Source: Methanothrix sp. (GTDB taxonomy: Archaea > Halobacteriota > Methanosarcinia > Methanotrichales > Methanotrichaceae). From it: a DNA stretch of 34,114 nucleotides. Within the stretch, counting starts at the first letter, position 1. Each line of letters starts with the position of its first letter. Under the pieces are notes generated by a model that was not told the DNA's origin, ran no database searches, and worked only from the letters and a program-made list of their open reading frames with translations. The translations under genes and the position numbers were made by a program. The stretch is from contig JANYKI010000134.1 in assembly GCA_025361645.1 (NCBI GenBank), forward strand, positions 1-34,114, in the 5' to 3' direction. Shown one piece after another: positions 1 through 34,114 of this stretch.

Positions 1-943
1 TGCGCAGATCATAGGTGCCGTCCACCTTTCCGTGATCACTGCATACACCCTTGGCCAAAGAGCGCTTGCAAACCGGGCAGCGCTTGATTAGCCCGGAGCC
101 CTTCTGTACATCCACCAGGGCGCCAGAGAACTCCGCGGCGATGGAGCCTATCTCCACATCGACATCTAACGGCTCGATCTGGCTGGTGCGATTCAGTTTT
201 ACGGAAAACCTGCCCTGAAACTCGTCTGTAACCAGGTTTTTGAGAAGGTAGCTTTTGCCATCCACCAGGTCCGGCAAATCAGCCTTAACCCACTTCACAA
301 ATTTTATGGCGCCGGTCTCATCGCCCACCAGTCCTGACTGGGAGATGGCTTCGCTGTTTGTCTCCCAGAGCTGTGCCACCTTGACCTTCAGATCAACCCA
401 TAGGCCAGGCTCATTGATCTGTGCCACTGTTACGAGCTGTGCAGCTTTGCTGGCGGGCTTTGCCTCCACATCGATATCTAATGGCTCGATCTGGCTGGTG
501 CGATTCAGTTTTACGGAAAACCTGCCCTGAAACTCGTCCGTGACCAACTTTTTTAAGAGATAGCTTCGACCAAGTTCCAAGTTGGGCAGATCGGACTTGG
601 TCCACTTCACAAACTTCATGGATCCGGTTATGTCGCCCACAAGTCCTGTCTGAGAGATGGTCTCAGATGCCGGCTCCCAGAGATCTAAAACCTTGACCTC
701 CAAATCCACCCACTTACCGGACTCCTTGATCTCGGCGATCTTGACCTTCTCCGAGCCGGCCCTAACCTGAGGCACTATGCCGTGCTCTTTGAAAAAGTAA
801 TTCAAAACCGATCTTCTCGCCTCGCCTTCAGGAACGCGAAAATCCACGATGAGCTTCTTTAGGCGAGATTCGATATCCTCCTCAGAGACCTCGATCTTCT
901 GATCCCTGAGACGAGCTTTTATCTGATCAACCAGTTCTTTCAT
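1..943 (-). CDS. Replication factor A (RPA) single-stranded DNA-binding protein, C-terminus off the window
   Basis: Open reading frame from an ATG at 943 running off the left edge (314 codons visible). It starts MKELVDQIKARL and has a helical N-terminal segment of about 65 residues, then two consecutive OB-fold units that each begin KVKIAEI/QLVTVAQI and end in RTSQIEPLD. A zinc-finger-like motif follows (CPVC, then CSDH about 9 residues later, near nt 30-85). This OB-fold plus C4/C3H zinc arrangement is typical of euryarchaeal RPA, which coats ssDNA in replication and repair. AGGGGG lies 11 nt before the ATG and supports the start. The gene is divergent from the Nop5-like gene, sharing a 124-bp promoter region. 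The two OB units are unusually alike at DNA level (see findings). Identity is secure; the number of further domains is unknown. Confidence 0.9.
   Translation of the reverse strand, partial: MKELVDQIKARLRDQKIEVSEEDIESRLKKLIVDFRVPEGEARRSVLNYFFKEHGIVPQVRAGSEKVKIAEIKESGKWVDLEVKVLDLWEPASETISQTGLVGDITGSMKFVKWTKSDLPNLELGRSYLLKKLVTDEFQGRFSVKLNRTSQIEPLDIDVEAKPASKAAQLVTVAQINEPGLWVDLKVKVAQLWETNSEAISQSGLVGDETGAIKFVKWVKADLPDLVDGKSYLLKNLVTDEFQGRFSVKLNRTSQIEPLDVDVEIGSIAAEFSGALVDVQKGSGLIKRCPVCKRSLAKGVCSDHGKVDGTYDLR
153..541 (-). repeat. Tandem near-identical OB-fold coding repeats inside RPA
   Basis: About 77 bp at 153-229 recur at 465-541 with only about three differences, 312 bp (104 codons) apart. The flanking OB-fold sequence is similar but clearly diverged. 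This is an internal domain duplication, with one block kept almost identical. Confidence 0.85.
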
Positions 944-1067
944 AGACAATTCATCCCCCTAATTTTTTTTGTTGAGAGGTAACTGTAACTTGGGTCAGGA
1001 AGTATTTAAACTAAATCTGTGCGGGGCGAAAGTAATCTATTCCAGGACCTGGCAGGAGTATAGGCAA

Positions 1068-1934
1068 ATGGTGATCCTAACCTGGTTTGGAAGAGTTGAC
1101 CTGCAGACCGGATCTTTGCTGACCGGAGCTGTGCTTGGCAGAGAAGAGTCGGACGAGATATCAGAGCCTCAGCAGGAGCCGGCCGGTGCCTTTCCACTTC
1201 CCCAGCCTGATCTGCGCGCCCTGGCCAAGGCCAGTGGCTTTGCAGCCGACGACGAAGAATATAACAGGCTGCTGCGAGAGGCGGCCTTAGGCCTGGTGCG
1301 GCGAAGCATCCTGGCCGGCAGCACCGTTGAGCAGGATCTGCTCCAGGCCATGGAGGCCCTGGATAATTTGACTTCGGCGATCAATCTGCTGGACGAGAGG
1401 CTCTACGAGTGGTCCCGCCTGCACAGCCAGGAGATCGTCCATGGAAAGGATCTGGCGGAAGGGCTAAAAGAAGACGAAAATATGGGCACGCTGGCAAAAG
1501 CGATCCTGGGCCTGCGGGAGGCCAGGAAGGCCACGGAGATGGACGTCTCCGCCGCCGTGCAGGCAATGGCCCCCAATCTTTCAAATCTCGCCGGACCAAT
1601 ACTGGCGGCAAGGCTCATCTCTCGGGCCGGCGGACTCTCCCGTCTGGCAAAGATGCCTTCCAGTCGAGTGCAGGTCATGGGCGCAGAAAAGTCTCTCTTC
1701 AAGCATCTCAAGGGCCATGCACCTTCTCCCAAGCACGGCATCATCTTCCGTCACCCTGCCGTGATAGGATCGCCCCGGATGTTGCGGGGACGTGTGGCTC
1801 GGACCCTGGCGGCAAAGCTGGCCATCGCCGCCCGCCTGGACCATTTCGGGGCCGGATTCTCTGTGGATCTGCAGGCATCATTGGACGCCCGCCTGAGAGA
1901 TATCAAGCAGAGAGGACGCAAAAAGGGCAAATAG
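1068..1934 (+). CDS. Nop5/Nop56/Nop58-like C/D box RNP core protein (short form)
   Basis: Nop5 bridges the C/D box guide RNA with L7Ae and fibrillarin in archaeal 2'-O-methylation RNPs. Residues about 165-265 form a recognisable NOP domain with APNLSNLAGP, a GGL..LA.MP segment, VMGAEKSLF, and GIIFRHPAV. A central helical region precedes it, and the C-terminus is a short basic tail (RGRKKGK). The ATG at 1068 is chosen because GGAG lies about 9 nt upstream; the frame is open further upstream without a better start. The product of 288 residues is shorter than many archaeal Nop5 proteins (roughly 370-420), with a reduced N-terminal domain. Fibrillarin, its usual neighbour, does not follow. The family call is firm; full function is likely but not proven. 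Confidence 0.85.
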   Translation: MVILTWFGRVDLQTGSLLTGAVLGREESDEISEPQQEPAGAFPLPQPDLRALAKASGFAADDEEYNRLLREAALGLVRRSILAGSTVEQDLLQAMEALDNLTSAINLLDERLYEWSRLHSQEIVHGKDLAEGLKEDENMGTLAKAILGLREARKATEMDVSAAVQAMAPNLSNLAGPILAARLISRAGGLSRLAKMPSSRVQVMGAEKSLFKHLKGHAPSPKHGIIFRHPAVIGSPRMLRGRVARTLAAKLAIAARLDHFGAGFSVDLQASLDARLRDIKQRGRKKGK

Positions 1935-1990
1935 GGATCAGATTTATATTCAATGCCCAGCCATGATGCTTCTGAGGTTGAGGTGTGCAG

Positions 1991-2629
1991 ATGAGATGGT
2001 GGCCCGGATCGTTGACGCTTGGAGTTTTGATCATATTTATTATAGCCGGCACTGGCATACTCGTTCCTACGGCAAACGGCGTACTTCAAAACCTCACCGA
2101 GCATTCCTGGATCTACAGCCAGGGAATTACCGACGATATGCGCATCTATCAGACGGAAGCCGGTTTTCATGGACAGAAGCTGGTCACGGGAACAAGAGGC
2201 ACCGGCACTGTGTCCCGATCCATCAATGCTCAGATCTATGGCGGCTCTAATGATGGTAACGATTCGATCTTCATGAACGAATGGGGCGTATTCCAGAACA
2301 GGCCGTCCAGATACAGTGCGCCCATAACCAATAGCGAGCTTAAAAACGCGCTATGCGCCAAGAATTATGAGGTAGGATCGATCTACTCAGAGAGCTACTC
2401 CGGTCTGGTGGAACTGATCAAGGATACCTCCGTCGCCCAGACAGACAACAACTCTGTTTACAGCATTCATTCCGAGGTGGAAGGGACGGCCAGAGTGGGC
2501 GCGCGAGTGCAAAAGGGCTCCAAAGCGGTGCCCATCTATGTCATGAGCGGAGCCTATTCCGGATACCTGAATATGAGGATGTCACTGGAGAGCGGTAATG
2601 CGTCCGTCTTGACCCTGCCCTGCCCCTGA
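1991..2629 (+). CDS. Secreted protein of unknown function
   Basis: Product of 212 residues. It has a charged MRWWPGS start followed by a hydrophobic stretch (about residues 8-28, LGVLIIFIIAGTGILV), which looks like a signal peptide or membrane anchor. The rest is hydrophilic, rich in Ser, Asn, Tyr and Gly, as in exported archaeal surface proteins. GAGGTG sits about 5 nt before the ATG at 1991; a GTG at 1985 is an alternative start. It begins 56 nt after the Nop5-like gene on the same strand. I do not recognise a domain. Confidence 0.7.
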   Translation: MRWWPGSLTLGVLIIFIIAGTGILVPTANGVLQNLTEHSWIYSQGITDDMRIYQTEAGFHGQKLVTGTRGTGTVSRSINAQIYGGSNDGNDSIFMNEWGVFQNRPSRYSAPITNSELKNALCAKNYEVGSIYSESYSGLVELIKDTSVAQTDNNSVYSIHSEVEGTARVGARVQKGSKAVPIYVMSGAYSGYLNMRMSLESGNASVLTLPCP

Positions 2630-2659
2630 GGGCATTGAAAATTATTTTGTAATGATATT

Positions 2660-3472
2660 ATGGATTACCTATCAAGTGGGTTCTCGGATATAGATCATTC
2701 TAATGATCCCTCTTTTTTCTCATCCTGCCTGGTCACCTTGAACTCTCTGCCTTACTTCCAGGATTACAAGAGAAAAAGCTTCGATCTTATGAACGCCCGG
2801 GCGGGTTCCAGGGTCCTGGAGGTGGGCTGTGGCCTGGGCTTGGATGCCATTGCCCTGGCCAGGATAGTGGGAAGCACCGGCCGGGTAGTGGCGGTGGACT
2901 CCAGCCAGACCATGCTGGAGGCGGCCCGGTCAAGGGCTAAGAACCTCGGCCTTCCTATAGAGTTCGTGCTGGGAGATGCCGGCCGTTTGGACTTCGATGA
3001 TGGATGCTTCGACTGTGCCAGAGTGGACAGAACCCTTCAACATATACCTGAGCCAGAGAAGGTCCTAACCGAGATGGCCAGGGTCACCAGGAGCGTTGGC
3101 CGTGTCGTGGCCTATGAACCGGACTGGGGCACCTTCACCATAGGGTCAATGAACCGACAGGTTACTCGTAAGATAACAGACCTCTGGTGTGATAGCTTCA
3201 GGAGCGGCTGGATAGGACGTAACCTCTACGGGTATTTCAGAGATATGGGACTGGAGGACGTCCAGGTTTACCCAAGCACCCTTGTAATCACTGACCTTAA
3301 CCTTGCCGAAAAGGTATTCGATCTGTCCAAGAACGCAGAGAAGGCATTGGGTTTGAGTCTGGTATCAAGGTACGATGCAGAGGACTGGTTAAGGGGACTT
3401 GAGGAAGATAACCTTAGAGGCAAGTTCTTCTGCTCCTACACAGGCTTTTTGGCTTATGGTAGGAAGACGTAG
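2660..3472 (+). CDS. Class I SAM-dependent methyltransferase
   Basis: A 270-residue soluble protein with the Rossmann methyltransferase signature. Motif I is VLEVGCGLGLDAIALA (about residues 51-66), the acidic residue ending strand 2 is in VVAVDSS, motif II is the D in VLGDAGRLDF, and a DRTLQHIPEPEKVL helix follows. This is the Methyltransf_11/UbiE-like group, which methylates small molecules, quinone-like lipids or proteins; the substrate cannot be read from sequence. No clear Shine-Dalgarno precedes the ATG and the upstream DNA is AT-rich, so a leaderless transcript is possible. It ends at the edge of a decayed region. Confidence 0.85.
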   Translation: MDYLSSGFSDIDHSNDPSFFSSCLVTLNSLPYFQDYKRKSFDLMNARAGSRVLEVGCGLGLDAIALARIVGSTGRVVAVDSSQTMLEAARSRAKNLGLPIEFVLGDAGRLDFDDGCFDCARVDRTLQHIPEPEKVLTEMARVTRSVGRVVAYEPDWGTFTIGSMNRQVTRKITDLWCDSFRSGWIGRNLYGYFRDMGLEDVQVYPSTLVITDLNLAEKVFDLSKNAEKALGLSLVSRYDAEDWLRGLEEDNLRGKFFCSYTGFLAYGRKT

Positions 3473-4265
3473 ATAACTGATTGCGGCCTATTTTGGCTGA
3501 AGCTGATTGGCCTGAGTGCGAAGGAATGGAAAAGAAGGAGGGAGGCAAAAGTCTCAGGGATGTAGGAGGGAAGAATAGCCATCGACTTTCGCCAATATAC
3601 TATACGTCAATTGCCGAGATAAAAGGCTTTCGCTTCAAGTTTAGAAAAGACCATTCACCACCCCAAAGAAATAACCAAGAGACAGAAAATAGATATCAAG
3701 TCCCAGGCGGGCCAGCGCCAAATCCACAGCGCCCTTTTAAGTGGAGCCAATCACCGCATAGTGTTGGCCTGACCCTACCCGAAGCTCGACATTAAACTTG
3801 GCTTCGAAGGCGATACCTAGCGCTGGAATCTCACACAGCGTCCGAATTACCGGAACCCGTTCTCATGGGGCCTCATGCTCGCCCTCTCGCCTTTGGTTTG
3901 ACTTTTGCCGCATCATGCCCCGACCGTGTATTAGCGTGAGATCCGGCAGATTACTGCGCCAGTTACAGCGCGCAACTTTTTCAGACCGCCGAAATATCAG
4001 CCTCACAGGCTCGTAGCCAAATGCAGTGCCACGACGGCATGCATCTCCTGTACCAAGGGATTTTGATCGGCCAGCCCCATGGTGGGGCAAACACCCTTGT
4101 CATCAGAGCATCATTGGCTGCGTTAAGCCCACGGCACGCCCGCCACCCTATTCAATGGCATGAAGCGGCAAACTATGTATATAATCATTATAGATATTTG
4201 TAGTTGGCGGTCGAGAGTCGCCATAGACCAATAACAAAAATAGGGCTCTTCGCTATTTCCAATCC
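3473..4265. other. Gene-poor decayed stretch
   Basis: No convincing intact gene. All reading frames are short and none has a ribosome site plus recognisable protein. On the minus strand there are two coherent peptide fragments in different frames (4003-4107 and 3737-3862), suggesting a protein gene broken by frameshifts and stops. The segment ends at a dispersed repeat (4266-4349). Confidence 0.5.
3737..4107 (-). pseudogene. Possible remnant of an unidentified protein gene
   Basis: Reading the minus strand, one frame gives CSDDKGVCPTMGLADQNP and continues to HAVVALHLATSL before a stop at 4003. A different frame gives ERVPVIRTLCEIPALGIAF and then AKFNVELRVGSGQHYAVIGST before a stop at 3737. 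Both are well-formed peptides of low-repeat composition, unlike random translation, and they lie in the same orientation about 140 bp apart with stops between. I do not recognise the parent family; a mobile-element or metabolic gene are both possible. Confidence is low. Confidence 0.3.
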
Positions 4266-4349
4266 GGTTGTTAGTTCGTCGCTCTGTGCGTCCTTCTGTG
4301 AACTGTGGTGTCTCTGTGGTTGAAACGTCGTTAGCCACTGGTTATAACC
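4266..4349 (-). repeat. Dispersed repeat, copy 1 (inverted relative to copy 2 at 17706)
   Basis: Read on the minus strand this segment starts with the palindrome GGTTATAACC, then TGGCTAACGACGTTTCAACC, then an ACCACAGAGACACCACAG stretch and GACGCACAGAGCGAC, ending in AACTAACAAC. The same order of blocks occurs on the plus strand at 17706-17780 with small indels. Confidence 0.8.
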
Positions 4350-4412
4350 AATGGTTTATCCGAGGGACCAAAAATAGATAGGGGTTTAGCTGAGCCGGAC
4401 TGGAATCCGGGC

Positions 4413-4820
4413 TCAAGCGGTAACTTTGGTCTTGGCGATGTACTTGATCAGCTCCGAGCCGATCCTGGCCTTCCTCTGGATCTGATTGGCCACGTCGTCT
4501 GCGGATGCGCCGCCTGCTGCCAGGGCGCGAATCTCCGCAAGCGTGCTGTCTTCCACGGTGAAGTACTCGTCCAGGTCCTTCCTGTGGCCCCATACGTCGC
4601 CTTCCAGCATCTCAATGCCCTGCATCTCCAGAAATACCTGGATGGCATTGGACATGGTCTTGCGGTAGGATGGCGGAACTTGAATCATCCTCAGCCTGGG
4701 ACACCTCTGCATCAGGTTAAGGAAATCTACATTGCTGGCCCGAAAAGCCAGATGAACGGTCTTCTCATTGGGGTTCAAATTGGGGATTTCATTTCTGGCG
4801 CTGATTACTCTAAGTCTCAT
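4413..4820 (-). CDS. DUF1699 family protein
   Basis: The 135-residue product begins MRLRVISARNEIPNLNPNEK and contains VHLAFRASN, a CPRLRMIQVPPSY segment and EGDVWGHRKDLDEY. These are hallmarks of DUF1699, a small family I know from Methanosarcinales and of unknown biochemical role. The C-terminal 45 residues resemble a small helical, possibly helix-turn-helix, module. The ATG at 4820 is preferred over an upstream in-frame start because GGAG lies 8 nt before it. It is 135 bp downstream of the UbiA gene on the same strand, probably with its own promoter. Confidence 0.8.
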   Translation of the reverse strand: MRLRVISARNEIPNLNPNEKTVHLAFRASNVDFLNLMQRCPRLRMIQVPPSYRKTMSNAIQVFLEMQGIEMLEGDVWGHRKDLDEYFTVEDSTLAEIRALAAGGASADDVANQIQRKARIGSELIKYIAKTKVTA

Positions 4821-4955
4821 TTTAGCACTCCAGACCTTAAACAGCATTCCTAATATTAATAGACACTTCCGCTGTACACATCATACTAAAACGATTGCGA
4901 CAGATGCAATCAGCACTAAAAATTTGGAATTTAGCACTGTACTGGAGTGATAAAT

Positions 4956-5867
4956 TCATAGTCCCGTCCCCAGAGACAGCCCGGTTCGCAGCAGCACATC
5001 GGCAATTATGGCCGCAAAGAGCACGGCGCGGTAGTTGGCCGACTGGTAGAACAGCTCTTCGCCCCTCTCTGGCGTGGGGTGGCGCACGAAGTCCAGGTTT
5101 TGCAGCAGAAGCCAGCCGCCAGCACCAGTGGCTGCGGCCAGGTAGAGCCATCCCAGGCCAGCAGAAAGGCCCAGGGCGAGGGAGAGAATGACACCGATGA
5201 TCCAAAAGCCCGTCACCATCTTGGCCGTGGCCGCAATTCCAAAGGTGGCGGGCGTTGTCGGAATGCCTTTCTCTTTATCGCCGGCCACATCTCGCGAGGC
5301 ATCGCAGTTGGTAAAGCCCCAATCGGTGATGACGATCATGGCCGCCAGGATCAGAGCGGCGGGATGCAGGCCGGGGCCTGCTTTGAGAAGCCCGGCCGGC
5401 TCCAGGGCCAGCCAGACGCCCAGAGGCACCAGGCCAAAGGACAATCCCACAAAGATCCAGGAGAAGGGCGTATTTCTCTTGGCCCAGGCGGAGTAGATGG
5501 TGATGAGCAGCGTGGCAGTCAGGAGGATGGCAAAGCTCTCCGGGTTAAGGTAGAGGGCCACCGCTCCGGCGACAAGAAAAAGAAATAGCGACCATAGTTG
5601 AGCCTCGCGCTTGCTCAGCATGGCCGAAGGCAGGGGCCGATTGGGCAATGCGATGCTGTCCACATCGATGTCGCAGCAGTCGTTGTAGACATAGGAGCTG
5701 GTGATGGCAGCGTAGGCTCCCAGGGAGGCAATGATAAAGGGCAGCATTGGCGGCAAAGCCCCCTCTACGGCGTAAACGGCTAGTAGGGCAGCGGCGGCGG
5801 GCATGGCCAGATCCATTGCCGCGAGTGGCGGACGCAATAGCTCGATATGTGCCCTGAATCTATGCAT
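4956..5867 (-). CDS. UbiA-family prenyltransferase
   Basis: An integral membrane protein of 303 residues with about eight or nine hydrophobic segments. UbiA enzymes move a polyprenyl group onto an aromatic, glycerol-phosphate or similar acceptor. The first Asp-rich motif is YNDCCDIDVD (about residues 61-70) and the second is DASRDVAGDKEKG (about 189-201); both bind Mg-prenyl diphosphate. In this group the enzyme could serve archaeal ether lipid or methanophenazine synthesis, but the sequence alone does not decide. Its ATG directly follows the stop codon of the upstream isomerase gene with no gap, so the two are certainly co-transcribed and probably translationally coupled. Confidence 0.85.
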   Translation of the reverse strand: MHRFRAHIELLRPPLAAMDLAMPAAAALLAVYAVEGALPPMLPFIIASLGAYAAITSSYVYNDCCDIDVDSIALPNRPLPSAMLSKREAQLWSLFLFLVAGAVALYLNPESFAILLTATLLITIYSAWAKRNTPFSWIFVGLSFGLVPLGVWLALEPAGLLKAGPGLHPAALILAAMIVITDWGFTNCDASRDVAGDKEKGIPTTPATFGIAATAKMVTGFWIIGVILSLALGLSAGLGWLYLAAATGAGGWLLLQNLDFVRHPTPERGEELFYQSANYRAVLFAAIIADVLLRTGLSLGTGL

Positions 5868-6587
5868 TCAGATGAGTCCCGCGAAGAGCTCCAGATGCTT
5901 CTCGGGCTTCGTCATGTAATCCAGAAGACCCGGAACTCTCAGCAGTGGGTACATCTCCCGGCCCTTGGCCAGGCCGAGTTTGCGAAGGCTTGAGCTATCG
6001 GGCGCTTCTACCCGGCGCAGCTGTGCCGCCTCAGGGCATCGAATGTTCTTTATCCAGCCATCCCTGGTGAAAAAGTAAGCTCCCCCCCCATTCTCTCGGA
6101 TGGGATCGTAAAGCGATGAGAAGTTCCTGGCCACGTAGTTGGCCATCTTCAGAGTCTTATTGGAGCGGTTTATGGTGATGTGACCGTAACCGGGCGGAAC
6201 GAGGACCTTATCTCCGGCTGAGGCGTAGACTGCCACCACATCGCTGAGGTCCTGGTTTTGCAGAAGGTAAAGTGCTTCACCTTCTATTACCTCGTAAAGC
6301 TCCGGATATGTGACGCTGCCACCGGGCACAAGCGGATGGTAATGGCCGGCCGTCTTGATGTATTCGCATCCGAGCCTATTTGGTGGAATAATAGTGATAT
6401 CATAGCGTAGATCCTGCTGCAGAAGCTTCTCTTTATCCGCCCGGCTTAAGGAAAGATCGCGATACATGTAATAGAGCTCAAAGTCCTCTGCCCCGGCAAG
6501 CCAGCTTTGATCAAGGATCACGTCCTTCATATCAAAAAGCCGACGAACATCGGGCGTCAGCATTTTTCCGCTAAACTCCATTTGCAT
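5868..6587 (-). CDS. pgiA: Archaeal cupin-type glucose-6-phosphate isomerase
   Basis: This family interconverts glucose-6-phosphate and fructose-6-phosphate using a metal bound in a cupin barrel, unlike bacterial PGI. Visible metal-site residues are the two His of AGHYHPL, the Glu of TYPELYEV and the His of PPGYGHITIN. Archaeal cupin PGI is usually about 190 residues; this one is 239 and has an extra C-terminal tail of about 50 residues (KLGLAKGREMYPLL...), of unknown role. The ATG at 6587 is chosen because GGTGG lies about 8 nt upstream; a TTG at 6602 is weaker. It abuts ubiA downstream. The pairing with a membrane prenyltransferase leaves open a role on a different sugar-like substrate. Confidence 0.82.
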   Translation of the reverse strand: MQMEFSGKMLTPDVRRLFDMKDVILDQSWLAGAEDFELYYMYRDLSLSRADKEKLLQQDLRYDITIIPPNRLGCEYIKTAGHYHPLVPGGSVTYPELYEVIEGEALYLLQNQDLSDVVAVYASAGDKVLVPPGYGHITINRSNKTLKMANYVARNFSSLYDPIRENGGGAYFFTRDGWIKNIRCPEAAQLRRVEAPDSSSLRKLGLAKGREMYPLLRVPGLLDYMTKPEKHLELFAGLI

Positions 6588-6733
6588 TTTCTCTGCCACC
6601 AAATGTTAATGAGCTTTTTCAGGAATAAATATGATCGCATTTCCTGCCGATCTTTTCTTTCCAGATAAAATATCATCAGCACAGCTAAGATCGGCCAATT
6701 CCAAAGGCAAGATGTCTTCAGTTGCAACTGGCT

Positions 6734-7180
6734 TTAGCAGGCCTCTGGGCTGGTGATGGTGAAGTACTCAGTGAGCACCTTCCGATAGTCCACAATCACA
6801 TCCACCTTCCAGGTTCCCGGCAGGCGGGCGACGTCGGTCCCCTTGATCTTAAGGCAGCTCCAGACTGGTGCGGCCCACATTCCCGTAAATCCATCGATGG
6901 GCGGTATGGTGCTGAAAGACCGGGCATACGTCCTGCCCTCTGGCCAGTACCATCTCCACTCCACACTGTGTACCTTGGCGTCCCGCCAGATGAGCAACCA
7001 GGAGGCGACCTGCTCGTCATCGGAGGTAAATGTATACGTCCTGTAAAGCGGCATGCCGTTTTGGCTGATCTCTTTGGCGATGGTATGCTCGGAAAGCGGA
7101 AAGAACATTGGGGATGCCTGGCCTACCCCGCCCATGAGCAAAACCGCCAGAACGACTATTGCTAGAACTCTTTCTCTCAT
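6734..7180 (-). CDS. Small secreted protein of unknown function
   Basis: The 148-residue product has a clean signal peptide: MRERVLAIVVLAVLLMGGVGQAS, with likely cleavage after QAS. The mature part is rich in Trp and aromatic residues (WLLIW, WRWYWPEG, MWAAPVWSC) with a GTWKVDVIVD strand pattern, suggesting a beta-sandwich. A strong Shine-Dalgarno (GAGGAG, a few nt before the ATG) fixes the start. No family is recognised. It stands alone between the isomerase and DUF434 regions. Confidence 0.75.
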   Translation of the reverse strand: MRERVLAIVVLAVLLMGGVGQASPMFFPLSEHTIAKEISQNGMPLYRTYTFTSDDEQVASWLLIWRDAKVHSVEWRWYWPEGRTYARSFSTIPPIDGFTGMWAAPVWSCLKIKGTDVARLPGTWKVDVIVDYRKVLTEYFTITSPEAC

Positions 7181-7310
7181 TGCTCCTCACCCATTACTCC
7201 TTAAGTTTATTGCGACCCTAATAGTATAATAATTAACTGTACCATAAAAAGATGACGATTGGATTTTTTCAAAGGCAATCCTCGCGAAGGTATTTTTTGC
7301 AGAGATCCGA

Positions 7311-7933
7311 TTAAACCAATAACGGGCTTATGCCCCGTCTTCTGGCAATTTCGCCAGGAAGATCTATCACCTTCGATGCGGCATCGATCACATTTTCGTC
7401 ACTGCTGGCAACTATGGACCCGCAGACCTTGAGCTGATGATCGACATCTCTGGCGCACCTGGCAGATCCCGCTCTGCCATCAGGCCCCGCACCTCTTTGG
7501 CCAGTTCTCCGCTGCGGCTAATTTGCTGGTCCAAGAGCACCTCTACGCGAGCTGCCCCGGCAGCAGCCAGCAGATCCAATATCTCAAAGAACGCGCAAAC
7601 GGAGATCCGGGATGCTTTGTAGCTTCTGAAAAATCCTCGCGTATCTCGCAGAAAGCCGTCGTCGCAGAGATATACGGGATATCCGGCTAAAAGGCTCTGT
7701 GTGGTGATGGTGGTGTTGTATCCGTCCACGAACACCGCCCTGTCGCGTAGGGCATGTAGCCGCAGGGCCTTGGCCATTCTGCGTAGCGCCGTATCTGCAG
7801 AAACGATCGTCCTCAGGAGCACAAACCTCTGCTCCTCTGGCAGACGATGGTGATCCGAGACATAGCGAACTGCAGAGTCATTGGTATAGCCGCGATCTAC
7901 CAGGTACCGGGCTTCCTTAGCAGCTCGCTTCAG
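7311..7933 (-). pseudogene. DUF434 family gene, frameshifted and lacking a normal start codon
   Basis: The N-terminal part reads KRAAKEARYLVDRGYTND and then VSDHHRLPEEQRFVLLRT, matching the DUF434 N-terminal region, and the middle carries DRAVFVDGYNTTIT and VEVLLDQQISRSGELA. Near 7448-7460 the frame breaks after AERDLPGA. The expected C-terminus (DVDHQLKVCGSIVASSDE, then VIDLPGEIARRRG) continues in another frame to a stop at 7311. In the N-terminal frame there is no ATG, GTG or TTG between the fumarase beta overlap (about 7933) and an internal GTG at 7822; a CTG at 7933 has GGAG upstream. It is the last gene of the DUF166-fumarase operon. It may be a true pseudogene or a one-base assembly error. 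Confidence 0.75.
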
Positions 7934-8463
7934 TGCGTCTCCAGCTCCTGGGCCGACCTTCTCACCTCCTGATAAAGATCTTTTCCGTGGGCGTCTACTG
8001 CCACGATCATGGGGCCGAAGTCTCTTGCCTCAAACACCCAGAGGGACTCAGCCATGCCCAGCTCCGGCAGGTGCACGCCTAACACCCTCAGCTGCTGCGC
8101 CGCAGCCGCGCCGCATCCTCCCGGATAAGCCAGGTAGACGGCGCGATTTTGGAAGGGCTCGCCGGGCAGGCCGCCCTTGCCGATGATGGCCCGTACCCCC
8201 AGGCCCAGGATCTCATCCGTGTAGCGGGCCATGCGACCGCTGGTGGTCGGCCCGGCGGACAGAACCCGATCGCCCAAGATGAGCGGACCACAGTGATAGA
8301 GGGCGGCCCCCTCCAGGGAGACGGGGCTTCCCACGCGACGCGTCAGGGCATGGGCTTTGTCGCGGGCGGTGAAGAGCGACCCGCTCAAAAATACCACATC
8401 ACCGGCCACGAGCATTTCTACATCCGCGCCCGAAAGGGGTGTACGGAGATGATACTCGGTCAT
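7930..8463 (-). CDS. fumB: Fumarate hydratase class I, beta (C-terminal) subunit
   Basis: Class I fumarases hydrate fumarate to malate with a 4Fe-4S cluster; in archaea the enzyme is split into two subunits. This 177-residue product matches the C-terminal half: HLRTPLSGADVEMLVAGDVV, FTARDKAHALT, YHCGPLI, SAGPTTSGRMA and IGKGGL are in the family order. The ATG at 8463 overlaps the alpha-subunit stop by 4 nt (ATGA), the usual coupling for a stoichiometric complex. In a methanogen it would act in the partial reductive or oxidative TCA arm. Tartrate dehydratase is a related alternative, but fumarase is far more likely in this setting. Confidence 0.9.
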   Translation of the reverse strand: MTEYHLRTPLSGADVEMLVAGDVVFLSGSLFTARDKAHALTRRVGSPVSLEGAALYHCGPLILGDRVLSAGPTTSGRMARYTDEILGLGVRAIIGKGGLPGEPFQNRAVYLAYPGGCGAAAAQQLRVLGVHLPELGMAESLWVFEARDFGPMIVAVDAHGKDLYQEVRRSAQELETH

Positions 8464-9266
8464 TGGATCACCTCTGTTGCAGAACGGTTAGCCCAGCACT
8501 GAAAGTTTATGGCTACGGGCAAAGAGGCAGTATGGCAGAAGGCCTTCTCGATTTTTATGCCAAGAGCGGTTGTGTCCCCGCCCAGGCCCATGGGACCGAT
8601 GCCAAGTGAGTTGATCCTCTCCAAGAGCTGCAGTTCTTCCTGGGATTCGCCGGGCATGTTGAGCAGAGCCCGCTTGGCCAGGCGCGCTGCCAGGTCGAAG
8701 CTGCCGCCCAGACCAATGCCCAGGAAGAGGGGTGGACAGGCATTGGCAGCTCGCTTCGCCACGCTCTTCACAATGAAATCAAAGGGATCGTCGGCAGGAT
8801 TGAGCATGCCAACCAGGCTCATGTTCTCCGAGCCTGCCCCTTTGGGAAAGGCAGTGAGCTTCAAGCCCCGGCCGTCTACATAATCCAAAATGATGTCGGG
8901 CATGCCTGTACCGGTGTTGTCTTCGCTGTTCTGGCGGGTTTGGGGATGGACGGCGTTGGGACGCAGCGGAATCACTCTGGTAGCGATCCTTACACCCTCT
9001 GCGATCGCTTCAGAAAGGCTGAAGTCCAAAATCAGTTCCCGGCCCATTTGCACATGAAAGACGGCAAGGCCTGTGTCCTGGCAGAGAGGCAGGCCTTTGG
9101 CGGTGGCAACCGCTACATTCTCCAGCATGAACTGCAGATGGTGCCGGGCTAAGGGGTGGCTCTCCCGGGCCGCAGCCTCTTCGATTCTCTGCAAGACCCA
9201 ATCGGGCAGAGATGTCTCCGCTCTTTGCAAGGCACGCACCGTGGCCTCTACCACCTTATCTTTCAT
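8460..9266 (-). CDS. fumA: Fumarate hydratase class I, alpha (N-terminal) subunit
   Basis: The 268-residue product carries the cluster-bearing half of class I fumarase. LPLCQDTGLA (about residue 61) and NACPPLFLGIGLGG (about 176) hold conserved cluster Cys residues; GIGPMGLGGDTTALGIK is the other signature block, and VAINFQCW is near the end. It overlaps fumB by 4 nt downstream and the DUF166 gene by 4 nt upstream, so three genes form one tight operon. Start at ATG 9266 is fixed by the overlap. Confidence 0.92.
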   Translation of the reverse strand: MKDKVVEATVRALQRAETSLPDWVLQRIEEAAARESHPLARHHLQFMLENVAVATAKGLPLCQDTGLAVFHVQMGRELILDFSLSEAIAEGVRIATRVIPLRPNAVHPQTRQNSEDNTGTGMPDIILDYVDGRGLKLTAFPKGAGSENMSLVGMLNPADDPFDFIVKSVAKRAANACPPLFLGIGLGGSFDLAARLAKRALLNMPGESQEELQLLERINSLGIGPMGLGGDTTALGIKIEKAFCHTASLPVAINFQCWANRSATEVIQ

Positions 9267-9997
9267 GCCTTTCGTCCCTTCTTGCCCGGTTCGATCTTGA
9301 TGGGTTTGGACTGCTCGGGCAGCTTGAGGTTGGTCAACTTGCCCAGAGCTCTTTCCATGGCGTCTTTGTGCAGGTCTCCTGAGGTGTGGATGCCTCCCGG
9401 AGTTCCGCGCACGGCGCGACAGGGATATTGCTGGCAGAAGAGGCCGGTCATGGAAGGCGCCTCATCCACGGTCTTTCCCACGATGCCCGCTGCGGCATGC
9501 CAGGTAGCTCCGCAGGGTGAGCCGCGCACAACTGTCACATTGCTGATGCGCCCTTCCTTGGTCTCCACCTCCAGCTCGGGCCGACCCAGCTTCCGGGCGA
9601 ACTCATCGATGACGGGAACGCCGCACTCCTCCAGGGTGCAGCAGATCTCATCCACCTCGATATGGATGCCGTACTTCTCTGCGATCCTCTCCAGCTCGCC
9701 GATGGAGCCGGCCCGGCCCATGCCTCCGGGAATTATGGCCGCTTTGACTCCGCCCTTCGCCGCAAGGCGCACGATCTCTGGAGTCAGGTCGGGGTGAAAA
9801 GTATAGAGAATGAGCAGGTCCACCTGGAAGATCCTGGGATCAAGGTTTAGCTCTTTGACAAACTCTTCCGGATCCTCGATGAAGCCGGGCAGCACCTGGG
9901 GAACCTCGACGGAGAAGACTGCAAAGTCAGTTCTAGTCTTGATGGTCTCCAGCAGGCGCTCGCCGTACTTTCCTCTTTTAACTACGCCAACCAGCAT
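9263..9997 (-). CDS. DUF166 family protein
   Basis: A 244-residue soluble protein: MLVGVVKRGKYGERLLETI at the start, then DLLILYTFHPDLT, AAIIPGGMGRAG, a Cys pair in DEICCTLEECG, and GSPCGATWHAAAGI and TGLFCQQYPCRA near the end. This pattern belongs to DUF166, an archaeal family of unknown reaction whose many conserved Cys suggest a metal or Fe-S site. Being the first gene of the fumarase operon with 4-nt overlap, it may help supply or assemble the Fe-S cluster of fumarase, which is inference only. Confidence 0.8.
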   Translation of the reverse strand: MLVGVVKRGKYGERLLETIKTRTDFAVFSVEVPQVLPGFIEDPEEFVKELNLDPRIFQVDLLILYTFHPDLTPEIVRLAAKGGVKAAIIPGGMGRAGSIGELERIAEKYGIHIEVDEICCTLEECGVPVIDEFARKLGRPELEVETKEGRISNVTVVRGSPCGATWHAAAGIVGKTVDEAPSMTGLFCQQYPCRAVRGTPGGIHTSGDLHKDAMERALGKLTNLKLPEQSKPIKIEPGKKGRKA

Positions 9998-10043
9998 GGG
10001 TCAAGTGATGGATGCCAGGTGTTAATAGAGATTTGCAGAGGCT

Positions 10044-10475
10044 TCAAGTTCCCTGAATGACTTGACACGAATCATCGTAAATTTTATCCCAACCGTCCCG
10101 AAAATCTTTATATTTGGAATATGGCAGAAAATACGAGTCCTTATTTTTCACTTCATACGGTTTTTGTTTCATAAATTCGTCTTCTGTGAGAATAAATATT
10201 TCAGGATTGGCTTTTACATTTCCGCAGATGATTAAAAAATCTGCCATAAATGTGCTAAGGCTGACATTATCATTTATTTTGCTAAGGGACTTAACCTGAA
10301 TCGTTCGCATGCATTTGGCATTATGATTATAAATTGCAATATCAATTCCTTTCGCATTTCTGCATGTTGGAAGGCAGTTCCACCCTCTCTTTGAAAGCTC
10401 GTAGCAGACATAGTAGAGGCCGATATTGCCTACCATTTGCTTGGACAATGACGTCTCCTCATTTTGAAGTCCCAT
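10044..10475 (-). CDS. Putative PD-(D/E)XK nuclease-like protein
   Basis: A 143-residue product with an N-terminal helix (KQMVGNIGLYYVCYELSKRGW) followed by KGIDIAIYNHNAK and then RTIQVKSLSK. The D-(X)n-Q-V-K spacing is the catalytic core of PD-(D/E)XK nucleases such as small restriction or Holliday-resolvase-like proteins. The start is the ATG at 10475, with GAGGAG 4 nt upstream. The gene is clearly more AT-rich than its neighbours and uses AT-rich codons, a sign of recent transfer. No methyltransferase or other defence gene is adjacent, so it looks like a solitary nuclease-fold gene. Confidence 0.6.
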   Translation of the reverse strand: MGLQNEETSLSKQMVGNIGLYYVCYELSKRGWNCLPTCRNAKGIDIAIYNHNAKCMRTIQVKSLSKINDNVSLSTFMADFLIICGNVKANPEIFILTEDEFMKQKPYEVKNKDSYFLPYSKYKDFRDGWDKIYDDSCQVIQGT

Positions 10476-10627
10476 ATTACTCCTCAAGCTGAGATTGAAT
10501 AAGATCTATTTAATTCTTATTATCATGTGCAGTCTTCATTTTGTTATCTTTCGCGAAAACTTTTTGTCCTTGATCTAAGCCAATCTAGCATGCCCTTATA
10601 TCAAAGCAAATGCATTAGCGCAGCGCA

Positions 10628-11983
10628 ATGAGCGAAACGATACCCTCCTGCGGCACCGTCCGCCCTATCCCAGCCTTCCTCATCGCGGGCACCCACAGCG
10701 GCGTGGGCAAGACCACAGTCACTCTGGGCCTCATGGCCGCGCTTCGCGCTCGCGGCCTGAAGGTACAGCCCTTCAAGGTAGGCCCGGACTTCATCGACCC
10801 GTCTCATCATACCGCCGTCTGCGGGCGACCCTCGCGCAATCTCGATCCTTTCATGATGGGCGAAGAGGGCGTGCGCCGCTCTTTCTCCTCTGCCCTGCAG
10901 GGCGCGGACGTGGCCGTGGTGGAGGGGGTTATGGGCCTTTACGACGGCATGGACGGAACCGAGGTCGCCAGCAGCGCAGAGGTCGCCAAGATCCTGGACC
11001 TTCCGGTCCTGTTAGTCATCAATGTGCACGGCATGTCGCGCAGCGCTGCCGCTATGGAGAAAGGCTTTGCAGAATTTGACCGGGGCGTGCGCCTGGCCGG
11101 CACGGTCCTCAATCAGGTGGGAAGCGAGCGTCACCTGGCCATGCTGAAAAGCTGCCTGGACAAGCCCGTCTTCGCTGCTCTGCCGCGAGAGAGGGAGATG
11201 GAGATGAAGAGCCGTCACCTGGGCCTGGTGATGGGCTTTGAGAAAGAGCACGATGTTGTCGCTTTGGCCGCCTTGCTGGAAAAGCATGCTGCCATCGACG
11301 AGATTCTGAAGCTACGCTCTCCGACCTGTCCCGCTAAGGAGGAGAAGGCTGATGCAAAGAAAATGGTGCGCATAGGCATTGCAGAGGATGAAGCCTTCTG
11401 CTTTTATTACTACGAGAACCTGCGCGAACTGGAAAGGCGAGGCGCAGATCTGGTCTTCTTCAGTCCGCTAGAGGACGATCTGCCCGATGTGGACGGCCTT
11501 TACATCGGTGGGGGCTATCCGGAGCTACATGCTGCCCGTCTGGAGAGCGCTCCCGCCAGAAAAGAGATTAAGCGGGCCTCAGAAGACGGCATGCCCATCT
11601 ATGGAGAGTGCGGCGGCCTGATGTACCTGGGCCGCGCCATCGAACTGGAGAGTGGCACTTTTAGAATGGTGGGGGCACTGCCCGGCTCTACTATTATGAC
11701 GAAGCGGCTTCTGGCTCTGGGGTATGTCCAGGCAGAGGCAGTAGGGCAAAATCCGGTAGTTGGGTTGGGCAAGACCCTTCGTGGGCACGAGTTTCATTAC
11801 TCGCGCTTTGACTGCGACAGGGACGCTCGCTTTGCCTACCGTTTATGCAGAGGCAAAGGCATCCAGGACGGCCGGGACGGCCTTGTTGAGCACAATACAC
11901 TGGGTGGGTACCTGCATGCACATTTCTATTCTTTTTCTGTGGACCTGTTCATAGAGAGCTGCAAGAACTACCGGAGAACATAA
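10628..11983 (+). CDS. cfbB: Cobyrinate / Ni-sirohydrochlorin a,c-diamide synthase (CbiA/CfbB type)
   Basis: This enzyme uses ATP and glutamine to amidate the a and c acetate side chains of the tetrapyrrole. In methanogens the homologue CfbB acts on Ni-sirohydrochlorin in coenzyme F430 synthesis and can overlap with CbiA of the corrinoid route; the two cannot be separated by eye. The 451-residue product has a P-loop-like GTHSGVGKTTVTLG (about residues 21-34), FKVGPDFIDPSHH, VVEGVMGLYDG, and a C-terminal glutamine amidotransferase domain with the YGECGGLMYLG Cys nucleophile and GHEFHYS. It is monocistronic and divergent from the nuclease-like gene. Confidence 0.88.
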   Translation: MSETIPSCGTVRPIPAFLIAGTHSGVGKTTVTLGLMAALRARGLKVQPFKVGPDFIDPSHHTAVCGRPSRNLDPFMMGEEGVRRSFSSALQGADVAVVEGVMGLYDGMDGTEVASSAEVAKILDLPVLLVINVHGMSRSAAAMEKGFAEFDRGVRLAGTVLNQVGSERHLAMLKSCLDKPVFAALPREREMEMKSRHLGLVMGFEKEHDVVALAALLEKHAAIDEILKLRSPTCPAKEEKADAKKMVRIGIAEDEAFCFYYYENLRELERRGADLVFFSPLEDDLPDVDGLYIGGGYPELHAARLESAPARKEIKRASEDGMPIYGECGGLMYLGRAIELESGTFRMVGALPGSTIMTKRLLALGYVQAEAVGQNPVVGLGKTLRGHEFHYSRFDCDRDARFAYRLCRGKGIQDGRDGLVEHNTLGGYLHAHFYSFSVDLFIESCKNYRRT

Positions 11984-12259
11984 GATTACAAAATTATTTG
12001 CGGTTAACTTCTTAAAATCAGTTTTCTGAGAAAAACGCATTATTTCTATCTGAAAAATAATTTTAATTTTAATATTTATTTCTACATGATGCATAATTAA
12101 ATGTTATAAATGGTATCTTATCGTTTCCTATTTAGTGAAAATACATTGATTATTGACCAACGCCCTTTGCATTCTAAAATATATAGATTCAGTATGGAGA
12201 AAAGTTTAAATGCAGATCCATGTTTATACCTGCCAATTAACGTAAATGGAGTGTTAACT

Positions 12260-12496
12260 ATGAGCAAAATAACAAGTGGAATTGTGCTCTTCTCTCTCCT
12301 GATGGCTCTCTCTTTGGGAGTTGCCTTCGCAGAGTCCGAAGTTGCTGCTACTGAGAATGTAACCGAGAACGCTACCAACAACACAACCATCAACACGACC
12401 ATAAACACAACCATAAACACAACCATCAACGAGACTGAAAACGCGACCATCGAGACTGAAACTAAGACCACCGAGACCGAAACTATCACCAAATAA
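12260..12496 (+). CDS. Small secreted Thr/Asn-rich protein with dense N-glycosylation sequons
   Basis: The 78-residue product has a signal peptide (MSKITSGIVLFSLLMALSLG, cleavage near FAES) and a mature chain of only about 55 residues that is nearly all low complexity. An INTT tetrapeptide is repeated in tandem, encoded by 12-nt DNA repeats at about 12385-12430, followed by an ETET-type tail. By count there are nine N-X-T sequons within about 35 residues. GGAGTG lies 7 nt before the ATG at 12260, so the longer upstream frame is not used. It could be a heavily glycosylated surface mucin-like peptide, though that is inferred from composition. Confidence 0.65.
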   Translation: MSKITSGIVLFSLLMALSLGVAFAESEVAATENVTENATNNTTINTTINTTINTTINETENATIETETKTTETETITK

Positions 12497-12548
12497 GAGT
12501 AATTATATCTTGGCGTGATTAAAACCGTCTTCATTGGCGGGATATCAA

Positions 12549-12577
12549 GGCAGGTTTTCCCTGCCCGTCAATTTTTC
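12549..12577 (+). terminator. Hairpin followed by T run
   Basis: GGCAGG (12549-12554) pairs with CCTGCC (12560-12565) around a TTTTC loop, and a run of T follows. It lies 53 bp after the sequon-rich gene and ahead of the next gene, as a terminator would. Confidence 0.6.
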
Positions 12578-12653
12578 TTGATTCCTAAGAATACAAAGGC
12601 CTTTTTAGAAAGGCTTATATTTTTCTGAGAAGAGCATTGTTTGAGGTATGAAT

Positions 12654-13364
12654 ATGAGAAGTACAAGTGCGTTGATACTATTAGCTGTATTGGTGGCCTT
12701 TTCAGCAGGGTCTGTCCTGGCACAGGATGTCCTAAATGCCACAAATGCCACAAATAACATGAATGCCACAAATGAGACGGCTGTCGCAGACGTCGCGCCT
12801 GTCGAAGAAGTTGCAGCCCCTCTGACGGAAACCGTGGAAGCTACCGAAGTTATCCAAAAAGAGACTGCATCAAGGTTCAAGCAGCTCTCCACCTTTGTTA
12901 AGGGAGCAACTACTGTCCTGGGAAAGAACACTGCCCAGGAATACATGGATGTGTCTAAGACCGCTAACCGAGATACAGTATTCACCCGTGAGGCGGGCGC
13001 TTCCACTCCGGCCGTGAAGGTTGGCATCACCAAGGTAAACACCGCAGAAGACAAGTACGTCCAGGTGACCAATAAGGCAGTTGGATCCTGGGACCTGGCA
13101 GGATGGACCCTGGCCTCGGCCGGAAACACCACCTTCACCTTCCCGACGCTGACCCTGGAAGAGGAAAGCTTTGTGCGCGTCCATGAGGGTGAGGGTGTGG
13201 GCAGCTTGACCGATATCTACACCAATGGCACTGCTCCGCTCTGGATCGATAACCTGGTATCCCTGCAGGATGCCGATGGAAGTATCATATCAACTTATGA
13301 TGTCTCCACCGCTCCGGCAGCAGGCACGTGGACCGATCCTCTGGCCAAGCAGATCCAGTACTAG
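12654..13364 (+). CDS. Secreted lamin-tail-domain (LTD) protein
   Basis: The 236-residue product has a signal peptide (MRSTSALILLAVLVAFSAGSVLAQ), a sequon-rich linker (LNATNATNNMNATNET), an acidic low-complexity region, and a C-terminal domain with VGITKVNTAEDKYVQVTN, SWDLAGWTLASAG, FTFPTLTLEEES and VRVHEGEG. That order matches the lamin tail domain, an Ig-like fold common in archaeal exported proteins, where it acts in binding. GAGGT lies 6 nt before the ATG at 12654 and is too close to the ATG at 12648, so the former is chosen. It shares the Asn/Thr sequon style with the preceding gene. Confidence 0.75.
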   Translation: MRSTSALILLAVLVAFSAGSVLAQDVLNATNATNNMNATNETAVADVAPVEEVAAPLTETVEATEVIQKETASRFKQLSTFVKGATTVLGKNTAQEYMDVSKTANRDTVFTREAGASTPAVKVGITKVNTAEDKYVQVTNKAVGSWDLAGWTLASAGNTTFTFPTLTLEEESFVRVHEGEGVGSLTDIYTNGTAPLWIDNLVSLQDADGSIISTYDVSTAPAAGTWTDPLAKQIQY

Positions 13365-13414
13365 ATTCGGTTGGCCGCAATTCTAGGGCGGCATATCTCT
13401 TTTTTCAACTCGTT

Positions 13415-13795
13415 GCCCAAGGAGTCCCCATCCTTTAGGGTGGGGAGGAATTGGGCGGTCCCGTAAAGTATTTATGCTCACAAATACATCTCCTGATGTG
13501 TGTTTTGCATGATCCGGCAGAGCGATACCTGAAACGGTAGGGCACCCTCACTCAGAAGGGATAAAACAGCTTCATCACCAAATCGCTCAGACGCAAGGGG
13601 ACAAAACAACTTACCGAACGCATGAGGCCGGGTAACTGGTCTAGCTGATTGTATGACAGTGGACGCTTCTTTCGGTAAGTGGGGTGCCAGCGGTAGAACC
13701 CGCCACAATGTAGTCAGCATGACGAGTCAGCCACCCTTACGCCTCCTGATTTTGTGCAGAGAGGCAAGCCGCGCCCTTCAGGACGCGGTAGTTGA
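13415..13795 (+). mobile_element. Probable IS200/IS605-type remnant bounded by hairpins, possible orphan guide-RNA region
   Basis: The left hairpin at 13426-13445 is CCCCATCC-TTTA-GGGTGGGG, extended by GCCCAA/TTGGGC at 13415 and 13451. The right hairpin at 13769-13788 is CCGCGCCC-TTCA-GGACGCGG followed by TAGTTGAC. Both have the stem and TTYA loop typical of ends of IS605-family (TnpB) elements. Between them lie inverted repeats GTATTT...AAATAC and ACATC...GATGT (about 13468-13503), but no intact transposase or TnpB. One frame near 13653-13790 could be a degraded TnpB tail ending in EASRALQDAVVDY. Identification is by pattern only. Confidence 0.45.
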
Positions 13796-13803
13796 CTACA
13801 TTT

Positions 13804-14541
13804 CTAGATATAGACCGCCGTTCCCGGCTCCACGTTGATTATTTTTGTGCTACCCCTTTCAAAGAACATTGTCTTCGGGTAGTTGAACTGACCATCGTAG
13901 ACCCGGATATCATGGTTCCTACCACCAACCATACGAAAGCTGAACCTTCCATCAAGCAGATCTCCTGCAGTTCCCTCCGTGCCCATATAATTGCCATCCA
14001 GGAATACCTGATATCCACGCATGCCTTGGGATACTATTGTGGCAGTGGAATCACCAGTGGTTGCAGCGGGAGACTGAGTGGTTGTATATGTAGGTGCGGG
14101 AATTTGTACGACGGGATATGTAGAGGTTGGTCTTGGATAGACTCTTACGGACGATTTTGTTTTTGCATAATCCATAGTTTTTGCCCAGTTCTTTTGGAAT
14201 GGCTCCCAATTCATTCCAGCTAAAGAATTCAATCTAAAGTCTGAATAATAAGGCGATGAATAAAATGGGTATACTCCATAGGGTCCTGGATATGTGCCGT
14301 TCCTAAATTGATACGGATTAGCATAATCTCTGAAAAACTCCGCGCCAAAGTAGGGATAGTACATCTGCTCCCCTGTCTGGCGTTGGTTTGGGGAAAAAAT
14401 CGGATCTGTGAAGTATTGTGCGATATCACCGCCATAAGGTCCGACGTATCCTCCACCAAGCCATTCCTGTCCACATGCAATATTAATCAGCAAGCACAAG
14501 GTGAACACTGTTATATACGGCAAAATTTTTCTATATATCAT
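13804..14541 (-). CDS. Secreted protein with C-terminal PEGA-like domain
   Basis: The 245-residue product has a signal peptide (MIYRKILPYITVFTLCLLIN), a long Tyr/Pro/Gly-rich middle (YPYFGAEFFRDYANPYQF and similar), and a Thr/Pro-rich linker. The last 70 residues (GYQVFLDGNYMGTEG, VYDGQFNYPKTMFFE, STKIINVEPG) look like a PEGA-type surface beta-sandwich. Its stop lies 9 bp beyond the right end of the IS605-like island. There is no strong Shine-Dalgarno. The parent family is not recognised beyond the PEGA-like domain. Confidence 0.65.
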   Translation of the reverse strand: MIYRKILPYITVFTLCLLINIACGQEWLGGGYVGPYGGDIAQYFTDPIFSPNQRQTGEQMYYPYFGAEFFRDYANPYQFRNGTYPGPYGVYPFYSSPYYSDFRLNSLAGMNWEPFQKNWAKTMDYAKTKSSVRVYPRPTSTYPVVQIPAPTYTTTQSPAATTGDSTATIVSQGMRGYQVFLDGNYMGTEGTAGDLLDGRFSFRMVGGRNHDIRVYDGQFNYPKTMFFERGSTKIINVEPGTAVYI

Positions 14542-14870
14542 ACGATTTCACAAAGATATCGTTATCATTAATGGAATTTAACACTATCTATATTCTGAAA
14601 AATTTTTGTCCGTTCAAGGCCTTAGTTATCCGAAAGAATACTATGAAAGCATCCGGCATGAAACAAGAGTTAGGCGATGTCAAGGCACTGGGAGGGACCC
14701 TTCATGCCTCGACTATCGCCCAGCTTTAGTTCGACGTTCAACGATATAAAGAATGTGCTCGACACGGATCTCGCGACATTTCGTTTACCAGTTGCTCAAA
14801 GGCAACCTCTAGTTAGTTCGCTTTAGTGGCAAAACAAAATGCACCTTATACTTTGACCAGTAAAAACCGA
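14542..14870. other. Intergenic stretch with possible coding debris
   Basis: No intact gene is supported. On the plus strand two coherent but broken frames occur: about 14610-14760 (SYPKEYYESIRHETRV) and about 14729-14827 (STFNDIKNVLDTDLATF). They are in different frames and have no start site, so a dead gene is possible. Confidence 0.3.
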
Positions 14871-14945
14871 TGCTCCCGTCGGGATTTGAACCCGAGTCGA
14901 AGGAGTGAGAGTCCTTCATGATTGGCCGAGCTACACTACAGGAGC
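14871..14945 (-). tRNA. tRNA-Glu (CTC)
   Basis: The minus strand folds as a cloverleaf: acceptor GCTCCTG/CGGGAGC, T arm GGGTTCAAATCCC, anticodon stem AAGGA/TCCTT and loop CTCTCAC with anticodon CTC. The discriminator is A and no CCA is encoded. A TATA-like TTAAATGAT lies upstream near 14970. Confidence 0.92.
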
Positions 14946-14973
14946 GCGGACTTGGGGTGGTTTTTACTATCAT

Positions 14974-15636
14974 TTAAGGCTTTTGGCCCTGCAAGTAATA
15001 GTCGCAGCAACTACGCAGGGCGCAAGCTTCATGTTTTGGCCCTCGCGCCCGGCAAATAAGCCTGCCGTGCGTTATCAGGTTCAGATGCAGAGAGAGATAC
15101 TTCTCCACAGGAACGATCCGCTCTAAAAGCGGCTTCGCCTTATTTGGCCTGACATCTTCACTCAACAGCCCCAGCCGGCGCGAGACGCGATAGACGTGCG
15201 TGTCCACAGGCAGGAAAGGCATGCCGAAGGCGAAGAGGAGCACCACGGACGCTGTCTTGGGCCCCACGCCGGGCAGGGATAGCAGATATGCCATGGCCTT
15301 ATCCTTTCCCATATCGGCCAGAAAGGCGAGTGAGATCGCCCCCGCATAAAGCTTGATCTTAAAAAGGGCCTCCTTTATGCGCCGGGCCTTTATCTCCGCC
15401 AGGCCGCCCGCGCGAATACTGTCGGCCACAACTTCATCCGAGGCGGCGAGGATCTCCTCGTAGTCGCAAAAAGCGCTCTTCAAGCAGGCAAAGGCTCGCA
15501 AACTGTTGATATCGCTGGTGTTCTGAGAGAGGATGGTCATGACCAGCAGATCCACGGGATCCCTTTCATCCGGATGGGGAATGCCGTATTGCTCCTCCAG
15601 AAGGGAAATGCAAGTTGCAACTCTTTGCCGGTCCAT
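14974..15636 (-). CDS. nth: Endonuclease III-type base excision repair glycosylase
   Basis: The 220-residue product removes oxidised pyrimidines and nicks the abasic site. The helix-hairpin-helix LPGVGPKTAS (residues 121-130) contains the catalytic Lys127, and VDTHVYRVSRRLG contains Asp145. The C-terminal Fe-S motif reads C195-X6-H202-X2-C205-X5-C211, where His replaces the usual second Cys. The ATG at 15636 is preferred; a TTG start 48 nt upstream would add 16 residues. It is just upstream of tRNA-Glu, on the same strand. Confidence 0.88.
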   Translation of the reverse strand: MDRQRVATCISLLEEQYGIPHPDERDPVDLLVMTILSQNTSDINSLRAFACLKSAFCDYEEILAASDEVVADSIRAGGLAEIKARRIKEALFKIKLYAGAISLAFLADMGKDKAMAYLLSLPGVGPKTASVVLLFAFGMPFLPVDTHVYRVSRRLGLLSEDVRPNKAKPLLERIVPVEKYLSLHLNLITHGRLICRARGPKHEACALRSCCDYYLQGQKP

Positions 15637-15806
15637 CTCAACTGAAGATGACGTGCATCGTTTAAAAGCTTGGCCGGTATCCAAGGCACCAGTCGAAAAA
15701 ATGGTTCATAATTACCAGTTATTCCTAACTTTTCGGGCACATGCGCGCGCAGCCGGGTCTTCGCGCTGGGGCAGCGCAGGCGCACGCGAGCGTTGTTCAA
15801 TAGAAT

Positions 15807-16195
15807 TCAATTATCTCGTGGAATAAATATTACTATATCAAGGTGAGTAGATAGTGTCTTGTATTTTGTGCCTTTTAGTGCGGCATCAATCATGCCTTCT
15901 TTATCCGCATCACTTCCCGCAATAACCCTGGATACCTCACATCTCTTGCATCTAAAATGATATCCATCTTTCTCGCGGATCTCGATATAGCCGCCTTCAC
16001 ATTCTTGATGGTGCATCTTGAGGTCGAGAATGGTGAAATGTTCGTCACGATCCTGTAATCCTACTGCTATCGTCATTCCAACTTTCGACTCTATGCATGT
16101 TGCATCAGCATCGCTCACCTTCTCTGTATCTGCCCTGGCCTGAGCCGTTTTTTCCCAAAATTAGGCGTTACCTTCTCCGCATTTTCATTTTTCAT
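15807..16195 (-). pseudogene. Small Cys-rich protein gene split by a homopolymer frameshift
   Basis: A strong AAGGAGAT lies 6 nt before an ATG at 16195. That frame gives 26 codons (MKNENAEKVTPNFGKK...) and stops at 16115. A second frame, open from 16172 and in use by the GTG at 16118, gives a 103-residue product with HHQECEGGYIEI, HFRCKRCEVSRV and LDIVIFIPRDN. Between them is an A6 run (about 16150-16155). Adding one A would fuse both into a single protein of about 130 residues with a CxxC zinc-like motif. The alternatives are a leader peptide with GTGA coupling, a programmed frameshift, or a sequencing indel. The family is not recognised. Confidence 0.5.
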
Positions 16196-16450
16196 TTTGA
16201 AATCTCCTTGTAGTTTCTAGTTATAAAAGGAACTCCTTTAATTTAAGTCTTTTTGATATCAAAATTTTAAATACAGATGATAAGCCCAGGACCATTCCGA
16301 CTTCAGCAAGAGACCCTCTTCACCCCGGCCGTCTCTGCCGGGCCTCTTGCCTGCCTCGCCGTTTCTCCTTTCGAAATCATTTCAAGATCTTCGGCCCCAT
16401 GTTCCGCGAGAAGCAAAGGCTATTAACCAGAGAATGACAAAAAATGCACA
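16196..16450. promoter_or_regulatory. Divergent intergenic region
   Basis: This region separates the split Cys-rich gene (minus) from the MgtC/DUF4010 gene (plus). AT-rich blocks near 16240-16275 (TTTGATATCAAAATTTTAAATA) can hold promoter elements. Nothing else is recognised. Confidence 0.35.
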
Positions 16451-17695
16451 ATGGACTTCGCCGATATCTATCCTTTTTTGGTCGCCCTGCTCATAGGCGC
16501 ACTCATCGGCACGGAGCGGCAGCGCCGGCTGGTTGAGGATAAGGTGCGGGGCGTGGCAGGTCTACGCACCTTCGTCTTGATCGCCCTGCTAGGATCACTG
16601 TGCTCCGCTCTGGCCGTCCATTTCGGCCCCGGTTTTGCCATGGCATCCATGGCCACCTTCACCATCCTGGTGGCCGTAGGATATGCCGCTTCGATCAGCA
16701 CTCTGGGCAGAGTCGATTTCACAGCAGCCGTGGCTGCGGTTGTCACCTTCGCTTTGGGAATGCTGGCCGGCTTTCCCGATAGCATGCAATTAGCTGTGGC
16801 CCTGTCCATCATCACCACCTGGGTTCTGGCCACGCGAACTATCACGCACCATTATGTAGAAGTGCTAAGCGAGACGGATCTGCTAGATACCCTCAAGATG
16901 GGCATAATCGCCCTGGTCATCTATCCGCTCTTGCCCGAGACGCCCCTGGGCCCCTGGGGAGTTCTCAACCCCCGCCAGATCTGGCTCTTCGTGGTGCTGG
17001 TCAGCCTCATCGGCTACGTGGGCTACATCGCGATCCGCATCTTGGGTGCGGAGAGAGGCCTAAGCCTTACGGGCATCCTGGGCGGCCTGGTTTCCAGCAC
17101 CGCCGTTACCTCCTCCATGGCCGCGGAGGTGAGGGAGAGCCCCGAGATACTGCCCTCCGCCGTCTTCGCCACGGCCATCGCGAGCTGCACCATGTTCCTC
17201 AGAATCCTCTTCATCGTACTGCTAGTAAACAGGGATCTCTTCTTGGCCCTTTTGCCCCATCTGCTGCTCATGACGTTTGTGGGCGCGGCGTTGGCTTATT
17301 TGCTGGTCAGAAAGAACGCCCCGCAGGGAAAGGATGTGCCGGTGAAAGATCCCTTCCGCATCATACCCGCACTGAAGTTTGGTGCATTCTTCGCCTTTGT
17401 GCTCATCATCTCCAAGCTGGCCAATGTTTACTTCGGCGATGCGGGAATTTATGGGGCAGGCATTGTCTCCGGCCTGGCAGATGTCGATGCCATTGCCCTC
17501 ACCATGGCCTCCTTGGCCCAATCGACCGTCGTTCCCGCCGTGGCCGTCACCACCATCACCCTGGCCGCCATAACCAACACCCTGGTCAAGCTCATCCTGG
17601 CTTACGTGCTGGGGACAAGGGAATTTGGCAACAAGATGGCGGTGATCTTCCTGCCAATGGTAGTGGTGGGGCTCGTTGCGCTATTTTTCCTATGA
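16451..17695 (+). CDS. MgtC/SapB plus DUF4010 membrane protein
   Basis: The 414-residue polytopic protein begins with an MgtC-type segment (YPFLVALLIGALIGTERQRR, then GVAGLRTFVLIALLGS) with the conserved TERQRR and GLRT patterns. It continues into a DUF4010 C-terminal half (ERGLSLTGILGGLVSSTAVT, GAGIVSGLADVDAIALTMAS). Around eleven hydrophobic helices are visible. MgtC relatives take part in magnesium stress and envelope homeostasis; the archaeal fusion has no assigned substrate. No Shine-Dalgarno is obvious before the ATG, so a leaderless or short-leader transcript is likely. Confidence 0.85.
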   Translation: MDFADIYPFLVALLIGALIGTERQRRLVEDKVRGVAGLRTFVLIALLGSLCSALAVHFGPGFAMASMATFTILVAVGYAASISTLGRVDFTAAVAAVVTFALGMLAGFPDSMQLAVALSIITTWVLATRTITHHYVEVLSETDLLDTLKMGIIALVIYPLLPETPLGPWGVLNPRQIWLFVVLVSLIGYVGYIAIRILGAERGLSLTGILGGLVSSTAVTSSMAAEVRESPEILPSAVFATAIASCTMFLRILFIVLLVNRDLFLALLPHLLLMTFVGAALAYLLVRKNAPQGKDVPVKDPFRIIPALKFGAFFAFVLIISKLANVYFGDAGIYGAGIVSGLADVDAIALTMASLAQSTVVPAVAVTTITLAAITNTLVKLILAYVLGTREFGNKMAVIFLPMVVVGLVALFFL

Positions 17696-17705
17696 ATTCC
17701 ATTTT

Positions 17706-17780
17706 GTTATAACCAGCGGCTAACGACGTTTTCAACCACAGAGATCACAAAAGACGCACAGAGAGCGACTAACTAACAAC
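17706..17780 (+). repeat. Dispersed repeat, copy 2
   Basis: Starts GTTATAACCAGCGGCTAACG, then CAACCACAGAGATCACAAAA, GACGCACAGAGAGCGACT and AACTAACAAC. It matches the minus strand of 4266-4349 with a few substitutions and small indels, and lies just after the MgtC gene and before tRNA-Val. Confidence 0.8.
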
Positions 17781-17845
17781 TAAAAAACATAGTAACCTGA
17801 GGTTAGACTCTAGAAATAACAAAGAGCGAAAACGATTGAGGATTA

Positions 17846-17919
17846 TGGGCCCGACGCGATTCGAACGCGTGATCCCCGCCGTGTAAGGGCGATGTCATAA
17901 CCAGCTAGACCACGGGCCC
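17846..17919 (-). tRNA. tRNA-Val (TAC)
   Basis: The minus strand folds as a cloverleaf: acceptor GGGCCCG/CGGGCCC, T arm GCGTTCGAATCGC, anticodon loop CTTACAC with anticodon TAC, discriminator A, and no encoded CCA. A TATA-like TCTAATATGA lies upstream near 17945. Confidence 0.92.
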
Positions 17920-18018
17920 TGCCTCTTTCACTATCTCCTCGTCATATTAGATCTTATCGCTCCTATGCCTTCGATGCGTAGTCCCGAAACCTTTGACTTT
18001 ATTACTCATCAATGTGGC

Positions 18019-18198
18019 ATGGGAAAGAAGAATAAAGTCGTAAAGCTAACTGATAGGAAGATCAGATATATCATTCTGGAAAGGATCATTGATTTCCAGC
18101 ACGGAAAGCATATCCCGCATAATGCCATTCATAAGGAACTGCTATCTCATGGTTTGGCCAATTTGAACCGCAACAAATCGAAGCGCAGAAAACCCTGA
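18019..18198 (+). pseudogene. Truncated IS481-type transposase remnant
   Basis: The frame reads MGKKNKVVKLTDRKIRYII, the helix-turn-helix start of IS481-type archaeal transposases. It then jumps straight to HIPHNAIHKELLSHGLANLN and KSKRRKP, which in intact copies lies much further along, and stops there. The intervening HTH region and the whole DDE catalytic domain are missing. It lies 100 bp from tRNA-Val, and the next piece is an LRV-gene fragment, consistent with a rearranged insertion site. Confidence 0.65.
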
Positions 18199-18210
18199 AT
18201 TCGGTTCGAA

Positions 18211-18337
18211 TCTAACCCATCCTCCCCCGCGCCGCCTTCTGCACGCTCTGATCCTGATCCTCGGCCAACCGTTTCAGTGTCTCGGCAAGGGTATTGCGAT
18301 TTTGCGCCACAGCCGCCCGCATAATTCATGAACGATG
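18211..18337 (-). pseudogene. 3'-end fragment of an LRV/HEAT-repeat gene, copy 1
   Basis: Minus-strand translation from ATG 18322 gives MRAAVAQNRNTLAETLKRLA, then EDQDQSVQKAARGRMG and a stop at 18212. It matches the last repeat of the full LRV gene at 19910-20749. Upstream of the ATG the frame has a TGA. Its 5' edge (TCGTTCATGAATTATG) matches the edge of copy 2. Confidence 0.8.
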
Positions 18338-18619
18338 GTGGAATCCAGATTGGACAACGGGGCAGAATCACGGCTACGCCGGAGGACAGACCCGTTGGTG
18401 CTCTAGCCCCCGATCCGACTGGAAGACGGCGACTGACGGGAGTTAGTGCACGGTGAGGCGGGGAATGGCGAGTATCCCTGGTCTGTGGTCAATGTCAGGA
18501 AGTGTGGTGAATGGATCATGTTTTTTCGTCCTGCGAACTCTCTGGATTGAGGAAAGCAGATTCATTTCCCATAAACTTAACATATAATAAAGAGCCATAC
18601 CGAAAATAGAGGGATTAAA
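18338..18619. other. Unexplained stretch between LRV fragment and small secreted gene
   Basis: Contains no supported gene. It has two blocks: a GC-rich one at about 18365-18470 and an AT-rich upstream region (CTTAACATATAATAAAG) that may be the promoter of the next gene. Confidence 0.35.
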
Positions 18620-19009
18620 ATATCTAAGAACGCCAACAGGGCACAGTGGATACTGTTATTTGCATCGCTAATTTGGGTTTTATTCCCGTCTGTTGAAGCT
18701 CAAGCAGGAATATGCCCGAATTATTATGGTCCGTATGAACCTAATCCCACGGGGCAAACTGGTTGCGAAAATATGATGCAACCGGGAACCTATAATATTC
18801 AGTGGGCTCATGGGCCCCAGAGCAATTGGGATTGGCAGTTTTGGGATCAATTAGATATGAAGGCAAACATGAAGTACGTGCTGACGTATGACTCAAGTGG
18901 AGAACTATCAATTGATGAATCGGAAGATTCAGGCTTAACCGGATATACTGTGATTTGCGGTAGAAACAATGGATTAGATGAATTCGGTTTCTGCCTAGAG
19001 CCGATATGA
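18620..19009 (+). CDS. Small secreted protein, start codon apparently altered
   Basis: From 18620 the frame reads ISKNANRAQWILLFASLIWV and then LFPSVEAQAG, a clear signal peptide, followed by ICPNYYGPYEPNPTGQTGCE, WDWQFWDQLDMK, YVLTYDSSGEL and a C-terminal pair of Cys (VICGRN, FGFCLEPI). The position that should be a start codon is ATA (18620), with GGG 6 nt upstream; no ATG, GTG or TTG precedes the signal peptide in frame. The first ATG at 18773 would lose the signal. It may use a non-standard start or be a recent pseudogene. The family is not recognised. Confidence 0.55.
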   Translation: MSKNANRAQWILLFASLIWVLFPSVEAQAGICPNYYGPYEPNPTGQTGCENMMQPGTYNIQWAHGPQSNWDWQFWDQLDMKANMKYVLTYDSSGELSIDESEDSGLTGYTVICGRNNGLDEFGFCLEPI

Positions 19010-19208
19010 AATACAAATCAGGAAGAACATTTTAGATCCCATCCGTATTCTGACAGGTGGATAGAACTTTGCCTCGATCCCACATCATTATATGAATGGG
19101 TGGTTAGGTCAAAGTGGCTTTAAGCAGATTTTGGGAAGTCGCATGCGGTACTATGAATAACTTGCAGACTCCCAAGATGTGCTCGGTTTTTTTTATCTCG
19201 CGCATCCA

Positions 19209-19337
19209 TCTAACCCATCCTGCCCAGCGCCCCGCCTTCTGCACGCTCTGGTCCGGATCCTCAGCCAGTCGTTTCAGTGTCTCGGCAGGATTATGGCGAT
19301 TTTGCGCCACATCCGCCCGCATAATCCATGAACGATT
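19209..19337 (-). pseudogene. 3'-end fragment of an LRV/HEAT-repeat gene, copy 2
   Basis: Minus-strand translation gives NRSWIMRADVAQNRHNPAET, then LKRLAEDPDQSVQKAG, before a one-base shift alters the tail (RWAGWVRWMRE). It is the same repeat unit as copy 1 and the end of the full gene. It shares the TAACCCAT 3' edge and the preceding GCGCATCCATC with the full gene. Confidence 0.8.
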
Positions 19338-19391
19338 GTCTCAGATCAAAGAACCGTAAGGTATAGATAAAGTCAGAATATAACGCATGGC

Positions 19392-19892
19392 ATGAAAAAA
19401 ATATTTGTGGCTCTGTATTTAGCGGTCTTATGTACCAGTGTCCTAGCCTTGGCAGAAGAACGGAGCTATCAATCAGCAAATTTGACAGAAAAAACAAGTA
19501 TCGAAAAACAGGTAAACCTCAATCAAAGCGAATTTCAATTAGTTCAGGTCAATCTCATTGATCTAGCCCAACAAAAGAGTGTGGACACGAAGGACGGTCT
19601 CAATATAACTCAAGTGGCATCTGGGAAGAATGCCAGCGTCAATTTAGTAATGGGTCCCACCGGCTCGATCCTAAAGATGCACTATCATCAATACCATGAT
19701 GAGATAACCTATTGCATTAAAGGCCAGGCCGTCATGAACGTATCCGGCAAGGAATTAGTGATGAAAGCCGGAGATCTGATGTACATACCGGCATTAATGC
19801 TCCATGGATCAGAAGTAACCGGCAATGAAACTTTGCAGCTCATCTCTATCTTTACACCACCATTTGACGGGAAAGACAGAATTTACGTTTAG
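19392..19892 (+). CDS. Secreted cupin-domain protein
   Basis: The 166-residue product has a signal peptide (MKKIFVALYLAVLCTSVLALAE) and a single cupin barrel. Motif 1 is LKMHYHQYHDEITYCIKG, with metal-binding His residues and Glu; motif 2 is AGDLMYIPALMLHG. Cupins bind metals and act as isomerases, dioxygenases or binding proteins; the export signal suggests an extracellular ligand role. It sits between LRV fragment 2 and the full LRV gene, on the opposite strand. Confidence 0.8.
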   Translation: MKKIFVALYLAVLCTSVLALAEERSYQSANLTEKTSIEKQVNLNQSEFQLVQVNLIDLAQQKSVDTKDGLNITQVASGKNASVNLVMGPTGSILKMHYHQYHDEITYCIKGQAVMNVSGKELVMKAGDLMYIPALMLHGSEVTGNETLQLISIFTPPFDGKDRIYV

Positions 19893-19909
19893 TCAAACAG
19901 CGCATCCAT

Positions 19910-20749
19910 CTAACCCATATTCCCTCGTGCCGCCTTCTGCACGCTCTGATCCGAGTCATCGGCCAACCGTTTCAGTGTCTCGGCTGTGGTATTGGAATTT
20001 TGCGCCACAGCCGCCCGCACCATCCAGGACCAGTGCCCGGACAGCTCATCCAGAATCTTGCCCTCCAGCAATTCATTGCAGGCCAGCGCTTCTCTAACCT
20101 CCCAGCTCCTGTCGGTAGCGAGAACGGCCAGCGCCCCCGCGGGCGTGCGGGGATTTTGCGCCGCCGTTACCCGCACATCCAAAATCCTGTCGGCTGAGAG
20201 ATAGGTAAGCAGATCCATCGGGGTGGACGGGTTCTTGGCGATGTTGTTTCGCACCTCCCAGAACACATCCTTGACCATCTTGCTCATCGATTCCACAGAT
20301 AGAAGGGGATTGGATGCCGCCGCGGCTCGAACATGCTCCTCAGAGTCACGGGCGAGAAAGGCCAGGGTCGATGGATTGATGTTCGGGCTCTTTGCCGTCG
20401 CCTCCTTTACAAGATAGCGATTCTTCTGCAAAGTGCAATCGTAGTCCACCATCTCATCTGCCGCCAGCATCTCTAAAATCTCGCATGCGGCGCGGCGATT
20501 CAATGCCACCGCCGCCCGCACATATCCGGAGCTGTCCTCGGCTAGCCGGGCCAGTGCCGGCGCTGATGCGCTTGCATTGCCGGCTACCGCTTCCCTCACC
20601 CATTGCACCTTGTCCCTGGATAAGAATTCCAGGATATTCTCTGGCACATCAGCACTCCAGGCCACTTTTCTTCGCACGTGCCAGTCCCAGGAGCGGGAGA
20701 GCCCTTCTGCATCGTCCAGTCCTTTTTTGTCCTCTTGTGGCGCGCTCAT
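19910..20749 (-). CDS. LRV/HEAT-like repeat protein
   Basis: The 279-residue product is built of about nine helical repeats with the pattern VR.AVA.NP...L..LA.D, as in WHVRRKVAWSADVP, YVRAAVALNRRA, HVRAAAASNPLL, DVRVTAAQNPRTP and MVRAAVAQNSNTT. This is the leucine-rich-repeat-variant or HEAT class, a protein-protein interaction scaffold. The start is 3 nt after the stop of the Vms1-like gene, so the pair is an operon. Two detached copies of its last repeat lie at 18211 and 19209. Confidence 0.8.
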   Translation of the reverse strand: MSAPQEDKKGLDDAEGLSRSWDWHVRRKVAWSADVPENILEFLSRDKVQWVREAVAGNASASAPALARLAEDSSGYVRAAVALNRRAACEILEMLAADEMVDYDCTLQKNRYLVKEATAKSPNINPSTLAFLARDSEEHVRAAAASNPLLSVESMSKMVKDVFWEVRNNIAKNPSTPMDLLTYLSADRILDVRVTAAQNPRTPAGALAVLATDRSWEVREALACNELLEGKILDELSGHWSWMVRAAVAQNSNTTAETLKRLADDSDQSVQKAARGNMG

Positions 20750-20752
20750 TTT

Positions 20753-21691
20753 TTATATCTCAATTCTGTAGCAGGTAAAGCCATAAACCTCTTCCAAAAG
20801 CTCCTTTGTCTTTCGTTCCTCGTGCCGCTCCAGCCTTCTCTCTATCACAGGTAGACCAATGCCGGGGGCGAACTGGCGGATGAGGCTCTCTTCGCCCGAA
20901 AGCACGGCGTACTTGAGGAGGGTTTTATACTTGCCCATCATCTCGGCCAGCTTTTCCTGCACCATATCAAGGTGACTCTTGATATCCTCCTCACGTAGCC
21001 TCTCAAACCTTTTCTGGCTCCAGCCGCCTTTGGAGTGCTTGCCCATTACCGAGCTATCCACCTGCTCCTCTGCCTCGAAGCCCTCCCGGGAAAGAGCCAC
21101 CCCTAAGAAGGTCTCTCCGGCATGGGCAGAGACGACCAGCACGGGCGTGTCCATCATCTCCTCCAGGGAATCGAGTGCAAAAATGCTGCCTTCCCGAGAA
21201 TAGCTCTCCTGGATGGGAAAAGGTGGGATGAGTTGCAGAGAGAAGAGCTGAGGACTATGCAGGATTATTCCGCCTCGCTGGGACTTGATGGCGGAAGCTG
21301 CTTTTTTGATTTGCGAAGGGAGGGTATCGTCCTCTGGAACGAGTCCTGGGTAAAAAGCAACCAGCAGATCATCCTTAGGAGAGCGGCAGGCCTTGAGCCT
21401 CTCCATAAGCAGATCCATCTCCCGCAAGCTCAGCTTTCTTGCCTTTGGCTTTTGCTCTTCACACCTCTCCATCGCAGTCGGCGTAGGGGTGGTGAGGGCG
21501 GCGGCCTTTTGCTCGGCGGCTTTGAGGGCTAAATTTGCCTCCTGGTTGGCAGAGGAGAGTTTGCGCATCTTCTCGTCCCGCTTTTCCAGGGTGCGCAGGA
21601 GTTCCTCCTTTTCGTCCTCCAGCTTGGCCAGGGCGGCCTGCAGCTCCAAAATGCGATCGTCCAGCTTCTTTTTGCCGAAGAGGTCTACCAA
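20753..21691 (-). CDS. Vms1/ANKZF1-like (VLRF1) peptidyl-tRNA hydrolase
   Basis: VLRF1 proteins cleave peptidyl-tRNA on stalled 50S or 60S subunits during ribosome rescue. The 312-residue product has an N-terminal coiled coil (about residues 10-65, rich in Glu, Lys and Leu) and a release-factor-like domain: TPVLVVSAHAGETFLGVALS, then VMGKHSKGGWSQKRFERLRE, where GGWSQ takes the place of the catalytic GGQ-type loop, then a helical region. The start is a TTG at 21691 with a strong AGGAGG 8 nt upstream. It is followed 3 nt later by the LRV-repeat gene. Family call is good; activity is inferred. Confidence 0.75.
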   Translation of the reverse strand: MVDLFGKKKLDDRILELQAALAKLEDEKEELLRTLEKRDEKMRKLSSANQEANLALKAAEQKAAALTTPTPTAMERCEEQKPKARKLSLREMDLLMERLKACRSPKDDLLVAFYPGLVPEDDTLPSQIKKAASAIKSQRGGIILHSPQLFSLQLIPPFPIQESYSREGSIFALDSLEEMMDTPVLVVSAHAGETFLGVALSREGFEAEEQVDSSVMGKHSKGGWSQKRFERLREEDIKSHLDMVQEKLAEMMGKYKTLLKYAVLSGEESLIRQFAPGIGLPVIERRLERHEERKTKELLEEVYGFTCYRIEI

Positions 21692-21842
21692 TGTCGCGTC
21701 CTCCTAATTTTACCAGGCCCCTCTGACATCGACGTAGGGGGGCAGAAATCATTCAAGAGATACTCTGATGTCTGCCTGCTTTAAATATGCTTTTCCGGGT
21801 CAGCACAGGATTAAATACCGCAGAAGGCATTGTGTAATCCGG

Positions 21843-22076
21843 ATGAGAACATTTCGTTATAAAATTCAGATCAGGCCGGAGACAGATGGAACATACACCG
21901 TGATCGTCCCAGCACTTCCAGGATGCTTGACCTTCGGCGACAGCATTGAGGAGGCCATCGAGATGGCAAAGGAGGCCATCGAGCTGTATATCGAAAGCCT
22001 TGCAGCTAGAGGCAAAGAGATTCCCCTTGAAGAGGATCGGATCGAAACGACAATAACCGTAAAAGCCAATGCCTAA
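21843..22076 (+). CDS. hicB: HicB-family antitoxin
   Basis: The 77-residue product has the HicB fold: YKIQIRPETDGTYTVIVPAL, then PGCLTFGDSIEEAIEMAKEA and IELYIESL. HicB binds and neutralises the HicA mRNA interferase. It lacks an obvious DNA-binding tail. It overlaps hicA by 8 nt, the compact arrangement of such pairs, though with antitoxin first. Confidence 0.85.
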   Translation: MRTFRYKIQIRPETDGTYTVIVPALPGCLTFGDSIEEAIEMAKEAIELYIESLAARGKEIPLEEDRIETTITVKANA

Positions 22077-22293
22077 ATTACCCGTCCTATCTCCAGAGAA
22101 GCTTGCCAAAGCCCTGGAAAAGAAAGGGTTCGAATTAGACCGCATTAGGGGTAGTCATCATGCCTATTGCCATCCTGATCTCGATATCACAGTTATTATT
22201 CCGTTCCACAAAAAAGAGGTGGGCAAAGGATTGCTCATAGAGATCATGAAACAAGCAGGCATGACGCGAGAAGAGCTATTGGATCTGTTGTAG
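22069..22293 (+). CDS. hicA: HicA-family toxin (mRNA interferase)
   Basis: The 74-residue product has a double-stranded RNA-binding-like fold: LAKALEKKGFELDRIRGSHH with the catalytic-type His in GSHHAY, then ITVIIPFHKKEVGKGLLIEI. All key residues are present, so the pair looks functional. The ATG at 22069 overlaps the hicB 3' end. Confidence 0.88.
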   Translation: MPKLPVLSPEKLAKALEKKGFELDRIRGSHHAYCHPDLDITVIIPFHKKEVGKGLLIEIMKQAGMTREELLDLL

Positions 22294-22332
22294 AAATATC
22301 GTGCGGATAATATCATCATTTAAGAATTATAT

Positions 22333-23310
22333 TCATCGCACGAACTTCTCAATCAGGTCTAACGACGTCGTCTCCAGGCCGCACTCCTGTAAATGGTGCG
22401 CCAGCAGGCTGGCCCGTTCTCCCTCGGGATGGTAGACCAGCACTTCTCGGGGCGAGACATGCTCGATCATCTTCATCAGGCCACGAAAGTCCAGGTGATC
22501 GGAGAGTTGAATGGTGGGATAAGACGTATCCCTTCTTCCCGTGAGGAAATACTTGTTGCGGCTCTGCACCTGGTACAGATTCCAGGGCGTGACCACATTG
22601 GATATGCCCCCCTTCACCTCTGTGAGCGGCCCGGCAGCTTCTTTCATCAGCTCTCGCGTCAGGATCAGGCTCTTCTCGTCCATGCCGATCTCATCTTTGT
22701 AGCCCATGGCCCTCATGAGACCCACCGCCCGCTGGGCTTTGCCAAAAGCATAGGCACCAAAGCTTGCTCCGGACTCTAAAGCCTCGAAAAAGCCAGCCAG
22801 ATCGTCCTCAAAGATGCAGGTGGGATCATAGGGATCGCCGTAGTTGGCCTCAGAGACTAGAAAATCACATTTTGGCAGATGCTGGTAGTCTTTTACATCC
22901 CCGGTTACCAGCACCTTCTCTCCCGTCTCCGTCTGCCAGGAGAAAGCAGTCGATCCGATGGTGTGGCCGGTAGTATGCGTGTCCACTCGCACATCATCGA
23001 CCACAATGCTCTGCCCCACCTCAAAGGTGCGGCCTTTGTACTCCCGCTCGTAACGAATCTCTAAAGCGCGTGCCGTCTGTACGGAGGCGATAGCCCGCGG
23101 GGAGTTCATGGCTGATTTGCCGTAGTGATCGCTATGGGCATGAGTGATGAGATAGGCATCAGGCTGCACGCTGGCTTTGGGAGCGCGGCTGGTATCTATA
23201 GAAAAAAGGTGAGAGTCGAAGCGCAGGGCGAGATGAGGCGCACAACCTCCTCGGCTGTTGATCCTTCGCACCGCCTCCAGGCAATCGTCCCCGCCCGTTG
23301 TCTCTCCCAC
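22333..23310 (-). CDS. Metallo-beta-lactamase-fold RNA-processing nuclease-like protein
   Basis: The 325-residue product has the metal-binding HAHSDH motif (about residues 56-61), a second GHTIGSTAF region with His, VLVTGDVKDY with the bridging Asp, and a late YHPEGE. This layout fits MBL-fold mRNA 3'-end-processing or exonuclease-like proteins. The start is a GTG at 23310 preceded by AAGGAGAGG. It lies 27 nt after the thioredoxin gene and is likely co-transcribed with it. Confidence 0.75.
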   Translation of the reverse strand: MGETTGGDDCLEAVRRINSRGGCAPHLALRFDSHLFSIDTSRAPKASVQPDAYLITHAHSDHYGKSAMNSPRAIASVQTARALEIRYEREYKGRTFEVGQSIVVDDVRVDTHTTGHTIGSTAFSWQTETGEKVLVTGDVKDYQHLPKCDFLVSEANYGDPYDPTCIFEDDLAGFFEALESGASFGAYAFGKAQRAVGLMRAMGYKDEIGMDEKSLILTRELMKEAAGPLTEVKGGISNVVTPWNLYQVQSRNKYFLTGRRDTSYPTIQLSDHLDFRGLMKMIEHVSPREVLVYHPEGERASLLAHHLQECGLETTSLDLIEKFVR

Positions 23311-23337
23311 TCCTCTTTCCTCTCCTTGCTTTTTATC

Positions 23338-23610
23338 TCACTTCAGGGCTATGTTGATGGCTATTATCAGCTCTTCTTTAGCCGTGACACCCATCCACTT
23401 CTGTACTTCCACGCCGTCCTTCTCCAGGATGATGGTGGGCACAACCATAATGCCCTTCTCTAGAGCCAGGTCGCCCTCCTTGTCCACATTGATCTTCAGA
23501 AATTCCACCTTATCGCTGAAATCCGTGGCCAGATCCTCGAAGATGGGGCCCTGCATCTTGCAGGGTCCGCACCAGTCCGCATAAAAGTCCATAAGTTTGA
23601 GTTTAGCCAT
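23338..23610 (-). CDS. Small thioredoxin-like protein
   Basis: The 90-residue product carries the active site DWCGPCKMQGP and the cis-Pro in VVPTIIL. It is a minimal thioredoxin fold (MAKLKLMDFYA start), likely a cytoplasmic disulfide reductase. It precedes the MBL-fold gene in the same operon. Confidence 0.9.
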   Translation of the reverse strand: MAKLKLMDFYADWCGPCKMQGPIFEDLATDFSDKVEFLKINVDKEGDLALEKGIMVVPTIILEKDGVEVQKWMGVTAKEELIIAINIALK

Positions 23611-23645
23611 AATCTAACCGATGCACTTCCAGGTATATCAAATTA

Positions 23646-24095
23646 TCAAACTATGTCGAACTTAACCCCGATCTTAAATATCCTGAGGGTCGGCAAGACC
23701 AGCATCTTTCGTCCCGTCTTGGTCTTGATATCCTGCAATATTTCCTGGATTCGCTCCTCTGTGGCCGATACAGTGAACCACAGATTGTAGCCGCTCTTAT
23801 CCGGCCGCAGATAGTTATGCGAGACCTCAGTGTACTCATTAATGACCTGGGCTGCCCTATCCGCCTCTTCCCGGGATACTTCTAGAGCCGCCAAAATTCC
23901 GCTGCGGCCCAATTTACGAAGATCAAGAACCGGCCCGATCCTGCGCACCAGTCCCTCCTTCTGCAGACAAGAGAGCCGGGTTATTACCTCTTCTTCCTCC
24001 AGTCCCAGGGCCTGGCCTAAATCCCGGAAAGGTCGAGATGTTATGGGAAAGCCGTCTTGCACGGCAGAAAGCAGTTCTAAGTCGATCTCATCCAT
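23646..24095 (-). CDS. Siroheme decarboxylase subunit (AhbA/AhbB type, Lrp-like)
   Basis: AhbA and AhbB together decarboxylate siroheme to didecarboxysiroheme in the alternative heme route. The 149-residue product has a winged-helix N-terminus (DLELLSAVQDGFPITSRPF, LSCLQKEGLVRRIG) and an AsnC/Lrp-like C-terminus with VSHNYLRPDKSGYNLWFTVS, the diagnostic motif. Whether this is AhbA or AhbB is not clear. It starts 2 nt after the ahbD stop. Confidence 0.82.
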   Translation of the reverse strand: MDEIDLELLSAVQDGFPITSRPFRDLGQALGLEEEEVITRLSCLQKEGLVRRIGPVLDLRKLGRSGILAALEVSREEADRAAQVINEYTEVSHNYLRPDKSGYNLWFTVSATEERIQEILQDIKTKTGRKMLVLPTLRIFKIGVKFDIV

Positions 24096-24097
24096 GG

Positions 24098-25060
24098 CTA
24101 CACCTCCAGGCAGCAGGCGGGGTCCGGCCCCAGGAAATCACCCGTTTTTGCATAGGCCCGCGCCCGGCAGCCTCCGCAGGTCCCGGAAAAACTGCACAGT
24201 CCGCACTTTCCTTTAAGAACCCTATCTCGCAGCGCCCGAAGCTCTGTTGCATTCTCCCATATCTCTATAAATTTCTTTTCCCTGATGTTCCCGACCCGCA
24301 GAGGAAAATAGCCGCAGGGATAGACATCGCCCTTTCGGGAGACAAAGACGAAGCTTTTGCCCGCGAGACAGCCACCGGCGCGCCCCTTCCCGGGCCTGGC
24401 TATTCGAGCATACTGGGGTGCGCAGGTGACCTGCACCTCCAGGGAGCGAAATTCTCGCTCCCGATCGATCTCGATGAGAAGCTGCTCCTGCCGCTGTGGC
24501 GAGATGAGATCCGCCTCCCGGCCCCGGCCCGTGGCCACCAGGAAAAAGAAGTGCAGGGCACGAGCCCCCACTCTTTGAGCCAGATCGAAGATTGCAGCTA
24601 CGTCGGACTCATTCTTGCTGGTGAGGGTGTTGTTGATCTGAAAATCGACCTTACCGCAGAGGTTGTCTATTCCTCGCATGGCCGCTTGAAAGCAACCCTT
24701 GCCGCGAATCAGATCATGCTTCTCAGGCGTTGCCCCGTCCAGGCTGATGCTGACTCGCGAGATGCCAGAGGCTGCAATCTCGTCTGCAACCTTTGCTGTG
24801 AGCAGCGTTCCGTTGCTGGCCAAAGAGACGCGCATGCCCAAATCTGTGCCGTGACGCGCTATTTGGAAGATATCGGGCCGCAGCAAGGGCTCGCCGCCGC
24901 TTAAGATGAGCATGGGCTCTAAGGAGGCAATGCTGTTCAGAAAGGAAAGTGCCTCTTCTGTGGAAAGCTCATCCGGATCGGGCAAAAAAGAAGCAGAGGC
25001 GCGGCAGTAGCCGCAGGACAGATTGCAGGCTGCCGTCACCTCCCAAGCAACAATCAGCAT
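24098..25060 (-). CDS. ahbD: Radical SAM heme synthase, AhbD-like
   Basis: AhbD converts iron-coproporphyrin III to heme b by oxidative decarboxylation of two propionates. The 320-residue product has the radical SAM motif CNLSCGYC (about residues 12-19), the LSGGEPL motif, VSISLDGA, and a SPASM-like C-terminus with many Cys (VYPCGYFPL, CGLCSFSGTCGGCRA, ACCLEV) for auxiliary Fe-S clusters. It is next to ahbA/B, which supports a heme role; AhbC is the main alternative. Start and asd stop share a base (TGATG). Confidence 0.82.
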   Translation of the reverse strand: MLIVAWEVTAACNLSCGYCRASASFLPDPDELSTEEALSFLNSIASLEPMLILSGGEPLLRPDIFQIARHGTDLGMRVSLASNGTLLTAKVADEIAASGISRVSISLDGATPEKHDLIRGKGCFQAAMRGIDNLCGKVDFQINNTLTSKNESDVAAIFDLAQRVGARALHFFFLVATGRGREADLISPQRQEQLLIEIDREREFRSLEVQVTCAPQYARIARPGKGRAGGCLAGKSFVFVSRKGDVYPCGYFPLRVGNIREKKFIEIWENATELRALRDRVLKGKCGLCSFSGTCGGCRARAYAKTGDFLGPDPACCLEV

Positions 25061-26088
25061 CAAAGCAGGCCTTTTTTCACCAGCAATTCGGCATTGAGAA
25101 TGCTGGCACCCGCTGCGCCACGCACGGTGTTGTGGCCCATGCAGATGAACCTGATTCCCGACCTGATCCGTCCTACGGAAACGGACATGCCGTTACCCCT
25201 GTCGCGATCGAGCCGGGGCTGAGGTCGATCGGGCTCATCTTTGACGATGATCGCTTTTTTGGGCGAGGTGGGCAGATCTCCAAGACCAGCATCGAAGTTT
25301 TGCATGGCCTTCTTGACCTCTTCTGGTGTGGGATTGTCTCTCATGGTCACCCAGACAGCTTCCGTGTGCCCGTCCATGACCGGCACGCGATGGCAACTGG
25401 CGCTCACGGAGAAATCCGCATACACGATTTTTTCGCCGTCAAAGCGGCCCAGGATCTTCTGCGGCTCAGTCTCCACCTTCTCTTCCTCGCCGCCGATGTA
25501 GGGAATGACGTTGCCAAGGATGGCCATGGAGGGCACACCCTCATATCCTGCTCCGGACACGGCCTGCATGGATGCCACATGCACGCTCTTGATGCCGAAC
25601 TTCATGAGCGGCTTGAGGGGCAGGGTGAACATGACCGTGGTGCAGTTGGGGTTGGTGGTGAGATATCCATCCCAGCCTCGCTTTTCCCGCTGCACTTTGA
25701 TGAGATCCAGGTGGTCGTAATTGCACTCCGGTATGAGCAGAGGCACATCTTCCACCATGCGATAAGAGCTGGTATTGCTGGCTACCGCAAAGCCTGCCGC
25801 CGCGAAGGCCGGCTCAACGGTCATGGCGTCGTCGGAGGGGAGCGCGGAAAATACAATATCCGCATCGACTTCTCGCGGATCGACGTTGACTACGGTCATC
25901 TCCGCGATATCATCGGGAAGCTCACTCTCCAGGCGCCACTTGGCAGCGTCTTTGTACTTCTTGCCCGCACTTCTCTGTGAAGCGGCGAGGCTCGTCAGCT
26001 CAAACCAGGGATGGTTCTTCAATCCTTCAATGAAGCGCTGTCCCACGGCACCGGTGGCACCTAAGACGCCAGCTTTGATCTTTGCCAT
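25060..26088 (-). CDS. asd: Aspartate-semialdehyde dehydrogenase
   Basis: This enzyme makes aspartate semialdehyde for lysine, threonine and methionine synthesis. The 342-residue product has the NADP Rossmann motif [11 protein letters not shown], the active-site Cys in [18 protein letters not shown], and the [14 protein letters not shown] block, all of the archaeal/fungal-type Asd. SD-like AGGTGATT precedes the ATG at 26088. It heads an operon with ahbD and ahbA/B. Confidence 0.92.
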
Positions 26089-26127
26089 TATCAATCACCT
26101 AAAGCTAGAGTGGGGCTTAGAGCTAGG

Positions 26128-26142
26128 GATGTATATATTTCT
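26128..26142 (-). promoter_or_regulatory. TATA box for the asd-ahb operon
   Basis: On the minus strand AAATATATAC lies about 45 bp before the asd ATG, placing a start site roughly 20 nt upstream of the gene. By position only. Confidence 0.5.
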
Positions 26143-26194
26143 TGTCCGAAGGGGGCCGATAAAAAAGGATTAAGATTTGAGGATTACACATAGT

Positions 26195-26764
26195 TTACTC
26201 GCCTACACAGGATTTCTTCCTAACTCCGTAGCTTTTGGCAAACTCGCGGTTAACCTCGACCACTTCCTCATTGAAGTGCTTGAGGCTCTCGGGAACAGGC
26301 CCCAGCGCATCGGCCTTCTCCTGCGTATCAACCAGGGCGCCATGCGGCACGAACTTGCCGTCTGCCAGCGTGACGCCTATAACTGCCGCCGCATGGCCGA
26401 CAAAGCACTTCTTGCCCAAAGTGGAGGCATGAACCACGGAGTTAAAGCCCACAAAACTCTCGTCCCCTATCTTCATGGGCCCGTGAATTACGGCACCATG
26501 AGCTATGGAGATCTTTTTTTCGAGCTTAATGGAGCTGCCCATCAGACCGTGGAAGACAACGCCGTCCTGGATGTTGCACTTATCACCGATGATGATGGGG
26601 TTGGCCTCGTCCGCTCGCAGGGATACGCACGGGCCCACATAAACCTCCTCTCCGATGCGCACATCGCCGATAACCACAGCGGATTCGTCCACGTAAGCCG
26701 TTGCTGCCACCGTTGGTAGGCATTCATTGCTGTTCCATGATGTCTTAGGGTTGGCTTTAAGCAT
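26195..26764 (-). CDS. Gamma-class carbonic anhydrase, CamH type
   Basis: The 189-residue protein is a left-handed beta-helix of hexapeptide repeats (VVIGDVRIGEEVYVGP). It keeps Arg50, Glu53, His72, His89 and His94, matching Arg59, Glu62, His81, His117 and His122 of Methanosarcina Cam. The Arg50 to His72 and His89 to His94 spacings match exactly. It lacks the acidic loop between His81 and His117, so it resembles CamH. It interconverts CO2 and bicarbonate. The ATG at 26764 has AGGTGGTG just upstream. It is divergent from the OFA transporter 27077, and a 5' remnant copy lies at 28458-28628. Confidence 0.88.
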   Translation of the reverse strand: MLKANPKTSWNSNECLPTVAATAYVDESAVVIGDVRIGEEVYVGPCVSLRADEANPIIIGDKCNIQDGVVFHGLMGSSIKLEKKISIAHGAVIHGPMKIGDESFVGFNSVVHASTLGKKCFVGHAAAVIGVTLADGKFVPHGALVDTQEKADALGPVPESLKHFNEEVVEVNREFAKSYGVRKKSCVGE

Positions 26765-27076
26765 ATTAGCACCACCTATCCACGGCATTGGCCATTCACC
26801 TTAAAAGAGATTGCCATGAACGATGATTTGCATAGAGACTTATCTACTATTGTCGAATGGCGATAGATAATCTCCTTTAATCAAGGCAGCTTTTTTGGAT
26901 TGGCAGGGTGCGCACCGAATACTAATGTAGATTAACTACAAAATTTTTGCAATATGTATAAAATTATAATCTATAATCGCGATAGTTGTTATAATTGCCG
27001 CTAAATTTAAATATATGTGGGACAAAATTAGATCCAAGTGATTAAAAACACTCAGATATACGAAGGTGTGTAACTT
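26765..27076. promoter_or_regulatory. Divergent carbonic anhydrase / OFA1 promoter region
   Basis: A 312-bp, AT-rich intergenic region. A TATA box TTTAAATATA at 27006-27015 fits the plus-strand transporter, with the ATG 62 bp after the box. Similar sequence recurs at 28636-28790. Confidence 0.55.
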
Positions 27077-28369
27077 ATGGCAGAAGATGTGAAGATATTG
27101 GGCATGCCACCTGAATCTGGGCGATGGCTGCTGATAATTATTGGAACAATTATCGAGCTTTGTCTCGGTGCAGTGTATGCTTATAGTATAATTAGCGTTC
27201 CTTTGAAAAAGATATTTACTGCTCCCGTCGCTGATGGGGGCTTTGGATTAACCGTTAGCGCCATGCAGATGTCGCTTCCTTACATCGCATCCCTGGCGTT
27301 CTTTGCCCTGACCATGCCATTGGTCGGCAAATACATTGAAAAATATGGACCGCGAAAAGTAGGAATGCTGGGCGGCGTCATCGTAGGCCTGGGCTGGATC
27401 TTGGGTTCCACAGCCACATCTCCTACGATGCTTATGATTCTGTACGGCGTTATCGCAGGTATTGGCGTGGGCATCGCATACAACTGTCCCATCACCACCG
27501 CAGCCAGATGGTTCCCTGACAAGCGCGGCCTGGCCGTGGGATTGACACTTCTGGGGTTCGGATTCTCCGCATATATCACCGGCAAAATGTCGGAGATAAT
27601 CTCTGCGAGCTTCGGCGGAGTTTTCGGCTCCATGCGCATCTTAGGCATAGCATTTTTGATCATAATCGTGGTCCTCTCCATGTTCCTGGTCTTCCCTCCC
27701 GCTGGCTGGACCCCCCGTGGCTGGAAGCCGCCTGTAGCTGCTGCCGGAGGCAAGAAGACCGATTACATGAGAGATGAGATGTCAAAGAACAAGGCGTTCT
27801 ATGGCCTCTGGATCTGCTATGTGATCGGTGCACTGGCCGGACTGATGGCCATCGGAGTTGCCAAGCCTGCTGGCCTGGAAGTGGCAGCAAATGCCATGAT
27901 TGCAGAAGCTGACATAACCCAGAAACTAACTGACCTCACTTTGATCTTCGCATTCTGCAATGCCGTAGGCAGGCCGCTATTCGGCACTCTGACCGATAAG
28001 CTCACACCACCCAGGACGGCTATTCTGTCCTATGTGATCATCATAGCGGCTTCCCTGCTGATGTACACTAATCCGGCATCAATTACCATGTACACGGTTG
28101 CCTTCGCCCTGCTCTGGCTCTGCCTGGGCGGCTGGCTGGCCATCGCGCCGGCTACAACAGCGAGCTACTTCGGCACCAAGGACTACGCCCGAAACTATGG
28201 CCTGGTCTACACCGCATATGGCGTCGGCGCCATCATTGGAAATTTAATGGCAGGAGCTGCCAAGGACATGCTGGGCGGCTATGTCAATGTCTTCCCATAT
28301 GTGGCCGTACTGGCAGCATTGGGCATTATCGTGGCCTTTGTAATGGTAAAACCACCGAACGAAGCTTAA
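27077..28369 (+). CDS. OFA-family MFS transporter, copy 1
   Basis: The 430-residue protein has twelve hydrophobic helices. IIELCLGAVYAYSII is the first, RWFPDKRGLAVGLTLLGFGF is the loop 2-3-like signature, and FGTLTDKLTPPR lies in the second half. OFA (oxalate:formate antiporter) members carry small carboxylates. The carbonic anhydrase neighbour fits acetate, formate or bicarbonate transport, but the substrate is an inference. AGGTGTG precedes the ATG, and a T8 run (28374-28381) follows the gene. Confidence 0.85.
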   Translation: MAEDVKILGMPPESGRWLLIIIGTIIELCLGAVYAYSIISVPLKKIFTAPVADGGFGLTVSAMQMSLPYIASLAFFALTMPLVGKYIEKYGPRKVGMLGGVIVGLGWILGSTATSPTMLMILYGVIAGIGVGIAYNCPITTAARWFPDKRGLAVGLTLLGFGFSAYITGKMSEIISASFGGVFGSMRILGIAFLIIIVVLSMFLVFPPAGWTPRGWKPPVAAAGGKKTDYMRDEMSKNKAFYGLWICYVIGALAGLMAIGVAKPAGLEVAANAMIAEADITQKLTDLTLIFAFCNAVGRPLFGTLTDKLTPPRTAILSYVIIIAASLLMYTNPASITMYTVAFALLWLCLGGWLAIAPATTASYFGTKDYARNYGLVYTAYGVGAIIGNLMAGAAKDMLGGYVNVFPYVAVLAALGIIVAFVMVKPPNEA

Positions 28370-28373
28370 ATAA

Positions 28374-28381
28374 TTTTTTTT
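28374..28381 (+). terminator. T-run terminator after OFA1
   Basis: Eight T in a row a few bases after the OFA1 stop. Archaeal termination often occurs at such U-rich tracts. Confidence 0.5.
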
Positions 28382-28457
28382 GCTTAATATTGTCCTGTGT
28401 GGGTATTGTTTTTTTATTTTGTCTTTGGTTTTTAGCATAAACGTATATCCTGTGCTG

Positions 28458-28628
28458 GAAGATCAGGAGATTAGCCTCGCTCGTTCGCAGGGATACGCGA
28501 GGTGCCACGTAAACATCTTCACCAATGCGCACATCGCCTATGATCATTGCGGATTCGTCCACGTATGCCGTTGCTGCAACCGTTGGCGTGTATTCATTGC
28601 TTAGCGATAGATAATTTCGCGGGATCAT
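28458..28628 (-). pseudogene. 5' remnant of a second gamma carbonic anhydrase gene
   Basis: Minus-strand translation from ATG 28628 gives MIPRNYLSLSNEYTPTVAAT, then AYVDESAMIIGDVRIGEDVY, VAPRVSLRTSEANLL. It parallels the start of the intact gene (PTVAATAYVDESAVVIGDVRIG...). It breaks off before all of the zinc His residues. The frame runs on into transporter 1 sequence on the other strand without homology. Confidence 0.88.
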
Positions 28629-28920
28629 TGCTGCTTTTTTGGATCGGCGGTGTGTGCATCGAATACGAATGTAAATTGACCACGATATTTTTGCGATATG
28701 TGTAATATTATAATCTATAATCGCTATAATTGCCGCCAAATTTAAATATATGGGAGATGAAATTAGGTCCAAGCCATTGAATAATATCTCAGGGTGAGGG
28801 AGGGGATAAGGAGGGATCTAATAAAAATAGACTCATGGAAACTTTCATCCTTAATGCATATTATATTTATTGACTGTATTGAATGAGAATAAATCGTTAT
28901 CATCGAAAGGTGTTAAACTT
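28629..28920. promoter_or_regulatory. OFA2 upstream region, duplicated promoter plus insertion
   Basis: The segment 28636-28790 matches 26885-27056, with TATA box TTTAAATATA at 28741-28750. Between it and the gene, about 28790-28905 is extra, including a second TATA-like ATTATATTTATTG at 28860-28872. The GGTGTTAAACTTATG at the gene start matches OFA1. Confidence 0.6.
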
Positions 28921-30246
28921 ATGGCTGGAAATTCAGCATCACAGGAGCCGCCCGGTGGGCGGTGGATGATGGTAGTAATAGGCATCATAATTCAGCTTTG
29001 TCTGGGTGCCATTTATGCTTACGGAGCAGTGAGGGGTGACATATCAGGTTACTTCAAGTCCATAATGGCCATAGCAGACCCGGCCACAAAAGGCCCAAGT
29101 GCATTTGATATGACCTGGCCTTTTATCACATTTCTGGCGTTGTTCGCCTTAACAATGCCGCTGGCTGGACCTTACATACAGAAGATGGGCCCCAAGAAGG
29201 TAAGCATGATTGGAGGAGCACTCTGCGGCCTTGGGTGGCTCGCGGCCTCGTATGCTACTTCGCCTTCAATGCTCATTCCACTGTATGGCATTATCGGTGG
29301 ATTGGGTGTAGGCATAGCTTATGGCGTCCCAATCGCGGTATCCGCGCAATGGTTCCCTGATAAACGCGGCCTTGCCGTGGGACTTACGGTGTTGGGCTTC
29401 GGCTTCTCTTCTGCCGTGATCTCATACGCCACGCTATTCCTGAAATCGTCGGGCCTCCAAATAATGAACATCCTGCAGGTCTATGGTATCGCGTTCATCA
29501 TCATTACTGTAGTGGCATCTATGTTTCTTAGGTTCCCACCGGCGGGCTGGAAACCGGCCGGCTGGGCCCCACCAACACCTGTGGCCGGAGCGGCCCAGAA
29601 AGTTGACTTCATGCGAAGCGATATGACCAAGACGGGCACCTTCAAAGGACTCTGGTTGTGCTATGCTATCGGGGCTCTAGCCGGGCTGACGGCCATTGGA
29701 ATAGTTGGGCCGGTAGGCAAAGAAGTAATGGCAAACGCAGGCAAGACTGCGGCAGAATCGACGGCAATGATATTCCAGCTGATCCTTCCGTTCGCTATTA
29801 TGAACGGCATTGGAAGACCTATCTTTGGCTCTCTGACGGATAAGCTAACTCCCAAAAATGCAGCCATGCTTACATATGTGCTCATAATAGGGGCATCCTT
29901 GCTGATGTACTCGAGCTATTCCTCTATCACTGCATTCATAGTCAGCTTCGCCATACTCTGGGGTTGTCTTGGTGCCTGGCTGGCCATAGCGCCAACTGCC
30001 ACAGCAAGCTACTTTGGAATGAAAGACAACGCCAAGAACTACGGACTGGTCTTCACAGCCTATGGTGTTGGAGCGGTGGTCGGAGGCCTTATCGCGGCTC
30101 AAATCGCAGCCACTACTAAGGTCGCAGCCGGTGCTACATTCCTGGATGCTTATAGGCCGTTCTTCCTGGTTGTAGCCGCCTTGGCTGCAGTGGGACTTGT
30201 CGTGGCCTTCATGCTATTGAAGCCACCAGTTAAGAAAACCACATAG
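28921..30246 (+). CDS. OFA-family MFS transporter, copy 2
   Basis: The 441-residue twelve-helix protein is a close paralogue of copy 1. Shared landmarks are GGRWMMVVIGIIIQLCLGAIYA, WFPDKRGLAVGLTVLGFGF and SLTDKLTPKNAAMLTY. It is an intact second gene of the tandem duplication. The ATG at 28921 is used because GGTG precedes it as in copy 1. A T10 run at 30267-30276 follows. Confidence 0.85.
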   Translation: MAGNSASQEPPGGRWMMVVIGIIIQLCLGAIYAYGAVRGDISGYFKSIMAIADPATKGPSAFDMTWPFITFLALFALTMPLAGPYIQKMGPKKVSMIGGALCGLGWLAASYATSPSMLIPLYGIIGGLGVGIAYGVPIAVSAQWFPDKRGLAVGLTVLGFGFSSAVISYATLFLKSSGLQIMNILQVYGIAFIIITVVASMFLRFPPAGWKPAGWAPPTPVAGAAQKVDFMRSDMTKTGTFKGLWLCYAIGALAGLTAIGIVGPVGKEVMANAGKTAAESTAMIFQLILPFAIMNGIGRPIFGSLTDKLTPKNAAMLTYVLIIGASLLMYSSYSSITAFIVSFAILWGCLGAWLAIAPTATASYFGMKDNAKNYGLVFTAYGVGAVVGGLIAAQIAATTKVAAGATFLDAYRPFFLVVAALAAVGLVVAFMLLKPPVKKTT

Positions 30247-30266
30247 AGAACCTGCTTAATTTTTAA

Positions 30267-30276
30267 TTTTTTTTTT
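30267..30276 (+). terminator. T-run terminator after OFA2
   Basis: Ten T in a row 21 bp after the OFA2 stop, preceded by a T-rich tract. It matches the archaeal U-tract termination pattern. Confidence 0.6.
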
Positions 30277-30376
30277 ATTTCAGTTTACTGATAGCTCTAT
30301 TGTAGTTGAACACTAAGAGCGATGTCTAAAAGTTAGTTTAAAAAATTCTTTACTGATTCCTTAAGCCAAGTCTTAT

Positions 30377-31783
<1,407 letters not shown>

Positions 31784-31793
31784 CTTTAAACCC

Positions 31794-31970
31794 CTAATAA
31801 TCAGCCTTTCTCATCCACTTGTGACTTCCCATTCGCAGCTTGGATGAATTACCAAAGCCGCAGTGAACACATACTTTTCTCTTGAAGTTGAACGATATGC
31901 TGCCACAGCGTCTGCATCGGATATGCGAACTCTTGTGGCGCTTGCCCATAGAAGGAGTACCTTTTGTCAT
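31794..31970 (-). CDS. rpl37e: 50S ribosomal protein L37e
   Basis: The 58-residue product is [20 protein letters not shown] and continues with [17 protein letters not shown] and [12 protein letters not shown]. It has a CxxC...CxxC zinc ribbon and is basic throughout, the standard L37e. GAGGTG lies 6 nt before the ATG at 31970. It lies between LSm and purF, a conserved archaeal order. Confidence 0.95.
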
Positions 31971-31980
31971 CTAGAACACC

Positions 31981-32199
31981 TCAAGGTGAAATATATACTA
32001 CGTTATCTCCTCGCACGATCACAGTTCCAATCTTGCGTGCGACCGCCCCTTCTGCCACTTCTTCAGTTTTTTCGAGCACTAGGTTCATGTGTATATCATA
32101 ACCCTGTAGCTCTCCCCGAAAGACCCTTCCGTCCTTTAGCTTAACTATGACAGGCCCATTCAGTGATTCATTCAGAATATCAAGCGGTCTCTGACCCAT
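31981..32199 (-). CDS. Archaeal Sm-like (LSm) RNA-binding protein
   Basis: The 72-residue product has both Sm motifs: [20 protein letters not shown] and [15 protein letters not shown], then [16 protein letters not shown] (Sm2 with RGDN). It forms a ring binding U-rich RNA. The ATG at 32199 is the typical MGQRPLD start; a longer frame start upstream is unlikely. It begins an operon with L37e and purF. Confidence 0.93.
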
Positions 32200-32258
32200 T
32201 AACCTCTCTCCAGCATTGATAACCGCAAAAGGCTTCAAAATCCAAACGTGCTCGTTGC

Positions 32259-32268
32259 ATATTTAAAC
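32259..32268 (+). promoter_or_regulatory. TATA box for the PUA gene
   Basis: CATATTTAAA about 25 bp before the ATG at 32291 would put the start of transcription at or next to the start codon, so the mRNA is probably leaderless. Confidence 0.5.
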
Positions 32269-32290
32269 CTATCGGGATATTCTGTTGTGC

Positions 32291-32773
32291 ATGAAGATAA
32301 AATCCAGGCATCACCTCAAGGGGAGCGACGCTCGGAAGGTAATCGCTAAAATAGAGCCCTTACTGGACGACCCATCTCGCCTGCGTCAATCATCGCTAGA
32401 GATGGCGATAAGCGATGAGGGGGTAGATCTCATCTTCGTAGATGGTCGGCCTTTGATGATGATTGTGGAAGAGCAGCCCTTCTTCACCGTGCTCGGAGCC
32501 ATTGAACTTATGCCGAAGAAGAGACTGGTAGTAGTAGACGCGGGCGCGGTGCGTTTTGTGGTGAATGGGGCAGACATCATGAAGCCTGGCATAGTCTCTG
32601 CCGATCCAGAGATAGCTGTTGGCGACCTGGTGGTAATCGCAGAGGAGAGGCATCAAAAGCCTCTGGCCATAGGCCGGGCCCTGGTAGCGGGAACCGATAT
32701 GAAGGGTGAGGGAAAGGCGGTCAAGTCGCTGCACCACGTGGGCGATGCGATCTGGAATGAGCTGGTGGAATGA
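32291..32773 (+). CDS. PUA-domain RNA-binding protein (archaeal MCT-1-like)
   Basis: The 160-residue product starts MKIKSRHHLKGSDARKVI, with a N-terminal region and a C-terminal PUA domain (VVVDAGAVRFVVNGADIMKP, VVIAEERHQKPLAIGRALVA). This is the MCTS1/Tma20-like group that binds tRNA or ribosomal subunits in recycling or start-site selection. It is divergent from LSm, sharing a 91-bp region. The next gene starts 3 nt after. Confidence 0.87.
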   Translation: MKIKSRHHLKGSDARKVIAKIEPLLDDPSRLRQSSLEMAISDEGVDLIFVDGRPLMMIVEEQPFFTVLGAIELMPKKRLVVVDAGAVRFVVNGADIMKPGIVSADPEIAVGDLVVIAEERHQKPLAIGRALVAGTDMKGEGKAVKSLHHVGDAIWNELVE

Positions 32774-32776
32774 AGA

Positions 32777-33676
32777 ATGGAAGAAATTGGTGAGATGATC
32801 GGCAAAGGGTTTAGCGTCTGGCGGAGCAACTTAAACCTATGTATTCCCTTCCTGCTCAGCATCTTCGTCTCCATGCTGATCTTAGTGCCCTTCCTGGCAG
32901 CCTTCTTTATGACCGTTCTGCCCATGGAGAGCATAAATGCGACATTGTTGCTGCAAAATGTTGAGGATATGCAAGAACTGCAGACTCAGATGCAAGGATC
33001 TTTGGGTGGCCTTGCCATGGACAAGATCCTGCAGATCGCAGTAATCTTCCTGGTGCTGGTCGTGCTCTTGTCTCTGGTCAATGCATTCTTCACAGCCGGG
33101 GCCATCGGCATGGCCAGGCAGGCTCTGGAGGAAGGAAGATCAAATACGGGTGCCATGTGGTCTGCCGGAAAGAAGTATTTCTTTAACATGTTCCTGGCAA
33201 CCCTGCTGATGGGGCTCCTGACACTGGCGGGCCTGATCTTCCTTCTGCCGGCCCTGGCGGGAGGAGCGACGTCTTTGCAAGCGGATTCGCAGGCGGTAGG
33301 CCTGTTGGCTGTGGGCCTGCTCCTGTTCATCCTTTATGTCCTGGTCCTGTCAGTGATCCTGGCAATGATGCCTTATGCCCTGGTAGTGCAGGGCCTGGGG
33401 CCCATGCAGGCCGTTTTGGCATCCCTAAATTTTTTCCGGTATAACAAGTTTGATGTGGTAATTCTCTGGTTGGTAGTAGAAGCTTTATCTTTGGGCCTGC
33501 AGATGATGGGCGGCGCATTTTCCACGGGCGGGGGGACAGGAGGCGAGCCCATATCCGCAATCACTGGCATAGTGAATTTGCTGGTTTTAGCGCCACTATC
33601 CAATCTCTGGTGGACAAGGCTTTATATGAACAGAAAAGGGATGCTAAAAGTCGATGAGGTGAAGGATCCGTGGTGA
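32777..33676 (+). CDS. Multi-pass membrane protein of unknown function
   Basis: The 299-residue protein has about six hydrophobic helices (LCIPFLLSIFVSMLILVPFL, AVIFLVLVVLLSLV, LLAVGLLLFILYVLVLSVIL) and an FFTAGAIGMARQALEEG segment seen in archaeal DUF4013/DUF7847-type membrane proteins. The family assignment is tentative. It starts 3 nt after the PUA gene, as part of an operon. Confidence 0.75.
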   Translation: MEEIGEMIGKGFSVWRSNLNLCIPFLLSIFVSMLILVPFLAAFFMTVLPMESINATLLLQNVEDMQELQTQMQGSLGGLAMDKILQIAVIFLVLVVLLSLVNAFFTAGAIGMARQALEEGRSNTGAMWSAGKKYFFNMFLATLLMGLLTLAGLIFLLPALAGGATSLQADSQAVGLLAVGLLLFILYVLVLSVILAMMPYALVVQGLGPMQAVLASLNFFRYNKFDVVILWLVVEALSLGLQMMGGAFSTGGGTGGEPISAITGIVNLLVLAPLSNLWWTRLYMNRKGMLKVDEVKDPW

Positions 33677-33954
33677 ATTTTCCAAATTTGAAATATGCAG
33701 ATCTTATTTTGCGTTTTCGGCAGTATACGCTGATGCAACAGGCCGTCATTGCCGGTATTATGGTTTTGTTGGTATACATCCCATATTCCTACTTTTTGCT
33801 GAATTTAAACATCGTAGAATCGATCAGCATGGCCATATATTCTGCCATCTTGTTCATAGTAGTGTACTATATCACATCATCAATTATGACCAAGAAGAGC
33901 AAGCAGTTGGCAAAGCAATCCGTGGGGCCGAAGAAGGGACTACGCAATAAATGA
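33673..33954 (+). CDS. Small two-helix membrane protein
   Basis: The 93-residue product has two hydrophobic helices (QAVIAGIMVLLVYIPYSYFL and SMAIYSAILFIVVYYITSS) and a Lys-rich C-terminus (TKKSKQLAKQSVGPKKGLRN). The GTG start at 33673 overlaps the upstream stop (GTGA), indicating translational coupling; a GTG at 33670 is an alternative. The family is not recognised. Confidence 0.65.
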   Translation: MNFPNLKYADLILRFRQYTLMQQAVIAGIMVLLVYIPYSYFLLNLNIVESISMAIYSAILFIVVYYITSSIMTKKSKQLAKQSVGPKKGLRNK

Positions 33955-33994
33955 GGCGCATTTAGGAATGACGGGGGTGCAGGGGCAGAGAATC

Positions 33995-34014
33995 CCTGCC
34001 TCTTCAGAGGCGGG
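33995..34014. other. IS605-like hairpin near the right edge
   Basis: CCTGCCTC-TTCA-GAGGCGGG (8-bp stem, TTCA loop). It has the same form as the hairpins at 13426 and 13769. No transposase is visible in the 100 bp to the edge; it might be an element end or a terminator of the PUA operon. Confidence 0.4.
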
Positions 34015-34114
34015 ATGAATCGTGCCCCGCCTTGATTACTTTCGCTCCACGGCATAGCTCTATATATTCCCAGATCTATATTGACTCGTCTGGTTTGCTG
34101 CCAGCAGTTGAAAA

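Follow-up and report, generated by a model that had tools for sequence, protein, structure and literature searches.

Based on the comparison of repeats, genes and genomes across the genus, we lean towards the reading that the three gene ends found at the LRV locus of Methanothrix sp. mark cassette-like insertions behind the LRV gene. The window, i.e., the whole analysed stretch of 34,114 nt, is contig C73 of a genome (G000) of 2.43 Mb in 141 contigs with a completeness of 97%. According to the mechanism proposed here, a cargo gene and a diverged LRV 3′ end, together forming a short DNA unit, would join the chromosome by recombination inside the common ~120 nt. The LRV gene would remain whole with its last ~110 nt replaced, the cargo would end up behind it, and a 5′-truncated copy of the 3′ end would remain at the far side of the cargo. 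Two such units would be present at the locus, one of the cupin gene and copy 2, the other of the small secreted-protein gene and copy 1. We infer the order of events, a circular or otherwise free intermediate, and a single homologous crossover in place of a dedicated recombinase.

The repeat comparison showed three direct copies of 122 nt each (Table 1) with start-to-start spacings of 1000 and 698 nt, which bears out, coordinates included, the first-pass annotation of three LRV 3′ ends in the same orientation about 0.7-1.0 kb apart. The secreted-protein gene and the secreted cupin gene that it had placed between them on the opposite strand were both found as well, on the + strand, with the LRV gene on the - strand. 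The pairwise identity among the copies is ~80-88% (E 1e-35 to 1e-41 within the own genome). Around the stop codon, 19 nt (GCGCATCCATCTAACCCAT) are identical between copies 2 and 3, which also have in common TAGATGGATGCGC at the stop and after it. A search of all 2.43 Mb of the own genome yielded no fourth copy of the LRV end; a dispersed repeat element was rejected, as the own genome has the copies here only.

Table 1. Features of the LRV locus and of the RM-end arrays; positions are those of the window unless a contig is named.
Feature	Position	Strand	Basis or remarks
tRNA-Val	17846..17919	-	beside DUF4010 gene 16451-17695, kept so in the genus
Remnant of a transposase-bearing insertion sequence (IS)	17975..18210	+	internal deletion; cut off at copy 1
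Copy 1, 5′-truncated LRV 3′ end	18210..18331	-	repeat comparison, genome search
Copy 1 flank, common with the stray LRV fragment of G016:C60	18332..18426		88% over 209 nt, flank and fragment
Segment X	18459..18493		92% over 36 nt with G015
Small secreted-protein gene, second cargo, without canonical start codon	18617..19009 (about)	+	relatives in 6 genomes, own included
Copy 2, 5′-truncated LRV 3′ end	19203..19336 (122-nt repeat 19210-19331)	-	repeat comparison
Putative inserted cupin unit, 563 bp	19337..19899	+	55 nt leader and 7 nt past the stop; 95.2% to G015:C38
Secreted cupin gene, 166 aa, signal-like N-terminus	19392..19892	+	Cupin_2 5.3e-14; G015 orthologue on another contig
Copy 3, 3′ end of the LRV gene itself, judged exchanged vs sister genome G015	19900..20029 (122-nt repeat 19908-20029)	-	identity, dS, change point
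LRV gene, 279 aa, anchor	19910..20749	-	Pfam LRV PF01816
RM-end array	L172:13474-17690 (G000:C16); further L217 (G015:C68), L218-L224, L226, L230		~200-nt repeats
Unit order, G000			RM-Mrr-123/HEPN-ParE-PIN
Unit order, G015			RM-ParE-147/70-Mrr-123/HEPN-PIN165-79/PIN135
Unit order, G021			RM-147/70-ParE
Unit order, G016			RM-PIN160-79/PIN
Unit order, G011			RM-ParE-PIN159-PIN131

The anchor gene passed the curated cut-off of LRV PF01816 in four stretches (2.1e-30, 103 bits) and sits downstream of a release-factor-like gene (20753-21691). Its single-copy orthologue is present in 22 of the 26 Methanothrix genomes, own included, and the order of the two genes is kept in every relative with flanking DNA examined. 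The DNA 3′ of the LRV stop differs among relatives, with the thermosome in G014 and G015 and other genes elsewhere. LRV-end copies outside the LRV gene occur in only two of the 26 genomes, the own one and G016, the sole extra piece outside the window being a 109-nt fragment in the latter. The wreck of several LRV genes, which had been suggested earlier, would mean that a series of tandem genes decayed and left the ends alone. The common orientation of the copies, each carrying the last repeat and the stop codon, agrees with such decay, yet we consider it exceedingly improbable: every relative with the gene has one LRV gene, behind the same upstream gene, and no second full or tandem LRV gene was found in any of the 26 genomes; of each supposed gene only the last ~120 nt would be left, and what lies between copies 2 and 3 is a precisely delimited cargo unit that is also present elsewhere. 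Likewise, complete LRV genes at the place of each copy were looked for in relatives and were not found among the 26 genomes.

By sequence comparison, the cupin gene is judged foreign to the LRV spot, having come from elsewhere or moved, because the 563 bp that copies 2 and 3 enclose have their counterpart elsewhere in the nearest sister genome, G015. The match on G015:C38 (95.2%) ends at copy 2 and just short of copy 3, and in G015 the cupin is found on a different contig and not behind the LRV gene, though the body of the latter is 94% identical. Moreover, the left end of the unit, TCTCAGATCAAAGAAC, is the same in G000, G015, G019 and G020, and the sequences ahead of it differ. Both the coincidence of the cupin borders with copies 2 and 3, together with the presence of the unit at another site in G015, and the left end common to four genomes with different upstream sequence support cassette-like insertion. 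Just ahead of the G015 cupin there are a 162-nt copy of the end of an RM gene (described below) and a broken antitoxin-like reading frame, the cupin itself lying ~220 nt behind the RM-end repeat. On the other hand, copies 2 and 3 are just 80% alike, as opposed to the 95% of the cupin unit against G015; copy 2 is too divergent for a recent duplicate of the present LRV end, which was rejected, and its not being a fresh duplicate counts against the cassette-like reading. The G015:C38 locus (L078) is itself a mosaic: its short pieces are 80-95% identical to sequences dispersed over the genome of the window, and two of these matches fall inside the window (3532-3918 and 4413-4944).

The second cargo belongs to a real family of small secreted proteins, the relatives being 47-73% identical. 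The window copy has no ATG, GTG or TTG ahead of the signal peptide, unlike its paralogue on contig C12 of the same genome, which has ATG, and so it may be decaying or using a rare start codon. The C12 paralogue is flanked by 77-nt direct repeats that are 99% identical; this, along with the adjacency of the G015 cupin to an RM-end repeat, was taken as support for insertion in the manner of cassettes. At that paralogue's locus (L080:637-1439, G000:C12), the direct repeats measure 77-105 nt and are 95-99% identical.

The comparison of the LRV genes of G000 and G015 showed an identity of 94.2% over the first 720 nt and of 78.3% over the last 120 nt, with dS rising from 0.15 in the body to 0.72 in the last 120 nt and dN from 0.036 to 0.151. 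The change point lies at window position 20015, on the border of the repeated unit (permutation p=0.0002), and the five control genes RF, MBL, Trx, DUF4010 and cupin showed no comparable drop over their last 120 nt in the same pair of genomes. Because identity drops at the repeat border, dS rises and the control genes are flat, the last ~110-120 nt of the LRV gene are judged to have been exchanged in G000 or in G015, which of the two the 113 alignment columns do not tell, and this supports the cassette-like reading. Fast C-terminal evolution instead of exchange was rejected for this pair, as synonymous change is up fivefold and the control genes are flat. Significant drops at the LRV end were also detected for G014 against G000, G015 and G016, and none was significant among G003, G020 and G021, between G007 and G018, or between G004 and G022. 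Between G011 and G025 the drop takes in no more than the final ~30 nt and amounts to ordinary drift. The exchange would mean that the C-terminal repeat of the LRV protein changes hands along with the downstream neighbourhood of the gene. Nor does copy 2 stand out as the original end after displacement: it is 80% identical to the LRV end of G015 and copy 3 is 78% identical, a further point against cassette-like insertion.

The truncated copies have a history in common. Copies 1 and 2 and the G016 fragment read CGTTCATGRATTATGCGGGCGG where the LRV genes read close to TGGTCCTGGATGGTGCGGGCGG, the changes common to the three fragments are absent from all LRV genes, and the tree of the tails groups the three with a support of 0.95, its 113 columns resolving the fragment family only. 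Also, the 95 nt that flank copy 1 are found again beyond the edge of the G016:C60 fragment. Given these common changes, the tree and the flank, the fragments would derive from one truncated end and not from separate break-offs, and their sequences assign copies 1 and 2 and the G016 fragment to one family that was copied or moved, in line with the cassette-like reading. The first-pass annotation had copies 1 and 2 breaking off at the same point, and both do bear TCGTTCATG at the 5′ edge; weak homology to the LRV gene extends past this edge by a few nt, and the common break point is inherited, as the G016 copy has the same edge.

Between copy 1 and the small secreted-protein gene, segment X, which in G015 comes straight after the LRV stop and has there its sole match in the genus besides itself, would mark DNA that once adjoined an LRV gene. 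Next to copy 1 the region lies at a rearrangement junction, and the DNA that follows this IS remnant is a different one in G015 and G008. With the remnant and the breakpoint at its side, the LRV locus has a partly decayed look today. As the remnant and the rearrangement adjoin copy 1, a serious rival for this locus is a patchwork formed at the breakpoint, in which breakage brought the LRV operon and the tRNA-Val side together and fragments of nearby DNA, the LRV end included, were copied as repair filler, with no cassette system here. The different DNA behind the IS remnant speaks for it, as do the widely varying downstream neighbours of LRV among relatives and the mosaic of scattered pieces around the G015 cupin. 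We nonetheless hold it to be rather unlikely in view of the single family of truncated fragments, which is also present in G016, the identical left end of the cupin unit in four genomes and the exchange of the LRV gene's own end.

Elements that integrate into gene ends offer another explanation of the copies. Phage 21 and e14 integrate at the 3′ end of icd and supply a replacement for it. The Methanothrix locus resembles such 3′-end integrative elements in its whole anchor gene, exchanged end and displaced fragment at the far side, and differs from them in that the units are ~1 kb or less and no recombinase gene was seen in them. SGI1 at trmE is a further integrative element at a gene 3′ end (PMC8409611). 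That the copies are remnants of tyrosine-recombinase elements, with the LRV 3′ end as their attachment site and a replacement end brought in by them, would account for insertion at a gene end, for the exchanged final ~120 nt and for the displaced fragment, all of which such elements leave behind, and for the 19 identical nt at the stop of copies 2 and 3. We regard it as improbable, because no recombinase gene lies between the copies, none was noticed among the reading frames read downstream of LRV in relatives, and the units, at 0.7-1.0 kb, fall short of the size of known elements. A viral carrier was rejected, as two defining patterns had no exact match in viral contigs.

The cassette-like reading gains support from a second gene. 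By sampling stretches of the own genome, an approach by which other anchor genes may be missed, an Eco57I-type RM gene was found on G000:C16. Four repeats of its 3′ end stand behind it, and between them lie an Mrr nuclease, a HEPN-domain gene and its partner, a ParE-like toxin and a PIN-like gene. Matches to the end of this gene are present in 17 of the 26 genomes, often as arrays (about ten genomes). In these arrays a ~200-nt copy of the RM end comes after each cargo unit; most units are toxin-antitoxin and some are nuclease units. From the unit orders in Table 1, we judge that units have been gained, lost and reordered among species, and reordered units in about ten genomes lend weight to insertion of the same kind behind LRV. 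The RM repeats are more alike within one array than between arrays (0.805 vs 0.745, permutation p 0.0005), although most of those of G000 and G015 pair by position or cargo. The part of the RM gene ahead of the repeated end is hypervariable and the end is conserved, a pattern that a crossover block at the end would be expected to give. The link between the LRV locus and the RM arrays is architectural, with no common repeat sequence noticed, and this, like the position of the region at a rearrangement junction, counts against reading the LRV copies as cassettes. The same is true of the lack, in all relatives among the 26 genomes, of an LRV array with different cargo. The earlier suggestion that the gene end serves as a recombination point for swapping cargo is thus upheld in sequence comparison by the exactly bounded cupin unit, the exchanged LRV end and the reordered RM arrays, and falls short in that no varied cargo was found at LRV.

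In orphan toxin/immunity modules behind cdiA and rhs genes, 5′-truncated 3′ ends of the main gene stand with cargo and are exchanged by homologous recombination. The Methanothrix loci are similar in the 5′-truncated ends lined up with cargo behind a main gene; the differences are that here the repeated end is conserved and not the cargo, and that the LRV protein is no polymorphic toxin. Integrons and CALINs (attC clusters without integrase) were described in 75 archaeal MAGs of nine phyla in a paper whose text mentions neither Methanothrix nor Methanosaeta (PMC9668308). The likeness to them consists of small gene units in arrays, many of them toxin-antitoxin, each followed by a similar repeat, and gained, lost and reordered. 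Unlike in integrons, the Methanothrix repeat derives from a resident protein gene, of which it is the 3′ end, and is not attC, and the LRV cargo points opposite to the anchor gene. An array of exchangeable units split by similar repeats is found in the RM arrays, and the LRV locus has two units in one genome only. No IntI-type integrase (TIGR02249) was matched over the curated cut-off in the 26 genomes, or at E 1e-3 in the own genome. A pattern search for the attC core pair (RYYYAAC...GTTRRRY) matched none of the 38 RM repeats and none of the 3 LRV copies, and strong single-strand folding of the repeats was absent (z-scores -1.7 to +1.4). An integron was rejected, as integrase, attC core pair and special folding were all not found. 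In the literature, nothing matching cassette arrays with RM and toxin-antitoxin genes was found; coverage was incomplete, and novelty is stated with caution.

More tentatively, and with less confidence than for the LRV locus itself, Methanothrix might possess a cassette system that has neither attC nor integron integrase. A resident gene, chiefly RM with LRV as a lesser anchor, would offer its 3′ end as the exchange site for small cargo, toxin-antitoxin pairs foremost, through homologous recombination or an as yet unrecognised recombinase. If this is true, gene cassettes can be collected and reordered without integron machinery, part of an ordinary gene being the docking site. The RM arrays would then represent many natural experiments in about ten genomes, in which the crossover position and the need for a recombinase become testable.

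Other repeats were noted in passing. In G020:C165 (L040:6489-8135), a gene downstream of LRV has its 3′ end directly duplicated with methyltransferase genes between the copies, possibly a further case of the design. In L174:9851-13823 (G000:C30), toxin-antitoxin-like genes separate several direct repeats of ~390 nt, possibly another array. Within the window, a gamma-carbonic-anhydrase-like gene and a transporter gene form an apparent tandem duplication at 26195-28781, the second copy of which (28326-28772) is broken.
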